A model generated the notes under the pieces. It had not been told where the DNA came from. It did no database searches and saw nothing but the letters and a program-made list of their open reading frames with translations. DNA of 64,000 nt, taken from assembly GCF_040436405.1 (NCBI RefSeq), contig NZ_AP031575.1, forward strand, positions 3,661,501 through 3,725,500, written 5' to 3'. This document shows positions 1 to 64,000 of the stretch, in pieces (position 1 is the stretch's first letter; every line of letters begins with the position of its first letter). Origin of the DNA: Marinomonas sp. THO17. Lineage in GTDB: Bacteria; Pseudomonadota; Gammaproteobacteria; Pseudomonadales; Marinomonadaceae. A program made the translations under genes and the position numbers.

Positions 1-733
1 TAAAAATATTCCGATACGTATCGGTGTCAATGCTGGCTCTCTTGAGAAAGATTTGCAAAAGAAATACGGTGAACCCACTCCTGATGCTCTGGTGGAGTCT
101 GCGTTCCGTCAAATTCAGTATTTTGATGAACTGGATTTCCATGAATATAAGTTGAGCTTAAAAGCATCGGATATTTTCATGACGGTTGAAGCCTACCGTA
201 AAATTGCTTCACAGATAGATAATCCTCTCCACCTTGGTATCACCGAGGCCGGTGGTTTACGTTCGGGTACGGTAAAATCTTCCATTGGCCTTGGCTTATT
301 GTTGATGGATGGTATAGGTGATACCTTGCGTGTGTCTTTGGCGGCCGATCCAGTGCAAGAAATTAAAGTAGGTTGGGACATGTTGCGCAGTTTGAAATTG
401 CGTAATCGTGGCATTAACTTTATTGCTTGTCCTAGTTGTTCACGTCAGAATTTTGATGTTATTAAAACCATGAACGAACTAGAAGAACGTTTAGAAGACG
501 TCACCATTCCAATGGATGTGGCGGTAATTGGTTGTGTGGTGAATGGCCCAGGTGAAGCTAAAGAGGCTGATATTGGTTTAACTGGCGGTACCCCGAACAA
601 TCTGATTTATCAAGACGGTAAGCCTGATAGTAAAACCAAAAACCTGTCATTGGTGGACGATCTAGAGAAAAAAATTCGCGAGAAGGCCATTCTTAAAGAG
701 CAAGAAATGGCCAACATTATTGCTAAAAGTTAA
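1..733 (+). CDS. ispG: 4-hydroxy-3-methylbut-2-enyl diphosphate synthase IspG (5' end outside window)
   Basis: This is the C-terminal part, about 243 residues, of the [4Fe-4S] enzyme that makes HMBPP in the MEP isoprenoid pathway. The reading frame is open from base 2, so the true start lies upstream of the window. Visible family signatures are the segment [13 protein letters not shown] at the left edge, [11 protein letters not shown] near base 430 and [15 protein letters not shown] near base 533. These supply the cluster-binding cysteines and the conserved NGPGE loop. The stop at 731-733 is followed nine bases later by hisS, an arrangement common in gammaproteobacteria. Assignment is firm; only the N-terminal TIM-barrel part is missing from view. 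Confidence 0.97.
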
Positions 734-742
734 GGATCCATA

Positions 743-2026
743 GTGGCTCGTAAAATTCAAGCGATCCGAGGGATGAATGATATCCTTCCTGATCAATCTT
801 CTGTCTGGTTGTATCTAGAAAAGACAGTTGCCGATGTTGTTAAGTCTTACGGTTATCAACAAATTCGTTTTCCTATTGTGGAAAATACGGATTTGTTTAA
901 GCGTGGTGTGGGTGAAACAACAGATATAGTTGAGAAAGAAATGTACACCTTTGAGGATCGTAATGGTGAGTCTTTGACTTTGCGTCCTGAGGGTACAGCC
1001 AGTTGTGTGCGTGCAGCTGATCAAGCCGGTTTGTTATTTAACCAAGTACAGCGTCTGTGGTACACAGGCCCTATGTTTCGCTATGAGCGTCCGCAGAAAG
1101 GTCGTTATCGTCAATTCCACCAAATTGGTGTGGAGTCATTCGGCATGGCAAGTGCAGACATAGATGCTGAATTGATCATTTTATCCGCTAAACTGTGGCA
1201 GCAATTAGGCTTACTAGAGCAGGTTGAGTTGCAGTTGAATACCATAGGTTTGGCGTCAGAACGAGAAGCCTTTAAAGCCAGCTTGGTTGACTATCTAACT
1301 GAATTCAAAGAAGAGTTGGACGAGGACAGTCAGCGTCGTTTGACCACCAATCCATTGCGTATCTTGGATTCAAAAGATGCTAAGACACAAGACGTCTTAA
1401 AAAATGCGCCCAGTCTTGATGATTTCATTGGTGAAGAATCGCGAGCGCACTTTGATCGCTTGCAAGCCATTCTGACCGCTAATGGTGTGCCTTTTGTGAT
1501 TAATAATCGCTTGGTTCGCGGTTTGGATTATTACGGTAAGACAGTATTTGAATGGGTGACAAGCCATTTGGGTGCACAAGCTACCGTTTGTGCAGGTGGA
1601 CGTTATGATGGTTTGGTTGAACAGCTTGGTGGTAAAGCGACACCTGCGGTGGGGTTCGCCATGGGTGTTGAGCGTCTTATCCTGTTATTGGAAACCCTAA
1701 ATCTGGTGCCTGAAGAAGCGCAATACCGTACAGATGTGTTTATCATCAGCTTGGGTGAAGAAGCTGAAATCGCTTCAACAGTGTTGGCTGAACAGATTCG
1801 AAAGGCCAATCCAGAATTGGTGGTATTGCGTCATTGTGGTGGCGGAAACTTCAAGAACCAAATGAAAAAAGCCGATCGTTCAAATGCCCGTTATACCCTG
1901 ATTATGGGGCAAGACGAAGTAGACCAAAGTATTTGCCAGATGAAAGATATGAAAACGGGTGAGCAAATAGCTATTGCATTGGTAAATTTACCAGAGCATT
2001 TGGTTACGAGTTTAAAAAATATATAA
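743..2026 (+). CDS. hisS: Histidine-tRNA ligase
   Basis: Class II aminoacyl-tRNA synthetase that charges tRNA-His in the cytoplasm. The 427-residue length fits bacterial HisRS. The N terminus (IQAIRGMNDILPDQ) is the family start, motif 2 follows (MFRYERPQKGRYRQFHQ), and the two histidine-specific motifs LVRGLDYYGKT (about residue 256) and AGGRYDGLVEQLGG (about 284) are present, then the anticodon-binding domain. The start is GTG at 743, nine bases after ispG, with an AAGGATC ribosome site overlapping the ispG stop. It is almost certainly co-transcribed with ispG. Confidence 0.98.
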   Translation: MARKIQAIRGMNDILPDQSSVWLYLEKTVADVVKSYGYQQIRFPIVENTDLFKRGVGETTDIVEKEMYTFEDRNGESLTLRPEGTASCVRAADQAGLLFNQVQRLWYTGPMFRYERPQKGRYRQFHQIGVESFGMASADIDAELIILSAKLWQQLGLLEQVELQLNTIGLASEREAFKASLVDYLTEFKEELDEDSQRRLTTNPLRILDSKDAKTQDVLKNAPSLDDFIGEESRAHFDRLQAILTANGVPFVINNRLVRGLDYYGKTVFEWVTSHLGAQATVCAGGRYDGLVEQLGGKATPAVGFAMGVERLILLLETLNLVPEEAQYRTDVFIISLGEEAEIASTVLAEQIRKANPELVVLRHCGGGNFKNQMKKADRSNARYTLIMGQDEVDQSICQMKDMKTGEQIAIALVNLPEHLVTSLKNI

Positions 2027-2072
2027 AGCTTAGCGTGGAATAGACGCCATGCTGTTAATGAGGAAATAAAAA

Positions 2073-2714
2073 GTGTCTGAATTAAAGACTGAAGAAGAAC
2101 AAATTGAAGCCTTTAAAGCTTGGTGGAAAAAGAACGGTACAACGCTGGTTATTGTTATTGCCGTTGCGGCGGCAGGCTACTTTGGTTGGCAAGCTTGGAA
2201 AACCAATCAAGAAAATCATCTGAGTGAAGCATCTGCTTTGTACCAAAACTTGGTTGAGGCGGCGGCTAACCTAGAAGATGAAAACAACCAGAAAACCGTA
2301 AGTTACATTGCTCAACAATTGTCTGAGAATTATAGCGACACAGGTTACGCTATGTTTGGTCAATTGTTCTTGGCTCGCGTGGATGTGGAGCAAGGCAATT
2401 ATGACGCGGCCATAGCGGCACTAAAGTTAGCGGCCACACAAACCGAAGATGCTTCTTTTGTTGCTATTGCAAACTTGCGTATTGCTCGTTTGTTATTGCA
2501 ACAAGGTAATTATCAAGCGGCAATGGATCATGCACAACAAGTAACACAAGCTGAATACTTGGCTCAGCAGCAGGAAGTCATAGGTGACATTTTCTTGCAA
2601 CAGAATATGCGCGATGAAGCACGCACTGCCTATGAAAAAGCCAGTGAGGCACTGGGAACAGGTGTGAATCATCCTCTGCTCGATATAAAACTTCAGGATT
2701 TAGTGAAAGGTTAA
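2073..2714 (+). CDS. yfgM: YfgM-family tetratricopeptide protein (ancillary SecYEG translocon subunit)
   Basis: 213-residue inner-membrane protein with a cytoplasmic N-terminal stretch, one membrane anchor (about residues 23-43, TLVIVIAVAAAGYFGW) and a periplasmic TPR-like domain rich in alanine and glutamine. In E. coli the homologue associates with SecYEG and the chaperone PpiD and helps outer-membrane protein maturation. The start is GTG at 2073 behind an AGGAAAT site. It lies between hisS and bamB, the conserved place for this gene, and its stop is two bases before the bamB start, so the two are translationally close. Confidence 0.93.
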   Translation: MSELKTEEEQIEAFKAWWKKNGTTLVIVIAVAAAGYFGWQAWKTNQENHLSEASALYQNLVEAAANLEDENNQKTVSYIAQQLSENYSDTGYAMFGQLFLARVDVEQGNYDAAIAALKLAATQTEDASFVAIANLRIARLLLQQGNYQAAMDHAQQVTQAEYLAQQQEVIGDIFLQQNMRDEARTAYEKASEALGTGVNHPLLDIKLQDLVKG

Positions 2715-2716
2715 TA

Positions 2717-3850
2717 ATGAAAAAGTCTCTTTTTCTGCTGTTATTATCGGCGGTTATCATACAAGGCTGTTCTAACGCTCGCCCGCCCTTGCCAGAATTG
2801 CCCAAGTTGGCTAATGAAGTTGACCTTCATAAGGATTGGCGCACGGGAGTTGATGGCGACTTTGGTGAAACCAGTGAACGTTTTAGCCTTGTTGCCAAAG
2901 ACGATCAATTGTATTTGGTGACGGATCAAGGCACCTTGTATGTATTGAATCAACAAGATGGTGATGTCATCAGTAAAATTGAGACACAATATCCTGCCAG
3001 TTCGGGCGTGGCTTTGCAGGGTGACACAATTTACTTCGGTACTTATGATGCACAATTGATCGCAGTGTCTTTGTCCGATAAGAGTGTGCTTTGGGAAAAG
3101 AGTCTCAGTTCAGAAATTTTAGCGGAAGCCACTTATGCTGCAGGTAGAGTGGCGGTTCAAACGGCTGATGGTTGGTTGAGTGTATTAGAAGCCGATAGCG
3201 GCAATACCCTCTGGCGTGCAAAAGCAGATTTGCCAGCCTTAACCGTTCGCGGTACCAGCGCTCCGGCCATTGCTGGTGGTTTGGTTATCAGTGGTTTTGC
3301 TGATGGTCAGGTCAAGGCTTTCTCACTAGAGTCTGGTGAAGAAGTTTGGGCTTATGCGGTTGGTAAGCCGGAAGGTCGTTATGAAATTGAGCGCTTAAGT
3401 GACGTGGATGGTCGTTTGGTGGTGAAAGACAATGTTGTTTACGCGGTGGCGTATAATGGCACTTTGGTCGCCTTGTCACTCAGCACGGGGAGACCATTGT
3501 GGCAGCGTAATATTGCCAGTGCTGTTGGTGTCGCAGTGAAAGACGACCTTTTGGTGGTTGTGGATATGCAGAGCAAAGTGATGGCTTTGAATGCGAAAAA
3601 TGGTACGGAAATTTGGCAAAACTCAGAGCTATTGGATCGTGATCTGATAACACCGGAGTTTTTTGGCCAGTACCTCGCTTTGATGGATCGCGCCGGCTTT
3701 GTTCATTTACTCGATGTGAAGAGTGGTAATATTGTGGCGCGTACTCTTGCCAATGAAATAGATGTACCGCCAGGCAGTCGTATGCTCGCCAAAGACAAGC
3801 GCTTATTTATTTTGACACCGGATGAAGATGTCACTGCCTTGACCTATTAG
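2717..3850 (+). CDS. bamB: Outer membrane assembly lipoprotein BamB
   Basis: 377-residue lipoprotein of the BAM complex that inserts beta-barrel proteins into the outer membrane. A signal peptide ends in a lipobox (VIIQGC, Cys at about residue 18). The mature part is a beta-propeller of PQQ-like repeats, seen as recurring patterns such as DQGTLYVLNQQDGDVISK, SLSDKSVLWEKSL, LEADSGNTLWRAK and LSLSTGRPLWQRN. The ribosome site GAAAGG of the upstream yfgM tail precedes ATG 2717. The position between yfgM and der is conserved across gammaproteobacteria. Confidence 0.97.
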   Translation: MKKSLFLLLLSAVIIQGCSNARPPLPELPKLANEVDLHKDWRTGVDGDFGETSERFSLVAKDDQLYLVTDQGTLYVLNQQDGDVISKIETQYPASSGVALQGDTIYFGTYDAQLIAVSLSDKSVLWEKSLSSEILAEATYAAGRVAVQTADGWLSVLEADSGNTLWRAKADLPALTVRGTSAPAIAGGLVISGFADGQVKAFSLESGEEVWAYAVGKPEGRYEIERLSDVDGRLVVKDNVVYAVAYNGTLVALSLSTGRPLWQRNIASAVGVAVKDDLLVVVDMQSKVMALNAKNGTEIWQNSELLDRDLITPEFFGQYLALMDRAGFVHLLDVKSGNIVARTLANEIDVPPGSRMLAKDKRLFILTPDEDVTALTY

Positions 3851-3878
3851 TCAGCGCATCGAGAGATTTAATTTAGAA

Positions 3879-3920
3879 CGGGCTGCCATCGCTGATTGGG
3901 ATGGTGGCCGTTTGTTATTT
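3879..3920 (+). terminator. Possible weak terminator between bamB and der
   Basis: An imperfect hairpin pairs CGGGCTGCCATC (3879-3890) with GATGGTGGCCG (3900-3910) around a nine-base loop and is followed by TTTGTTATTT. GU pairs and a bulge weaken it. It may only partly separate der from the upstream operon. Confidence 0.35.
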
Positions 3921-3934
3921 ATAAAGGTAAAAAA

Positions 3935-5275
3935 ATGATACCAGTTATTGCATTGGTAGGTAGACCCAATGTTGGCAAATCCACTTTGTTTAATCAGTTG
4001 ACACGCTCTCGTGATGCTTTGGTGGCGGATTATCCTGGTTTGACCCGTGACCGTAAATATGGGGATGGCAAAGTGGGTGGGCATGAGTTTATTGTCATTG
4101 ATACGGGGGGTATCAGTGGTGATGAACAAGGTATAGACGAAAAAATGGCACGCCAGTCTTTGCAGGCTATTGAAGAAGCCGATTCTGTGTTGTTTTTGGT
4201 TGACGGTCGTCATGGTTTAAATCCTGCTGATGAAATGATTGCGAATCATTTGCGTCGCTCAAATAAACCTGTGACCTTGGTCGTCAATAAGACAGATGGT
4301 ATTAACGAAGACATTGCGTTAGCGGACTTTTATTCCCTAGGCTTTGCTGAACTACAACCGATTGCAGCGGCTCATGGTAAAGGTGTTCATGTGCTGATTG
4401 ATAGGGTAATGCTACCATTTGCCGAACAGGTGGAAGAGGCCAAAAATCAAATCGATTTGGATGCTAAAGGCATTCGCATTGGCGTAGTGGGACGTCCAAA
4501 TGTGGGAAAATCTACCTTAGTAAACCGCATGCTTGGTGAAGATCGAGTGGTAGTATACGACATGCCTGGCACCACACGAGACAGTGTGTATATTCCTTAT
4601 TCAAGACATGATAAAGAGTATACCTTAATTGATACCGCTGGGGTTCGTCGTCGTAAACATGTAAAGGAAGCGGTCGAGAAGTTTTCTATTGTGAAAACCT
4701 TACAAGCCATTCAAGACGCTAATGTGGTTATTGTGGTCATTGATTCACACGAAGATTTGGTCGAACAAGACTTACACATGATAGGTTATGTGTTGGATGC
4801 AGGACGTGGTGTCATCATTGCCATCAACAAATGGGACGGCTTACAGAAAGACGAGAGGGAGCATATCAAGAGTGAGGTAGAGCGTCGCTTAGGTTTTGTT
4901 CCTTATGCCAAAGTTCACTATATTTCGGCTTTGCATGGTACAGGTGTAGGGGATTTATACGACACCATAGAAACCACTTATGAATCTTGCTACGCAAAAT
5001 GGTCAACCAATCGCTTAACACGAATCCTAGAAGATGCTGTGTCTGAACACCAGCCGCCCATGGTGAACAGTCGACGTATTAAATTACGTTACGCTCACCA
5101 AGGAGGCTCAAACCCTCCGCGTATCGTAGTGCATGGTAATCAAGTTAATTCTCTACCTGGAAGCTACAAACGTTACTTGGAAAACAAGTTCCGTACTGTA
5201 CTTAAGGTAAGTGGAACTCCTATCATTTTCGAATTTAAATCGTCCGAAAACCCCTTTGCACCAAAGAAAAAATAG
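3935..5275 (+). CDS. der: Ribosome assembly GTPase Der (EngA)
   Basis: Essential tandem-GTPase needed for 50S subunit maturation. Two G domains are visible: GRPNVGKST at residues 9-17 and again about residue 190, with DTGG and DTAGV switch motifs and NKTD/NKWD specificity motifs, followed by a KH-like C-terminal domain. I chose ATG 3935 because it gives the family N terminus [12 protein letters not shown] and has an AAAGGTAA site; an upstream in-frame ATG at 3896 would add 13 residues unlike the family and lies within the hairpin region. The 446-residue length is normal. Confidence 0.97.
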
Positions 5276-5297
5276 CGCTAACAGATTGACTAAGATG

Positions 5298-5338
5298 AAA
5301 AAGCCTTGCTTGGGTGACCAAGCAAGGCTTTATTTTTT
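5298..5338 (+). terminator. Rho-independent terminator after der
   Basis: A 13-bp stem (AAGCCTTGCTTGG at 5301-5313 pairing with CCAAGCAAGGCTT at 5318-5330) around a GTGA loop is followed by TATTTTTT. This ends the ispG-der group. Confidence 0.92.
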
Positions 5339-5483
5339 GGTCTTAATTTATCCAGTTATTCTTTTTTTACATAACTCAGATATTTAAAGGATGAATGCAG
5401 TAATAATAGTGTCATTTAAGTCTGCTTTATCGAGTTTTCACATTTTTTTCACTAGTATCTGCGTATCTATCGTGGGGAAAATT

Positions 5484-6083
5484 ATGTTGTTTTTACGTGG
5501 TTTTATTTATCTAGTGTTGATTTCTGTTGTCGCGCAACTTATTTCCATAGAAGGCTATCAACACTTATCCGCAGCGCAATACAATGAGCATTCTGTCACT
5601 GAGCACTTGCAGGATTTTATGTCCTTCATGAGCTGTATGTTGTTTTTGTTCGTGTCTCGTCGCTCCCCAGTGCTTAAAATTGCGTCGACTTTGCTGGCGG
5701 CTTTAATGGCCATGATGTTCGTACGAGAATCGGATTCATTATTGGACCACTATGTGTTTGATGGCGCTTGGCAAAGTGTGGTGTTATTGATACTGCTGTG
5801 TGTGGTTATTTTCTTATGGGGGCAGTTCAGAGCTATTTACCCTTCTATAAAGGAATACGCGAAACATCCAAGTTTCGGTACTTTTCTGGCAGGTTTTGTG
5901 ACTATCTTAGGCTTTTCCCGATTGATGGGACGAGGTTCATTTTGGGAAGCTGTGATGGGCGATGCTTACATGCGTGTTGTGAAAAACATAGTAGAAGAAG
6001 GCATTGAAACCCTGGGTTATACACTGATTTTTATTTCTGCTGTGGAATTAGCCTTGGCATATCGTCGTAAACTCCATCAATAA
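5484..6083 (+). CDS. Multi-pass membrane protein of unknown function
   Basis: 199-residue protein with about five or six predicted membrane segments. I do not recognise the family with confidence. Charged motifs sit near or inside the membrane: RESDSLLDH after the third helix and EEGIETLGY before the last helix. These conserved-looking acidic/His pairs hint at a quinone, haem or ion site, but that is speculation. ATG 5484 is preferred because it has a GGGGAAA ribosome site; an in-frame ATG at 5391 would add 31 hydrophobic residues and has its AAAGG directly against the start codon. It stands alone between two terminators. Confidence 0.75.
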   Translation: MLFLRGFIYLVLISVVAQLISIEGYQHLSAAQYNEHSVTEHLQDFMSFMSCMLFLFVSRRSPVLKIASTLLAALMAMMFVRESDSLLDHYVFDGAWQSVVLLILLCVVIFLWGQFRAIYPSIKEYAKHPSFGTFLAGFVTILGFSRLMGRGSFWEAVMGDAYMRVVKNIVEEGIETLGYTLIFISAVELALAYRRKLHQ

Positions 6084-6109
6084 TTTTTAAAGAATCCTCT
6101 CAAACATTG

Positions 6110-6151
6110 AAAATCCCCCAGTATAGTTAGCTTGTACTAGGGGATTTTTTT
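6110..6151. terminator. Bidirectional terminator between converging genes
   Basis: AAATCCCCCAGTA (6111-6123) pairs with TACTAGGGGATTT (6135-6147) and is flanked by T-rich sequence on the right and A-rich on the left. It serves the membrane-protein gene on the plus strand and ygiQ on the minus strand; the distal T run overlaps the ygiQ stop. Confidence 0.85.
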
Positions 6152-8372
6152 AACGCGCTCTGGACTTTTGTTTGCCCGTCAGTTTTCCTTTAGGGCGATT
6201 TTTATTCGCCTTATTACGCGCTTTTTCATTTGCTAAGTTTTTCGCCATGGTAGGTCGATTGGAACTGTGAGAAGCGCCCGTGCCTTGTCCAGGTTTCGCT
6301 TTTTTTGGTCGGCGTGGTGCGCGTTTATCCTGTTCAGCAGGGGGGACTAATTTGTTCGCTCCATGACCAATTAAGTCGGATCGTCCCATTTTGATTAAGG
6401 TGTCCCTTAATGCTTGCCAATTGCTTGGATCATGATAACGCAAGAAGCCTTTTTGCACGCGACGTTGCTCATAGTCTTTTGGCGTGTAGACATCTTCACT
6501 CTTATAGGTCACTTGTTTTAGTGGGTTTTTACTTGAGTGATACATGGCGGTTGCCAGTGACATAGGCGATGGATAGAAGGTTTGTACTTGATCGGGTTTA
6601 AAGTCGTGAGTCTTCAACCAGACCGCAAGATTCATCATATCTTCATCTGAACTGCCGGGATGAGCCGCGATAAAGTAGGGGATTAAATGCTGCTTCTTAC
6701 CTGCTTCTTTTGAATACTTATCAAACATGCGTTTGAATCTATCATAGCTACCCATTCCCGGCTTCATCATCTTAGACAGGGTTTCCGTTTCTGAGTGCTC
6801 GGGAGCAATTTTTAATAGACCGCCAACGTGATAAGTCACCAGTTCTCGAACGTATTCAGGGTCTTCCACCGCCAAATCATAACGTAAACCAGAGGCGATG
6901 GAGACAGTATGAATGCCTTCAATTGCTCGTGTTTTGCGGTACAGCTCGGTCGTTGGGCTATGATCTGTGTTCAGATTTGAGCAAATGGTTGGATAGACGC
7001 ACGATAGTTTTCGACAAGAAGCTTGAATCTCGTCGTCCTTACAATTCAAGGTGTACATGTTTGACGTAGGGCCACCCAGATCAGAGATATGGCCAGTAAA
7101 GCCGGGTACTTTTGCTTTGATGTCTTCAATCTCATTTAAGATGGACTCATGTGAACGAGATTGGATGACACGTCCCTCATGTTCTGTAATGGAGCAAAAA
7201 GTACAACCACCAAAACAGCCTCGCATAATGTTGATAGAGGTCTTGATCATGTCGTAAGCCGGAATTCGGGCTTTTTTGTATTTTGGGTGTGGAACACGTG
7301 CGTAAGGCAGATCAAACACCCCATCCATTTCATCTGTTTCCAGTGGAATCGGCGGTGGATTTACCCAGATTTCTTTTTTGCCATGTTTTTGAATCAGTGC
7401 TCGCGCATTATGAGGATTAGATTCTAAATGCAAAATACGCGATGTGTGTGCGTACAAGACAGGGTCTTTCGACACTTTTTCAAAAGAGGGTAGGCGAATA
7501 TAGGTTTTTTCCGCATCCAGTTTTTCGCCACGACGTAATGGCGCTGGTATGACCCGAATTGGCATCACATCGGATTCTTCATTGGTCTGGCATTTGCCTT
7601 CAGGAATGTATTCGTATGGGCTGTAAATTTTGTCTATCTTTCCTGGCCAGTCAACACGCGTGGAATCGATTTCGGTGAAACCACCGGGTGGGGTATCACG
7701 AATTATGGTGGTACCACGAATATGGGTCAGTTCTTTCATGCTTTTGCCCATGGCAATCTCATGAGTGACTTCCAACATGGCACGTTCTGCATTACCGTAC
7801 AATAAGATGTCTGCGGTGGAGTCTATCAGTACAGAGCGACGTACTTCGTCGCTCCAATAATCGTATTGAGCAATACGACGTAAACTGGCTTCAATCCCTC
7901 CAATCATGACTGGCACATCATTAAAGGCTTCTTTACAGCGTTGTGAGTAGACAATGACGGCTCGATCAGGACGTTTACCACCTTCGCCATAAGGTGTGTA
8001 GGCATCATCATTACGTACTTTCAAATCTGCGGTATAACGGTTGATCATGGAATCCATGTTGCCAGCGGTAATACCAAAATACAGATTGGGTCGACCTAAA
8101 CGCATAAAGTCATCCGCGTTACGCCAGTTAGGCTGATCGATAATACCAACACGGTAACCTTTAGACTCTAATAAACGACCCAATACCGCCATGCCAAAAC
8201 TGGGGTGGTCGACATAAGCATCACCTGTGACTATGATCACATCACAGCTGTCCCAGCCTAGGGCATCCATTTCTTCCCGCGTGGTGGGTAGAAAAGGGGA
8301 AACACCATAACACTCAGCCCAATACGCTGGGTAAGAAAATAAGTGTTTTGCTGTCTTGTGTCGTTTGATCAT
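6150..8372 (-). CDS. ygiQ: YgiQ family radical SAM protein
   Basis: 740-residue radical-SAM protein with the UPF0313 layout: an N-terminal cobalamin-binding-like region ([17 protein letters not shown] near residue 45), the CxxxCxxC cluster motif in [11 protein letters not shown] (about residues 383-393), and a basic Lys/Arg/Pro-rich C-terminal tail after residue 680. The biochemical reaction of YgiQ is not established. ATG 8372 gives the expected start. It appears monocistronic, facing the preceding gene across a shared terminator. Confidence 0.93.
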
Positions 8373-8445
8373 GATGTGCTCTGGCTAGATGAATCGCAGG
8401 AATTCTGACAATGGATAATTTTACCTTATGTCATGGCCGGCATTA

Positions 8446-8484
8446 TCCCAGAAAAAGACTTGGGTAAACAGTCTTTGTCTGGGA
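8446..8484 (-). terminator. Hairpin downstream of tpm
   Basis: On the minus strand, arms 8484-8471 and 8459-8446 form a 14-bp stem with one mismatch (TCCCAGA plus AAGAC arms) immediately after the tpm stop. No strong T tract follows, so it may be a terminator or a 3'-end stabiliser. Confidence 0.5.
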
Positions 8485-8494
8485 AGAATCTGGT

Positions 8495-9136
8495 TTATTT
8501 TTGATCAATATGCCAAACACTTTCTTCAAACAGAGTGTAAAGACCGTCGCGATACTCTGTTTGGGTTTCCATAAGGTTTTCACTGGCCAGTTTGCGTATT
8601 TTGCTACCCCAAAGTTGCGTTATTTCCGTATCGTCAACGGAAAATGGCGGACCTTGCTTTTCACCTTCATAGAATAAGCTAATCAATAGTAGGAAGGCAT
8701 CATCGGCCAATCTCGCTAAGGTATGTTCAACATACTTTTTGCGCAAAGTGGTGGGCATGGCAACCATAGCAGCTCTGTCATAACAGGCATCAAATTGGTT
8801 TTCTTGGAAATCGAAGTAATCACCTTCGATCAAACGAATGGGTAACTCATTGATATGATGAATCTTTATTTTGCCTTTGTGCTCAGTTTCATAGGTCAAA
8901 TCATTGTCACCAATGAACTCAATGATAGCAAGGGAGGAAATTTCCACTCCGGTGACCTGATAACCTTGTTCCGCTAGCCAGATAATGTCGTTGGTTTTGC
9001 CGCATAAGGGAACCAAAACACGACTTTGTTTTGCAAGAGTGGGCCAATAGTCTATTAATTTTGGATTTATACCTTCCAAATGAAAGCCAATACGACCAGT
9101 TTGCCAACGTTCTAACCAAAACTCATTGGTAATCAT
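8495..9136 (-). CDS. tpm: Thiopurine S-methyltransferase family protein
   Basis: 213-residue SAM-dependent methyltransferase. The N terminus (FWLERWQTGRIGFH) is characteristic of bacterial TPMT, and the SAM-binding region is seen as VLVPLCGKTNDIIWLAEQGY around residues 41-60 followed by VTGVEIS. Bacterial members methylate thiopurines and some detoxify tellurite or selenium oxyanions. The start ATG 9136 has AAAGAGG upstream. A downstream hairpin closes the unit; the upstream gap holds the lysR terminator and an IS5-type end. Confidence 0.93.
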   Translation of the reverse strand: MITNEFWLERWQTGRIGFHLEGINPKLIDYWPTLAKQSRVLVPLCGKTNDIIWLAEQGYQVTGVEISSLAIIEFIGDNDLTYETEHKGKIKIHHINELPIRLIEGDYFDFQENQFDACYDRAAMVAMPTTLRKKYVEHTLARLADDAFLLLISLFYEGEKQGPPFSVDDTEITQLWGSKIRKLASENLMETQTEYRDGLYTLFEESVWHIDQK

Positions 9137-9168
9137 GGTAACCTCTTTAATGATGATAAGTTATTAAA

Positions 9169-9192
9169 CAGCAACCTAAGGGCAGGTTGCTG
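9169..9192 (-). terminator. Probable terminator of the lysR gene
   Basis: Perfect 9-bp stem CAGCAACCT/AGGTTGCTG with a six-base loop; on the minus strand it is followed by TTTAATAACTT. It lies between the lysR stop and tpm. Confidence 0.7.
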
Positions 9193-9219
9193 TAGCCAGT
9201 GGACTTGTTCGTACTTTCT
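9189..9219 (-). repeat. Solo IS5-type terminal repeat (MITE left-end remnant)
   Basis: Read on the minus strand, this 31-bp stretch contains GTACGAACAAGTCCACTG, identical over 18 bases to the left end of the intact MITE at 11577, with about five mismatches over the whole 31 bp. No matching right end is seen nearby, so it is a remnant. Confidence 0.75.
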
Positions 9220-9253
9220 CTAACATACAGGATAATATCTACTTAATTATAGG

Positions 9254-10135
9254 TTATTCTGCTTTACCATGCCGACAAACAAAATCCAAAAAGGCTTGAT
9301 TGGCTTTGGACAAATAGCCGTCTTTACGCCACGCTATGTTTAAATCTAACCAAATAGGCGGATCAAAAGACCGTATGATAAGCTGTTCATTATCTTCGAT
9401 GACCATGGCGAGCATGGTGGAGATACCGAATCCTTGTTGAATAATGGACTTGATCAAGGGTATTAAGTTGGTTTCAAATCCTATGTTCGGGGTAATGCCT
9501 ACTTGGGCTGCCAATTTGTCGACAATTCTGCGATGAAAGAAACCTTCTTTAAACATGACTAATTCTTCTTGGAAAAAGGTTTCTGGAGAGATTTTATCAA
9601 GCTGACTAAAGCTATGTTCTTCGCCAATAACGACTAACATTTCTTCTTCTAACAGATGCTCTCCCGCTAGGTTGTCTGGTAGGGTTTCTGCCACAATGAC
9701 ACTTAAATCCAATTCGCCTTTTTCGAGCATTTGTTGTAATTGCCAAGTGCCACCTTCAATGACGGTTAAGGTAATACTTGGGTATTGATTGCGAAAGCCC
9801 ATCAAAATAGGTGGGAAGTAATAAGACCCCAGCATACTTGGGATACCCACTCGAACTTCGCCTTTTTCTAAGCCATTTAATTCGGACATCTCTAACAAGG
9901 CTTCATCAGTTGCTTGAATAATTTTTTGCGCGTGCAGCAACAATTTTTTACCCTCATCAGTCAGGCTAATATTGCGATCGGCACGATGAATTAGGGTCAA
10001 GCCTAAATCGTTTTCCAGCTTTTTAATGGCCATACTGACAGCCGGTTGCGCTACACCAAACTCATTGGCGGCTTGGGTAAAGCTAGCGGTGCGCGCAATA
10101 CTGACCAAATAGCGAAGAGGTTTTATATCCATCAA
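9254..10135 (-). CDS. LysR-type transcriptional regulator (YnfL-like)
   Basis: 293-residue LysR regulator: N-terminal winged helix-turn-helix (residues about 3-62, TASFTQAANEFGVAQPAVS as recognition region) and a periplasmic-binding-type effector domain. It is divergent from an MFS transporter, the same pairing as ynfL/ynfM of E. coli, so it most likely controls that transporter. Its effector cannot be read from sequence. The 95-bp divergent gap contains AT-rich DNA suited to a LysR operator; no clear T-N11-A site stood out. Confidence 0.88.
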   Translation of the reverse strand: MMDIKPLRYLVSIARTASFTQAANEFGVAQPAVSMAIKKLENDLGLTLIHRADRNISLTDEGKKLLLHAQKIIQATDEALLEMSELNGLEKGEVRVGIPSMLGSYYFPPILMGFRNQYPSITLTVIEGGTWQLQQMLEKGELDLSVIVAETLPDNLAGEHLLEEEMLVVIGEEHSFSQLDKISPETFFQEELVMFKEGFFHRRIVDKLAAQVGITPNIGFETNLIPLIKSIIQQGFGISTMLAMVIEDNEQLIIRSFDPPIWLDLNIAWRKDGYLSKANQAFLDFVCRHGKAE

Positions 10136-10230
10136 TAACTCTTATGATTTCGATAAGTTAGATATATTTTATTGATCTTTTGCTCAGGCGTATAGTGGCC
10201 TTATTATCTCAGTTGCCTTGGGAGAGGACG

Positions 10231-11433
10231 GTGATCGAAGTTGGCACTAAAAAGTTTTGGCGTGGCACCCTAGCCTTAATGATTGGTTCTTTCATGATTT
10301 TTGCCAATGTTTATGTCACACAGCCTTTGCTTCCTATGATCGCGGATGAGTTTGCTGTTTCAGCTCTGCAAGCCAGCGCAAGCTTTACCATTACCACATT
10401 AACCTTAGGGATCTCTCTTTTGTTTTATGGACCTATCTCCGACGCATTAGGCCGTAAGGGGATTATGGTCATGACCATGCTAGGCATTACTTTAACCACT
10501 GCTTGTCTCGCTTTGGTTCAGCAATATGAATACCTACTGCTATTACGTGCTTTACAAGGCTTTTTTCTTGCGGGTTTACCTGCTATTGCCGTGGCTTATT
10601 TGGGGGACGAATACTCGTCTGAAGCTTTAATGGTGGCTGTGGGTCTGTATATCAGCGGGAATACTTTGGGTGGTATTGGTGGTCGATTAATTGGTGGATT
10701 TGCCGGTGAATGGTTAGGCTATACTGCTACCTTTGCTGTAATGGCGGCAATCAGTTTCATTTGTTTGCTGATATTTTATGTCTTGTTGCCCGCGTCACAA
10801 CATTTTCAACCAAATCCACTTAGACTGGGTGAGATTTTGTCTAACATGAAAAGGCATTTGTTGAATCGTCGACTGATTACCTGTTATTTGATTGGTGGAT
10901 TGAGCTTTTTCATTTTTATTAATCAGTACAGCTACGTTACCTTCGTGCTGGAAGCCGCTCCTTATCACTTATCGGCTAAATATATCGGTTTGCTGTTTTT
11001 AACCTATTTGTCTGGCACAGTGGGTTCGGCCATGTCCGGAAAATTGGCAAAGCGTTGGCCGCAGGCTCATATCATGATGTTGGGCACTGGCATTTTTATG
11101 CTGGGGTCTTGTGTGACGTTAGGTGAGAGTTTATGGCTCATTATTCTGGGATTATTGATCAACAGTTTTGGTTTTTTCTTATGTCATTCCACTGCCAGTA
11201 GCTTTGTGAGTCGACATGCGAAACAGGCAAAAGCCAGTGCATCCTCCTTGTATCTGGTGTTTTATTATCTAGGGGCAAGTTCGGGTGGTTTTTATTTGGA
11301 TCCTTTCTGGCAAATGAACGGATGGACTGGTGTGATTTTTGGCTCTTGGATTATCCTAGGTATTGTATTGATGGCACAATTGAGTCTGTTGAGATACCAA
11401 GCAAAATCATCACAACCTCTTGCAAAACTTTAA
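10231..11433 (+). CDS. ynfM: MFS transporter, YnfM family
   Basis: 400-residue major facilitator with about 12 membrane helices. The segment QPLLPMIADEF in the first loop and GPISDALGRKG in the helix 2-3 loop are typical of the YnfM/arabinose-type drug efflux branch. I chose GTG 10231 because GGAGAGGA lies just upstream; an in-frame TTG at 10180 would add 17 residues and runs into the lysR promoter region. The substrate is unknown. It is probably regulated by the divergent LysR protein. Confidence 0.88.
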   Translation: MIEVGTKKFWRGTLALMIGSFMIFANVYVTQPLLPMIADEFAVSALQASASFTITTLTLGISLLFYGPISDALGRKGIMVMTMLGITLTTACLALVQQYEYLLLLRALQGFFLAGLPAIAVAYLGDEYSSEALMVAVGLYISGNTLGGIGGRLIGGFAGEWLGYTATFAVMAAISFICLLIFYVLLPASQHFQPNPLRLGEILSNMKRHLLNRRLITCYLIGGLSFFIFINQYSYVTFVLEAAPYHLSAKYIGLLFLTYLSGTVGSAMSGKLAKRWPQAHIMMLGTGIFMLGSCVTLGESLWLIILGLLINSFGFFLCHSTASSFVSRHAKQAKASASSLYLVFYYLGASSGGFYLDPFWQMNGWTGVIFGSWIILGIVLMAQLSLLRYQAKSSQPLAKL

Positions 11434-11492
11434 GGATAAAAAGGAAGCGTAGACTGACAACTCGCTCAGCCATTTGAAGTTGGCAGTTATCC
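11433..11492 (+). other. Imperfect hairpin after ynfM-like gene
   Basis: GGATAA and ACTGACAACT pair with AGTTGGCAGT and TTATCC across about 60 bases, with one mismatch in the inner 10-bp stem. No T run follows. It may be the 3' end structure of the MFS transcript. Confidence 0.4.
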
Positions 11493-11504
11493 TAAAAGAC
11501 ACGC

Positions 11505-11532
11505 ATAAAAAAAGCCCTGCAGAGCAGGGCTT
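11505..11532 (-). terminator. Minus-strand terminator, probably for ppsA
   Basis: AAGCCCTGC-AGA-GCAGGGCTT is a perfect 9-bp stem. The uninterrupted T run lies on the minus strand (A run at 11507-11513 on the plus strand), so it stops leftward transcription. The only leftward gene upstream is ppsA, about 400 bp away, with the MITE in between. Confidence 0.8.
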
Positions 11533-11576
11533 AAAACGAGAGTTGTGACAACAATAAGGCCACGAGCCGTGATTAA

Positions 11577-11839
11577 GGAAGGTACGAACAAGTCCACTGA
11601 CTTCAGCGTGTGGATAACTCTCTTTTATTCGAGGCAAGTTTCGCTGTCCAATATAAGCATATTGGCAAGAAGCTTAACAAAGAATAAAGAGAGCTTAACC
11701 CACGCCCTTCGGGTCTTTCAGAGAAACGGCCTCTCTGTGTTAAGAGTGATTGAAAGGTATTAACATTCCTGCTCACTCTTGCCTTGATAGGCCATTTCTC
11801 TGATAAGACTGATGTTCAGAAGACTTATTCGCACCTTCC
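11577..11839. mobile_element. Non-autonomous IS5-family MITE (263 bp)
   Basis: The ends are inverted repeats: GGAAGGTACGAACAAGTC at 11577 and, on the other strand from 11839, GGAAGGTGCGAATAAGTC. The second form matches the end sequence I remember for E. coli IS5. Flanking tetramers are TTAA on the left and TTGA on the right, a near match to the YTAR target duplication of IS5. The interior has no transposase but is strongly folded: AAGAGTGA (11742) pairs with TCACTCTT (11773), and CTTAACCCA pairs with TGTGTTAAG. Short open frames inside look like chance. Related pieces lie at 59034 and 9189. Confidence 0.85.
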
Positions 11840-11856
11840 TTGAAACGGCAATCTGA

Positions 11857-11878
11857 CTTAGTAGGTATCCCTACTAAG
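11857..11878. repeat. Perfect hairpin downstream of ppsA (distal)
   Basis: CTTAGTAGG-TATC-CCTACTAAG, a 9-bp perfect stem with a four-base loop, between the MITE and the ppsA stop. No T run on either strand. Possibly a 3'-end mRNA structure. Confidence 0.6.
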
Positions 11879-11889
11879 ATGCAGTCGGA

Positions 11890-11918
11890 ATCTACCTTTT
11901 GTTTATTTTAAGGTAGAT
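11890..11918. repeat. Perfect hairpin downstream of ppsA (proximal)
   Basis: ATCTACCTT and AAGGTAGAT, 9-bp arms around an AT-rich 11-base loop, eight bases from the ppsA stop. Together with the neighbouring hairpin it makes a double stem-loop trailer for ppsA mRNA. Confidence 0.6.
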
Positions 11919-11925
11919 GGTTAAC

Positions 11926-14322
11926 TTATACCGCGTCTTGATTCAGAGACGCGTTTTCAATAACTTCATTTAGGTGTAGCCATGTTTCAACCACGGTATC
12001 TGGGTTGAGCGACACACTTTCGATGCCTTGCGCCACCAACCAGTCTGCAAAATCAGCATGATCGGAAGGTCCTTGACCACAAATGCCCACATATTTTCCT
12101 TGCCCGCGACAAGCGGAAATCGCCATTTTAAGCAGCTTTTTCACCGCAGGGTTGCGTTCATCAAACTTATCGGCGATCAGGCCAGAGTCACGATCTAGAC
12201 CCAGCGTCAGCTGTGTTAGATCGTTTGAGCCAATTGAGAAGCCGTCAAAGTATTCGAGGAATTCCTCTGCTAGCAAAGCATTTGAGGGCAGTTCACACAT
12301 CATGATGACTTTTAATCCATTTTCACCGCGGGCAAGACCTTGCTCAGCCAGGAGTTCGGTCACTTGTTGTGCTTCTTCAAGAGTACGAACAAAAGGAATC
12401 ATGATTTGTACGTTGGTCAGCCCCATCTCGTTACGAACACGACGAATGGCTTCACATTCAAGGGCAAAGCAGTCGCGGAATGAATCATCTATGTAGCGGG
12501 CTGCTCCGCGGAAGCCAAGCATTGGATTCTCTTCATCAGGTTCAAACTGAGGGCCGCCAATGAGGTTGTGATATTCGTTGGATTTGAAATCAGACAGACG
12601 CACTATGACTGGCTTTTGCGAGAAAGAGCAGGCCAGTGTGGCGACACCTTCTACGAGTTTATCGACATAGAACTCCACTGGACCTTGGTAGCCGGCAATA
12701 CGATGATCAATCTCTTCTTGCAATATGGCATCCATGTCCGTGTAGTTGAGTAGGGCCTTGGGGTGTATACCTATCATGCGGTTAATAATAAATTCCAAAC
12801 GAGCCAGACCAATACCAGCGTTTGGTAGCATAGCAAAGTCAAAAGCACGGTTTGGGTTGCCGACGTTCATCATGACTTTGACAGGCAGCTCTGGCATGTT
12901 ACCCACTTCAGAAGTGATCACATCAAAATTCAATTGGCCTTGGTAAACAAAGCCCATGTCACCTTGTGCGCAGGATACGGTTACTGGTTGATCATCCTTC
13001 AAAACTTCGGTGGCATCGCCACAACCTACCACAGCAGGAATGCCTAATTCACGAGCAATAATGGCCGCGTGACAAGTTCGGCCGCCACGATTCGTTACAA
13101 TGGCAGAGGCACGTTTCATGATGGGTTCCCAATCCGGGTCAGTGATGTCAGTGACCAACACATCACCCTGTTGGATGCGATCCATTTCAGTGATGGAAGA
13201 CAAAACTTTTACCGCCCCAGTACCTATTTTGTGGCCTATGGCACGTCCTGTGATCAATACATTTGAGGTCTCTTTTAGACTGTACCGCTCCATGCTTTGT
13301 GTATTGGCTTGGCTACGAACGGTTTCTGGGCGTGCTTGCACTATATAGAGTTTACCGTCGATGCCGTCTTTGGCCCATTCAATGTCCATTGGGCGTTGGT
13401 AATGTTGCTCGATAATGCAGGCTTGTCTGGCCAGATCTTCAATCTCTTCATTGCTTAAGGCGAAGCGGTTTTGATCATCAAGCTCCACTGGCACTATCTT
13501 AACGAATTCATCACTGCTTGCGGCGGCGTATTCCATTTTCTGGGCTTTGCTGCCTAAGCTTTTGCGCACGACCGCTGGACGCTTGGCGGCCAGAGTTGGC
13601 TTATGAACATAGTATTCGTCAGGGTTGACGGTACCTTGCACCACCATTTCGCCCAAACCGTAGGCGGCAGTAATGAATACCACTTCGTCGAATCCAGATT
13701 CAGTGTCCAAAGTGAACAGCACACCAGAAGCTCCTATGTCACTGCGTACCATTTTTTGAATGCCTGCAGATAAGGCCACACCTTGGTGTTCAAAACCTTG
13801 GTGAACGCGGTAAGAGATGGCTCGGTCATTAAACAAAGAGGCAAATACACGCTTGATCGAAGCTTTGATGTCAGCCAAACCTTTTACATTGAGGTAAGTT
13901 TCCTGCTGTCCAGCAAACGACGCGTCAGGTAAGTCTTCCGCCGTTGCGGAAGAACGCACAGCAAAGGAAGTATCTGTAGGATTGTCTTCGCACAGTTCAC
14001 TAAACGCCGCTTCAATCTCCTGATTGAATTGGTCGGAAAAAGGTGCGTCTTCGATCCAGTTACGAATTTTGACACCCGCTTCCGCTAATGCATGAACATC
14101 GTCTACGTCCAAGCTGTCTAATATGCTATGGATTTTCTCTTCTAAGCCGCTTTCTACCAAGAAAGTTTGATAGGCATAAGCAGTCGTAGCGAAACCGTTT
14201 GGTACTTGGATACCAAGGTCTGTCAGGTTGGAAATCATTTCTCCCAAAGAGGCGTTTTTACCGCCCACTTGGCCGACATCTTCTAAACGAAGATCTTTAA
14301 ACCACTTAATGAATTTGCTCAC
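11926..14322 (-). CDS. ppsA: Phosphoenolpyruvate synthase
   Basis: 798-residue enzyme that makes PEP from pyruvate and ATP for gluconeogenesis. The N-terminal ATP-grasp part begins [22 protein letters not shown]; the mobile phosphohistidine domain has [14 protein letters not shown] with the catalytic His near residue 418; the C-terminal PEP/pyruvate barrel ends in [17 protein letters not shown] with the catalytic Cys near residue 748. It is divergent from ppsR, whose product switches PpsA on and off by phosphorylating a Thr next to that His. A possible Cra-like site lies in the shared control region. Confidence 0.98.
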
Positions 14323-14484
14323 AAGAGACTCCGAAATTTAGGCTTTTATTATTTAAAATACTGTTGAGCCAAAATGGCTCTTCAGAACAAAGTGAAGTGA
14401 CTAAGCTATGATTCAGGGTCACGATTCAAGACTTGTCAAAAGCAACACTATGAGTTCATTGTATGTAGCGGGGATGCGTTGAAT

Positions 14485-14496
14485 AAAATCGATTAT
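14485..14496. promoter_or_regulatory. Possible Cra/FruR-like operator in the ppsA-ppsR gap
   Basis: AAAATCGATTAT matches 8 of 12 positions of the Cra consensus TGAATCGATTCA. E. coli ppsA is Cra-activated, which is the only reason to single it out. The whole 206-bp gap is AT-rich, so chance is possible. Confidence 0.25.
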
Positions 14497-14528
14497 TCGA
14501 TGTAGTTTTATTTCAATCGAAAAAACGG

Positions 14529-15368
14529 ATGTCGTTAGATAACAACAAAATGAGAAAAAATGACATGAAAGTGTACTTTGTTTCCGATGGTACCGCGATC
14601 ACAGCTGAGGTGTTTGGTTCCGCTATGTTGTCCTTTTTTGATGTCGACATAATGACCAAAAGTGTGCCTTTTTTAACCACCAAAGATCAGGCTAACGGAC
14701 TGAAACAGCAGATAGATAACGAAGTGCTGCAAGGGGCATCGGTGTTGGTGTTTTATACCATCTCAGATTCGTCTATGAGAGACATAATACAAGGCTGCAA
14801 TTGCCATTGTTACAATGTTTTTGGTGACATGCTGTCACCCATTGAACAGGCTTTGGGGGTAAAAGCACAGCCCGCAGCACAAAAAGCACATGGTATGAAA
14901 GCGGGTGTCTATGATGGTCGAATCGATGCTATTAACTACGCTTTAGCCAATGATGATGGGGCTTCCATCAAGAATTTTGATGAGGCTGATATCATATTAT
15001 TAGGGGTGTCGCGTTCGGGCAAAACGCCCACCAGTTTGTATTTGGCCATGCAATACGGCATTCGCGCCGCAAACTATCCAATCACAGAGGATGATTTCTC
15101 CAGTGCGGGCTTGCCCAAAGTATTACGACCACACAAAACAAAGCTTTATGGCCTCACCATAGACGCGCAGCGTTTGCATGAAATTCGCACTGGTCGCATG
15201 GCGCAAAGCAAATATGCCTCCTTTCGACAATGCCGTTATGAAGTAGAAGAAGTGGAGTCTTTGTATCGCCAAGAACGTATACCATTTCTTAATAGTACAC
15301 GTTTGTCGGTGGAAGAAATTTCCACCAAAGTCATGGCGGAGATGAATTTAGAGCGTCACAGACACTAA
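14529..15368 (+). CDS. ppsR: PEP synthase regulatory protein (bifunctional kinase/phosphorylase)
   Basis: 279-residue DUF299 protein that inactivates PEP synthase by ADP-dependent Thr phosphorylation and reactivates it by Pi-dependent dephosphorylation. It begins VYFVSDGTAITAEVFG, the family signature, and has the P-loop-like GVSRSGKTPTSLYLA at about residues 158-172. Start choice is uncertain: ATG 14529, 14550 and 14565 are in frame and none has a strong ribosome site; the conserved region starts two codons after 14565. Divergent placement from ppsA supports the function. Confidence 0.95.
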   Translation: MSLDNNKMRKNDMKVYFVSDGTAITAEVFGSAMLSFFDVDIMTKSVPFLTTKDQANGLKQQIDNEVLQGASVLVFYTISDSSMRDIIQGCNCHCYNVFGDMLSPIEQALGVKAQPAAQKAHGMKAGVYDGRIDAINYALANDDGASIKNFDEADIILLGVSRSGKTPTSLYLAMQYGIRAANYPITEDDFSSAGLPKVLRPHKTKLYGLTIDAQRLHEIRTGRMAQSKYASFRQCRYEVEEVESLYRQERIPFLNSTRLSVEEISTKVMAEMNLERHRH

Positions 15369-15380
15369 GAAAAATGGCTT

Positions 15381-15405
15381 AATAGATCGAATTATTCGAT
15401 CTATT
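15381..15405 (+). other. Perfect inverted repeat after ppsR
   Basis: AATAGATCGAA-TTA-TTCGATCTATT gives 11-bp perfect arms 13 bases past the ppsR stop. It lacks a T tract, so it is either a weak terminator or an mRNA 3' stabilising stem. Confidence 0.55.
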
Positions 15406-15585
15406 CCTTAGGATTGGTGATTTTTCGTTCGAAAAATTGTCATAAATCAATGTTTTTATTTTTGGCTTACCAATTTGATTAAAGATAATTGACTGAAAAA
15501 TAGACAGTTTTTGTCACTTTTGTAGTGGAATTACAAAACCGCCAAGCGGACTGTGCAGATAATGAATAGAAAGGCTGCAAAAGAG

Positions 15586-15613
15586 AGAGTATTTGCCGAG
15601 AATACTCTATAAT
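15586..15613 (+). promoter_or_regulatory. Candidate -10 box with overlapping inverted repeat, upstream of rnr
   Basis: A consensus TATAAT is at 15608-15613. Directly against it, AGAGTATT (15586) and AATACTCT (15601) form an 8-bp inverted repeat spaced by seven bases, which would cover the -35/spacer region and could be an operator. No good -35 hexamer is visible. This gap (15369-15732) holds no gene. Confidence 0.4.
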
Positions 15614-15624
15614 ATCGATAACTT

Positions 15625-15665
15625 ATGTGGCTTCGAATCCCTTAATTTTAACGAATATGCCACAT
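15625..15665 (+). other. Structured leader of rnr
   Basis: ATGTGGC (15625) pairs with GCCACAT (15659), continued inward by TTCG and CGAA. If the TATAAT at 15608 is used, this stem-loop lies at the start of the transcript, about 70 bases before the rnr start. Cold-inducible RNase R mRNAs are known to be regulated after transcription, but a role here is inference. Confidence 0.4.
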
Positions 15666-15732
15666 TTTCGATAGTAAGATGTTCATATTGGTGAGTGATA
15701 AATACAGGATGTCTTACTGAATAACCAAGGAT

Positions 15733-18309
15733 ATGCCTACTTTGAGTAAAAAAATTAACGATCCACATCTGCAACGAGAAGCTTCAAAATACGATAACCC
15801 CGTTCCTAGCCGTGAATTTATCCTAGAATTTCTTGCGACGCGTAACCAGCCTTTTAGCCATCTGCAACTTTGTGACGAATTCTCTTTAAAAGAAGAAGAC
15901 GAGATCGAAGCCTTGCGCCGACGTTTGATTGCCATGTGTCGTGATCATCAGCTAAATTCCAATGCCAATAATGAATATTATCCGATTCTAGAAAGTGACT
16001 TAATCGAAGGCTATGTACAGGGTAACAAAGAAGGGCATGGTTTTTTATTAAGAGAAAATGACGACGATATCTTTTTGTCTGCGCGACAAATGATGAGCGT
16101 AATGGACGGCGACAAAGTGAAAGTGCGTTTGTCGGGTCGCAGTGTAAAGGGGCGCTTAGACGGCGTTGTGGTAGAGGTCATTGAACGTCGTCACACTCAA
16201 CTAGTTGGTCGCTATTATGAAGAGAGTCAGACCGCTTTTGTTACCCCTGAAAATCCGCGTATTTCTCAAGATATTTTGATAACCAAAGCATCCGGTTTAT
16301 CGCCTAAGCACGGTCAATATGTGCTAGTGGAAATTTTATCTTATGCTGATCGCGGACAAGCTGCGCAAGGCATAGTAAAAAAAGTGCTAGGGGACTTTAT
16401 GGCCCCAGGGGTGGAAATCGAAGTGGCGATGCATCGTTACGAGATTCCCAACGAATGGCCTGTTGCGGTTGAGCAACAAATTCAGCATTTCACCACAGCC
16501 GTGGCGGAAGAAGACAAAGCTCACCGTGTGGACCTCAGAGAAACGCCGTTTGTTACCATAGATGGCGAAGACGCTCGTGACTTTGACGATGCTGTGTATT
16601 GTGAGAAAACGCCGGGCGGTTGGAAACTGTTTGTTGCCATTGCTGACGTGTCTCATTATGTGAAAAAAGGCACGGCGTTGGATGAAGAAGCCATAGTGCG
16701 CGGCAACTCGGTTTATTTCCCCGGTCGTGTGATTCCTATGCTGCCAGAGGTTTTATCGAACGGACTTTGCTCATTAAACCCAGATGTGGACCGTTTGGCC
16801 ATGGTGGCGGAAATTTCCCTGACCAGCAAAGGCAAAATGCGCGGTTTCAAATTCTATGAAGGTTTGATTCGCTCTCATGCACGCTTGACTTACACTAAGG
16901 TGGCGAAAATGATTGCCACTGAGCCAGAAGATGAAGGTGTGGCGTTGCGTGAGCGTTATCAAGACATAGTGTCGCACATTGATGATTTAAGTGGATTATA
17001 CCAAGTGTTAAAAGACGCTCGTGATGAGCGTGGCGCCATGGAATTCGAAACCGTCGAAACTCGTATGGTATTTGATGAGAACGCCAAAATTGAACACATT
17101 GTCCCTGTTGAGCGTAACGATGCTCATAAGCTGATCGAAGAGTGTATGTTGTGTGCTAACGTGGCGGCAGCAGAGCTCTTGATTAAAGCAGATTTACCGG
17201 CGTTATTCCGTGTCCATGAAGGGCCAAAAGAAGATCGCTTAATGACCTTGCGAACTTATTTAGGCTTGCTTGGTTTGGAATTGCCAGGTGGTCTGAAGCC
17301 AACCCCAGCCGATTACGCCTTGGTGGCCGAGCAAATTCGTGACCGTGCGGATGCGCGAAGTATCCAAACCATGATGTTGCGTTCTATGTCACAAGCGGTT
17401 TATCAGGCCGATAACATGGGGCATTTTGGCTTGAATTATGAAGCCTATACGCATTTCACTTCGCCGATTCGTCGTTACCCTGATTTATTGGTACACCGCG
17501 CCATCCGTTATCTGATCCGTGGTGAAGGTCGACCAAAAGTGTCGCAAGCCCATCGAGTCGCGGGCAGTCCTTTATTAAAAGAGAAGAAAATTTACGGCTA
17601 CGACCATGCGGATATGGATGGCTTAGGGGATTCTTGTTCCTTAACAGAGCGTCGTGCTGATGAAGCCACTCGTGATGTGGAAGCTTGGTTAAAATGCCAA
17701 TATGTAGAGCAGCACCTTGGCGATCCCTTTGATGGTGTTGTCACCGCGGTGACACCTTTCGGTCTTTTTGTTGAGTTACAAGGCCTGTTTGTTGATGGCT
17801 TGGTACATATCTCAGGACTGGGGCAGGATTACTTTGTTCATGATATTGAGCATCAAGCCATTATTGGTGAGCGCACTGGTAAAGTATTCCGCTTGGGTGA
17901 CAGCGTAAAAGTTCGTGTGGCGAGCGTCAATTTAGAACAGCGCAAAATCGATTTGAGCCTGGATAACTCTGCCCCTCGTGCTCGTAAAAAGGTAGAGCGA
18001 GACGAGTTGTCTGAGCTAGAAATGCAATTAGCTCAGTTGCCACCTATTGAATTGGGTGGTCGTTCCAAACCGAAAATGGACGCCAAAAAAGATCTTCAGC
18101 AAGAAGATAAGAGTGGCGAAAAGAGTAAGTCGAAAAAGCGTCGAGCACCTTCTAAAGGCAAACGCGTAAGACAGAAGAAAACGGCTCAATCGGCTAATAC
18201 TAAAGGGTCTAAAGGGACTGCTTCGAGTGCGAAAAAGCCAAACAAGGTGAAAGCCAAAAAAACAAAAAAGGCCAAAAAAAGTAACGCCAAGTCGCGTGCT
18301 AGTGATTAA
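15733..18309 (+). CDS. rnr: Ribonuclease R
   Basis: 858-residue 3'-5' exoribonuclease that degrades structured RNA and takes part in RNA quality control. Order of domains: N-terminal winged-helix, cold-shock domains, RNB catalytic domain with DGEDARDFDDAVY near residues 276-288 carrying the metal-binding aspartates, S1 domain about residues 663-745, and a Lys/Ser-rich basic tail of about 100 residues that is typical of RNase R. ATG 15733 has AAGGAT just upstream. It is followed 40 bp on by rlmB, as in E. coli. Confidence 0.98.
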   Translation: MPTLSKKINDPHLQREASKYDNPVPSREFILEFLATRNQPFSHLQLCDEFSLKEEDEIEALRRRLIAMCRDHQLNSNANNEYYPILESDLIEGYVQGNKEGHGFLLRENDDDIFLSARQMMSVMDGDKVKVRLSGRSVKGRLDGVVVEVIERRHTQLVGRYYEESQTAFVTPENPRISQDILITKASGLSPKHGQYVLVEILSYADRGQAAQGIVKKVLGDFMAPGVEIEVAMHRYEIPNEWPVAVEQQIQHFTTAVAEEDKAHRVDLRETPFVTIDGEDARDFDDAVYCEKTPGGWKLFVAIADVSHYVKKGTALDEEAIVRGNSVYFPGRVIPMLPEVLSNGLCSLNPDVDRLAMVAEISLTSKGKMRGFKFYEGLIRSHARLTYTKVAKMIATEPEDEGVALRERYQDIVSHIDDLSGLYQVLKDARDERGAMEFETVETRMVFDENAKIEHIVPVERNDAHKLIEECMLCANVAAAELLIKADLPALFRVHEGPKEDRLMTLRTYLGLLGLELPGGLKPTPADYALVAEQIRDRADARSIQTMMLRSMSQAVYQADNMGHFGLNYEAYTHFTSPIRRYPDLLVHRAIRYLIRGEGRPKVSQAHRVAGSPLLKEKKIYGYDHADMDGLGDSCSLTERRADEATRDVEAWLKCQYVEQHLGDPFDGVVTAVTPFGLFVELQGLFVDGLVHISGLGQDYFVHDIEHQAIIGERTGKVFRLGDSVKVRVASVNLEQRKIDLSLDNSAPRARKKVERDELSELEMQLAQLPPIELGGRSKPKMDAKKDLQQEDKSGEKSKSKKRRAPSKGKRVRQKKTAQSANTKGSKGTASSAKKPNKVKAKKTKKAKKSNAKSRASD

Positions 18310-18349
18310 TTGAACGAATTAAAATAGAACAGAGAGAATTGACACATTC

Positions 18350-19117
18350 ATGTCAGATTTAGAGTGGATATACGGCATTCATGCCGTTGAAAATGCCTTA
18401 TCGCAACAAGCTGATCGTATTAAAGAAGTACGTTTTCAAGAAGGTCGTGATGATAAGAAAACACAGCGCTTGATGAGCTTGTGTAAAAAATACAAAGTGC
18501 GTTATAGCCTAGTACCCCGACGTGATTTAGACCAATTGTTCAGCAAGACCAAAGAGCGCATTGTGCATCAAGGTGTAGTGGCCTATACCGCCATGACCAA
18601 AGCCGGTAACGAAGCTGATTTACACAGTTACATTGAAAGTTTGGATGAGACGCCTTTGGTGATTATTCTGGATGGTGTAACGGATCCGCATAATCTTGGC
18701 GCTTGTTTACGCAGTGCCGATGCAGCTGGCGCGCATGCGGTGATCATGCCGAAAGACAATTCCGCGCCTCTCAATGCCACGGTGAGCAAGGTTGCCTGTG
18801 GTGCTGCGGAAAGTATGCCAGTGTATGCCGTAACGAACTTGGCACGTACCATGAAAAAGCTGCAGGATCAGGGTATTTGGATTTTTGGTACCGCGGGCGA
18901 AGCCACAGATACCATTTACGATCAGGACTTAACCATTCCAACTGCCATCGTCATGGGGGCGGAAGGTGAGGGGATGCGTCGCTTAACTCGTGAGCAATGT
19001 GATTACCTAGTGAAATTACCTATGGCAGGCGTAGTGTCTAGCTTGAACGTCTCGGTTGCGACCGGTGTGTGTTTGTACGAAGTGGTACGTCAGCGTGCCG
19101 TAAAAGCCAGTCGTTAA
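18350..19117 (+). CDS. rlmB: 23S rRNA (guanosine(2251)-2'-O)-methyltransferase RlmB
   Basis: 255-residue SpoU-family methyltransferase modifying G2251 in the 23S rRNA P loop. The N terminus EWIYGIHAVENAL is the substrate-binding L30e-like domain. SPOUT motifs are NLGACLRSADAAGAH (about residue 112), VMGAEGEGMRRLT and LPMAGVVSSLNVSVATGV (about residues 223-240), which form the trefoil knot. The conserved rnr-rlmB pairing supports it. The cobT start is only 12 bases downstream, so rlmB and the cobalamin genes may share a transcript. Confidence 0.97.
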   Translation: MSDLEWIYGIHAVENALSQQADRIKEVRFQEGRDDKKTQRLMSLCKKYKVRYSLVPRRDLDQLFSKTKERIVHQGVVAYTAMTKAGNEADLHSYIESLDETPLVIILDGVTDPHNLGACLRSADAAGAHAVIMPKDNSAPLNATVSKVACGAAESMPVYAVTNLARTMKKLQDQGIWIFGTAGEATDTIYDQDLTIPTAIVMGAEGEGMRRLTREQCDYLVKLPMAGVVSSLNVSVATGVCLYEVVRQRAVKASR

Positions 19118-19129
19118 GGAGAGAGTCAG

Positions 19130-20188
19130 GTGTTTCCGTCGTTCCAGATCAGTCCATTAAGTACGACATTAGACGCTGATTTACAGCTTAAGATAGATAC
19201 CAAAACCAAACCGCCAGGCTCGCTCGGTGCGCTGGAACAATTGGCATTTCAGTTGGGGCGTATTCAAGGCTCTCTTGTGCCGAATGTGGACAGTGCCAAA
19301 ATGCTGGTGTTTGCGGCGGATCATGGTGTGGTAGATCAAGGCATCAGTTTGTTTCCCCAAGAAGTGACGCCACAAATGGTGATGAACTTTTTGATGGGCG
19401 GTGCGGCTGTTAGTGTGTTTTGCCAACAGCATCAAGTGCCTTTGGGTGTGGTAGATGTAGGGGTGAAAGGCGATATTGCAGAGCATGTCTTGTTGTCATC
19501 ACGTAAAGTCGCCCATGGTTCACAAGATTTCAGCCAAATGGCGGCCATGACTCGTGAGCAGGTTGCTCAGGCCATGCACGCCGGCATTGAGGAAGTGGAT
19601 CAAGCTATAGCGGAAGGTTGCAACTTGCTCATGTTTGGTGAAATGGGCATAGGCAATACCTGTGTGTCTTCTTGTATGATGTCGGCCTTATTAGGTGAGT
19701 CGGGTCAAGTAACAGCCGGTCGTGGAACTGGATTGGACGATGCTGGTGTTTCCCATAAGGCGACAGTCATACAAGCATCTCTGAAGCGTGCGCAAGCAGA
19801 AACAGGGAAAAGTATTCAACAATGGGATGCAGAAACCCTTGCCATGCAGGTGGGTGGTTTTGAAATCTTAGCCATGGCCGGGGCCATGTTGCAGTCCGCA
19901 TCGCGCAATACGGCATTTGTGGTGGACGGTTTTATTTGTTCTGTGGCCTTATTGTTCGCTCATAAGGTCAATCCTTTCGTAAAAGACTATGCGGTGTTCG
20001 CTCACCAATCTAATGAACAGGCCCACAAAAAATTATTGGCTTATCTGCAAGCAGAGCCTATCTTGTCTCTGGATTTGCGATTGGGCGAGGGTTCCGGTGC
20101 GATTTTGGCCTACCCTTTGATAAAAAGTGCCTGTGTTTTTATGGCCAATATGGCCAGTTTTGAAAGCGCAGGTGTCAGTAATCAATAA
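19130..20188 (+). CDS. cobT: Nicotinate-nucleotide--dimethylbenzimidazole phosphoribosyltransferase
   Basis: 352-residue enzyme that activates DMB to alpha-ribazole phosphate for the lower ligand of cobalamin. Signatures: TKTKPPGSLGALE near residue 25, FAADHGVVDQGISLFPQEVT, FGEMGIGNTCVSS, and the catalytic Glu in LRLGEGSGA (about residue 318). Start is GTG 19130 with AAGGAGAG upstream. It is the first of a cobT-cobS-cobC run. Its substrate DMB would come from bluB, which is also in this window but on the opposite strand 14 kb away. Confidence 0.97.
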   Translation: MFPSFQISPLSTTLDADLQLKIDTKTKPPGSLGALEQLAFQLGRIQGSLVPNVDSAKMLVFAADHGVVDQGISLFPQEVTPQMVMNFLMGGAAVSVFCQQHQVPLGVVDVGVKGDIAEHVLLSSRKVAHGSQDFSQMAAMTREQVAQAMHAGIEEVDQAIAEGCNLLMFGEMGIGNTCVSSCMMSALLGESGQVTAGRGTGLDDAGVSHKATVIQASLKRAQAETGKSIQQWDAETLAMQVGGFEILAMAGAMLQSASRNTAFVVDGFICSVALLFAHKVNPFVKDYAVFAHQSNEQAHKKLLAYLQAEPILSLDLRLGEGSGAILAYPLIKSACVFMANMASFESAGVSNQ

Positions 20189-20225
20189 AAACTTGGCATG
20201 ATTCAAAGGTTGATTTGAGGGCAAG

Positions 20226-21014
20226 ATGAAAAATCCATTTCCAAATAGGTATTGGCAGGGCTTTAAACGTAGCCTAGTAACTTATACTCGAATCCCGTTA
20301 AAAGTAGATTGGCGTGAGGAAGAAGAGTCTAGTATTCCAGCCGTTAGCTTTTTGCCTTGGGTCGGCTTGGTAGTGGCATTAATGAGCGCTTGGCCTTTGT
20401 GGTTCGATTGGTCGACCTCATTGCAGGCTCTGTGTATGTTGCTTAGCGCTGTGTTGATTACTGGTGGCTTTCACGAAGATGGCTTGATGGACAGTGCGGA
20501 TGGCTTAGTAGGCGGTTTGGATCAAGAACAGCGCCTAACCATAATGAAAGACTCTCGACTCGGTAGCTATGCCGCTTTGAGTATTTGGTTTTCGATGACC
20601 TTGAAATGGTTGTTGCTTACTGAGTTATTGAATACAGGGTCAGACTCTTTTCTTGTTTTGCTCTATTTGATCTCTGTTTGGTGCGCAGTACAGATACTGG
20701 CGCGGGTGTTTCCTTTAGTCCTAATGCATAGTTTGGATTATGTTTCCGTCGGACAAAGCAAAGCCAGCAGTATGATTACGCGCTTGGATATGAAGCAGTG
20801 GCTGGTGGCCTTGTTACCATGTGCCATCATCGCCATCTTATCGTTGAACATTATTGAAATAGTCTTGGCTGTCTTGTGTGCTGGATTATTGCTGTTGGCG
20901 ATGCGTCAGTATCTTAAGGCTAAAATTCAAGGGTTCAATGGTGATACTTTAGGGGCCAGTGAGCAGTTGGGTGAGATTTTTGTGATGGCGATTTTACTGG
21001 TGTTTACTGCGTGA
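20226..21014 (+). CDS. cobS: Adenosylcobinamide-GDP ribazoletransferase (cobalamin synthase)
   Basis: 262-residue integral membrane enzyme that joins adenosylcobinamide-GDP to alpha-ribazole (phosphate). The family motif GGFHEDGLMDSADGLVGG (about residue 78) and DSRLGSYA follow, with five or more membrane helices. ATG 20226 follows a TTGAGGGCAAG stretch. The last four bases (GTGA) are shared with cobC, indicating translational coupling. No cobU/cobP kinase-guanylyltransferase gene is present in this run, so that step must be encoded elsewhere. Confidence 0.96.
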   Translation: MKNPFPNRYWQGFKRSLVTYTRIPLKVDWREEEESSIPAVSFLPWVGLVVALMSAWPLWFDWSTSLQALCMLLSAVLITGGFHEDGLMDSADGLVGGLDQEQRLTIMKDSRLGSYAALSIWFSMTLKWLLLTELLNTGSDSFLVLLYLISVWCAVQILARVFPLVLMHSLDYVSVGQSKASSMITRLDMKQWLVALLPCAIIAILSLNIIEIVLAVLCAGLLLLAMRQYLKAKIQGFNGDTLGASEQLGEIFVMAILLVFTA

Positions 21015-21595
21015 AGTTGTATTTAGTTCGTCATCCAAAACCCGATGTAGTGCCAGGCTTGTGTTACGGTGATCAAGATGTGCCGTTATTAGAAGGTTGG
21101 CAACAAGGAGCGCAAGCCCTGAAGCAAGCGTTAGATCTGCAATATGATCAAGAGACAGTGCGTTGTTATCACAGTCCTTTAAGCCGTGCAGCGTTATTGG
21201 CGGATTATCTGAGCGAAGGCCAATCTCATCCAATTGAAGCATTAAAAGAGCTGGATTTTGGTCATTGGGAAGGACGTATTTGGTCCGATATCCCCAGACA
21301 AGAAATGGACGTTTGGGCAAAGGACATTGTGAATGCCAATCCTTACGAAGGGGAAAGCTTAAAAGAAGTGGCTGATCGAGTGTGGTATTGGTGGTCAAGT
21401 ATCAAGGATGAAGCTATGCAGACTTGTGTGCTAGTGGCTCACTCTGGCGTGATTAAGGTGCTAGTGAGTTTGCTGTGTGAGTGGCCATTGGATAAATGCT
21501 TTCGTATTGATGTGGGTTTCACCAGTGTGACGGAATTGGATATTCAAGGTGATTGGTGCGTGTTAAAACGCTTAGGTGCCGGTGACTGGCAGTAG
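21011..21595 (+). CDS. cobC: Histidine phosphatase family protein, probable alpha-ribazole phosphatase
   Basis: 194-residue phosphoglycerate-mutase-like phosphatase. The catalytic motif is RHP (His8) rather than the commoner RHG, the next conserved Arg and the acidic ELDFGHWEG segment are present, and the second catalytic His is in VLVAHSGVIK near residue 143. GTG 21011 overlaps the cobS stop by four bases. Position directly after cobS makes removal of phosphate from alpha-ribazole phosphate or cobalamin phosphate the likely job. Confidence 0.9.
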   Translation: MKLYLVRHPKPDVVPGLCYGDQDVPLLEGWQQGAQALKQALDLQYDQETVRCYHSPLSRAALLADYLSEGQSHPIEALKELDFGHWEGRIWSDIPRQEMDVWAKDIVNANPYEGESLKEVADRVWYWWSSIKDEAMQTCVLVAHSGVIKVLVSLLCEWPLDKCFRIDVGFTSVTELDIQGDWCVLKRLGAGDWQ

Positions 21596-21677
21596 ATACT
21601 GACAAGTGTTATTTAGATTGGCTTCGAATTGGCTTTGGCGCCCGTCAAGTTACAGAGATTGATAGAGATAAAAAACC

Positions 21678-22292
21678 ATGTTGTTATATCTTTTGGGTAT
21701 GTTCGGTATTGCGGCATTTGCCATCACTGGGGTGATTTCCTCTGGCAAAAAAGACATGGACCTGTTTAGTGTGGTGTTTCTAGGCATGGTCACTTCATTA
21801 GGCGGTGGCACCCTAAGAGACACTGTCTTAGGAGTAGAAGCCGTGTATTGGGTACAGGACACCTCTTATCTTTGGGTAGCATTTTTATCGTCGGTTGCGG
21901 CATTTTTCGCTGTGCGTTTTATTGAAAACAGACAAAGGATATTTCACTATGCTGACTCCTTTGGTTTGGCTTTGTTTACTATCGTTGCAACTGAAAAAGT
22001 AATGGAATTAGGTTTTCCATCCATCATTGCCATCACCATGGGTGTGATCACTGGTATTGCTGGAGGCATTATTCGTGACTTGTTAAGTCATAAGCCGCCT
22101 TTGGTATTGGGACGAGAGTTTTATGCAACCCCCGCGTTTCTAGGTGCTATTTTATTCGTGCTACTTCAAAAAAACATACCTTTCCATGAATTTAACTCGA
22201 TTTACGCCGTACTATTAGTCTTTATACTAAGAGTCTTTGCGATACATAAAGACTTGTATTATCCCAGTTGGCTACTCTACAAAAAGCGTTAA
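21678..22292 (+). CDS. TRIC-type (UPF0126) cation channel family protein
   Basis: 204-residue membrane protein with two UPF0126 repeats; the paired glycine-rich motifs GMVTSLGGGTLRDTVLG and GVITGIAGGIIRDLLS mark the family, whose bacterial members form trimeric cation-selective channels like YicG. About seven helices. ATG 21678 follows AGAGATAAAAAACC, with only a weak ribosome site. It lies between cobC and cobO on the same strand, 12 bp from cobO. Whether it has a link to cobalamin, for example ion balance or cobalt, cannot be told; co-location may be incidental. Confidence 0.88.
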   Translation: MLLYLLGMFGIAAFAITGVISSGKKDMDLFSVVFLGMVTSLGGGTLRDTVLGVEAVYWVQDTSYLWVAFLSSVAAFFAVRFIENRQRIFHYADSFGLALFTIVATEKVMELGFPSIIAITMGVITGIAGGIIRDLLSHKPPLVLGREFYATPAFLGAILFVLLQKNIPFHEFNSIYAVLLVFILRVFAIHKDLYYPSWLLYKKR

Positions 22293-22303
22293 GGAAGCAC
22301 ATA

Positions 22304-22915
22304 ATGTCTGCAACTAACTTAACAGAAGAAGAAAAGCAGCAAGCTCGTTTGCTGAAGAAAAAAGCGGTCGTTGATCAACGCATCGCAGCAGCCACAGAAG
22401 AGCGTGGTGTGACCATCTTATTGACGGGCAATGGTAAAGGCAAAAGCTCAAGCGCTTTTGGTACTATGGCAAGAGCATTAGGTCATGGACAAAAGTGTGG
22501 TGTAATTCAATTCATTAAAGGGCGCAAAGCCACAGGTGAGCAGCTTTTTTTCGGTGAGCATCCGCGTGTGGATTTTCATGTGATGGGACATGGATTTACA
22601 TGGGAAACCCGTGATCCTCAACTGGAACAACAAGCGGCAGATCAAGCTTGGTCATTGGCGAAAAGTATGTTGGCCGATGCCAGTATTGATTTCATCTTAC
22701 TGGATGAAATCACTTACATGTATAAATACGGTTATCTTGATGAGGCTGAGTTGATTAGCGCCTTGGCCACGCGGCCTGCCCATCAAAACGTGATGATGAC
22801 GGGGCGGACTGCTCCGCGAGTTCTCCTTGATTCGGTCGATACTCACAGTAAGATAGCCAACGAAAGACATGCCTTTGCCAATGGTGTAAAAGCGCAAGCA
22901 GGCATTGAGTGGTAA
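22304..22915 (+). CDS. cobO: Cob(I)yrinic acid a,c-diamide adenosyltransferase
   Basis: 203-residue CobA/BtuR/CobO-type ATP:corrinoid adenosyltransferase. The P-loop GNGKGKSSSAFG is at about residue 42 and the region FILLDEITYMYKYGYLD is typical. ATG 22304 is chosen for its AAGGAAG site; an in-frame start at 22268 inside the channel gene would add 12 residues. It completes a partial cobalamin set with cobT, cobS and cobC, and is closed by a strong terminator. Confidence 0.95.
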   Translation: MSATNLTEEEKQQARLLKKKAVVDQRIAAATEERGVTILLTGNGKGKSSSAFGTMARALGHGQKCGVIQFIKGRKATGEQLFFGEHPRVDFHVMGHGFTWETRDPQLEQQAADQAWSLAKSMLADASIDFILLDEITYMYKYGYLDEAELISALATRPAHQNVMMTGRTAPRVLLDSVDTHSKIANERHAFANGVKAQAGIEW

Positions 22916-22952
22916 GACTGCCCCAATCGATTTCAAAGTGCTTTCTTCGTAT

Positions 22953-22981
22953 AGGCTCACTTAATAAGTGAGCCTTTTTTA
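22953..22981 (+). terminator. Rho-independent terminator after cobO
   Basis: AGGCTCACTT pairs with AAGTGAGCCT around a short AT loop, followed by TTTTT. It isolates the cobalamin genes from the Ni-SOD operon. Confidence 0.92.
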
Positions 22982-23005
22982 TGGGCAAAATTAACCTGTA
23001 ATTTC

Positions 23006-23024
23006 AATAATGAGATTTATTCTC
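23006..23024 (+). promoter_or_regulatory. Fur-box-like operator 1 of the Ni-SOD operon
   Basis: AATAATGAGATTTATTCTC matches 14 of 19 positions of the Fur consensus GATAATGATAATCATTATC. It lies 49 bp upstream of a second, better site, an arrangement seen at many iron-regulated promoters. Confidence 0.55.
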
Positions 23025-23054
23025 AAAAAGCTGGATTTTTTTCTTTTCTTTTAC

Positions 23055-23073
23055 GATAATGATTCTCATTAGT
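23055..23073 (+). promoter_or_regulatory. Fur box 2 of the Ni-SOD operon
   Basis: GATAATGATTCTCATTAGT matches 15 of 19 positions of the Fur consensus, including an unbroken GATAATGAT half. It ends 32 bp before the first start codon of the operon, so bound Fur would overlap a promoter. Confidence 0.75.
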
Positions 23074-23105
23074 TTCATTTGGCAATTACTGCCGTGGAGG
23101 AAAGA

Positions 23106-23549
23106 ATGCAAAATTGGGAACGCTTAACACGTCAAGCCAACAAAGCTTACTCAAATCATGACTATTCCAATGCTGTAGAACTCAATCAGCAAGCATTACA
23201 GCAAGTAGAGTGTTCGTTTGATGATGACTTCCACCAAGATGCAGAATCTGCAGTCGCTGCGGCGGCGGTAAGCTTTTTAAACATTGCTGAATCCTACACT
23301 GCACTTGGCGACTTTTTGTCAGCGAATACACAGTATGAAAACGCAGTGAATTTTTTACAGGCCGTTATTGTTCGTCCAGATGTGGATGAGGAGCAGCGCG
23401 GCCTGATTATGAGAACCGCTACCCATATTCGTTTTGAATGGGAGCTGTTTTCGCAAAGTCACAGTAAACATGTTGTGGCTCAAAGTAAGGCGCTAATGCG
23501 TTCTATTTCAAATGCTGTTACCAGTCAGGGCGTCATGGTACGTCATTAA
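23106..23549 (+). CDS. TPR-like protein of unknown function, first gene of Ni-SOD operon (DUF2753-like)
   Basis: 147-residue, probably cytosolic, all-helical protein. Repeated patterns such as NKAYSNHDYSNAVELNQQAL and YTALGDFLSANTQYENAVNF look like two or more tetratricopeptide repeats. It reminds me of the DUF2753 family known from Vibrio, but I cannot confirm this. ATG 23106 has a strong GAGGAAAG site; an upstream in-frame TTG would place the start inside the leader. It lies directly behind the Fur boxes and 26 bp before the next gene, so it is iron-repressed by inference. Confidence 0.75.
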   Translation: MQNWERLTRQANKAYSNHDYSNAVELNQQALQQVECSFDDDFHQDAESAVAAAAVSFLNIAESYTALGDFLSANTQYENAVNFLQAVIVRPDVDEEQRGLIMRTATHIRFEWELFSQSHSKHVVAQSKALMRSISNAVTSQGVMVRH

Positions 23550-23575
23550 ATTGCTCTACTAAAAAGGATATCTAT

Positions 23576-23797
23576 ATGAAATCTACTTTTTCCACTTTTG
23601 TTGTCAGTGTCTGTTTCGCTCTTATCAGTTCAACAGCCTTGGCACATCCTGGTCACGATCATGCTCATTGGTCTAGTGAACTGATTCACATGCTAACTTG
23701 GTTAGCGATTGCCAGTGTGATTGTGGGTGGCTTGCTTTACAAGCAAGTTTTTCGACGTAAAGGTTCTAAGCAGGAGGATAACAATCATGATGCATAA
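23576..23797 (+). CDS. Small His-rich membrane protein, candidate nickel-handling partner of SodN
   Basis: 73 residues: a cleavable signal peptide ending in TALA, then the potential metal-binding stretch HPGHDHAHW at the new N terminus, one membrane helix (about residues 40-56, TWLAIASVIVGGLLY) and a short basic/acidic cytoplasmic tail ending in NNHDA. An N-terminal HPG-H-H motif after signal cleavage is common in metal-related proteins such as HupE and CbtB, but this is no full-length member of either. The stop overlaps the sodN start by 11 bp, so the two are tightly coupled. The role in supplying or sensing nickel is inference. Confidence 0.8.
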   Translation: MKSTFSTFVVSVCFALISSTALAHPGHDHAHWSSELIHMLTWLAIASVIVGGLLYKQVFRRKGSKQEDNNHDA

Positions 23798-24290
23798 TCT
23801 GGTGAATGTACTGGACAAGGTGATTGGCTTTCAAACGGCTCAAGCCCATTGTGATATTCCTTGTAAAATCTATGATCCATCAACGGCTCAATTAGCGGCA
23901 TTAAGCTGTGTTCGCCTGCTGGATTTGATTAAAGAAATTGAAGACAAAGGTGATTTAAAAGTCGCTGATTATGCGCAAATTTCTCGTTTAGTGAGTGAGA
24001 AAGAGTCCGCTTGTACAGAGGTCAAAGAAGCTGTACGCATTATTTGGGGTGATTATTTTAAAGCGCCGCAATTTGAGCAGATTCCTAATGCCCATGAGTT
24101 GACGCATAGCATTATGTTGCAAGCATCAAAATGTAAGCAAGGAATCAGTCGAGAGGAAGGCGAAAAGCTGGTGGACTTAGTCAATCAATTTGCTGAGGCT
24201 TTTTGGTTGACCAAAGGTGTGCCGACTTATACCGCTGCTTGCCCATATCCACCCATGTTGGATACGGTTTATCCAGACCTAAAAGGGTAA
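23787..24290 (+). CDS. sodN: Nickel superoxide dismutase
   Basis: 167 residues. The nickel hook is clear: after a 20-residue propeptide comes HCDIPCKIYDP, giving mature His1, Cys2 and Cys6 as nickel ligands once the propeptide is removed. The rest is the four-helix bundle of the family, with the typical C terminus AACPYPPMLDTVYPD. It dismutes superoxide in the cytoplasm without iron or manganese. ATG 23787 is chosen for AGGAGGA eight bases upstream; ATG 23790 is equally possible. It overlaps the small His-rich gene and precedes sodX. Confidence 0.95.
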   Translation: MMHNLVNVLDKVIGFQTAQAHCDIPCKIYDPSTAQLAALSCVRLLDLIKEIEDKGDLKVADYAQISRLVSEKESACTEVKEAVRIIWGDYFKAPQFEQIPNAHELTHSIMLQASKCKQGISREEGEKLVDLVNQFAEAFWLTKGVPTYTAACPYPPMLDTVYPDLKG

Positions 24291-24296
24291 AACAAT

Positions 24297-24324
24297 TAGG
24301 AAGGAGAAAGGTTTCTCCTTCCTA
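24297..24324 (+). terminator. Perfect hairpin between sodN and sodX (attenuator-like)
   Basis: TAGGAAGGAGAAA and TTTCTCCTTCCTA form a 13-bp perfect stem with a two-base turn, starting six bases after the sodN stop and followed by CTTTCTACTTT. The weak U tract suggests partial termination or mRNA processing that would give more SodN than SodX. The stem also hides two Shine-Dalgarno-like GGAG stretches. Confidence 0.65.
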
Positions 24325-24357
24325 CTTTCTACTTTAGATAGGGTACAAGGAGGCTTT

Positions 24358-24657
24358 ATGTTTCGCTTAATTAAAGTGCAAGGAGAAAGCATGGCACCCA
24401 GTCTTCACGATGGAGATTTTGTCTTTATCAGTCGTTGGTATAGAAAACTTCAAGTAGGACAATTGGTAGTGGTTGATCATGCATTGTACGGTTTTATCGT
24501 AAAAAAAGTCTTACACATAGCCCCTGATGGTCAGTTATGGCTGGGGGGAGAAAATAACCAAAGTCTGCAATCAGAGCGCATTGGTTGGGTGTCGCCACGA
24601 CGAGTGATGGGAAAGGTGATTGGTCGTATTTGCGCACAAAAACCAAAACTGCATTGA
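24358..24657 (+). CDS. sodX: Nickel-type superoxide dismutase maturation protease
   Basis: 99-residue S24/S26 signal-peptidase-like enzyme that removes the SodN propeptide so that His1 becomes free. Ser11 lies in KVQGESMAPSL and the general-base lysine is Lys49 or Lys50 in GFIVKKVLHI, the catalytic dyad of the family. There is no membrane helix, as expected for this soluble branch. ATG 24358 has AAGGAGG upstream. Association with sodN is a general rule in marine bacteria and confirms both calls. Confidence 0.93.
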   Translation: MFRLIKVQGESMAPSLHDGDFVFISRWYRKLQVGQLVVVDHALYGFIVKKVLHIAPDGQLWLGGENNQSLQSERIGWVSPRRVMGKVIGRICAQKPKLH

Positions 24658-24786
24658 GTGTCTAATATTCTAGACACTTTAGTGGGGTAAGTCGTTTTTT
24701 GTCTGTCAGACTGCCCTTGGTCTGATTTCTATTTTTCTCTAAAATCCCGTCTATTGTTCAATCTGCAAATTTTTCAAGGGATAAGC

Positions 24787-25422
24787 ATGTCGACAGCAGA
24801 CCTACCAAAAAAAGACTTGTCAAAAGTTCAGAAGCATACCCGTTCGGAAGATATTCAAGCCATGTTGATTGGCTCCTTGATCATTGCCTTGGGGGTCAGT
24901 TTATTTACTCAGGCTGGCCTATTAACGGGTGGTTCTGCTGGTTTAGCCTTCCTGATTCAATACTCGACCTCATTAACTTTTGGTCAGGCCTTTTTCTTGA
25001 TCAACTTACCTTTTTATCTATTGGCAATATGGCATTTTGGTTGGAACTTTACCTTGAAGACATTTTTTGCGGTATTTTGCGTGTCCGTTTTTTCAGATTT
25101 AACGCCAATGTTGGTTTCCTTTGAATCGGTTGACCCTATCTACGCTAGTATGACGGGCGGTTTTCTAATGGGGGTTGGTTTCTTAATGCTGTTTCGCCAT
25201 AACGCCAGTTTAGGTGGGGTCAATATTTTGGCTCGTTATCTGTCAGAAAAATACCACATCTCCATGGGGAAATTTCAAATGGCCATTGATTGCACCATAG
25301 TATTGGCTTCTGTCTTTGTGGTGGATTTTTGGTTGATTGCTGTGTCTTTCATTGGTGCTATTGCATTAAATATGATTATTGCTGTGAATCATAAACCCGG
25401 ACGCTATATGGGTAATGTGTAA
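24787..25422 (+). CDS. YitT family membrane protein
   Basis: 211-residue protein with about five or six helices and the YitT/DUF161 signatures GVSLFTQAGLLTGGSAGLAFLI and RHNASLGGVNILARYL. It lacks the C-terminal DUF2179 domain of Firmicute relatives. Function is unknown; some relatives are proposed transporters. ATG 24787 follows AAGGGATAAGC; an in-frame upstream start at 24754 lacks a ribosome site. It stands alone before a strong terminator. Confidence 0.88.
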   Translation: MSTADLPKKDLSKVQKHTRSEDIQAMLIGSLIIALGVSLFTQAGLLTGGSAGLAFLIQYSTSLTFGQAFFLINLPFYLLAIWHFGWNFTLKTFFAVFCVSVFSDLTPMLVSFESVDPIYASMTGGFLMGVGFLMLFRHNASLGGVNILARYLSEKYHISMGKFQMAIDCTIVLASVFVVDFWLIAVSFIGAIALNMIIAVNHKPGRYMGNV

Positions 25423-25443
25423 AAGCCCCTTATTGCAAATAAC

Positions 25444-25470
25444 AAAAGCGACATTGAGTCGCTTTTTTTG
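25444..25470 (+). terminator. Rho-independent terminator after yitT-like gene
   Basis: AAAAGCGAC-ATTGA-GTCGCTTTT stem followed by a T run (TTTTTTT in total). Confidence 0.92.
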
Positions 25471-25572
25471 TGTTTTAGGCACAATTTATCCCTATCTTAG
25501 ACCTATTGTTTTCATATCTTTAGACGCTCGGGTATCATAACGCCAAACGAATAAACTGAGGAAAAGAGAGTT

Positions 25573-26103
25573 TTGGAGCTGTTAAAGGTTGATAACCTTA
25601 ACCCGTATTTAGACGATTTAGTTGCCTTACTGATTGATGCGGTGGACTCAGGCGCTCCCATTGGTTTTTTACCACCATTAAGCGAGCCGGAAGCAAAAGC
25701 CTATTGGTCTTCGGTTAACGATGAACTTCAGGAAAATTCTCGTCAGGTATTGCTGGTCCGAGAAGAGGATAAAGTGGTTGGCAGTGTGCAAATTGCCATG
25801 TCTCCTAAAGCCAACGCCTTGCACCGTTGTGATGTGGAAAAGCTTATGGTGCATACCCAAGTAAGAGAAAATGGTCTAGGAAGCATACTGATGCAAGGTG
25901 TAGAGCGAGTCGCCGCTGCCATGCAACGTCAGTTGTTAATCTTGGAAGTTCGCAGTGATGACATCGCACATGATATGTACGTAAATATGGGCTATATCCC
26001 ATTTGGTGAAGTTCCTGGTTATATCCGCAGTGCCAATGGTATGTTGCATAACTCCACTTTCTTTTATAAAGAAATTGAAACCAGTCATGAAGTATTTAGT
26101 TAA
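25573..26103 (+). CDS. GNAT family N-acetyltransferase
   Basis: 176 residues. The acetyl-CoA-binding motif A is seen as LMVHTQVRENGLGSILMQGVE (first part of it at about residue 95), preceded by the beta-4 strand VVGSVQIAM and followed by LILEVRSDDIAHDMYVNMGYIPFG. Start appears to be TTG 25573 after AAAGAGAG. It is followed 17 bp on by rsuA on the same strand. Substrate unknown. Confidence 0.85.
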   Translation: MELLKVDNLNPYLDDLVALLIDAVDSGAPIGFLPPLSEPEAKAYWSSVNDELQENSRQVLLVREEDKVVGSVQIAMSPKANALHRCDVEKLMVHTQVRENGLGSILMQGVERVAAAMQRQLLILEVRSDDIAHDMYVNMGYIPFGEVPGYIRSANGMLHNSTFFYKEIETSHEVFS

Positions 26104-26120
26104 TTGCAGTAGGGCGATTT

Positions 26121-26810
26121 TTGAGACTCGATTTTTATTTATCCCATGTCACTGAATTAGCACGTAAAGCGGCTAAAATTGCCGCTGCAAAAGGCCGTGT
26201 CACGGTGAACGGTGAAGTGGTTAAAAAAGCCAATCATAGGGTATTAGAAACAGATCACATATGTTTGGACGGTGAGCCATTAGCTTGGCCAACGGAGGGC
26301 TATTATTTACTGCATAAACCGGCTGGATATGTATGTGCGAATGAGGATCCCGAACATCCGATTGTGTTGGACTTGTTGCCTAATCATTTAGGTCAAAAGC
26401 TAAATATAGTAGGACGTTTAGACAAGGACACCACAGGATTACTTTTACTGACAACCGATGGTCAATGGTTACATAGAATCACCTCGCCGCGGCATGTTTG
26501 TCCGAAGCGTTACTATGTGAAGCTTAAAGATGTGATCTCGCAGCAATCCATTGAACAACTTGAGGCGGGTGTCTTGCTAAGGGGTGAAAGCCAGTTAACC
26601 AAACCTGCCGAGGTTGAGTGGCTAAGTGAAAAGGAAATTTACCTAACCATTCAAGAAGGTAAATATCATCAAGTGAAACGCATGTTAGCATCGGTGGGTA
26701 ATAAGGTTGAGCAATTGCATCGTGATCGAATTGGTCCTTTGCAGCTAGATAAAAATCTTCCGCTTGGTGAATACCGAGCGCTCACAGCGCAAGAAATAGC
26801 CTTTTTTTAG
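26121..26810 (+). CDS. rsuA: 16S rRNA pseudouridine(516) synthase, RsuA family
   Basis: 229-residue enzyme: N-terminal S4 RNA-binding domain (RLDFYLSHVTELARKAAKI) and a pseudouridine synthase core with the catalytic Asp in GRLDKDTTGLLLLT (about residue 102) and the RsuA-type KYHQVKRMLASVGNKVEQLHR near the C terminus. Start is TTG 26121 with AGGGCG upstream. RsuA itself modifies U516 of 16S rRNA; a RluE/RluF-like specificity cannot be excluded by eye. Confidence 0.9.
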   Translation: MRLDFYLSHVTELARKAAKIAAAKGRVTVNGEVVKKANHRVLETDHICLDGEPLAWPTEGYYLLHKPAGYVCANEDPEHPIVLDLLPNHLGQKLNIVGRLDKDTTGLLLLTTDGQWLHRITSPRHVCPKRYYVKLKDVISQQSIEQLEAGVLLRGESQLTKPAEVEWLSEKEIYLTIQEGKYHQVKRMLASVGNKVEQLHRDRIGPLQLDKNLPLGEYRALTAQEIAFF

Positions 26811-26831
26811 ACATAATAAGAGACAAAATAG

Positions 26832-27203
26832 ATGACAGAATTATCGATGGACGAACGCGTACAGCTGCTGGTTTCGCCAGACAGTGAACGTCTAGCCTAT
26901 TTTATTGAACAAGCTAAAGCGACTGAGCAGGTTTGGAGTTTAAGTAATGAAGAAGGCTTTGTGATGGTGGAAACCGACGAAGGTGATTGCGTTATGGTTT
27001 GGCCTGATGCTGAGTTTGCTAGTCAGTGGGCCATTGAAGATTGGGATGATTGTGAGCCCGTGGCGGTCTCTTTGACGAGTTTTAAGACAGAATGGTTGCC
27101 GAGTTTGGCGATGGATAACATCACAGTGGCGGTGTTTCCAAATATCGAAGATGAAGGCAAGTTATCGACTGCCGAAGAGCTAACGGCTTTGTTGGGCGAT
27201 TAG
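26832..27203 (+). CDS. DUF2750 domain-containing protein
   Basis: 123-residue acidic, soluble protein. The pattern RLAYFIEQAKATEQVWSLSN ... VMVWPDAEFASQWA ... FKTEWLPSL is that of DUF2750, small proteins of unknown function. It starts 21 bp after rsuA with a poor ribosome site and is probably in the same transcript. Confidence 0.85.
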   Translation: MTELSMDERVQLLVSPDSERLAYFIEQAKATEQVWSLSNEEGFVMVETDEGDCVMVWPDAEFASQWAIEDWDDCEPVAVSLTSFKTEWLPSLAMDNITVAVFPNIEDEGKLSTAEELTALLGD

Positions 27204-27289
27204 CTAGTTTGATATGATGAGTTTTACACTTCTAGGAAGGAAGTGATGATGTATTTTCGTAAAGGACGAGGCATATTAAGGAACCCCCA

Positions 27290-27904
27290 ATGAGTAAGCG
27301 TCAAAATCATCGTGAAGAAGTCTTTATGAAAATATTGGATGCAGCAGAAGTTGAGTTTGGTTTAAAAGGCTATAATGGCGCCAGTTTGCAACATATCGCT
27401 GAACGAGCAGGTTTACCTAAGCCGAACATCATCTATTATTTTCAATCGAAAGCGAACTTATACAAACAAGTGCTGGATCAAACCCTCATGGGCTGGAATG
27501 ACGTGTTTGATCGCGCCACAGTGGAAGATGATCCCGCCGAAGTGTTGAACAGTTTCATTCGAGTAAAATTGCAGAACAGTTTTGAGAAACCAGTTGCATC
27601 ACGCTTATTTGCGATGGAAGTCATAAGTGGTGCCAATCATATTGGGGATTATTTAAAAGAGGCACTACGTCCATGGTTTGCTTCTCGTGTGGCCTTGTTG
27701 GAAGCTTGGATGTCGGCAGGAAAAATGCGTCAGACCGATCCTGCCAGTTTGATTTTTATGATCTGGGCAACCACACAACACTATGCCGACTTTGAGGCGC
27801 AAGTCTTGGCTTTGAGTGGTAAGGACAGCTACAGTGAAGAGGACCTTACGCGCATTGCTGACGCCATTAGTGGTATCGTGTTGGCGGGATGTGGTTTGCA
27901 ATAA
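27290..27904 (+). CDS. TetR/AcrR family regulator, RutR-like
   Basis: 204 residues. The N-terminal helix-turn-helix, SLQHIAERAGLPKPNIIYYF, and the following SKANLYKQVL are of the RutR branch, with a C-terminal RutR-type ligand domain. E. coli RutR senses uracil and thymine, but no pyrimidine-degradation genes are near, so ligand and targets are unknown. ATG 27290 has AAGGAACCCCC upstream. It converges with the large hybrid kinase gene; their ends are one base apart with no terminator in between. Confidence 0.85.
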   Translation: MSKRQNHREEVFMKILDAAEVEFGLKGYNGASLQHIAERAGLPKPNIIYYFQSKANLYKQVLDQTLMGWNDVFDRATVEDDPAEVLNSFIRVKLQNSFEKPVASRLFAMEVISGANHIGDYLKEALRPWFASRVALLEAWMSAGKMRQTDPASLIFMIWATTQHYADFEAQVLALSGKDSYSEEDLTRIADAISGIVLAGCGLQ

Positions 27905-27905
27905 A

Positions 27906-30900
27906 TCACAATATTCTCGCTTCATTGTTGTTTTGAGAGTCTTGTACGTGGCGTATCAAGGCTCGTAATTTCGCTGGTTTAGCCGGTTTGGCCATATAAC
28001 TGATCTGGCGTGATTTGCAAAGTTCAATAAGGTCTACTTCTCGTGAAGCCGTCAACAAAGCGGCTGGAATGTTTCTGTTGGCTTTTTCTCTTAGTGCTTG
28101 AATTAAACTTAACCCATCTTTGTCATCATCAAGGTGATAATCCACCAACAAGAGTTCTGCTTCTCCATCCGCAGCCAGAGCTGCTTCGTAACTTTGGAAA
28201 CAATGACATTCACATTGCCAATGAGTCAGTAAGCTGGACATGGCAGTGAGATTGTTTTCATCATCGTCAACACACCAGACACGACAATGATGCGTCTCGT
28301 GTGGCGTTTCAATCGGCTCACTTACCTTAGCAGGGTTGGGGCGGACTTGATTGATCGCCATGGGAATTTGAATGCTAAAACAGCTTCCCTTATTAGGAAC
28401 AGAGCGCACTTTGGTCACTAAACCGAGTTGTTTTTGCATTCGGCGTACCAGGCCTAAGCCGAGTCCCATGCCGGGTTCTTTTGTGTTTTCCCAGCGATAA
28501 AAATCGTCAAAGACTTTTTGTTGCTCAGCTTCGGGAATACCTATGCCTGTGTCCCAAACTTGTAAGAGAACATGTCTGTTGCAAGGTCGCACGCTTAATA
28601 GCACACGACCATTAGTTGTGTATTTCACGGCATTTGAGACGAAATTCTGGATGATTCTTCGCAAATAAATAGGGTCTGAATAAACAGTAAAAGCGCGAAT
28701 ACGAGTATCGAAACGGATGTTTTTACTGGCGGCAATCACATCAAATTCTGTCACTATGGGGGCCAAAATTTGTTCCAATTCACAGCTTTCCAATTTCGGT
28801 TGCAGGGCGCCTTGATCGAGACGAGCAATTTCCAATAAAGTGGAAATAAGTGCCTCTGTTGACTCTAATGAATCGGATAGATTTTTAATAATATGACTGG
28901 TGTGCTCATCTAACTCTGTAGTGTTCAGTATGCCCATGAAGAGTTTGGCGGCATTGAGTGGCTGCAAAATATCATGACTGGCTAAGGCAAGAAACTCTGT
29001 TTTTGAGGCATTTGCTTGTTCGGCTTCGGCTTTAGCATAAAGTAGAGCTTTTTCTGCCTTGTTACGGCGATTGATTTCTTGCAACAATTCTACATTCACA
29101 CTTTGTACTTCTTCTGCGCGCGCCTTGACACGTTTTTCCAGATCAATGTTGGCTTCTTTTAGTGCTTGCTGACTTTCAATATGTTCCGTAATGTCGGTAA
29201 AACTGGTGACGAAACCGCCATCAGGCAATGGGTTACCCACCATTTCAATGACACGGCCATTGGCACGACGACGTAAGAAACGGTGAGAGGTGCCTTTTTT
29301 TAAGTGATCAAGTCGTTTATTGACTAAGTCTTCAATTTCCCCAACACCGCATTCGCCTCGTTGCGCGTTGTAACGTATCAGCTCCTCTACGGGTAAACCC
29401 ACTTTGAGCATACCTTCTGGGTAGGGATAGAGCTGAAGATAGGTCTTATTCCAAGCCACGATTCGTAGTTCTTTGTCAACAACACTAATCGCTTGATCAA
29501 GATTGTCCATGGAAACAAATAAGAGATTTTGACTGAACTGGATGGCTTGGGTAGTTTCATCCAGATAGGTCATCATTTCTTCTACTTTGATTTGTTTGTC
29601 CACTAAGATGGAATTAATGATGGTACGTGCTGAGGAGCCTCCTAGAACGCCGCCAAGTATGCGCTCACAATAATCGATAAACAAACGACTAGGTGGTTCA
29701 CTGGAATGAATATCTTGGTCATCATAGTGTTGCTCAAAATTGTTCAATACTTGCTGAGATTTTTGTTTACCAAGAAAGGTTTCCAACAAGACAAGCAAAT
29801 CCCCATTAGTGGCTTTGCTTTTGGGTTTAAAAAAGCCTTTTTCTAACTCGGTAGTGGGACTGACAAACGCCGTGGCTTGAATACGATCAATCAATCTTTC
29901 GGTGGACAGTAAAGACCCTAAAATATAGCCAAATACATTGGCAAGCAGGCTAATAAAAGCGCCGTAGCTGATGAGTTCAGAGCGAGATTGTCCACTGGCC
30001 AAGTTCCATTCTATGTTGCCACTTAGAGGCAGCATCATCATCAGCATCCAACTGATGAAGCCGAACGTTAAGCCTGTGTACACCCCATAAGCATGACCAC
30101 GTTTCCAATATAAGCCGCCAAATACGGCGGGCATCAATTGTAAAACCAATGAGAAAGCCAGTAAGCCTGTGCCTGTTAAAGACTCATGATTGGCCATCTT
30201 CTGATAATACAGAAAGGATAAGATTAAAATGCCCAACATGGCCAAGCGACGTATGACCAGAATGCGTCGTCGATATAAAGGCAAGGCTTGGTGCTGAGCG
30301 CTGGCTCGAGCCAACATCAAGGGAAGAATCACGTCGTTGCTGATCATGATACTCAGAGCAAAGGTTGCCACAATAATCATTGCCGTGGTGGCGGAAATGC
30401 CACCCAAAAAAATGAGAATTTGTAATGGCAGATAATCTGACATCAAGGCAAATTGAATCACATAAGTATCGGGGTTGATCTCGCTGCTGAATAAACCTTG
30501 TCCGGCCAAGGAAACCGGTGGAATGATCACAGCGAAAATGGCCAGATACAGGGGAAACATCCAACGTGCCACATTGGATTGACGTGTATCTTGATGGTCG
30601 ACCACAGTGACATGGAACTGGCGTGGTAGGCAAATCACTGCGGCGGCAGACATAAAGGTTTGCATCAAAAAAGGGAAGGTTAAAAAGGCCTCAGGATGCC
30701 AAACGGAAACATTTACCTTATTCTGAATACTAGTTAGGTCCACACCCTGGACCATAATCAGAACCACCAATCCTACCGCTATAATGGCAATCAGTTTGAA
30801 TAAGGATTCCGCACCAATGGCTAACATCATACCGGAGCGATATTCAGTCACTTCCACCTTACGCGTACCGAACAGCATGGCAAAAATGCCCATTAATAAG

Positions 30901-31379
30901 GTCGCAATCAACACAATTAAGTGTGTTGAGGTTTCTTCTTGATTGACGAATAAAGCAAAATTAGAGCCGATGGCTTTCAATTGCAAAGCGATATAGGGAA
31001 TCACCGCTAGCATACAAATTAAGATCACCAAGGGCGCAGTAATAGGCCGTTTACCGTAGCGCGAGGAAATAAAGTCAGCAATAGAAGTAATATTCTGTTT
31101 ATGGCTTATATTGATCATCTTACGCAGCAAGGGAAAAGCAAACAGATACAATAAAATGGGCCCAAGCAGAATGGGCAAATAGTTCCAACCAGAGCGCGTG
31201 GCTTCGCCTATAGCACCGTAAAAAGTCCAAGCCGTGCAATAAATGGCTAAAGAAAGGCTATAAACCAAAGGATGGCGAGTGAGCTTTTTCGCATAAGGGC
31301 CTTCCTTATCACCCCATAATGCGATCCAAAATAACCCCATTACATACAAGATGGCCAGCAGAATCCAGAAAACCGTCAT
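27906..31379 (-). CDS. crbS: SLC5-type hybrid sensor histidine kinase/response regulator, CrbS/MxtR-like
   Basis: 1157 residues. Order: about 13 membrane helices of a sodium/solute symporter fold (residues 1 to about 480), PAS domain (about 615-735), coiled coil, HisKA with the phospho-accepting His in LASHDILQPL (about 801), HATPase with DTGIGIP (about 944) and GLGLGLV, and a receiver domain with the Asp in LLVDYHLDD (about 1078). This order is that of CrbS of Vibrio and MxtR of Pseudomonas, which govern acetate use through the regulators CrbR/ErdR. The symporter gene pair at 34.9-36.9 kb is a likely target. No crbR-type gene is in the window. Family match is firm; acetate specificity is inferred. 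Confidence 0.88.
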   Translation of the reverse strand: MTVFWILLAILYVMGLFWIALWGDKEGPYAKKLTRHPLVYSLSLAIYCTAWTFYGAIGEATRSGWNYLPILLGPILLYLFAFPLLRKMINISHKQNITSIADFISSRYGKRPITAPLVILICMLAVIPYIALQLKAIGSNFALFVNQEETSTHLIVLIATLLMGIFAMLFGTRKVEVTEYRSGMMLAIGAESLFKLIAIIAVGLVVLIMVQGVDLTSIQNKVNVSVWHPEAFLTFPFLMQTFMSAAAVICLPRQFHVTVVDHQDTRQSNVARWMFPLYLAIFAVIIPPVSLAGQGLFSSEINPDTYVIQFALMSDYLPLQILIFLGGISATTAMIIVATFALSIMISNDVILPLMLARASAQHQALPLYRRRILVIRRLAMLGILILSFLYYQKMANHESLTGTGLLAFSLVLQLMPAVFGGLYWKRGHAYGVYTGLTFGFISWMLMMMLPLSGNIEWNLASGQSRSELISYGAFISLLANVFGYILGSLLSTERLIDRIQATAFVSPTTELEKGFFKPKSKATNGDLLVLLETFLGKQKSQQVLNNFEQHYDDQDIHSSEPPSRLFIDYCERILGGVLGGSSARTIINSILVDKQIKVEEMMTYLDETTQAIQFSQNLLFVSMDNLDQAISVVDKELRIVAWNKTYLQLYPYPEGMLKVGLPVEELIRYNAQRGECGVGEIEDLVNKRLDHLKKGTSHRFLRRRANGRVIEMVGNPLPDGGFVTSFTDITEHIESQQALKEANIDLEKRVKARAEEVQSVNVELLQEINRRNKAEKALLYAKAEAEQANASKTEFLALASHDILQPLNAAKLFMGILNTTELDEHTSHIIKNLSDSLESTEALISTLLEIARLDQGALQPKLESCELEQILAPIVTEFDVIAASKNIRFDTRIRAFTVYSDPIYLRRIIQNFVSNAVKYTTNGRVLLSVRPCNRHVLLQVWDTGIGIPEAEQQKVFDDFYRWENTKEPGMGLGLGLVRRMQKQLGLVTKVRSVPNKGSCFSIQIPMAINQVRPNPAKVSEPIETPHETHHCRVWCVDDDENNLTAMSSLLTHWQCECHCFQSYEAALAADGEAELLLVDYHLDDDKDGLSLIQALREKANRNIPAALLTASREVDLIELCKSRQISYMAKPAKPAKLRALIRHVQDSQNNNEARIL

Positions 31380-31549
31380 GGTCTAAGCACCTGATTACAA
31401 AGCAGTGTTTTATTTTTCTTAGATCAATGTAGCATACTTCTTGTGCTATGCCTCTTAGACTTAGGTCGTGTTAATGCTCAGCTTTTGTTACTACTCGGTT
31501 TTTAAAGAGACATGCTAAAATGACCTTATGTTGTACAGAGGAAACTATC

Positions 31550-31906
31550 ATGTCACTCCCTTCAAATTATCAGGTAAAAGCCTATCACGCACATCTTTAT
31601 TATCAGGATGAGGCTGGCATGCTTATGGCGCAAATGGTTGCCAAACAAGCGCAAGCATTATTTGAGATACGTGTTGGGCGTTTTCATCAAAAGCCAGTAG
31701 GGCCACATCCATTGTGGAGCTGTCAATTATCCTTTGCCGCAGAGATCTTTGGCGACTTTATTCCTTGGCTAATGTTTCACCGTCAAAGCTTGGATGTGTT
31801 TGTCCATCCTTTAACAGGGGATGAGTATGTTGATCATACACAGGGTATCAGCTGGTTGGGCAATTCGTATCCATTAGACATTTCCCAGTTTGTGAAAAAT
31901 GAGTAA
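31550..31906 (+). CDS. DOPA 4,5-dioxygenase family protein
   Basis: 118-residue protein of the small DOPA-dioxygenase fold. Metal-ligand-type histidines are seen in YHAHLYY near the N terminus, in VGPHPLWSCQLSF and in DVFVHPLTGDEYVDHT. True fungal or plant members cleave L-DOPA; bacterial members are mostly uncharacterised. ATG 31550 with GAGGAAAC is preferred over an in-frame ATG at 31520. It stands alone, divergent from the hybrid kinase gene. Confidence 0.87.
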   Translation: MSLPSNYQVKAYHAHLYYQDEAGMLMAQMVAKQAQALFEIRVGRFHQKPVGPHPLWSCQLSFAAEIFGDFIPWLMFHRQSLDVFVHPLTGDEYVDHTQGISWLGNSYPLDISQFVKNE

Positions 31907-32134
31907 GGCAGGCCTTATCACTACTCTTTTTTGGACAAATCTTTCAGAAAAATCCTCTTGTTACGCTTTAAAAAAAAGATAACAGCAGCAAAATTTAATT
32001 TGTGGTGATTTCTCATTGAGGGTTATCATAAACACGCTTATTTTTACTGGGTTCGTGTTGTGACGGAGTCATCGCAAAATAATTTGCTTGTATCAAGCGC
32101 TCGTACCTAAACTTATTCCAAGCTGGAGAATAGA

Positions 32135-32617
32135 ATGCAAATTTCTGAAAACACCGTTGTGAGCATGCATTACACCTTAACCGATGATCAAGGTCAGCAA
32201 CTAGATTCCTCATCAGGTCAAGAGCCCTTAGTATTTTTGAGTGGTGCGCAAAACATCATAGACGGTTTAGATAAAGCCCTTCAGGGCAAAGCGGCAGGCG
32301 ATAAAGTAACGGTTTCTGTTGCCCCAGAAGAGGGGTACGGCGAAATACACCAAGAACTGATTCAAAAAGTGCCTGCGGAAAACTTCCAAGGGGTTGATGA
32401 CATCCAAGTGGGCATGCAATTCATGGCGCAAACGCCGGGTGGTCAGCAACCTGTTACCGTGATTGGTGTGGAAGAGGATGGCATCATGTTGGATGGTAAC
32501 CATCCATTGGCAGGCAAAACCTTGAACTTTGACGTAGAAATCGTTGAAGTCCGTGAAGCCTCAACAGAAGAAGTGGAACATGGTCATGTTCATGGCCCGG
32601 GTGGTCACCAACACTAA
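32135..32617 (+). CDS. slyD: FKBP-type peptidyl-prolyl isomerase SlyD
   Basis: 160 residues with FKBP domain and inserted IF chaperone domain (ISENTVVSMHYTLTDDQGQ, then PEEGYGE at about residue 68). The C terminus is short but His-rich (EHGHVHGPGGHQH) and could bind nickel, as in E. coli SlyD, which delivers nickel to hydrogenase. In this genome a nickel-SOD is present, which gives a nickel chaperone a possible client. ATG 32135, terminator just downstream. Confidence 0.93.
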   Translation: MQISENTVVSMHYTLTDDQGQQLDSSSGQEPLVFLSGAQNIIDGLDKALQGKAAGDKVTVSVAPEEGYGEIHQELIQKVPAENFQGVDDIQVGMQFMAQTPGGQQPVTVIGVEEDGIMLDGNHPLAGKTLNFDVEIVEVREASTEEVEHGHVHGPGGHQH

Positions 32618-32649
32618 GACTCTGTGTAACAATACTTGAGTAAAGGATA

Positions 32650-32680
32650 AACGGCTTCTTCGGAAGCCGTTTTTGTTTCT
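32650..32680 (+). terminator. Rho-independent terminator after slyD
   Basis: ACGGCTTC-TTCG-GAAGCCGT, a stable tetraloop stem, followed by TTTTGTTTCT. Confidence 0.93.
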
Positions 32681-32703
32681 ATTATCTTGCTCAGCAAGGA
32701 TAA

Positions 32704-33000
32704 AGATGTCCACATCAACAAATCAAACAGCAAAAGAAAGCAGGGATAAAGGCTGCTTTTCTGGGGTATTGTTTTACTTGGGACAAACAGGCGTTTGATC
32801 TTTGTTTGTTTGGCGATCTCAATGTCTAGGATGCTAACGGCAAGCCTATTTTTATCAGTCAGGATAGTTGGGGGAATAAAAGTACGGCGTTTATTCTATG
32901 GTTTGTTAAGTTCTTGAAGGGCAGTGTTATGCATCTGACTTGGATAGGCATTAGATAGGCATTTGGCGTTATGTTTCTGTTTGGTTTGAAAAGCAAATGA
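32704..33000 (+). pseudogene. Possible decayed coding remnant in the slyD downstream gap
   Basis: The 570-bp gap after slyD (32618-33186) has no intact gene. In one frame the translation looks protein-like (TWDKQAFDLCLFGDLNV, then DANGKPIFISQDSWGNKST) but is broken by two TAG codons at about 32828 and 32957 and has no start. I do not recognise it. It may be a worn gene or chance. Confidence 0.2.
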
Positions 33001-33093
33001 CAAGCAAAAATTAGTGAATATTGTTCTAACACAAATCAAAGTATTTGAGAGGTTTATTTCTAAGCAAAAACTAGAACAGGTAAGGGGAGAAAC

Positions 33094-33127
33094 GGGAAGC
33101 GCCGTTGGAAAATCAGCGCTTTTTCCG
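33094..33127 (+). other. Hairpin with T run in the gap before the small protein gene
   Basis: AAGCGC (33097) pairs with GCGCTT (33116) and is followed by TTTCC. It is terminator-like on the plus strand although no clear plus-strand gene precedes it, other than the possible remnant. Confidence 0.3.
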
Positions 33128-33130
33128 CTA

Positions 33131-33168
33131 GGAGTAAGCCATTTGCTCGTTAAGAGAGAGCTTACTCT
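33131..33168 (-). terminator. Hairpin downstream of the 66-residue protein gene
   Basis: GAGTAAGC (33132) pairs perfectly with GCTTACTC (33160) about 20 bases beyond the stop of the minus-strand gene. No T tract, so a weak call. Confidence 0.4.
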
Positions 33169-33186
33169 GAGGTCTTTGTATTGCTA

Positions 33187-33387
33187 TTAAGCGTGTTGAG
33201 CAGAAGTAGCAGCAGAACCAGTTTTTACTTTTGCAACAAGGGTTTTGATCGCTTTACCAGCTGCTGCGAAAGAGGCAACGATAAATTCAGCACGCTCAGC
33301 ACGAGCAACTGCGATACGAACGTCTGCGTCAGTTAGGTAAGCAGCGTTAACATTGTTGATTAATTCAGATACAGATTGATTTTTCAT
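33187..33387 (-). CDS. Small Ala-rich basic protein (RSP_7527-like)
   Basis: 66 residues, helical, alanine- and valine-rich with a basic C terminus. The pattern LTDADVRIAVARAERAEF followed by an amphipathic AGKAIKTLVAKVK resembles the RSP_7527 and DUF1127-like small proteins often strongly expressed under stress, though I am not certain of the family. ATG at 33387 has AGAGGAC eight bases upstream; a longer in-frame start at 33426 would add 13 residues over the ribosome site. It has its own AT-rich upstream region. Confidence 0.7.
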   Translation of the reverse strand: MKNQSVSELINNVNAAYLTDADVRIAVARAERAEFIVASFAAAGKAIKTLVAKVKTGSAATSAQHA

Positions 33388-33524
33388 AGTCTTGTCCTCT
33401 TTGGCTTCCCTACAAGCTTTTGGCATGTGGGTGATGAATTCGTTTCGATATGGAGATGATAAGTAGAGTCAACAAAGAAGACAAACGATAAAAAATACCC
33501 TAATTGGTGAATTTAATTCATCAA

Positions 33525-34175
33525 TTAATTTTTATCCTCCCATACCCCCTGATGCAATACGTTAGACATGTCTTGACGATCTAGCCAACCCGCTCTTTGT
33601 AGATCTGGCGTATCATGAAATTGCTCCACATAACCCAAACAAAGGTAGGCGATGATGTCGATATGCTCTGGAATGTTTAGGTTTTCTCGTAAAACGTTAT
33701 CGTGCAGAATGCTTACCCAGCCTAAGCCAATGTTTTCCGCACGAGCGGCCAGCCACATGTTTTGAATTGCGCAAACTGAGCTGAATAAGTCCATTTCAGG
33801 TTTCGCGGTGCGCCCAAGTACCACAGAACCAGTGCGATTTCTGTCGCAGGTAACACAAATACCTAATGGAGATTCTTCGATACCTTCCAACTTGAGAGAC
33901 TGATATTGCGTGCGTCTGTCGCCATGAAAAAGCTCAGCGGCCTCTGCATGAGCTTGTAAAAAGCCTTGTTTGATGTTGGTTTTGCACGCTTTGTCGGTGA
34001 CTAAAATGAAATCCCAAGGCTGCATAAAACCCACACTGGGGGCATGATGAGCTGCTAGTAAAATACGTTTTAATACGGCGTCAGGAATAGGATCAGGAAG
34101 GAATTCTCGACGAACATCACGACGGGCAAAAATGGTTTTATACACCGCATCACGTTCTGCTTGGCTGATTTTCAT
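33525..34175 (-). CDS. bluB: 5,6-dimethylbenzimidazole synthase
   Basis: 216-residue flavin-destructase of the nitroreductase fold: it breaks down FMNH2 with oxygen to give DMB, the cobalamin lower ligand. Signatures are RRDVRREFLPDPIP (about residue 18), AAHHAPSVGFMQPWDF and GLGWVSIL, matching BluB rather than ordinary nitroreductases. It is a single gene here; the enzyme that uses its product, CobT, is at 19.1 kb. No cobalamin riboswitch is recognisable upstream. Confidence 0.93.
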   Translation of the reverse strand: MKISQAERDAVYKTIFARRDVRREFLPDPIPDAVLKRILLAAHHAPSVGFMQPWDFILVTDKACKTNIKQGFLQAHAEAAELFHGDRRTQYQSLKLEGIEESPLGICVTCDRNRTGSVVLGRTAKPEMDLFSSVCAIQNMWLAARAENIGLGWVSILHDNVLRENLNIPEHIDIIAYLCLGYVEQFHDTPDLQRAGWLDRQDMSNVLHQGVWEDKN

Positions 34176-34294
34176 AACAACAACTTTGCCTATTTAAATG
34201 CAAAGCGGCAAGTATGAGCAGTTAAGCATTTTTTGCCAAGAAGATATTGTTCAAGTCATACTGGATTCTGTTCAGTTTCATCGAATTTGAGTAT

Positions 34295-34801
34295 TTAACT
34301 GCAAACCGCCTGAATCAGAGGGTCATTATTTTCCAATGGATACCATTTGGTTTGAGAGCCACTTTCGGCACTGAATGAATTAGTAAAATCGGCTCTGGCG
34401 GATTGTAAACAATCAATGACTTGTGGAACTCTTTTAGCAGGTGTTCTGCGCTCAAAAAAGTACAGGTCAACGAGAATCAGGTTTGGATCAATTTTGTTTT
34501 GTGCGGAATTTGCTACATCAGCAGCAATAAAGCGCATGGTTTGTGGGAAAACGTAACTCCATGGTCGCCATGGTGCTTCCTCTTGTACTTTTTTTACTAC
34601 GACTACGCCTTCTGGCAGTAAACTGGCTTGATGATCGTACCAGTCGTATTCGCCTTGAATTTGGAAGCCCAGCATACACACACCAGCAAACACTGGTACT
34701 AGCCATTTAGGGGCAGTTTGTTTTGACAGTTTACGTATTAATAACGCAATACCTGCACCACCAAGACCAGCAAAAACCGTTGCAACAAGTTCCCAAATCA
34801 T
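34295..34801 (-). CDS. Hypothetical membrane protein
   Basis: 168 residues with two N-terminal membrane helices (about residues 4-21 and 33-48) and a soluble domain of about 115 residues with a Trp/Pro-rich stretch (EEAPWRPWSYVFPQ) and two late cysteines. I do not recognise the family. It lies downstream of the symporter gene but behind a strong terminator, so it likely has its own promoter. Confidence 0.75.
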   Translation of the reverse strand: MIWELVATVFAGLGGAGIALLIRKLSKQTAPKWLVPVFAGVCMLGFQIQGEYDWYDHQASLLPEGVVVVKKVQEEAPWRPWSYVFPQTMRFIAADVANSAQNKIDPNLILVDLYFFERRTPAKRVPQVIDCLQSARADFTNSFSAESGSQTKWYPLENNDPLIQAVCS

Positions 34802-34841
34802 CTTAATTTTTCCTTTAAATGGATGTTTTTATTATAAGGAA

Positions 34842-34870
34842 ATCAAGCCCCGCGCAAAGCGGGGCTTGAT
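34842..34870 (-). terminator. Rho-independent terminator after the symporter gene
   Basis: ATCAAGCCCCGC and GCGGGGCTTGAT make a perfect 12-bp stem with a five-base loop, 20 bases beyond the symporter stop; TTTCC follows on the minus strand. Confidence 0.85.
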
Positions 34871-34889
34871 GGATTATGGCAAGGATCGA

Positions 34890-36656
34890 TTAGTGATCGA
34901 TGGCTTTGCCTGCACCTTGAGGATAGCGCACACTTTCTACCAAGTCTTGGATGTCTTGTGGTGGTTCTTCTGTCATAGAAGACACCGCGAAAGCGACAGC
35001 AAAGTTGATAACAGCACCCACTGCACCAAAAGACAGAGGTGAAATACCAAATAACCAGTTGTCAGGAGTGTTCGCTAGTGTTGCTGTACCAGGAATGAAG
35101 AACCAACCTAGGAACATAAAGATGTAAACCAAGGTGGCAATCAAACCTGCCAGCATACCAGCGACAGCGCCTTTGCTGTTCACGCGTTTTGAGAAGATAC
35201 CCATCATCAACGCTGGGAATATTGAGGCAGCTGCAATACCGAAGGCCAGAGCAACCACTTGTGCGGCGAATCCCGGTGGATTCATACCCAGATAGGTCGC
35301 CACTATGATGGCCACAAACATGGATATTCGAGCGGCTAATAATTCCCCTTTATCCGTGAGATCGGGGTTGATTGAGCCTTTTATCAAGTCATGACTTACC
35401 GCGGAGGAGATGGCCAGTAATAACCCTGCCGCCGTCGACAATGCCGCTGCGAGACCACCTGCAGCAATCAAACCAATTACCCAGCCTGGGAGATTGGCGA
35501 TTTCAGGGTTCGCCAGTACCAGAATATCACGGTTAACCGTTAATTCGTTGCCTGCCCAGCCACGTGCTGTTGCTTCGGCTTCATAAGCCGGTGTGTCGTT
35601 ATAGAACTGAATACGACCATCATCGTTTTTGTCTTCATACTTGATCAAACCAGTGTTTTCCCAAGTTTGAATCCAATCAGGACGTTCAGCGTACTCAATC
35701 GGTTGTTCAGTAGGGCCAGATGGATAAATGGTTGTCATTAGATTCAAACGCGCCATAGACGCAACAGCAGGCGCTGTTAGGTACAATAAAGCGATGAATA
35801 CCAATGCCCAACCAGCAGACCAACGTGCGTCAGCCACTTTTGGCACAGTAAAGAAACGTATGATTACGTGTGGCAGACCCGCAGTACCAATCATCAGAGA
35901 TAGAGTGAAAAGTACCATATTGAGTTTGTTGTCCACATCGGCCGTATAGTCTCTAAAACCGAGTTCTCTGACTACTTCATCTAGCTTCTGTAGCAATGGC
36001 ATGCCAGATTCAGTGTGAGTAGAGAATAAACCTATAGCAGGTAGGAAAGTATCCGTGAGTTGCAAGGATATGAATACCGCCGGTATGGTGTAGGCAATGA
36101 TAAGTACAATATATTGAGCAACCTGCGTATAAGTGATGCCCTTCATGCCGCCTAGTACCGCATAGAAGAATACCACCACAGCGGCGATTGTCAGACCAGT
36201 GTTTTTGTCGACTTCAAGGAAACGCGAGAAGGCAACACCAGCCCCTGTCATTTGACCGATAACATAAGTAACCGACGCAATAATCAAACAAGCCACAGCC
36301 ACTAAACGTGCTGTTCGGCTGTAGAAGCGATCACCAATGAAGTCTGGCACGGTAAATTTACCAAATTTTCTTAAGTAAGGAGCCAGCAACATAGCAAGCA
36401 GTACGTAACCACCAGTCCAACCCATAAGGAAGGTGGAGTTAGCATAACCACCAGCAGCGATTAAGCCTGCCATAGAGATGAATGAGGCAGCAGACATCCA
36501 ATCCGCTGCCGTTGCCATACCATTTAATACTGGGTGAACACCACCACCAGCGACATAGAATTCTTTTGTTGATCCTGCACGAGCCCAAATGGCGATACCG
36601 AAGTAAAGCGCAAATGATCCGCCCACGAACAATAAGTTGATCATGAATTGACTCAT
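34890..36656 (-). CDS. Sodium:solute symporter, VC_2705 subfamily (ActP-like)
   Basis: 588-residue SLC5/SSS symporter with about 13 helices. The N-terminal AGGGVHPVLNGMATAADWMSAASF is the typical Na+-site region, and a roughly 80-residue periplasmic insert (TTIYPSGPTEQPIEYAERPDW onward, start near residue 300) is characteristic of the TIGR03648/VC_2705 subfamily. Relatives carry acetate or other short carboxylates. It follows a DUF4212 gene with six bases between, the standard pair for this subfamily. A CrbS-type kinase gene is 3.5 kb away, a reasonable controller. Confidence 0.9.
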   Translation of the reverse strand: MSQFMINLLFVGGSFALYFGIAIWARAGSTKEFYVAGGGVHPVLNGMATAADWMSAASFISMAGLIAAGGYANSTFLMGWTGGYVLLAMLLAPYLRKFGKFTVPDFIGDRFYSRTARLVAVACLIIASVTYVIGQMTGAGVAFSRFLEVDKNTGLTIAAVVVFFYAVLGGMKGITYTQVAQYIVLIIAYTIPAVFISLQLTDTFLPAIGLFSTHTESGMPLLQKLDEVVRELGFRDYTADVDNKLNMVLFTLSLMIGTAGLPHVIIRFFTVPKVADARWSAGWALVFIALLYLTAPAVASMARLNLMTTIYPSGPTEQPIEYAERPDWIQTWENTGLIKYEDKNDDGRIQFYNDTPAYEAEATARGWAGNELTVNRDILVLANPEIANLPGWVIGLIAAGGLAAALSTAAGLLLAISSAVSHDLIKGSINPDLTDKGELLAARISMFVAIIVATYLGMNPPGFAAQVVALAFGIAAASIFPALMMGIFSKRVNSKGAVAGMLAGLIATLVYIFMFLGWFFIPGTATLANTPDNWLFGISPLSFGAVGAVINFAVAFAVSSMTEEPPQDIQDLVESVRYPQGAGKAIDH

Positions 36657-36662
36657 ATTGAA

Positions 36663-36923
36663 TTACTCCTGTAGACCAAATTCTTCGTCAAGTTTGTTCA
36701 TTCTCCAGGCATAGAAGAAAGTCAAACCGATAAATACAAGAATGGAGCCTTGCTGGGCAAACCAAAAGCCTAAATCCGTTCCACCAATATGTATACCGGA
36801 AAGCATGGGACGTAGTAGGATGGCACAACCGTAGGAGGCAAGTGCCCATACCACCAGACATCCGAGGATGAGCCTGAGGTTGGCTTGCCAGTATTTTTCT
36901 GCATTAATACTATGATCTGACAC
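36663..36923 (-). CDS. DUF4212 small subunit of the Na+/solute symporter
   Basis: 86-residue protein with two membrane helices (ILGCLVVWALASYGCAIL and QQGSILVFIGLTFFYAW), the DUF4212/TIGR03647 partner encoded before VC_2705-type symporters. I prefer the GTG at 36923 because GGAGAT lies seven bases upstream and the length fits; an ATG at 36953 would add ten residues ahead of the ribosome site. It is the first gene of a two-gene operon. Confidence 0.88.
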   Translation of the reverse strand: MSDHSINAEKYWQANLRLILGCLVVWALASYGCAILLRPMLSGIHIGGTDLGFWFAQQGSILVFIGLTFFYAWRMNKLDEEFGLQE

Positions 36924-37070
36924 GGTAGATCTCCTTATAATTATTTTTATCACGCATCTTTAATCTAGCAGGGGCGAACAAAATAAGAAGTCAGACTTTA
37001 GTCGCATAGACGGATTTCAATCTTGAATTCGGGTGCACAAAACAGCCAATCAAGAGAAGGGAAGTTAATC

Positions 37071-37712
37071 ATGAATTTAGCTATTAGACAGAAGATTCTT
37101 TCGGTATGCGAAGCAAAGATACGCCAAAAGGGTGATAAAGTGCAGGTGTCTTTTTATGCCTTTTTTGCCAACAAGAATGATCAGCCAGATGTATTGATGT
37201 CGGTTGCTAGATGGTGGATAGAAACGCATCAGCTCAATCATTTTGAAAAAGCCACGAAAATTTATGCCATGGTAGCGTCGATGTCAGAAGACAGTTCGTT
37301 GGCACAGGCTAAAGTGCTAAATAAAGGCATCAATCATTTGACTTTGCAAGTGAGTAATTTAACCAGATCATTGGCTTTTTATATTGACCAGCTCGGCTTT
37401 TGTGGAGAAGTGCGTTGGGCTTCAGGAGCCTATTTGTCTTATGGCGATGCTTGGTTGTGTTTATCCTTAGGCGAGCCAAATATTGACGCTAACGACTACA
37501 CTCATTACGCGTTTGATGTGAGTGAACAGACCTTACAGGCTTTGCAAAAGAGACAGGCAGAATTTAACGTCTGGCAAGCCAATCAAAGTGAGGGAGGTTC
37601 GATTTACATTGCTGATCCCGATGGCCATAAATTGGAATTTCACATAGGGTCTTTATCGTCACGTTTAGCTTCCTTAAAGCAGGAGCCTTATAAGGGGTTG
37701 ATATGGCTATAG
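37071..37712 (+). CDS. FosA-like VOC protein fused to an N-terminal small domain
   Basis: 213 residues in two parts. Residues 1 to about 70 (with VSFYAFFANKNDQPDVL and ARWWIETHQLNHFEKA) look like a small domain otherwise found alone, possibly DUF6500. Residues about 86-205 are a FosA-type vicinal-oxygen-chelate domain: INHLTLQVSN (His89), YTHYAFDV (His about 145), DPDGHKLEFHIGSL (Glu about 189), the three metal ligands. FosA enzymes add glutathione to fosfomycin. The fusion is unusual. ATG 37071 has GAAGGGAAG upstream; a 37023 TTG is less likely. The gene overlaps the next one by 10 bp. Confidence 0.8.
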   Translation: MNLAIRQKILSVCEAKIRQKGDKVQVSFYAFFANKNDQPDVLMSVARWWIETHQLNHFEKATKIYAMVASMSEDSSLAQAKVLNKGINHLTLQVSNLTRSLAFYIDQLGFCGEVRWASGAYLSYGDAWLCLSLGEPNIDANDYTHYAFDVSEQTLQALQKRQAEFNVWQANQSEGGSIYIADPDGHKLEFHIGSLSSRLASLKQEPYKGLIWL

Positions 37713-38131
37713 AACACGCCTTATTGAACATAATAAAGATTGATGCAGAAACCACCTTACCTTTGCGTCAGCAAGTTTTATGGCCAAACAAAAGTCAACA
37801 GGAGTGCCGTGTCAATGTAGATGACATGGGACAACATTATGGCGTCTACCTTGATGAAAAACTCTTGTGTGTGGCGTCGGTATTTATTGATGGTCAAAGT
37901 GCCAGATTGAGAAAGTTTGCTACATTGGTCGAGTATCAAAGACAAGGTATTGGGCAATTTGTGTTAAGCCGAATCCTTGATGATCTTAAACAAATAGGGG
38001 TTAAGGTATTTTGGTGTGATGCCAGGGAGAGTGCCAGCTCACTTTATCAGCGTTTTGGTATGACGGCAGCGAGTGAGCGTTTTTATAAAGGTGACATTGC
38101 GTATCGGAAAATGTCGATGAATTTGAAATAG
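37703..38131 (+). CDS. GNAT family N-acetyltransferase
   Basis: 142 residues. The GNAT core is clear: ASVFIDGQSARLRKFATLVEYQRQGIG with the acetyl-CoA loop RQGIG near residue 79, and ASSLYQRFGMTAASERFY near the end, like ElaA-type acetyltransferases. It overlaps the FosA-like gene by 10 bp and is followed 10 bp on by the MOSC gene, so the three form one operon. Substrate unknown. Confidence 0.85.
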   Translation: MAIEHALLNIIKIDAETTLPLRQQVLWPNKSQQECRVNVDDMGQHYGVYLDEKLLCVASVFIDGQSARLRKFATLVEYQRQGIGQFVLSRILDDLKQIGVKVFWCDARESASSLYQRFGMTAASERFYKGDIAYRKMSMNLK

Positions 38132-38141
38132 GACCATAAAC

Positions 38142-38597
38142 ATGATCAAAGCGATTTTTGTCGCCAAACAATCTAATCAAGGGCAAATTGAACTAGATGC
38201 GGTAAAAGTGGATGCAGGTAAAGGCATAGTAGGGGACAGATATTATGGGAAAAAAGGCGATGATGGTCCGAACATTACTTTTGTCGAAAGTGAAGCCATT
38301 GCCAACTATAACCAGAATTTTGCGCAGCAAATCCAACTTGCGGATACCAGACGTAATGTGGTGACCCAAGGTATCGCCTTGAATGAATTGGTGGGTAAGC
38401 GTTTCCGCATTGGTGACGCTGAGTTTTATGGCGTCGAGCTGTGCGAGCCTTGTGCCTTACTAGGTCGCAGATTAGCCAATGATGAGATGAGTGCAGCGCA
38501 AGTGGTTAAGGCTTGGCTGCACAAAGGGGGATTACGGGCCGATGTTATTTGTTCTGGCGTAGTACGTGTTGGTATGTCATTTGAACGACTGGATTAA
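38142..38597 (+). CDS. MOSC domain-containing protein
   Basis: 151 residues, a single MOSC domain: VDAGKGIVGDRYYGKKGDD, DTRRNVVTQGIALNEL and the conserved Cys in GVELCEPCALLGRRL (about residue 104). MOSC proteins handle sulfur or molybdenum-cofactor-linked reductions, such as YiiM and mARC. The stop overlaps by four bases the end of the converging aminotransferase gene; no terminator separates them. Confidence 0.88.
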   Translation: MIKAIFVAKQSNQGQIELDAVKVDAGKGIVGDRYYGKKGDDGPNITFVESEAIANYNQNFAQQIQLADTRRNVVTQGIALNELVGKRFRIGDAEFYGVELCEPCALLGRRLANDEMSAAQVVKAWLHKGGLRADVICSGVVRVGMSFERLD

Positions 38598-40330
38598 GCT
38601 GACCCGGCTCCTGCTTTAAGGTCTTCAGCCAAAACAAAATCTCTTAATGAGTCAAACGCTTGGTTAAAAGGCTGTGCTTGCCAGACATGATCAGTTTGTT
38701 GTGGATTTTGTAAAACCTTGGCTAAATTGTCTGCCTGTTTCAGGTAGGCTTCGTAACAGTCATGAATGGAGGGTTGCGTTATGGCTTCGGTCTTGGCTGT
38801 TGACTCAAGCGTATCCCATTTCAAGAGATCTTCTAAACTCATAGCATGTTCTTTTTGACCTTGAAAACGCCATAAGTCTTTTTGCTGGTCATAGGCATAG
38901 AAAGGCAAAAAGGTGAGACCATCTTGACTGATGAAATCAATGGCGCGAAGAATAAAGTCGGCTTCCTGCTGGCTGATAAAATAGTTTAAATTGAAACGTA
39001 TCCAGCCCGGTTTTAGGAGTTTTTCACCCGCTTGTAAAGCCTGCTGGATCTGTTCGGATTTGTGTTCATCTATGTTTAATAAAGCATGGCCATATGGCCC
39101 AGCACAGGAACAACCGCCGCGTACTTGAATGCCGAACAGGTCGTTCAATAGGGCGGTAACAAAACCATGATGCAAATAGCCAAGCGGTGTTTTAATACGA
39201 AAGGCCGTAATTGACAAACGTTTGGCGTTTGGGTGACCTAGACGTTCAATCGAGTGATGGTTTTGCCAGTGTTGATCAATCAGTTCGACTAGCCTGTGTT
39301 CTTGCTCTTGTATCACCTCATCGCCTACTAGGGATTTGAGTTTGAAGACCAAACCAGCGCGGATGGATTCTAAAATAGCGGGTGTTCCACCTTCCTCACG
39401 ACGTTCACCAATAGGTAAAAAGCTATGATCCTTTGGGGTGACGAAAGACACAGTGCCGCCACCAATATGGCTAGGTTGAGCATTGTTAATGATGGCTTTT
39501 TTGACGATTAAAATACCTGGTGTGCCGGGACCACCAATGAATTTATGTGGGGAAAAGAAAAGGGCGTCTTTTCGATGTTTGGTCGACTGCTCAGGATTCA
39601 TATCAATTTTCACATAGGGTGCTGCGGCCGCGAAATCCCAAAAGGATAAGGCGTTATAAGTATGTAATAACTCAGTGATGGCATTTTGATCTGATACTAT
39701 GCCAGTTACATTGGACGCGGCACTGAAGCTACCGATGAGACGCTTGTCTTGATGCTGTTGCAATTGGTTTTCTAAGTCTTGTAAGCATACGCCACCCTGC
39801 TTACCTTCTTTAATGCGAATTACAGGAATGCCAAGCTCACGCCAAGGTAGTTCATTAGAGTGATGCTCATAAGGGCCAATAATAATGCGTGTTTGTGCTT
39901 TTTCGGTGGCGTCTAATTGTCTCAAGCCGAGTTGAGAAATCAGTGTATTAATGGCGCTGGTGGCTCCACTGCCGCAGAAAATGATGAGGTCCTCAGGGCA
40001 GGCATTTACTGCACGGCGAATTTCCTCTCTTGCCTGTTCACGAAATGCGGTGGTTTGCATACCGGTGGCGTTCGCTTCAGTATGAGTATTGGCGTAGAAA
40101 GGCAGAGTTTTTTGTACGGCTTGTTCGATGAAATCCAAACTACGGCCAGAGGCCGTGTAATCCGCATAGGTCAGTTTACGTTCACCAAAAGGTGTCATTA
40201 TGCTTTGTTCGGCGCCAATAATGCCCCGTCGTATTTTTTCTAACAAAAGCAAAGACGAAGGAGCCGAATCGTCTTTTGCTTTGTAAGCGGCAGTAAGATG
40301 ACGGATATTGGATGAGTCTATCGTTAACAT
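38594..40330 (-). CDS. Class V aminotransferase-fold PLP enzyme (cysteine desulfurase-like)
   Basis: 578 residues, longer than a typical NifS or SufS. The PLP lysine is in SPHKFIGGPGTPGIL (about residue 260), with the phosphate-binding FCGSGATSAINTL near residue 117 and a late RGGCSCAGPYGH stretch (about 405) whose Cys could be the sulfur acceptor as in cysteine desulfurases. An extra 100 residues at the C terminus have no evident domain. An Lrp-type regulator gene lies directly upstream on the same strand, which suggests an amino-acid-responsive role. The exact reaction is unknown. Confidence 0.83.
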   Translation of the reverse strand: MLTIDSSNIRHLTAAYKAKDDSAPSSLLLLEKIRRGIIGAEQSIMTPFGERKLTYADYTASGRSLDFIEQAVQKTLPFYANTHTEANATGMQTTAFREQAREEIRRAVNACPEDLIIFCGSGATSAINTLISQLGLRQLDATEKAQTRIIIGPYEHHSNELPWRELGIPVIRIKEGKQGGVCLQDLENQLQQHQDKRLIGSFSAASNVTGIVSDQNAITELLHTYNALSFWDFAAAAPYVKIDMNPEQSTKHRKDALFFSPHKFIGGPGTPGILIVKKAIINNAQPSHIGGGTVSFVTPKDHSFLPIGERREEGGTPAILESIRAGLVFKLKSLVGDEVIQEQEHRLVELIDQHWQNHHSIERLGHPNAKRLSITAFRIKTPLGYLHHGFVTALLNDLFGIQVRGGCSCAGPYGHALLNIDEHKSEQIQQALQAGEKLLKPGWIRFNLNYFISQQEADFILRAIDFISQDGLTFLPFYAYDQQKDLWRFQGQKEHAMSLEDLLKWDTLESTAKTEAITQPSIHDCYEAYLKQADNLAKVLQNPQQTDHVWQAQPFNQAFDSLRDFVLAEDLKAGAGSA

Positions 40331-40381
40331 GTCGAGGTCCTTAGCCTTGCTTGACAGACTCGACCTCTGCTTATTGTCCGC

Positions 40382-40858
40382 CTATTCGGCTTTTGTTAGC
40401 TGAGGTAAGGGCAACTCCGTGGTCCATTTAATTTGTTCCATAGAGAAGTTGGAAGTAACGTCTGTTAACGCAGTGGCACTGATTAAGCGTTTATAAAATT
40501 GGTCATAGGCTGGAATGTCTTTCACCAAAACGCGCAGTAAATAATCGTATTCACCCGCCATGCGATAAAACTCCACAACTTCTGGAAACTGTGAAACCAC
40601 TTGTGCAAATTCGATTGCCCAGTTGGCATCGTGTTGATTGGTTTTTACCTGAACAAAAACCGACACGCCCAGTTCCAGTTTTTCAGCGTCAAGTAAAGCC
40701 ACGTGGCGTTTTATGTAGCCCGCTTTTTCGAGACGTTGAATACGTCGCCAGCAAGGGGTTTTGGATAAGCCTACCTGCTGGGCCATTGCTTCTGTGGAAA
40801 TACTATCATTACTTTGAATTAAGGCAAGAAGTTGCAGGTCTGTGCTATCTAAGTTCAT
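40382..40858 (-). CDS. Lrp/AsnC family transcriptional regulator
   Basis: 158 residues: N-terminal helix-turn-helix (TDLQLLALIQSNDSIST onward, recognition helix in LSKTPCWRRIQRL) and C-terminal RAM ligand domain (VVEFYRMAGEYDYLLRVLV). Such proteins respond to amino acids. It sits 51 bp upstream of the class V aminotransferase gene, the likely target. ATG 40858. Confidence 0.92.
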   Translation of the reverse strand: MNLDSTDLQLLALIQSNDSISTEAMAQQVGLSKTPCWRRIQRLEKAGYIKRHVALLDAEKLELGVSVFVQVKTNQHDANWAIEFAQVVSQFPEVVEFYRMAGEYDYLLRVLVKDIPAYDQFYKRLISATALTDVTSNFSMEQIKWTTELPLPQLTKAE

Positions 40859-41021
40859 TTTGTTCTCTATTTGATTTATATGTTGAAATAATATTCCTAT
40901 AGATTAATGATTTTTAATATCTAAGCAACGGCATTTCTTATCGCTTGGCATTCGAGGAATATCAATCCAGTATGTGGAAGAAAAAAAGTTAAAAATAATG
41001 GATTTTTTTGAGTGAATGGTC

Positions 41022-41228
41022 TTATTTCGAGTCATTAGCTCGTGCTCTTTGGTATGCCTCAAAAGATTTATTGTGGCTAGCTAAGCAGTCATCTTGTTGT
41101 TGACCAAGATAATCACGACAAGCAGACACATGATTTTGTTGAAAGGCTTCATAAGCCCCTTTTGTTTTACAAGAAGTTTGTAGGCTAACCAATAACAAAC
41201 AAGCCGATGTGGCAATAGCTTTCATCAT
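41022..41228 (-). CDS. Small secreted cysteine-containing protein
   Basis: 68 residues with a signal sequence (KAIATSACLLLVSLQTSC) and a short mature part with two further cysteines spaced eleven apart (HVSACRDYLGQQQDDC), suitable for a disulfide. The Cys after QTS could be a lipidation site but the -3 Gln is not a standard lipobox. Function unknown. It is small but has clear signal-peptide logic. Confidence 0.6.
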   Translation of the reverse strand: MMKAIATSACLLLVSLQTSCKTKGAYEAFQQNHVSACRDYLGQQQDDCLASHNKSFEAYQRARANDSK

Positions 41229-41347
41229 GCTCTTTATTTCCCTTATAAGCAGAAGAAGTAATATTAATAGAAAGAGATTGTTTCTTGGTGCTTATCAATG
41301 TTTCCAATGAGTTTGATAATAAGTTGTCGATCTCACTTAATGTCATT

Positions 41348-41381
41348 CATCCCCCTATATTGATTTCAACATAAGGGGATG
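41348..41381 (-). other. Hairpin downstream of the RND operon
   Basis: CATCCCCCTAT pairs with ATAAGGGGATG with one mismatch around a 12-base loop, about 55 bases beyond the RND stop. T-rich sequence lies only on the plus-strand side, so a terminator function for the minus-strand operon is uncertain. Confidence 0.35.
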
Positions 41382-41414
41382 TATTTTGCTGGTATTAGTT
41401 CTGTCTCTTTGCAG

Positions 41415-41444
41415 AAAAAAGTCACTGGGAAAAAAGTCACTGGG
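41415..41444. repeat. 15-bp perfect tandem duplication at the RND stop codon
   Basis: AAAAAAGTCACTGGG occurs twice head to tail. The second copy holds the stop codon of the RND gene (41437-41439); the first repeats it just outside the gene. The minus strand therefore also carries T6 runs right after the stop. Confidence 0.9.
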
Positions 41445-44400
41445 CTTGTATGTCTGTTGAAGGTTTTAACTTTTGTTTGAGTCGTTTAATAACCGCTTCT
41501 ACGTCTTCTTTGATCATTAAGAGTATAGGCATTAGGACTAAGGTGATCAAAGTAGCAAACATGATACCGTAGCCAAGAGAGACAGCAGCAGGAATCAAGG
41601 CTTGAGCCTGACGTGATGTTTCGTACAGGATGGGCGCAAGTCCAGCAAAGGTCGTAAATGAGGTCAATAACACAGCACGTAAACGACTTTGACAAGCCAT
41701 GATAATGGCCCGACGAATGTGAATAGTGTCTTTACGTAAGTCATTATAGCGAGACACTAGTAGAAGGCTATCATTTACCACAACGCCACTTAACGCCAAA
41801 ATACCATTTAAGGAGAAAATACTCAGCGCTAAACCATTCATCCAATGGCCGAGTAAGGAACCTATGATGCCAAAAGGAATGGCCATCATGATGATCACAG
41901 GTTGGCTGTATGACTTCAATGGAATGGCCAGTAGGGCATAGATGATCAATAGGGCCAACATGAACATCTTAAACATAGAAGATTGTGTTTCCGCCTGCTC
42001 TTCTGCTTCTCCCGAGAAATTAAAGTCCACTTCAGAGAACTGTTTTTTGATGTTTGGCATAGTGGATTGTTGTAGCAATTCAACCACTTCTGTGGAAGAC
42101 ATAATGTCTTTATTGACTTCTGCCGAGAGGTAATATGAACGTTTGCCATCAATACGGATGATCTCAGTTTGTACCTCAATTTGCCCAAGTTTAGCGACAG
42201 TATCAAGGGGAACTCGCGAACCATTGTCCAATGTGATCTTGGTGTTCATAATGGCCGCGGGAGACTCTTGTTGTGTTTCTGGGTAGCCAATGCGTACTTC
42301 GATTTCATCATTATTTCTTTGATAAGACTGTACTTTAGTGCCATCAAAGTTACTGACGATTTGGCTTGCTAAATCTGATGTGGTCAATCCCAATAGACGG
42401 CCTTGCTCACTTAAGCTGAGCTCTAGGCGTGATTCAGGTGGGGTATCGAACTTTTCGATACCCGTCACAGCAGGGATTTGATTCAAAACCTCCACCAGTG
42501 TGCTTAATGCTTCATCAAGTGATGTGGCATTGGTGCTGGTTAGTTCCACATTAAGAGCATCTATTGAGCCGCTTTGACTGTTCCGAATACGCAGACTTTT
42601 GACCCCTTCAGGAGTGCCTGCCAAAGTTTGCCATTCAGTAGAAAACTCGGTCAAAGAGTAGGGCGCACCATGTACCAATTCAACACGGAAGCTGCCGGAT
42701 TGATCGCTAGAACTGTAGGTTTCTATGTTTTTTAAATAGCTGTCTGGTAAATCATCTTGACCGCTTAATTCGGCATGGGCCGCTCTCGTTAAATTCTTAT
42801 CTGCTTGATACGCTTTTTGCTCTATTTCGATCAAGGCTTTTTCTGTTTGACCATAGCTGGCATCGCTTAGCATGGTTAAAGAGGCTCTTACAGTATCACC
42901 CGGAATACGAGGGAAAAAACTGGTTCGAATTTCTCCCGTGAGTGGCATAGAAATTACTAAAGCAAACATGCTCACGAAGACCAAACTCATCGCGTATCTG
43001 TGGTTTAGACAAAATTCGATAGCGGGTTTATAGAGGCGCTGACTGAAAAACTGCAAACCGCCGTCTGCGCTTTTTTGGACTATACCCCAAAGTTTCGCTA
43101 GGAGATTCTTAGCCGGGGCTTTGTGGGTATTTAAATGGGATAAATGGGCAGGCAAAATGATTTTGGATTCGATAATGGACAGTACCAAACAAATGGCCAC
43201 CACTTGAGCAAATTGAGAATAAATTTTGCCTAAACGACCATCAATGTTTGAGAGTGCCCAAAAAGCCGCTACTGTGGTGAAGACACCAAACAAAGTAGGC
43301 ACGGCCACTTCCATGGTACCCTTGATGGTGTTATTTAGCGTATCACCCTCTCGTGCTCGTACTGAATATATGTTTTCTCCCACCACAACGGCATCGTCAA
43401 CCACAATGCCTAAGGCCAGAATAAAGCCAAAAGTGGTGATCAAATTCAGTGTTAAATCGATTTGACTGGTACCCATGAGGAAAAGGGTGCCGAAGAAGAT
43501 AAAGGGTAAGCCAGCGGCCACCCAAAAGGCCACCGTGATGTTGAGGAAAACAGCCAGTAAGACAAAAACTAAGATGACGCCAGTTAAAGCATTTTTTACC
43601 ATCAATTCAAGACGTTGATTAATGGATTCACTGCGGTTATTCCAAGTCGTTAATTCAACCTTATAAGGTAACTTGCCCTTATCTCGCCATGCATCAACTC
43701 GCTTTTTAGTAGCCTCAACCGTATTGATGATGTCATCTTTGCCAATGGTGTTTATGCGCAGGGATAAACTGTTTTGCTGGTTAAAACGTGACAATACGAA
43801 TTCGTCTTCATCGTACGCATCTTGGATGCTGGCAATGTCACCGAGTTTGAGCTCTGCCCCGCTGGTAGTGGTTTTGATTGGAATGCGAGCAAATGCTTGT
43901 TTGAAATAAGCTTGTTCAGACGTGCTGACTTTGAGGTACAAGTCTTTGTCGCTTAAGGTGGCAACCGAGGGGCTGGCAGACTCGGCTTTTATCGCAGTAC
44001 TGATGTTCGCTAAGGTAAGGTCGTAAGCTTCTAACTTATTTTTATCGACTTTAATCAACATGCTGGGGTTGCGCCAGCCAGAAATGGATACGGAATTGAT
44101 TTCTTTGTCCAATAATAAGTTTGTTTTCAAGTCATAGGCGGCTTTTTGCAATGTTCTGCGGTCAGTGTCGCCAAAAAGCTGAATAATAATTGCCAATTCT
44201 GAACGTGTGTCTTTGGTGATAATGGCAGGGTCTGCGTCACTGGGAAAAGAAGATATTTCGCCTACTTTGTCTTTTATATTGTTGAAGACTTCATCTAGGT
44301 CGTAACCGTCTTTGATTTCAACATTGACCGAACTGCCACTGCTGGTGGAATTTGACATGACATTATCAATACCAACTAAGCCTTCCAACTGTTGTTCGAT

Positions 44401-44619
44401 CAAAATGGTGACACTTTCTTCGGTGGCTTTGGCAGAGCCACTGTCGTAACTGACATCTACAGTGATACCGTTCGGTGGCAGTGTTGGAAAGCTTTTTTTG
44501 CTTAATGAACCTACGTTAATAACGCCTAATGTAATGATAAAAATCATCAGCAGGTTAGCGGCTACTGGATTACTAGCAAACCAAGCAATGATGCCTCTTT
44601 GTTGATCGTTCGGACTCAT
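41437..44619 (-). CDS. RND efflux transporter, permease subunit
   Basis: 1060-residue inner-membrane proton-driven pump of the AcrB/HAE1 superfamily. N terminus IIAWFASNPVAANLLMI with 12 helices in two halves and two large periplasmic domains. The proton-relay aspartates are in ALGIVVDDAVVVGENIYSVR (about residue 408). Sequence is nearer the CzcA/uncharacterised drug branch than AcrB; substrate not predictable. It overlaps the upstream membrane-fusion gene by four bases and ends in a tandemly duplicated stop region. Confidence 0.94.
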   Translation of the reverse strand: MSPNDQQRGIIAWFASNPVAANLLMIFIITLGVINVGSLSKKSFPTLPPNGITVDVSYDSGSAKATEESVTILIEQQLEGLVGIDNVMSNSTSSGSSVNVEIKDGYDLDEVFNNIKDKVGEISSFPSDADPAIITKDTRSELAIIIQLFGDTDRRTLQKAAYDLKTNLLLDKEINSVSISGWRNPSMLIKVDKNKLEAYDLTLANISTAIKAESASPSVATLSDKDLYLKVSTSEQAYFKQAFARIPIKTTTSGAELKLGDIASIQDAYDEDEFVLSRFNQQNSLSLRINTIGKDDIINTVEATKKRVDAWRDKGKLPYKVELTTWNNRSESINQRLELMVKNALTGVILVFVLLAVFLNITVAFWVAAGLPFIFFGTLFLMGTSQIDLTLNLITTFGFILALGIVVDDAVVVGENIYSVRAREGDTLNNTIKGTMEVAVPTLFGVFTTVAAFWALSNIDGRLGKIYSQFAQVVAICLVLSIIESKIILPAHLSHLNTHKAPAKNLLAKLWGIVQKSADGGLQFFSQRLYKPAIEFCLNHRYAMSLVFVSMFALVISMPLTGEIRTSFFPRIPGDTVRASLTMLSDASYGQTEKALIEIEQKAYQADKNLTRAAHAELSGQDDLPDSYLKNIETYSSSDQSGSFRVELVHGAPYSLTEFSTEWQTLAGTPEGVKSLRIRNSQSGSIDALNVELTSTNATSLDEALSTLVEVLNQIPAVTGIEKFDTPPESRLELSLSEQGRLLGLTTSDLASQIVSNFDGTKVQSYQRNNDEIEVRIGYPETQQESPAAIMNTKITLDNGSRVPLDTVAKLGQIEVQTEIIRIDGKRSYYLSAEVNKDIMSSTEVVELLQQSTMPNIKKQFSEVDFNFSGEAEEQAETQSSMFKMFMLALLIIYALLAIPLKSYSQPVIIMMAIPFGIIGSLLGHWMNGLALSIFSLNGILALSGVVVNDSLLLVSRYNDLRKDTIHIRRAIIMACQSRLRAVLLTSFTTFAGLAPILYETSRQAQALIPAAVSLGYGIMFATLITLVLMPILLMIKEDVEAVIKRLKQKLKPSTDIQAQ

Positions 44620-45815
44620 TTTTCACCTTGCTCTATGGCGTCAACTAGGGTGCCTTTCTGGTAACTGTTATAAGGCTTAGTTAGTACGGAATAGGTTTGC
44701 CCTCGCATCGCTTCTGGCACCAAAATATAGGTGTATTTTGTGTCGACAAACAATGGCGTTGTGGGGAAATAATCAAGACGACTGTCTTCGTTGAGGAACC
44801 AGATATCACCTCGTTGGCTGAGTGCAGAGTTTGGTAACTTCCACAGATTTTTCAGTGTTTTACCTTGCAGTTCAACTGTGACAAAAGCGCCAGGCAATAA
44901 TGGGATATCTTGATCCAATGGCGCTGTCACTGCCACAGTAAGGCTGCGCATTCGAGTTGTTGTGTCAATATGCTGTCCAACGCTAATGACTTTGCCTGTC
45001 CAGTTGGCTTGACTGTCATCAATGCTGCGCACGGTAACGGGCCAATCGCCAGCCAACAGAGTGGCTGCATTTGGCAGTTTGGTCCAATCTGAATTGGCCA
45101 GTTCTAAGGCAATTTCGACGCGATCTGTGCTGTACAGGGTAGCGATTTCACTGCTCGAACTTAGATAAGAACCAGGGGCGATATTACGGTCAGTAATCAA
45201 GGCATTAAAAGGCGCAAGCACTTTGGTGTTTTGAAGATTGTCACGGGCTTCCATAAGAGCTGCCTTGGCAGAGTTGACTTCGGCTTCGGCTTCGGCCAAC
45301 TGGGGAATACGCCATGTCAGATCGGATTCAGGTTGGCCAGTGAAACCAGCTGCTTGCCATTCAGCTTTGGCTTGATCACCTTGTCGAACTTCTTCTTTTA
45401 AGGCTAATTCCGCACTAGCCAGGTTTTTTTCTGCACTGGCAACCGCACTGTTTAATTCACGATTACGCAAAACTGCCAATACGTCACCTTGCTTGACGCG
45501 TTTTCCCGCCTCCAGTTGTGGGGATATTTCAATGACTTCACCACTTACTTGACTGGTCAGGGTAAGAGAGTAGCGCGGAGCAGTCACCGCAGAGCCTTGG
45601 ATAATGGGAGCGTATTCTCTTGATTGAACCTTAATGACAGAAACCTTTACCGCTGTTTCGTCATCCATTTCAAACTGGCCATCGAATTCGCTCGGTAGTG
45701 GACCGGGACCTGCTATTGGCCCAATAGGCCCAATAGGCTCTTCCTCCATTGGTCCTGCAAATTCATCCCTGTTCAATTTGCTGTCTATGTATAAATAACT
45801 GGCGAACGCCACCAC
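44616..45815 (-). CDS. RND efflux periplasmic adaptor (membrane fusion protein), irregular start
   Basis: 399 residues from the first usual start (GTG 45815): acidic/proline linker (EEEPIGPIGPIAGPG), lipoyl and barrel halves (LTSQVSGEVIEISPQLEAGK) and an alpha-hairpin of about 70 residues. But GTG 45815 falls inside a membrane anchor; in the same frame the preceding codons read KQYSRWIVLALSIVVAFASY, a normal N terminus with no ATG, GTG or TTG. The natural start seems to be the ATA at 45857-45855, ten bases after GGAG and overlapping the OMF stop as ATAA. So the gene either starts at ATA/ATT or lost its ATG. Its stop overlaps the RND start by four bases. Confidence 0.85.
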   Translation of the reverse strand: MVAFASYLYIDSKLNRDEFAGPMEEEPIGPIGPIAGPGPLPSEFDGQFEMDDETAVKVSVIKVQSREYAPIIQGSAVTAPRYSLTLTSQVSGEVIEISPQLEAGKRVKQGDVLAVLRNRELNSAVASAEKNLASAELALKEEVRQGDQAKAEWQAAGFTGQPESDLTWRIPQLAEAEAEVNSAKAALMEARDNLQNTKVLAPFNALITDRNIAPGSYLSSSSEIATLYSTDRVEIALELANSDWTKLPNAATLLAGDWPVTVRSIDDSQANWTGKVISVGQHIDTTTRMRSLTVAVTAPLDQDIPLLPGAFVTVELQGKTLKNLWKLPNSALSQRGDIWFLNEDSRLDYFPTTPLFVDTKYTYILVPEAMRGQTYSVLTKPYNSYQKGTLVDAIEQGEK

Positions 45816-45853
45816 AATTGATAATGCTAGTACTATCCAGCGTGAATATTGCT

Positions 45854-47230
45854 TTATTCTGGTTTTACTCCAAGTCCTAATGCCAGTCCCAAGGTAATTC
45901 TGTTTGCCAAATGTTCGTAGATGAGTTCATCAAGTTGTGCTTCAAGGTCAAACATGGTGGTTTGCGCAGAGATTAAATCACTCAATTCGGCCAGGCCATT
46001 GCGATATTTGGTTTGATATTGGGTTAAATTGTTACGTGAACTTTGTAATGCATTGCGAATGTGTTTTAAGCGCTGTTGTAACACCTTTTCTTGCCCCAAG
46101 GCGTCTTCGACTTCGTTCACCGCTGTTAATAAGGTGTCGCGATAAGCTTGAAAAGCCTGTGCCGTTTGTAATTTGGCGACTTCTGCTGCGGCTTTTAATT
46201 GACCACCTTGATAAAGCGGCTGAGTTAATTTCGCTGCTAAGCTCCAAATAGGTGAGGTAAAGAGTGCCATTCTAGGCGATTGTGCTGCATCAGACAGGGC
46301 TGCGCTTAAACTAATAGAGGGCAACATGTCTTTGTAGGCGACTTGAGTGTTTAAATCCGCGGCTTCTATGGTGAGATAGGCGGATTTTAAATCTGGACGG
46401 CGCTGCAGATTTTGTTCCGGTAAGCCAGTGAGGGAATAGCTAACTTCTGGGTAATCTTGTTGAGCAGCTATTTCCAGCGGTGTATTGCGCCCTAATAAGG
46501 TTTGCAGTTCGCGTTTCTGAATTTCCAAGTTTTCACGATATTGCGCCAAATTTGCTCTGGATTGAGAGGTTGAAGTGCGAGCTTCGTCCAAGGCTTCTAA
46601 ATTGTTCAAACCGCTCTTGAAGCGTTTAACAATGAGTTGTTCGTTGGCTTCCAATAAGCTGAGACGTTTACTTTCTATCTCGATGGCATGTTGTTTAGAG
46701 GTTAAAGACAGCCAAGTTTTCATGACATTGGCCACGAGTGTGTCTTGGCTGGATTGAAATAAAGCTTCATCACTGGCTAGGCTTTTGGCTGAGGCTGACT
46801 CGGCATTGGCGAGTTTCTGCCATAAATCCAACTCCCAGCTGATATTGATTTTGGCAGCATAGTTTGTGTCACTGTCTTGTTCTTCATTGACATCAAAGCT
46901 GGCGTCTACGGAAGGTAAATTCGCACCATGAGATTTTTTAAGTTCCCACAAACTGGCTTGAAGGGTTAAGGCGGTTTTTTGCAGGCTCGGATTGGCTGAT
47001 AAAGCTTCCTTGATCAGCATATCTAATTCATCACTTTGAATTAAATCGGTTAGGTAACTTATTTCACCTGCAAGATTCAGTGACTGCCATTGATTGGCTT
47101 GCACCTCGGTATTGTCCAATTCTTGCTGTGCCAAATTTGCGTAGTCGATTCTTTGTTGAGTACTACTACAAGCAATTAAGGTGACGCTTATGCAAAATAA
47201 AACGACACAGCGGAATGGCTTATTGATCAT
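45854..47230 (-). CDS. RND efflux outer-membrane lipoprotein (TolC/OprM type)
   Basis: 458-residue outer-membrane factor of the NodT/OprM lipoprotein branch. Signal peptide with lipobox TLIAC (Cys21), then two OEP repeats rich in coiled-coil heptads, with the repeated LPSVDASFDVN and LPSISLSAALSD strands. It is the first gene of the three-gene operon OMF-MFP-RND. The 339-bp gap upstream (47231-47569), shared with the divergent tannase-like gene, holds no gene; it is AT-rich and must carry both promoters. Confidence 0.93.
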   Translation of the reverse strand: MINKPFRCVVLFCISVTLIACSSTQQRIDYANLAQQELDNTEVQANQWQSLNLAGEISYLTDLIQSDELDMLIKEALSANPSLQKTALTLQASLWELKKSHGANLPSVDASFDVNEEQDSDTNYAAKINISWELDLWQKLANAESASAKSLASDEALFQSSQDTLVANVMKTWLSLTSKQHAIEIESKRLSLLEANEQLIVKRFKSGLNNLEALDEARTSTSQSRANLAQYRENLEIQKRELQTLLGRNTPLEIAAQQDYPEVSYSLTGLPEQNLQRRPDLKSAYLTIEAADLNTQVAYKDMLPSISLSAALSDAAQSPRMALFTSPIWSLAAKLTQPLYQGGQLKAAAEVAKLQTAQAFQAYRDTLLTAVNEVEDALGQEKVLQQRLKHIRNALQSSRNNLTQYQTKYRNGLAELSDLISAQTTMFDLEAQLDELIYEHLANRITLGLALGLGVKPE

Positions 47231-47569
47231 TTATCAATCCTGACTTTGTCCAGAAAACTACCTTAAATGTGATCTCTGGCCTTCTGTATGAGTGGAATTG
47301 CCGAAGATTATTGGATTATCGGTTACACCTATAAAGCATATTTTCAATTATTTACACTTAGATGAATTGTTTTGCAATCCATACTTTTATTGACTCATTT
47401 TGTGATCAGAAGGTTCCAGAAAAGGATAAATTAAATATTATTATGGGCGTTTTTTAAGACGATGTGGGAAGATAAACCTCACCACTCATTTGCAAAATAT
47501 GAATTGTTATATATTCTTATTGTTTAAAATAACAACAATAACAGGCCTAAACGGCGACAAGGAGATATA

Positions 47570-49282
47570 ATGAAAGGTAAATTTGCTTCTCATACCCTAT
47601 TAGCAACCTTGGTTTCATCGGCTTTTCTAACGGCTTGCTCACACTCCCCATCCTCAACCGCTCAATTAAGCCCAGCCATTCCTGAAAGGTTAATTCAGCA
47701 ATGTGAAGCCTTTGCTGATCAGCTTGCTTACCAAAATACCAGCATCTTCGCAGTGGAATCCATTGCCAAAGGTGATATGTCGGTTGCAGGCAAAGCCATT
47801 GATGAGCATTGCTTGGTGAAAGGTGAAATGAATCGACGAGTGAGTCCGGTAGATGGTAAAGAATATGCAATTGGCTTTGAGATTCGTCTGCCTAAATCAT
47901 GGAACGGTCGGCTTTTGTATCAAGCAAATGGTGGCATAGATGGGACAGTCAGAGCGGCAGAAGGAGGCTTTGCGGGTGGACCAATCACCAATGCATTATA
48001 TCAAGGCTTCGCTGTCATTAGTTCCGATGCCGGACATGATCGTCCCTTGCCGACTTTTGGTTACGACCCTCAAGCTCGTTTAGATTATGGTTATCAGGCG
48101 GTAGGCAGTTTGACACCCATGGTCAAATCCTTAGTGGCACAAGTTTATGGAAAAGCGCCAGATCGCAGTTATTTTTCAGGTTGCTCCAATGGTGGACGAC
48201 ATGCCATGGTTGCGGCGACGCGTTACGCAGATGAATACGATGGTTTTTTAGTCGGGGCCCCAGGTTATCGTTTGCCTTTAGCTGCCGTGGCGAACATAGC
48301 AGGAGCAAAGCTTTATTTATCGGTACCAGGCACAACAGAAAAGGATTTGAGTGCGGCTTTTACTATGCAAGAACGCAAATTGGTCTCCACAGCCGTGTTG
48401 CAACAATGTGATGCTTTGGATGGCCTAAAAGACGGCTTGATTCAAGATTATAATGCCTGCCAAGGTGTTTTTGATTTGGACAAAAATGTCCCCTCTTGTG
48501 GCGCTGGGCGCGATGGCTCATGTTTGACGGCAGAACAAAAAAATGTCGTTGCCAAGGTTTTTGATGGCCCTCGTTTGCTCAATGGTGAGCGAGTTTATGC
48601 TTCTTTTCCTTACGATGCTGGTATCAGCAACCAAGATCAAATGAACTGGGAATACAGTGCGCCTATTAAGCGTGATTCTGGCGCAGTGAGTATGATATTC
48701 CAAACGCCTCCAGTTGATCTGAAAGACCTGAGTATTCGAAATTTTAATGGGCCTGAATTCGTATTTAATGCGGATATCGATGAACTGGTGAAAAAGGTCT
48801 ATGCCACTGACGGGGACTATCAAGAAGCCAGTATGAGCTTCATGACACCAGTTAACCCTGAAGATATGAGTCTGATGCGTGATCGTGGTGGCAAAATTAT
48901 GGTGTATCACGGTGTGTCTGATCCCATTTTCTCGGTGCAGGACACGCAAGATTGGTATCAAGCTCTAGACCAAAAAAATCATGGCAACGCTGGACAATTC
49001 GCACAATTTTACCCTGTGCCAGGTATGGCACATTGCCGAGGCGGTCAGTCGGTTGATCAATTTGACATGCTGACGCCTCTGGTCAATTGGGTAGAAAAGG
49101 GAGAGCAGCCTGAACAGGTCATTGCCTCAGCCCGTGGAGACAGTAATCCAGGTGGTGCCAATAAAGAATTGCCGAGCGATTGGTCTGAAACTCGTACACG
49201 TCCTTTGTGCCCTTTCCCAACAGTGGCTACTTATGATGGTCATGGAGATCCAGAAAAGGCGGCCAGCTTTGTTTGTCAATAA
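47570..49282 (+). CDS. Tannase/feruloyl esterase family lipoprotein
   Basis: 570 residues. Lipobox FLTAC (Cys23) predicts an outer-membrane or periplasmic lipoprotein. The alpha/beta-hydrolase nucleophile is in YFSGCSNGGRHAM (Ser about residue 205), the disulfide-linked catalytic triad style of tannases, with further motifs IMVYHGVSDPIFS and GMAHCRGG carrying the Asp and His. Family members hydrolyse gallate or ferulate esters; some act on MHET-like aromatic esters. ATG 47570 has AAGGAG upstream. Single gene with a terminator; divergent from the efflux operon. Confidence 0.88.
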   Translation: MKGKFASHTLLATLVSSAFLTACSHSPSSTAQLSPAIPERLIQQCEAFADQLAYQNTSIFAVESIAKGDMSVAGKAIDEHCLVKGEMNRRVSPVDGKEYAIGFEIRLPKSWNGRLLYQANGGIDGTVRAAEGGFAGGPITNALYQGFAVISSDAGHDRPLPTFGYDPQARLDYGYQAVGSLTPMVKSLVAQVYGKAPDRSYFSGCSNGGRHAMVAATRYADEYDGFLVGAPGYRLPLAAVANIAGAKLYLSVPGTTEKDLSAAFTMQERKLVSTAVLQQCDALDGLKDGLIQDYNACQGVFDLDKNVPSCGAGRDGSCLTAEQKNVVAKVFDGPRLLNGERVYASFPYDAGISNQDQMNWEYSAPIKRDSGAVSMIFQTPPVDLKDLSIRNFNGPEFVFNADIDELVKKVYATDGDYQEASMSFMTPVNPEDMSLMRDRGGKIMVYHGVSDPIFSVQDTQDWYQALDQKNHGNAGQFAQFYPVPGMAHCRGGQSVDQFDMLTPLVNWVEKGEQPEQVIASARGDSNPGGANKELPSDWSETRTRPLCPFPTVATYDGHGDPEKAASFVCQ

Positions 49283-49311
49283 ATGAGCGAATAGGGTTAT
49301 TTTGCCGTCAC

Positions 49312-49338
49312 AAGGAAGCCAACTTGGCTTCCTTTTTT
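49312..49338 (+). terminator. Rho-independent terminator after tannase-like gene
   Basis: AAGGAAGCC-AACTT-GGCTTCCTT stem followed by TTTT. Confidence 0.93.
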
Positions 49339-49360
49339 CATTGTGAGTTTTGATGATGGC

Positions 49361-50275
49361 TTATTGAGGTTTTTGCTTATCCAAAATATCACGGGTGCGA
49401 TTACGGAAATGATGCAAAAATTCCGACATACGCTTGGGCAAACTACCATAAGGATACAAAAGGTAAACCGGAATCATAGGTAATTGCCATTGTGGTAGGA
49501 CGCGAATCAAATCTCCTGGGTGATGTTTTTCTCGCATGGTGACCATGTAATCTGGTAAGACACCAACACCAGTGCCTTTGGCAATCTGTTCTAACTGCAT
49601 AGCAATTTGATCTGTCCAAATTTGTGACTTTGGAATTTGAATACGCTTAGCGCCATCTTGCAAATGATGTAACTCTAAATCACCAGCCGGTTGATAAAAA
49701 TGGTGAAAGTTAACCCAAGGAATGTTCTCTAACTCTTCTACATCAATCAGATTAGGGTTGTTTTTGACAAACTCTTTGGAAGCGTACAGTCCACAAGTTA
49801 AATAGCCAACCATTTCTTCTTTAAACCGAGATGGCTCAGGTGAGCCTAACCATACACCAATATCCGCTTGTTCTAATTCGGAAAATTTAGAGGTGGTTTT
49901 AAGAGAAAAATTGATCTCGGGGTGTTCATTGGCAAAATGAATGATTTCTTTGGGGAGCCAAGAACGGGCTAAGCCGGAATAAGCAGCAATACTCAAGTCA
50001 CCAATCACATTATCTTGCAATGAGTCTATGGTTTTTTGCGCTTGGTTTGCCGCTTCAATGATTTTGCAAGCAAAGGGATGAAAAGCATGTCCAGCGTCGT
50101 TGGCGATCATTTGATTGGCTTGGCGAAGTAATAAAGCTTGGCCTAACTGATTTTCAAGATGAGCGATGCGACGACTGAGAGTGGACTTGGAAACGCCAAG
50201 ACGTTTTGCTGCTTGAGTTAAGTTCTCTGTTTCGAGCAGCGTAATGAAACTTTGTAAGTCATTTAAATCATACAT
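49361..50275 (-). CDS. LysR-type transcriptional regulator
   Basis: 304 residues. Helix-turn-helix in the first 60 residues (LTQAAKRLGVSKSTLSRRIAHLE) and a LysR substrate domain of the DsdC/AaeR-like type. ATG 50275 gives the standard LysR N terminus; a start at 50329 would add 18 residues rich in Cys, which is unlike the family. It is divergent from the metallo-beta-lactamase-fold gene, so that gene is its most likely target. Confidence 0.88.
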   Translation of the reverse strand: MYDLNDLQSFITLLETENLTQAAKRLGVSKSTLSRRIAHLENQLGQALLLRQANQMIANDAGHAFHPFACKIIEAANQAQKTIDSLQDNVIGDLSIAAYSGLARSWLPKEIIHFANEHPEINFSLKTTSKFSELEQADIGVWLGSPEPSRFKEEMVGYLTCGLYASKEFVKNNPNLIDVEELENIPWVNFHHFYQPAGDLELHHLQDGAKRIQIPKSQIWTDQIAMQLEQIAKGTGVGVLPDYMVTMREKHHPGDLIRVLPQWQLPMIPVYLLYPYGSLPKRMSEFLHHFRNRTRDILDKQKPQ

Positions 50276-50404
50276 ACAGCAGGCCTGATCATTCTCGATG
50301 TGCAGAGTATTGCATATTTCGGAACACATCGTTCCGAACTCTAGTTGTATTTTTGTGTGAGAATGTAAATAGTAACCAATCTTATTTGTAAAGTTGAGGC
50401 TTTT

Positions 50405-51499
50405 ATGCTTTTAAGCGGCACTTTATGTCCACTTAAACCTTGCTCTTCTAAAGTTTTTTCTAAACTTCTTTCGTGCTTTTTTGCCTTGCTGTTTGCTCAT
50501 CATGGCTTGGCACAAATAGATTTATCCCCAAAAGCACTGGTGGAACAAGGGTTAGCAGCGGGTAAAAATTACCCTGGTTTAGCGAACATTTGCGCCATTG
50601 ATCAGCCGCTGAGAAACATAGGTGCGCGAAAAGCGGGCTCTGGGAATAAGAAGCGTACGTTAACGGATGAACAAAGAGCTGAGCGTGCCAAACGTTCTTA
50701 TATTGAGCCACAACAAGTCTTTGATAATCTTTACTTTGTGGGTAATCGTTCGGTGGCCAGCTGGGTGATAAAAACCTCTGCAGGGCTCATCTTACTCGAT
50801 GCTATGAACAGTAACCGGCAAGCAGAAGACATTATTGCTGCTGGTATCAAAAAGCTTGGTATGGACCCCCATGATATTCGCTATCTGATCATAGCTCATG
50901 CCCATGGTGATCATTATGGGGGGCAAGAGTATTTGGTAACATCCTTCCAGCCAAGAGTGGTCATGAGTGATGCGGATTGGACGGAACTTGAAAGGCCAGA
51001 TCCAGAAATCGTGAACCCTAAATGGGGCAAAGCGCCCACTCGAGACATCACCATTCATGATGGTGAAGTGATCGAATTGGGTGATACTAAAGTGGAATTG
51101 TATGTCACACCAGGTCACACCCTAGGTACCATTTCACTGATCTTCCCGGTAAAAGACGGCGAGCAGACTCACATGGCGGCTATGTGGGGCGGCACAGGAT
51201 TGAACTTTGGGCCCAATATTGAGCGTCTGCAAATGTACACAGATTCAGCAGCACGCTTTAAAACATTAGCCGATAGCAAAGGGGTGGATGTGTTTCTATC
51301 GAATCACCCAACCCGAGACAATAGCGTAGAGCGAATGCAAGCCTTGCAACAACGGCAAACTAGCCAGCCACACCCCTTTGTTGATGCCAATGCAACCAAG
51401 GCATTTGCTTTGTTGCGTGATTGCAGTTTGGCTCGTGTGGTGAAAATTACAAATTACCAAGATAGAGTACAGCAAAATTCGGCTTCTAAAACCAATTGA
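50405..51499 (+). CDS. Secreted metallo-beta-lactamase-fold hydrolase (subclass B3-like)
   Basis: 364 residues with a signal peptide (CFFALLFAHHGLAQ). Metal site: HAHGDHYGG (about residue 164), GHTLG (about 236) and a late SNHPTRD His, the H-x-H-x-D-H plus two His pattern of subclass B3 enzymes. An extra 80 residues precede the core, including a DEQRAERAKRSY stretch, making it longer than L1 or FEZ-1, which are nearer 290. Whether it hydrolyses beta-lactams is unproven; many such proteins act on other substrates. It is behind a divergent LysR gene. Confidence 0.85.
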   Translation: MLLSGTLCPLKPCSSKVFSKLLSCFFALLFAHHGLAQIDLSPKALVEQGLAAGKNYPGLANICAIDQPLRNIGARKAGSGNKKRTLTDEQRAERAKRSYIEPQQVFDNLYFVGNRSVASWVIKTSAGLILLDAMNSNRQAEDIIAAGIKKLGMDPHDIRYLIIAHAHGDHYGGQEYLVTSFQPRVVMSDADWTELERPDPEIVNPKWGKAPTRDITIHDGEVIELGDTKVELYVTPGHTLGTISLIFPVKDGEQTHMAAMWGGTGLNFGPNIERLQMYTDSAARFKTLADSKGVDVFLSNHPTRDNSVERMQALQQRQTSQPHPFVDANATKAFALLRDCSLARVVKITNYQDRVQQNSASKTN

Positions 51500-51506
51500 T
51501 TGGTAA

Positions 51507-51556
51507 AGGGTCGCTTTATCAATCATTTGAGCAAACATGATAAAAAGGCGACTTTA
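51507..51556 (+). terminator. Imperfect terminator after the MBL-fold gene
   Basis: AAAGGGTCGC with TTTATCA pairs with TGATAAA and AGGCGACTTT, with small bulges and a 15-base loop, followed by TATCTCAT. Weak but in the right place. Confidence 0.4.
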
Positions 51557-51565
51557 TCTCATAAA

Positions 51566-51580
51566 TGATAAAAGTTATTA
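51566..51580 (+). promoter_or_regulatory. Possible Fur half-site pair upstream of fecBCDE-like operon
   Basis: TGATAAAAGTTATTA matches 11 of 14 paired positions of the 7-1-7 Fur model. It lies about 85 bp before the first start. AT-rich surroundings make chance likely enough that I keep it low. Confidence 0.3.
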
Positions 51581-51666
51581 TTCGCATTTTATACCCTAGT
51601 GCTAATAAGGGTTATTTATTCAAAGGCTATTTATTTTAAGGCCATTTTTTAAAAGAAGAGGTTGAT

Positions 51667-52608
51667 ATGTCCTTGTTAGGTGGATTGAGTCGTTCTGCAA
51701 GTTTGGCTTTGGGCTTACTCTTTACTGTGCCCGTCTTTGCAGAGGATATTACCGTGGCGACAAAGTATGGTGATGTGACGGTAAGTGACAAAGTTGAACG
51801 CATAGTGACAGTACATGAAGGGGCTTTGGACGCGGCTTTTGCTTTGGGTTTTGAACCCGTTGGCGCGATTTCTACCCGAGGTGGTGATGGTGTGGCTCAA
51901 TACATTCAAAACAGGGCAAAAAACGTCAATATTGTCGGCACCTCACGTGAAACCAACCTTGAAGCGGTCATTGCAGAACGTCCTGATATTATTTTGGCAT
52001 CTTATCGATTGTCAGCAGAGCAATACGCTTTGTTATCAAAGATTGCGCCGACTATTGTGCCACAGGGCGATGGTATCCGTCCGGATGGTTGGATCCGTGA
52101 AATGCGTGTGTATGCCAAAGCATTAAACCGCGAACAAAAGGCCGAACAAATTATTCAAGCGGTTGCCGAGCGAGCAAGGCAAATTAAAACCCAGTTACAA
52201 GCCAAATTGCCGTCAGATCAACGTGGTGCGGCCTTGATTCGTTGGATGCCGCAAGGCGCTTTGGTATTAACCACGCAATTTTTCTCCAATGGTTTATTGT
52301 CGCAAGCGGGCTTTGAGGTGACGGATTCTGGTTTAATCAAACGTGGCCGTCCACATTCCAGTCCCTTGAGTTTGGAAAACTTATCAAAAATTGATAATGA
52401 CTGGATCTTTATGGCGACGTTAGACGATGAAGGTCAGCAAGCCTTAGAGGCGGCACAAGCGTCGCCTGCTTTTGCTCGTCTTGAGGTGGTTAAGCGTGAT
52501 CATGTGATTCCGGTGAATGGGCAATTATGGACGAGTGCTTCTGGCCCTATTGCTGCAAACGCAATTTTGGATGATATTCAAACCCTTCTGGATACCAAGG
52601 TTCAATAA
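51667..52608 (+). CDS. Iron-siderophore ABC transporter substrate-binding protein (FecB-like)
   Basis: 313 residues: signal peptide (LALGLLFTVPVFAED), then the two-lobed helical-backbone fold of siderophore-binding proteins (RIVTVHEGALDAAFALGFEPVG; RPDIILASYRLSAEQYALL). FecB and FhuD-like proteins bind ferric citrate or hydroxamates. ATG 51667 has AAGAAGAGG upstream. First gene of a four-gene uptake operon; six bases to the next. Confidence 0.9.
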   Translation: MSLLGGLSRSASLALGLLFTVPVFAEDITVATKYGDVTVSDKVERIVTVHEGALDAAFALGFEPVGAISTRGGDGVAQYIQNRAKNVNIVGTSRETNLEAVIAERPDIILASYRLSAEQYALLSKIAPTIVPQGDGIRPDGWIREMRVYAKALNREQKAEQIIQAVAERARQIKTQLQAKLPSDQRGAALIRWMPQGALVLTTQFFSNGLLSQAGFEVTDSGLIKRGRPHSSPLSLENLSKIDNDWIFMATLDDEGQQALEAAQASPAFARLEVVKRDHVIPVNGQLWTSASGPIAANAILDDIQTLLDTKVQ

Positions 52609-52613
52609 ACCTA

Positions 52614-53633
52614 ATGCAATTATGGTTTCAAACACCGCCAGCTCAGCGGTCAATTTTGAGTGCTTTAATACCAGTCGCCTTGCTGCTGGTATTTTGCTGT
52701 CTGGCCAGTTTGTTTTTTGGCGCGGGTGACGTTGGTCCAAGGGAAGTGTTGGCTGTGCTATCTGGCCGTGGTTCGGACGATGCGCAATTCATTGTCTATG
52801 AGTTGCGATTACCCAGAACACTGGTTGGTCTCTTTGCGGGTCTGTGCTTAGGCATTGCCGGTGCCTTGATGCAATCGGTGGCGCGTAATCCTTTAGCAGA
52901 ACCGGGTTTACTGGGGGTCAGTTCAGGCAGTGCTTTTGCCGTTGCTATCGCGTTGACTTTGGGTGCCAGTACGGCGACCTTATCGGTTGGCTTAGCCCAA
53001 TTAGGCGCACTTATTGGCTGTTTTTGTGTGATTGGCGTGGCGCAAATGCAAGGACAAGGTAATGACCCCATTCGTTTGGTGCTGGCGGGGGCTGCCTTGT
53101 CCAGTTTACTGATTGCTATGACATCATTATTACTGCTTTACAATGAACGGGCGGCGGATGAAATCCGTTTTTGGGTAACCGGCAGTATTGCAGGACGGCG
53201 TTTGGATCAATTGTTATCTTTGATGCCATCGTTTTTACTGGCATTAGCTTGTGTCTTATATGTAGCAAGGCCTTTGGCCTCGCTGGCATTAGGCGAACGC
53301 GTTGCCATAGGTTTAGGTTATAAGCCAGGCCGTATTCGTTTGATTGTGGTGTTCGCAGTGGCGTTATTGGTCGGCGCAGCGACGGCCATTGCAGGCCCTG
53401 TGATGTTTGTTGGTTTGGTCGTGCCCTTTGCTGCGCGTGCTTTGGTAGGGCCAGATATTCGCAGAACCTTATGGCTGTGTTTGCCGATTGGACCTTTAGT
53501 CATATTAAGTGCGGATATTTTCTCCCGATTGGTGGCGCAACCTGCTGAAATGCCACTCGGGGTATTAACGGCTATGGTGGGGGCACCTGTTTTATTGGCC
53601 ATTGTTCGGGCCCATAGGTTACCAACATTATGA
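52614..53633 (+). CDS. Iron-siderophore ABC transporter permease (FecC/FecD family)
   Basis: 339 residues, about ten helices, FecCD family. The motif RLPRTLVGLFAGLCLGIAGALMQ (about residue 65) and the NPLAEPGLLGVSSGSAF stretch are diagnostic; the C-terminal GPVMFVGLVVPFAARALVG holds the ATPase-coupling helix. It overlaps the next permease gene by four bases (ATGA), and pairs with it as a heterodimer. Confidence 0.93.
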   Translation: MQLWFQTPPAQRSILSALIPVALLLVFCCLASLFFGAGDVGPREVLAVLSGRGSDDAQFIVYELRLPRTLVGLFAGLCLGIAGALMQSVARNPLAEPGLLGVSSGSAFAVAIALTLGASTATLSVGLAQLGALIGCFCVIGVAQMQGQGNDPIRLVLAGAALSSLLIAMTSLLLLYNERAADEIRFWVTGSIAGRRLDQLLSLMPSFLLALACVLYVARPLASLALGERVAIGLGYKPGRIRLIVVFAVALLVGAATAIAGPVMFVGLVVPFAARALVGPDIRRTLWLCLPIGPLVILSADIFSRLVAQPAEMPLGVLTAMVGAPVLLAIVRAHRLPTL

Positions 53634-54706
53634 TGAACAGTCTTACCAATACATCCGGTATATCCTCTAATGTGCCTGACGGCTATGTGAAAATTGCTTG
53701 GGGACGGTTTGCTTGCTTAATAGATGGTCGGGCGATTCGTCGTAACCTATTGCTATTGAGTTTGGTGATACTTGCCAGTATCGCGTCGCTTGCCATAGGA
53801 ACGGTTGCTTTGTCACCTTGGCAGGTAATTCAAGCCTTATTTGGTTATGGTGATACCCTAAGCCAATTTGTGGTACAGGATTTACGTTTACAGCGTTTGC
53901 TGGCGGGTATTTATACGGGGGCAGCCTTTAGTTTGGCGGGATGTTTAATGCAAACTTTAGCGCGTAACCGCTTAGCCACACCGGGCATTATTGGCATTGA
54001 TAACGCGGCCATGGCGTTTGCTGTGTCTTCTGTGGTCAGTACCGCCATTTCCATTGCACCCTCGGCTATGGCTTTGGCTGGAGCGGCCACCGCGACAGCA
54101 CTTGCTTTTGGTTTGGCGGGCAGCAGCGGTACTCGAGGATATCGTTTTATTGTGGCTGGTATTGGTATTGGTGCTATTGCTGGTGCCCTGACTCAACTCA
54201 TGTTAAGTCAGGTAGACATAGATACGGCCAATGCGGCTTATCCTTGGACAGTGGGCAGTTTGAGTGCTCGTCCAGAATTAATGGTGAACATCTTAGGAAT
54301 AGGCTTGCTGTTTTGTCTTATTGCTTGCTTGTTGCTAACCCACTTATTTTCTTTATTGCCTTTTTCAGATGCTGTCATCACAGGACTGGGTTCCAGCACT
54401 AAGTGGCTGCGTTTATCATCATTAAGTTTGTCGATTATATTGACTGGCTTGGCGGTCGCTGTGGCCGGTCCAGTGGGTTTAGTCGCTTTGATTGGGCCAG
54501 AAATGGCGCGCGTGTTTGCGCGCTATCGTGGCATTCCATTGATAGGTTCAGCGTTGGCGGGTGCCTTTATTATGGTGGTGGCAGATTTAGTGGGGCGTAC
54601 TATCTTGTCTCCTATTGAACTGCCGGTGGGCATAGTGACCTCTGTGGTGGGTGGACCTTATTTGATTTGGATTTTGATTCGTCAAAAATCCAAGCACAAC
54701 TTATGA
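53630..54706 (+). CDS. Iron-siderophore ABC transporter permease (FecC/FecD family)
   Basis: 358 residues, second permease of the pair. The same FecCD signatures appear: RLQRLLAGIYTGAAFSLAG, ARNRLATPGIIGIDNAA and GPVGLVALIGPEMARVFARYRG. An N-terminal cytoplasmic stretch of about 35 residues is longer than usual. Start ATG 53630 overlaps the previous stop by four bases. Confidence 0.93.
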   Translation: MMNSLTNTSGISSNVPDGYVKIAWGRFACLIDGRAIRRNLLLLSLVILASIASLAIGTVALSPWQVIQALFGYGDTLSQFVVQDLRLQRLLAGIYTGAAFSLAGCLMQTLARNRLATPGIIGIDNAAMAFAVSSVVSTAISIAPSAMALAGAATATALAFGLAGSSGTRGYRFIVAGIGIGAIAGALTQLMLSQVDIDTANAAYPWTVGSLSARPELMVNILGIGLLFCLIACLLLTHLFSLLPFSDAVITGLGSSTKWLRLSSLSLSIILTGLAVAVAGPVGLVALIGPEMARVFARYRGIPLIGSALAGAFIMVVADLVGRTILSPIELPVGIVTSVVGGPYLIWILIRQKSKHNL

Positions 54707-54750
54707 TGATTTAGGCCTTTGATAGAACAAGATAAAAGGATAGTTTTTTC

Positions 54751-55551
54751 GTGACTCAAGTGGATACAGTAACTCTTGCTGCACAAGGGTTAGCCTTAAA
54801 ACATGGCAAAACCAGCATTATTGAGAATTTAGACATTCAATTGCCAAATGCTCAGGTGACAGCCATCGTCGGGCCGAATGGTTGTGGTAAATCCACCTTA
54901 CTAAATGGTTTGTCGCGTATACACGTGCCAAGTGGTGGCGCTGTGTTGCTCGATGGTAAAGACATTCATCGCTTGCCGTCAAAAGAAGTGGCGCGTCGTT
55001 TGGCGTTATTGCCTCAAGATACCATTGCTCCGGATGGCATTAGTGTCAGTGAATTGATTCGTTTCGGTCGTCATCCTCATCAAAGCGCTTTAAAACAATG
55101 GGCAATGAGTGATCAAGAAGCCATTGAATACGCTTTGCGTGCGGCGGACCTGAGCGATCTTAAAGAGCGATTGTTGGATACCTTGTCTGGCGGACAAAGA
55201 CAAAGAGCTTGGATTGCCATGTCCATTGCTCAAGAGACGCCTTTGTTATTATTGGATGAACCGACTTCGGCACTGGATTTAGGACACCAAATTGAAGTCT
55301 TTGAGTTGATTCGCGAGTTGTCTGAGCAGGGCAAAACCATTGCTATGGTAGTACATGATCTGCCCAGTGCGTGCCGTTATGCCGATCATATTGTGGCTAT
55401 GAAACAAGGTAAAATCATTACTCAAGGCAGCCCGAAAGAAGTGATGACCAAAGAATTGGTCATGGAGCTTTATGGCGTGGAGTGTGATTTGATACCAGAT
55501 CCTATGACAGGTAGCCCCATTCTCATTAATATTCAGCGAATGAAGTCCTAA
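54751..55551 (+). CDS. Iron-siderophore ABC transporter ATP-binding protein (FecE-like)
   Basis: 266 residues with Walker A GPNGCGKST (about residue 39), signature LSGGQRQR (about 144) and Walker B LLLLDEPTSALD (about 165), and H-loop VVHDL. Start GTG 54751 with AAAGGATAG upstream. It completes binding protein, two permeases and ATPase. No TonB-dependent receptor is adjacent, so the outer-membrane partner is elsewhere. Confidence 0.94.
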   Translation: MTQVDTVTLAAQGLALKHGKTSIIENLDIQLPNAQVTAIVGPNGCGKSTLLNGLSRIHVPSGGAVLLDGKDIHRLPSKEVARRLALLPQDTIAPDGISVSELIRFGRHPHQSALKQWAMSDQEAIEYALRAADLSDLKERLLDTLSGGQRQRAWIAMSIAQETPLLLLDEPTSALDLGHQIEVFELIRELSEQGKTIAMVVHDLPSACRYADHIVAMKQGKIITQGSPKEVMTKELVMELYGVECDLIPDPMTGSPILINIQRMKS

Positions 55552-55581
55552 AATATTGCGGTGAATTCACCGCAATATTTT
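55550..55581. terminator. Bidirectional terminator (32-bp perfect palindrome)
   Basis: The whole stretch is its own reverse complement, with a GGTGAATTCACC centre and AAAATATTGC / GCAATATTTT arms. It overlaps the stop of the ATPase gene and serves the converging MocR gene as well. Confidence 0.85.
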
Positions 55582-55599
55582 ATCTGATGACTTTGTCTT

Positions 55600-57009
55600 C
55601 TAAGGTGAATCAGGTTGCATTTCTGTTATGACTCTTCCAAGAATCTTGATTCCTTCTTCACGCTTTTCAATGTTCTTTTCACTGTAGTTTAAACGAAAGC
55701 AATTGCGGTATTTCCCGGTGGACGAAAACAACGGGCCCGGCGCAAAGCCAACCCCTTGTTGACGGCATTTTTCCACCAATTTCATGCTATCGATATCTTT
55801 TCCTAACTCAACCCATAGGATGAAACTGCCGGCTGGATAACTGACTCGAGTGTCTTTGGGAAGATAGGTTTTAATGGCTTTAAGCAACATGTCTCTTTGT
55901 TTCTCATAGTTTAAGCGCATATTACGAATGTGCTTTGCATAACCGCCAAGGCGAATAAACTTAGCCACTGCCAGTTGAGGCATCACTGGACACATGGAGC
56001 TAGAAACATACTTTATGTGTGTCACCTTATCACGATATCGCCCCGGGGCGATCCAACCGACACGCATACCAGGAGCAATGGATTTGGAGAAAGAGGAACA
56101 GAGCATAACACGACCATCGGTGTCAAAGGATTTGATGGTTTTTGGCCGTGGAAACTGGAAAGAAATGTCACCGTAAATGTCATCTTCTATGATGGTGATG
56201 TCATAACTTTGTGCCAGACGGTAGAGTTGCTCTTTCTTGTCTTCTGGCATGGTGTATCCCATTGGGTTATTGCATGTGGGGGTCACAAAAACCGCCTTGA
56301 TTGGCCATTGATCCAAGGCTAACTCTAAGGCTTCTAAACTGATGCCTGTTTCTGGGTGAGTGGGGATTTCCATGGCTTTAAGGTTAGCGGCTTTGATGGC
56401 TTGCATAGAGCCGTAAAAACCAGGGGATTCAATGGCAATGATGTCGCCTGGTTCAGTGGCGGCCCGAAGACAGACGGATAAGGCTTCTTGACAGCCCGAG
56501 GTGATAACAATGTCATCAGGATGCAGTTGGCAGCCAGACGCCACGGCCAAACGAGACAACTGCACACGCAGTTCTTTAGTGCCACGAAGGTCAGAATAGC
56601 CTAAGCCAATTTCTGGGTTTTGTTTACTCAGGTCTTTTAATAGTGGTTTGAGGCTAGGGGCTTTCATATCCGGCATAGCATGTTGTAATTGTACGCCGTT
56701 ATTACTACTGCGAATCAATAGCATGTTGAGTACTTCTTCCCACTGTGAGACATCCAAAGGACGTTGTGGCGGTCGAGAAATACTGGGTAAATTGTCTTTA
56801 TTTTGCACACTGACGAAATAGCCAGATTTAGGCTTGGCTTCGACCAAGAGGGCTTGTTCTAATTGCCGATAGGCTTCTTGTACGGTGGAAATGCTAACGC
56901 CATGTTCTTTTGCCAGTTGCCTAACCGAAGGGAGTTTATCGCCTGGTTTATAGAAACCCAGCTCAATATGCTCTTTTAGCCGAATGGCGAGATTTTCATA
57001 CAGCGTCAT
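55600..57009 (-). CDS. MocR/PdxR-type PLP-dependent transcriptional regulator
   Basis: 469 residues: GntR-type winged helix (residues about 1-70, KLPSVRQLAKEHGVSISTVQEAYRQLE) fused to a type I aminotransferase domain with the PLP Lys in CSSFSKSIAPGMRVGW (about residue 308). Such fusions sense PLP or amine/amino acid ligands. It is divergent from the DUF1127-LysE gene group, and the gap between carries five repeats of a CTGTAT-type site, so it probably controls both directions. Confidence 0.92.
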   Translation of the reverse strand: MTLYENLAIRLKEHIELGFYKPGDKLPSVRQLAKEHGVSISTVQEAYRQLEQALLVEAKPKSGYFVSVQNKDNLPSISRPPQRPLDVSQWEEVLNMLLIRSSNNGVQLQHAMPDMKAPSLKPLLKDLSKQNPEIGLGYSDLRGTKELRVQLSRLAVASGCQLHPDDIVITSGCQEALSVCLRAATEPGDIIAIESPGFYGSMQAIKAANLKAMEIPTHPETGISLEALELALDQWPIKAVFVTPTCNNPMGYTMPEDKKEQLYRLAQSYDITIIEDDIYGDISFQFPRPKTIKSFDTDGRVMLCSSFSKSIAPGMRVGWIAPGRYRDKVTHIKYVSSSMCPVMPQLAVAKFIRLGGYAKHIRNMRLNYEKQRDMLLKAIKTYLPKDTRVSYPAGSFILWVELGKDIDSMKLVEKCRQQGVGFAPGPLFSSTGKYRNCFRLNYSEKNIEKREEGIKILGRVITEMQPDSP

Positions 57010-57028
57010 TTTCCCCCCAAAACTGTTT

Positions 57029-57162
57029 AACTGTATCCTGTTGCAATCATTGTAAATCCTTTAATGGTAAGAAATAACCATACAGATTGGATAAAATAGA
57101 AGCATACAGAGTATTTTTTCTTAATCTGTATGATGAATTAAAGTTTTTTTTGAATCTGTATT
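57029..57162. promoter_or_regulatory. Operator cluster of the MocR regulator
   Basis: Five copies of one site occur in both orientations: AACTGTATCC (57029), CATACAGATT (57079), CATACAGAGT (57103), AATCTGTATG (57123), AATCTGTATT (57153). The strongest four share AATCTGTAT. MocR proteins bind pairs of direct or inverted repeats. A sixth, partial CATACACA is at 57193. Confidence 0.75.
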
Positions 57163-57245
57163 GGAACTTGTCTCTGCTCTAAAGTATAGAAACATACACA
57201 AAGGGGGTATTGTTAGGATACACCTTCAACATAAGGAGATAAGTC

Positions 57246-57437
57246 ATGTTAGTAATTGGTTTATTCGCTCATCTACAAGCCTGTGTTTTACGTTTTCAAA
57301 CTCGTAAAGCATTAAAGACATTGACAGCGGAACAGTGCATGGATATTGGCGTAACACCAGAAGAACGGGTTATGGAAGCCAATAAGGCCAGTGTGAGAGG
57401 CTTTTTACAGGGCCTGTTTCATTATAAAGAGAGCTAG
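57246..57437 (+). CDS. DUF1127-like small protein
   Basis: 63 residues, helical, with a basic RFQTRKALKTLTAEQCMDIGVTPEE pattern as in DUF1127 proteins (the D-I-G-I/V-T region is the family mark). Some such proteins bind RNA or phosphate regulators. AAGGAG precedes ATG 57246. It is nine bases before the LysE gene and divergent from the MocR gene. Confidence 0.82.
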   Translation: MLVIGLFAHLQACVLRFQTRKALKTLTAEQCMDIGVTPEERVMEANKASVRGFLQGLFHYKES

Positions 57438-57446
57438 GGGGACAAT

Positions 57447-58049
57447 ATGGATACGTCGTTTTTTATTGCTTTGGCGATGTTTGCTTTTATTACCTCGGTA
57501 ACGCCTGGCCCCAATAATATTATGTTATTAGCCTCTGGTGCACAATTTGGTTATCGCCGTACCATTCCACATATGCTGGGTATTATTATTGGCATGTTTA
57601 GTTTGTTGTTGGCCACATTGTTGGGTTTGGGCGCCTTGTTCAGCTTATATCCGTCTCTCTACTCAGGCCTGCAGTGGGTGGGCTGTTTGTACTTGCTTTG
57701 GTTGGCTTGGAAAATTGCCAGTTCGCCAGTAGGACATTTTGACCTTGGTGAACAAGCAGCCAAGCCAATGACTTGGTGGCAGGCAGTATTATTCCAGTAT
57801 GTCAACCCGAAAGCTTGGATGATGTCCCTAGGCTGTGTCAGTACTTTTACCTTTGCAGGAGATAAATATTTAGCGTCAGGTATATCAATTTTGTTGGCGT
57901 TTGCTTGCTTGGGATTTATTGCTATTTCAATATGGGCATGGGCAGGTATGAAGATTCGTATTTGGTTAACCAACTCTAAACGGCAGCGTGCCTTTAATTA
58001 TCTAATGGGGCTGGCCACCGCGATGACATTATTTATGATAATAGGGTAA
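57447..58049 (+). CDS. LysE/RhtB family amino acid exporter
   Basis: 200-residue transporter with six helices. SVTPGPNNIMLLASGAQFGY at residue 17 is the LysE translocator signature; NPKAWMMSLG appears in the middle. These export amino acids or metabolites out of the cell. Its likely regulator is the divergent MocR protein, whose aminotransferase domain would sense an amine or amino acid. The next gene starts directly after its stop codon. Confidence 0.9.
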   Translation: MDTSFFIALAMFAFITSVTPGPNNIMLLASGAQFGYRRTIPHMLGIIIGMFSLLLATLLGLGALFSLYPSLYSGLQWVGCLYLLWLAWKIASSPVGHFDLGEQAAKPMTWWQAVLFQYVNPKAWMMSLGCVSTFTFAGDKYLASGISILLAFACLGFIAISIWAWAGMKIRIWLTNSKRQRAFNYLMGLATAMTLFMIIG

Positions 58050-58397
58050 ATGAGTAAAGGGGAGAAGGTGACGGACTCAAATCAAATGAAGGTGATGGAT
58101 AAAGCAGAATCCGTTTGGAGCCTCTATATTATTAAGACCCGTTTGAATACCTTATATACAGGGATAAGTACCGATGTGGGTAGACGTTTTAAAGAGCATT
58201 CTGGAGACAGCAAAAAAGGCGCTCGTTATCTTAGAGGAAAGGGGCCATTGGAATTGGTTTGGCAACATAGGGTGGATTCCAAAAGCCAAGCTCTGATGAT
58301 TGAAAATCGTATTAAAAAGCTAAATCGTCAACAAAAACAAAATTTGATAGCGGGTAAAATTGATCCGCTGTCTTTGTTATCAGAAGAGCAAACATAA
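58050..58397 (+). CDS. GIY-YIG nuclease family protein
   Basis: 115 residues. The core is LYIIKTRLNTLYTGISTDVGRRFKEHSG (LYI and LYTG in place of GIY and YIG, as in YhbQ) with the metal-binding Glu in MIENRIKKLNR. Proteins of this YhbQ/UPF0213 type act on damaged or structured DNA. The first 25 residues are not conserved, so the real start may be later. It begins right after the LysE stop. Confidence 0.85.
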   Translation: MSKGEKVTDSNQMKVMDKAESVWSLYIIKTRLNTLYTGISTDVGRRFKEHSGDSKKGARYLRGKGPLELVWQHRVDSKSQALMIENRIKKLNRQQKQNLIAGKIDPLSLLSEEQT

Positions 58398-58470
58398 GCA
58401 TTGTATTTGCGTGAAATCATTCGTAGCATAATCCTGCTTTTTACCTCATTTTACAGGAGAGTAAGTGTTT

Positions 58471-59028
58471 ATGATCAGTCACATTGATCATCTTGTTTTG
58501 ACCGTTGCCGATATTGATAGAGCCGTAGACTTTTATGAAAAAGTGCTACAAATGGAGGCCATTAGCTTTGCTGAGGGGCGACGGGCTGTTCGATTCGGAA
58601 AACAGAAAATCAACTTTCAAACCCTTGGTCAAGAACTTAGAAATCATGCCATGGAAGGCTCAGGAGACCTGTGTCTTATTAGTAATTGGGCATTGGATGA
58701 AGTGATTGCGCATTTACAGCAACATGAGGTCACCATTATCGAAGGACCTGTGGAAAAATCTGGCGCAACTGGGCCGATTCAATCGGTTTATTTCAATGAC
58801 CCAGATAATAACCTGATTGAAATCAGTGTGCTTCAGCATGTGGACGAAGAATTAATAGAAGACGCTCAAAGCGACACTGTGGCGAAAGACGAAACTGAAG
58901 AAGCCCAACAAGAAGTCAAAAAAGCAACTAAAAGAGAAGCCAAAAAAGAAGTTAAAAAAGAAGCTAATAAAGAAAGTGAAAACGATACCAAAGACCAAGC
59001 GGATATCAAGGAAGATGAGAAAGGCTAA
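58471..59028 (+). CDS. Glyoxalase/VOC family protein with Lys/Glu-rich tail
   Basis: 185 residues. Residues 1-125 are a single VOC domain (HIDHLVLTVADIDRAVDFYEKVLQ; SVYFNDPDNNLIEISVL with the metal-binding Glu). The last 60 residues are a repetitive, highly charged, Lys/Glu tail (KREAKKEVKKEANKE), likely disordered. ATG 58471 is 10 bases after GGAGA; GTG 58465 is an alternative. The stop lies six bases before a MITE half that reaches into recQ. Confidence 0.85.
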   Translation: MISHIDHLVLTVADIDRAVDFYEKVLQMEAISFAEGRRAVRFGKQKINFQTLGQELRNHAMEGSGDLCLISNWALDEVIAHLQQHEVTIIEGPVEKSGATGPIQSVYFNDPDNNLIEISVLQHVDEELIEDAQSDTVAKDETEEAQQEVKKATKREAKKEVKKEANKESENDTKDQADIKEDEKG

Positions 59029-59033
59029 GGAAG

Positions 59034-59116
59034 CTATTAACATTCTTGCTCAATCTTGCCTTGATAGGCCATTTTACTAATAAGATTGATGTTCAGCAGA
59101 CTTATTCGCACCTTGC
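59034..59116 (-). repeat. Right half of the IS5-type MITE, reaching into recQ
   Basis: Reading the minus strand, these 83 bases match 11839-11757 of the intact element with about nine mismatches (for example AAGGTGCGAATAAGTCT and ATGGCCTATCAAGGCAAGA). The inner break falls in the loop of the element's internal hairpin. The outer end, with GCAAGG for GGAAGG, lies inside the recQ coding sequence. Confidence 0.85.
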
Positions 59117-61077
59117 TTAAGTAAATACCCTTCTGAATAGGCTAACAAAGCAGGATAGGATTCTTCTTCATAATCCCCAAAACCAGCTAACTGACGTGCT
59201 TTGATACGGCTGAAGATTGGTTGGGTTAGGCCTGTTAGAAAACGCGTTATCAAGGTTGGGGTGATCTTGGTGTCCCTGGACAATTGTTGGACTTGTTGCA
59301 CAAAACCACCAATATCTTGTTGTAACCTAGGGTCAAAATGTGAAAGGTCTTGATTCTTCTGCTCAAAGCGCATGATGTGACCCTGACAAACGGAACAGTG
59401 TCCACACTGCTCGGGGGCATTTTGATCACCAAAATAGCGCGCCAAATTATGATTCAAGCAAAGATCCAATTCGAAAAAACGAATCATGGTGGCAATGCGT
59501 TCGATTTCAGAGGCTTCTTTTTGCTGAACATAATCTAGCAAATGCTGATTCACTGCCTGAGTATCAAAGTCTTGTATTCGGCTATGGTACACTTCTGTGA
59601 CACCTTTCATATCCAATACTATTGCATCTTGCTCGGCAGCAAATTCCAACAGGGTAAGTGCTTCTGCTCTTTGCATGCCCAAGTGGTGATTGAGCCATTG
59701 CAAGTCCACATTACCCCAGATTTTCTTATATTGAATGCCTTGTTGAAGTCTCTGAAAGGAAGCTTGCCATTCGTTTGATAAGCCTTGTATGAAGTGTTCA
59801 GGCTCGGTAAGCCATTTCACTTTAATTTCTGCGTAATAAGAGTATTTGGCTTCAATCACGCCCATGAGTTCAAGTTGTACTAGCAGGGTTTTCAATGCCA
59901 AATTACGAATATTGGTGTCAATAGACAGATGATACAACTGAGTTTGCCATTCACCCTGATGGCTTTGTTGTTGGATGAGTTGAATTAAATGATGAATACT
60001 GTGGGCTTCTGGCGTGTCACCATAGACGAAGTTTTCAAGCGTGTTTAATCCGTTTAAATTACCCAAAAGTACACACTGACTTGCTTGTTGATCTCGACCC
60101 GCGCGGCCAATTTCTTGACTGTAATTTTCGATTGATTTGGGCAAATCATAATGCACCACCAGTCGGATATCGGACTTGTCTATGCCCATGCCAAAGGCAA
60201 TGGTGGCGATGATGATGGGAGTACGTCCTTGCATGAAATCGGTTTGAATTTGCTGTCTTTTCTCACTGTCTAAACCGGCATGATAGGCTTGAACCCTATG
60301 GCCTTTATCCTTTAGCTGTTGGGCCAGTTGCTCGGCGGTTTTTTGTAAAGTGACATAGACGATACTTGCCCCTGCTTGTTGCGCTAATAGGGTTTCAAGT
60401 TGAGCAAATTTTTGTTGCTCATTCACTGGGATGAGCTGTAAATGTAAGTTGTGGCGATAAAATCCAGTCTGTACTATTTGCTGCGGCTGGATGGCAAACT
60501 TCTGTGCCATGTCTTTTTGTACTCGACGCGTGGCCGTTGCTGTCAACAATAGCACTTGCGGAATCTTGAGAGACGCTTGATATTGCGGCAGCTTTAAATA
60601 GTCGGGACGAAAATTATGTCCCCATTCGGAAATACAATGTGCTTCGTCTACCACCATTAGGGAAATAGCAACTTGCTGAATGAAACGACGAAAGTTCTCA
60701 TTTTTAAAGCGTTCTACTGAAATCATCAGTATCTTGATCTTGCCAGCTTTAACTTCCGCCATTATGGATAGGCTTTCTTCTCTGGACTGAGTGGAATCTA
60801 AACGGGCGGCGGCAATACCTTTGCTGTGTAGAAAGCTTAATTGATCCTGCATCAGGGCGATAAGTGGAGAAATGACTAGGGTAAGGTGCGGTAATTGTGT
60901 GGCGGTGAATTGATAGCACAGAGATTTTCCGGAGCCAGTAGGAAAAACTGCCAAGGAAGAACCACCTGTTAAAAGGTGTTCGACAACTTGGGCTTGTCCT
61001 TCTCGAAAAGCCTCAAAACCAAAAATACGATACAGTTCTTGTTCTGTCCCTGTCATCTCTGTGCTCATCCTTGTCAT
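59077..61077 (-). CDS. recQ: RecQ family ATP-dependent DNA helicase
   Basis: About 666 residues. Helicase domain: Q-motif-like FGFEAFREGQ, Walker A PTGSGKSLCY (about residue 52), DEAH (about 142), then the RQC zinc site with CGHCSVC (about 559) and no recognisable HRDC domain. It unwinds DNA 3'-5' in repair. The last 12 residues (QGANKSAEHQSY) and the stop codon are encoded by a MITE half, so the original C terminus is lost. The start at 61077 overlaps the srkA stop by ATGA; later ATGs at 61068 and 61056 are possible. Confidence 0.9.
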   Translation of the reverse strand: MTRMSTEMTGTEQELYRIFGFEAFREGQAQVVEHLLTGGSSLAVFPTGSGKSLCYQFTATQLPHLTLVISPLIALMQDQLSFLHSKGIAAARLDSTQSREESLSIMAEVKAGKIKILMISVERFKNENFRRFIQQVAISLMVVDEAHCISEWGHNFRPDYLKLPQYQASLKIPQVLLLTATATRRVQKDMAQKFAIQPQQIVQTGFYRHNLHLQLIPVNEQQKFAQLETLLAQQAGASIVYVTLQKTAEQLAQQLKDKGHRVQAYHAGLDSEKRQQIQTDFMQGRTPIIIATIAFGMGIDKSDIRLVVHYDLPKSIENYSQEIGRAGRDQQASQCVLLGNLNGLNTLENFVYGDTPEAHSIHHLIQLIQQQSHQGEWQTQLYHLSIDTNIRNLALKTLLVQLELMGVIEAKYSYYAEIKVKWLTEPEHFIQGLSNEWQASFQRLQQGIQYKKIWGNVDLQWLNHHLGMQRAEALTLLEFAAEQDAIVLDMKGVTEVYHSRIQDFDTQAVNQHLLDYVQQKEASEIERIATMIRFFELDLCLNHNLARYFGDQNAPEQCGHCSVCQGHIMRFEQKNQDLSHFDPRLQQDIGGFVQQVQQLSRDTKITPTLITRFLTGLTQPIFSRIKARQLAGFGDYEEESYPALLAYSEGYLLKQGANKSAEHQSY

Positions 61078-62045
61078 AGAGAAAGCTGGCCCCATTCCGT
61101 CTGGCAAGCTTTTAGTTCATTAAGATGGTTTAGCCAATATTCTTCACTGGTAAACCAAGGAAAAGCTTTCACAAAAGCTGGGTCTTGCCACCGATTGCTC
61201 AGCCAAGCGGCATAACAAATGATGCGAGTGGCTTTGAATACATCAATCAAAGCCAACTCTCTGACATCAAATGCAGCATAACTTTCATACCCTTCGATCA
61301 GTTCACTCAATTGCTGGCGACTTTGTGAGAGGTCAGTAAGGTGTAGCCACAAATCTTGTATTGCCACGCCATTTTGGCAGTCGTCAAAGTCTAATAAGTG
61401 AAACTCATTGTTGACCATGAGTAGATTACTGCGGTGACTGTCCCCATGAATGGGGCGCAAGGCATGTGGCCAAAAGCTTTGCATTTGTTTTTCACACAAG
61501 CTGAGCAACTTAGTAATGCTGGCTTGATAGGGGCTCTGCAGTTTGGTTGGCATGTGTCCGCTATTGATAATGTCTGTTGCGGCTTGATTGATTTGCTCTA
61601 AAGGTGAGACGGATGGACGTTGTTGGAAGCTTTGATGGCTTAATGCTTGATGTAACTTGCCAATTAACTCGCCGATCTGAAAAAGTTGATCAAGATTCTC
61701 TGCTTCGGGGTGTTGTCCTACCAAACGTGGCGTTAGACAGAAATGCCATCCTTGATGTTGAAACAGAGTGTGACCATTAATTTGCAAAGGTGCAGCAAGG
61801 GGGAAGCCAGACTCTGCGAGCGCCAGAAGCGTATCGTGTTCTTCTTGGATTTGCGCTCGTTGCCAACGATGGGGACGATAAAACTTGGCAATCAGTGGTG
61901 CACTGTCTTCGATACCAACTTGATAGACACGGTTTTCATAGCTATTTAACGGGTATATACGGGCGTCAGTCCAGAAGTCTAATGACTCGACAGCATCGAG
62001 AATAACATCGGGAATCAGGTTAGAAAAATCCTGTTGCGCATTCAT
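61074..62045 (-). CDS. srkA: Stress response kinase A (YihE-type Ser/Thr kinase)
   Basis: 323 residues of the APH/RdoA kinase fold. The catalytic HGDSHRSNLL (Asp about residue 203) and the DFDD metal motif (about 220) are present, with N-terminal NRVYQVG and KFYRPHRW. In E. coli SrkA counters stress-linked death, and is coupled to dsbA; here it is upstream of recQ with a four-base overlap. ATG 62045. Confidence 0.93.
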   Translation of the reverse strand: MNAQQDFSNLIPDVILDAVESLDFWTDARIYPLNSYENRVYQVGIEDSAPLIAKFYRPHRWQRAQIQEEHDTLLALAESGFPLAAPLQINGHTLFQHQGWHFCLTPRLVGQHPEAENLDQLFQIGELIGKLHQALSHQSFQQRPSVSPLEQINQAATDIINSGHMPTKLQSPYQASITKLLSLCEKQMQSFWPHALRPIHGDSHRSNLLMVNNEFHLLDFDDCQNGVAIQDLWLHLTDLSQSRQQLSELIEGYESYAAFDVRELALIDVFKATRIICYAAWLSNRWQDPAFVKAFPWFTSEEYWLNHLNELKACQTEWGQLSL

Positions 62046-62105
62046 AGATAGCTTTTACCCTTTGAGTCAAATAGATGGCGCCCTGACACTATAAGGAAAG
62101 CTTGA

Positions 62106-63383
62106 TTAAAGCAAGCCAAGTCGTTTTTTCAGGGTGTGTTCTTGGGCTTCACTCAGGGGAGAGGCTTGGCCAGACTCAATTAAACGATTCCAATGCTGCC
62201 AAGATTTAATGGCTTCACCAAGGTGGTCGCGAGCTAAATACTGTTGAATCTCAATACGGAAGGAATTGGAAATGGCCGCTGGGTTGGCTTTACCAAAGGA
62301 GCGTAAACGCACCAAAGAGCGTTTAAATTTATCGGCTAACTTAGCGCTATCTCCGCTTTCCTTCATCAAATTGGTCAGACATTTTAGATATTCATAGTAG
62401 TATTCCACTTTTTCATTAATGGTATCTCGAGTCAGTCGAATAATACGCGAATAGGCGTGTTCCGCCGTTTCCCAATCATTAACTTGTGCACTCAACTCAG
62501 CCAAGCGCAGACAACGATCATTCGAACGGGGTGATACTTCTAAAACGCGCTTAATGGTTTGTTGCGCTTCGATAAGATCCCCTTGATCTTCTTGTGCATC
62601 TGCCAGCAAGTCATAAGCAGATAAAAAGTGGCGGCTTAGATTGATGGTTTCTTCTAACTTTTGAATAGCGGCGCCTACAGCACCCAATTGCATTTCACAT
62701 TGGGCAATGCCGAAATGCGCCCAAGCAAGATTCTTGTGATTCTTCACCACCAGCATATAGTGACTCTTAGCGTCTTTATAGAGGCCTCGAGCATACAAGG
62801 ATTCACCAATGATTTTTAAGCATTGATTCGTGTAATGCGGGTATTGCTCCATGATGTCTTTGGCTTGTGCCGCCATGTCTTCATGTTGCCCACTTTTGCG
62901 AGATTCATTAATGCCATCGAAGGTTTTTTTCTGATTTTGCACTCGATCAAAACGGCGGAAAAAGGCGGCGGGAGGAAAAGGTTTTACTAAATAACTGTCT
63001 GGCTGATATTCCAATACACTGACCACACTTTCATATGCGGTATCAGCCGTGATCATGATGAAGACGGTAGAGTGGTCTTGAGAGTAATTTTTACGAGATG
63101 CTTCGAGGATTTGTTGACCATCAATGCTGCCGCCTAGGTTGTAGTCGGACAAAATCACATCATAGTGTTTTTCAAGAATACGTTTCATGGCCAGTTGGCC
63201 GGAAGGTTCTACGTCTATATTTACATAACCTAATGACGTCATTAGGGATTTCAACATAAGGCGCATTTCACCTAAGTCTTCAATAATAAGTACACGTTTT
63301 TTCGCAATATCTACTAGCTTTTGCTGAACGCTGTTGTTTTCTTCAATGCCTAATGCGGTTAAATCTGTCAAACGACTACCCAA
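62106..63383 (-). CDS. Response regulator with TPR repeats
   Basis: 425 residues. Receiver domain (residues about 28-150) with the phospho-acceptor Asp in ILSDYNLGG (about 78), the acidic pocket IIEDLGEM and Lys in YLVKPFPPA. The rest is helical with TPR-like repeats (LAWAHFGIAQCEMQLGAVGAA; SAYDLLADAQEDQGDLIEA). There is no DNA-binding domain, so it acts through protein contact. The partner kinase is not adjacent. It is divergent from the chemoreceptor-like gene. Confidence 0.9.
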   Translation of the reverse strand: MGSRLTDLTALGIEENNSVQQKLVDIAKKRVLIIEDLGEMRLMLKSLMTSLGYVNIDVEPSGQLAMKRILEKHYDVILSDYNLGGSIDGQQILEASRKNYSQDHSTVFIMITADTAYESVVSVLEYQPDSYLVKPFPPAAFFRRFDRVQNQKKTFDGINESRKSGQHEDMAAQAKDIMEQYPHYTNQCLKIIGESLYARGLYKDAKSHYMLVVKNHKNLAWAHFGIAQCEMQLGAVGAAIQKLEETINLSRHFLSAYDLLADAQEDQGDLIEAQQTIKRVLEVSPRSNDRCLRLAELSAQVNDWETAEHAYSRIIRLTRDTINEKVEYYYEYLKCLTNLMKESGDSAKLADKFKRSLVRLRSFGKANPAAISNSFRIEIQQYLARDHLGEAIKSWQHWNRLIESGQASPLSEAQEHTLKKRLGLL

Positions 63384-63582
63384 TAAACTAACCTAAATCT
63401 TTTCTTTGTTATATCATGGTATGTACATAAAGCCCAAAATTAGTGAGTATTTTTTACCAATAATTGTGTGGTAATTTGTAAAGTTAAAAGGATTACTACT
63501 TTAGTCGTAGGTAGCTGGAATCACATTGATCTTGATAAATCCCAGCATAGGATGGATGAAAAGAATAACAAAGGTTGGAATT

Positions 63583-64000
63583 ATGTTGTACTTTCAAATT
63601 AGCTGTACTCTAGGGCTCTTATTGTTACTTGGTTTTGGTAATTGGCAAGAACAAATTCCCATTGCTTATACGGCGATTGCGGCGTTTTTGTCGGCCTTAA
63701 TAGTATGGCGTGGATGGTCTGAAAAGCGCGTTCAAGCAAAGACTCATATCATGGATACTCATGATTTAGGTCACATGGATGCAAACATTCAGCAAGTAGG
63801 TCAACGAGTCACCAAAGCCACCTCGCGAATGGCGATTGGTGCGGCTGAGGTATCACATTTTGTGGATACGCTCAGTAAAGACATTCATCTAACCTATGAA
63901 GACAGTGAGCAAATAACTCAGGCAGTGGATACCCTATCGAATACGGGGATGACCTTGTCAAATAACCTGGCCCATTTAACTCAAACCATGACGGAAACCG
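63583..64000 (+). CDS. Methyl-accepting chemotaxis-like protein (3' end outside window)
   Basis: N-terminal 139 residues. Two adjacent membrane helices (LGLLLLLGFGNW and YTAIAAFLSALIVW) follow ATG 63583 with almost no periplasmic loop, then a coiled-coil cytoplasmic region beginning SEKRVQAKTHIMDTHDLG and continuing SRMAIGAAEVSHFVDTL. This is the layout of transducers anchored by a short hairpin, sensing internally or through partners. ATG 63556 in frame would add nine residues. The signalling tip lies beyond the window, so the class is inferred. Confidence 0.75.
   Translation, partial: MLYFQISCTLGLLLLLGFGNWQEQIPIAYTAIAAFLSALIVWRGWSEKRVQAKTHIMDTHDLGHMDANIQQVGQRVTKATSRMAIGAAEVSHFVDTLSKDIHLTYEDSEQITQAVDTLSNTGMTLSNNLAHLTQTMTET

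Follow-up and report, generated by a model that had tools for sequence, protein, structure and literature searches.

The 263-bp sequence located at 11577..11839 (+ strand) of the window, by which we mean the whole 64,000-nucleotide stretch of Marinomonas sp. THO17 DNA that was analysed, is an IS5-type MITE, a short element without transposase and with 16-bp terminal inverted repeats. Its assignment as the two-arm full-length form of sublineage A is backed by further copies in the same genome and by an empty site in relatives. The reading that we consider probable, at about 80%, is that this is a Marinomonas MITE mobilised by IS5 and built of hairpin modules, with a fold on which selection acts in spreading copies and not in each insertion. 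Bacterial MITEs are usually seen as shrunken IS elements, and their fold may affect neighbouring mRNAs. In this family two levels can be separated from the sequence, given that the fold is conserved between the spreading lineages and not in the inserted copies; a testable claim follows, namely that the inner fold of a MITE serves the MITE's own spread.

Ends, interior and coding content

The left terminal inverted repeat, GGAAGGTACGAACAAG (11577..11592, + strand), is identical at 15 of 16 positions to the left end of IS5A from Escherichia coli K-12 (GGAAGGTGCGAACAAG), and the right one, GGAAGGTGCGAATAAG (11824..11839, - strand), coincides with the right end of IS5A at all 16; the CAAG/TAAG asymmetry between left and right is also common to both elements. 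No transposase gene is present within 11577-11839 according to the ORF listing, where the only ORFs of at least 60 aa overlapping the element are two of 72 and 75 aa, both crossing its left end. The IS5-type ends and the absence of transposase claimed in the original prediction are in this way borne out. An Rfam search of positions 11400-12000 of the window gave six matches up to E = 1, two of them within the element, and all were far under the gathering threshold.

The interior comprises two long interrupted hairpins on the + strand, arm H1 (11606..11705; helices 3-5 in the pair counts and also recovered in the folds) and arm H2 (11713..11809; helices 7-10), separated by a small central hairpin (11706..11712, + strand; helix 6). 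The interior hairpins had been predicted, and both strands do fold far beyond shuffled sequences (z = -9.1 for the + strand and -10.8 for the - strand, none of 200 shuffles being as good on either), in a structure that joins both element ends in one stem.

Genomic context of the window copy

The element had been placed at the end of ppsA. It does adjoin the 3' side of the ORF 11926..14322 (- strand), which we take to be ppsA, encoding phosphoenolpyruvate synthase, but it actually begins 87 bp downstream of the stop codon and is situated between this gene and a convergent one (10180..11433, + strand), presumably coding for an MFS-type transporter. A terminator scan detected a likely intrinsic terminator of ppsA past the element (11512..11532, - strand), whose hairpin is kept together with an A-run in nine of the 15 loci from relatives (L192, L193, L196, L198, L201-L205). 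A weaker terminator-like hairpin on the ppsA strand directly follows the element (11572-11560), and another one, on the opposite strand, is found at 11932-11953, beyond the element as seen from the convergent gene; around the element, three such hairpins were found versus 0.6 expected. Transcripts that run from ppsA to its likely terminator would pass through the element, which is therefore probably transcribed together with the gene. This copy inserted into a TTAA between the gene and that likely terminator, and probably resides in the 3' untranslated region of ppsA.

At this locus the element interrupts what was a small hairpin, GCCGT...ACGGC (11566-11570 and 11845-11849), with the TTAA target in its loop; the hairpin is still intact in four of the relatives' loci (L196, L198, L202 and L204). 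A general preference for palindromic targets was rejected, since the 38 sites with exact duplication considered gave 59 symmetric matches versus 63 expected. As a raw count, 18 of 97 loci have the element inserted 2 bases within the 3' end of an ORF, where the YTAR target overlaps the stop codon.

Target duplications and empty sites

The element is flanked on the left by TTAA (11573..11576) and on the right by TTGA (11840..11843), neither tetramer being assigned to a strand. These near-identical flanks had been pointed out in the original prediction, and the comparison with the empty site of the relative G004 refines them to an imperfect duplication of TTAA whose right copy is degraded. In both G004 and G009 the match to the left flank extends through 11576 and resumes in the right tetramer, at 11843 and 11841 respectively; the left- and right-flank matches overlap by 2 bases in G004 and 4 in G009. 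The G004 empty site reads GATTAAACGG, and the right side in the own genome, TTGAAACGG, is longer by one base. In agreement with this, the own genome shows five extra bases at the join when compared with L192 and L193, that is, the 4-base duplication plus one. Seven of the 15 relatives' loci align across the insertion point without the element (L192, L193, L196, L198, L201, L202 and L204); when compared with the joined flanks, five of the remaining loci gave one-sided matches and three gave no match.

Target duplications were scored in a sample from eleven genomes that comprised 67 copies with lengths of 250-266 bp; 39 of these have an exact duplication, 15 agree at three of the four positions and 13 at two or fewer. 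The exact duplications are TTAA in 18 cases, CTAG in 15, CTAA in three, TTAG in two and CTTG in one. The target tetramer of IS5 is YTAR, and the copies of the element show targets of this type, as is the case for the IS5 family.

Copies in Marinomonas

This MITE family has dozens of copies across Marinomonas. In the own genome, a single contig of 3.92 Mb, there are at least 48 matching stretches, at least 14 of them full length, these numbers being lower bounds that derive from scoring 40 of 71 candidates; a pattern of the ends, allowing up to two mismatches, gave 117 matches in this genome versus 4 for the reversed control. A B-type query found matches in 31 of 48 Marinomonas genomes, and the window copy used as query did so in 15 of 37 genomes with the own genome counted, one of the 15 not being a Marinomonas and giving just one weak match. 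An inner 22-mer scanned across named genomes was detected in 20 stretches, every one of them from Marinomonas. A search for plasmid copies of the element returned no match. Further copies and clean empty sites, on which the original prediction had made its reading depend, were thus both found, and together with the target duplications and the IS5-matching ends they sustain the identification as an IS5-type MITE. No account of this element was found in searches of openly licensed papers on Marinomonas, an absence that carries little weight.

The window carries a second, partial copy of 88 bp at 59029-59116, which corresponds to the last third of the element and lies between CTAA and TTAA. On the left it starts at an inner sequence similar to a terminal repeat (GGAAGCTATTAAC), and two fragments from the own genome (L025 and L030) start close to this inner point, which might act as a cryptic end.

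Conservation of the fold between sublineages

The fold was compared in three sublineages: A with 43 sequences including the window copy, B with 23, and C with 17, these from the genomes G055, G042 and G049. Alignment A1 was restricted to fetched copies of 250-266 bp, without longer or shorter forms; 67 were found and 66 were used after one exact duplicate was removed. For sublineage C, 17 distinct copies out of 18 loci were used, and G055 alone has 45 matches. The identity between consensus sequences is 75% for A-B, 65% for A-C and 72% for B-C.

The structure of the A consensus, computed with G-U pairs barred, has 95 pairs. When these are followed in B, 83 of 94 are still Watson-Crick and 16 are double compensations (null mean 2.4, maximum 8 in 5000 runs); in C, 79 of 94 are still Watson-Crick and 22 are double compensations (null mean 4.2, maximum 12 in 2000 runs). 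Between A and B, 27 of the A pairs differ, so the 16 double-compensated ones are 16 of 27. The other directions gave the same picture, with 16 double compensations from B to A (null mean 2.3, maximum 9), 12 from B to C (2.8, 8), 14 from C to A (3.0, 9) and, in the weakest comparison, 8 from C to B (1.5, 6). An independent count in the 66-row alignment found 91.8% of the cells paired and 35 pairs changed on both sides; in this alignment the covariation score was 0.193 versus 0.088 for shuffled alignments (none of 500 reaching it) and 0.037-0.072 for slid ones, and the number of further pair types exceeded that of shuffles less clearly (103 versus 95.8; 3 of 500). A tree-aware covariation analysis similar to R-scape yielded none of 36,856 column pairs with E < 0.05, in an underpowered setting dominated by the A/B split; this single deep split means that the paired changes stand for a small number of lineages rather than for numerous independent events. 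With G-U pairs barred, the C consensus shows a different fold for the inner part of H2. From these comparisons, the two-armed fold is largely kept by paired changes across the three sublineages, and the conserved interior fold that had been proposed finds its support in the compensated pairs among A, B and C.

A different result was obtained for changes private to individual copies, which amount to 0.46 per paired column versus 0.50 per unpaired column (p = 0.55), and which do not spare the loop motif described below (13 in 32 subfamily-columns). On the terminal branches Watson-Crick pairing is retained in 18 of 297 stem events; given that these branches are short, little compensation is to be expected there, and the telling part is the missing depletion in stems. 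Private changes that are equal in stems and loops, together with the compensation between A and B, suggest that inserted copies drift freely and that the lineage which makes new copies keeps the fold, so that selection would act on the copies that continue to spread.

Hairpin modules and the shared internal loop

The family is modular, with forms from 63 to about 360 bp that have IS5-type ends. The 63-bp form has no arm and shows exact target duplications in 3 of 3 cases; the form of 165-166 bp carries arm H1 alone (exact duplications in 2 of 5), and that of 198-210 bp carries arm H2 and an optional double hairpin of about 50 bp, module M3 (1 of 2). The 263-bp form includes H1 and H2, the 310-313 bp form has the same arms with one M3, and among the forms of 354-362 bp, L015-L017 have two M3 and L135 one enlarged insert. 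The interior is assembled from hairpin modules, i.e. two long arms with a common loop motif and the optional double hairpin. In the own genome M3 has 18 matches, 15 of them in or adjoining an element of the family and three apart as judged by coordinates, and it may occur as an independent repeat as well. M3-like stretches away from element ends are located at 1183682-1183718, 3004265-3004309 and 3809544-3809576 of the own genome.

The two arms have in common an internal loop in which GGC lies opposite AAC, and this loop is present in both arms of the three consensuses. In H1 the motif reads GAGGC (11631..11635, + strand; bases 55-59 counted from the left end), identified from the sequence and from the conservation of GGC, and it faces AACAAAG (11676..11682, + strand); in H2 it reads AAGGC (11781..11785, - strand; bases 55-59 counted from the right end) and faces AACACAG (11735..11741, - strand). 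The start of GGC is placed at similar distances from the two ends, 57/57 in A and in the window copy, 57/56 in B and 58/56 in C, and as a raw observation, with positions read from the consensuses, the motifs of H1 and H2 are on opposite strands. A kinship between H1 and H2 was considered and rejected, since the half-versus-half score of 52.5, higher than the 41 reached by the best of 300 shuffles, was due to the terminal repeats; without the first 30 bases of each half, between 419 and 560 of 1000 shuffles were as good, both for the window copy and for the consensus of each sublineage. The likeness of H1 and H2 is limited to the short loop motif only. A search for the IHF consensus with up to one mismatch found no site in the A consensus, the B consensus or L015, and one in a C copy. 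An assignment of the RNA strand by G-U asymmetry was dropped: the event counts (41 versus 23 in H1, 27 versus 55 in H2) pointed to opposite strands for the two arms, and per column the difference was 60 versus 45 (p = 0.17).

The transposase partner and the exchange of ends

In the proposed mechanism, a transposase of the IS5 subgroup would act in trans, cutting at the 16-bp ends and duplicating the YTAR tetramer. An autonomous IS5 partner was looked for in the same genome, where the search covered two families, and it was not found: DUF772 gave no match, and DDE_Tnp_1 gave one gene, near which there are only end look-alikes with up to 5 substitutions. IS5 relatives do occur elsewhere in the genus. 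DUF772 genes are present in 37 of 48 Marinomonas genomes, and InsH-like transposases from other Marinomonas reach 74% identity to E. coli InsH1 over 320 residues; eight of the 11 genomes without DUF772 have matches to the element (G000, G005, G011, G019, G040, G042, G049 and G058), although these are mostly draft assemblies. The nearest IS5 loci with two ends are L246 in Marinomonas G039 and L053 from another genus, each with 3 mismatches over the 32 end bases. No Marinomonas transposase flanked by the exact ends of the element was found among the IS5 loci examined, and therefore the mover is one that we infer; it would be a transposase of the IS5 subgroup, perhaps lost from the own genome. 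An origin of the element as a deletion derivative of a resident IS5 is not supported, the own genome having no DUF772 match, and the IS5 loci with recognisable ends (from 30 + 23 fetched) showed no likeness past the end repeat over 60 bases compared by eye. The genome G021 has 33 DUF772 matches, 11 of them with identical score, and one MITE match with both A-type and B-type queries.

The ends are not the same in all members of sublineage C. Most of the C-type copies examined in G055 end in GGAACCTGCGAATAAG and GGAACCTGCGATTAAG, mostly with GGAACCT, and this pair of ends used as a pattern with up to one mismatch gave 143 matches in G055 versus 0 for the control, GGAAGCT and GGAAACT variants among them. 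The C-type copies of G042 and G049 have ends that are mostly GGAAGGT. For IS5 itself, copies in G010 have one end GGAACCTGCGAATAAG; an IS5 with exactly the GGAACCTGCGAATAAG/GGAACCTGCGATTAAG ends was not found in G055, where the one fetched locus (L248) has GGAACAT ends. These observations provide a lead towards an exchange of the element ends to fit the resident IS5, and the occurrence of differing ends within one sublineage suggests a way for such elements to persist after their partner IS is lost. A more speculative extension, which we regard as doubtful for the moment, and slightly more so since H1 and H2 proved unlike each other past the first 30 bases, is that the interior would be a lasting modular nucleic-acid device selected at the level of the transposon, with the ends as exchangeable keys to whichever IS5 transposase is available.

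Possible roles of the fold

Most likely the fold would either aid transposition, by pairing of the ends in single-stranded DNA at a replication fork or as a site where a host protein binds the GGC/AAC loop, or help the source copy via its RNA. The 63-bp forms count against a role in transposition, given that their exact target duplications (3 of 3) indicate that the arms are not strictly required for movement. Against a selected fold stand the 39 columns that pair in the fold of A or of B but not in both, which are the least conserved class (17 of 39). The paired changes could also have arisen by mutation, if template switching in imperfect palindromes copied one strand of a stem onto the other. 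Long quasi-palindromes are known substrates for template switching, and this process would fit a compensation that is clear between sublineages and rare on the terminal branches (18 of 297); nonetheless, it should erase mismatched loops, and yet GGC/AAC persists in both arms of the three consensuses. Moreover, between A and B the unpaired columns are better conserved than the paired ones (42 of 48 versus 107 of 143), so that we consider this origin of the paired changes unlikely.

Two further explanations place the function of the fold in RNA. The idea that the element acts as an RNA element wherever it is inserted, raised in the original prediction, would make it a regulator of mRNA processing or stability, for instance behind ppsA, with the fold kept for the host. 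Its very stable fold on both strands and the position of the window copy between ppsA and the likely terminator are in line with this, and ERIC and NEMIS insertions are reported to change mRNA stability (PMC2229807, PMC10969869). Against it, stems are not depleted of private mutations, the G-U test was non-significant, relatives lack the element at the same site, and no orientation is favoured with respect to tandem genes (14 same and 15 opposite among all 29 scored copies). Gaps of every kind are used, the 67 full-length copies being distributed, according to a crude ORF finder, in tandem (26), divergent (15) and convergent (13) gaps, inside ORFs (11) and at an edge (2). A role of this kind at the insertion sites is not supported and appears very improbable, although it may apply to the window copy, which precedes the likely ppsA terminator. 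The conservation at the level of the source, with copies that are neutral, would also be compatible with source copies that produce a structured small RNA, with selection acting on that RNA on behalf of the element or of the host, in which case the dispersed copies would be dead offshoots; small RNAs derived from MITEs are reported for Coxiella (PMC10969869). Nevertheless, the common loop motif is on opposite strands in the two arms, the G-U test per column gave no strand (60 versus 45, p = 0.17), and the sole sigma-70-like site in the scanned region falls outside the element, which makes this explanation quite unlikely. A fold that is selected in the spreading copies, and that would serve transposition, continues to be the reading that we prefer.

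Comparison with known elements

IS5A is one of the closest known systems, having the same ends (15/16 and 16/16), the same left/right asymmetry and a YTAR-type 4-bp target; in contrast, the MITE has no transposase gene, and in the 40 bases of each end compared by eye there is no similarity past about base 19 on the left and base 16 on the right. Parts of the element design are common to BOX, NEMIS, CIR and ERIC. BOX of Streptococcus pneumoniae is also modular, its fixed ends enclosing hairpin units that may be absent or repeated, and it too has target duplications and a fold at the RNA level (PMC3049150); it differs in its host and in the absence of IS5-type ends, whereas the arms of the Marinomonas element have a common loop motif on opposite strands. 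The Correia/NEMIS elements of Neisseria likewise have TIRs, and the presence or absence of an internal block of about 50 bp sets their size classes apart; that block includes an IHF site (PMC2229807), whereas with up to one mismatch no such site was found in L015 or in the consensuses of A and B, and one was found in a C copy. CIR, from Caulobacter and Brucella, resembles the element in its two hairpin arms and linker, but is listed without TIR and has no IS5 ends (PMC2229807). ERIC is dispersed, folded and has TA at its termini, as the element does (PMC2229807, PMC10969869); it is shorter, is listed with a 7-bp TIR and has no IS5 ends (PMC2229807), and an RNA-level effect is reported for it behind genes (PMC10969869, PMC2229807).
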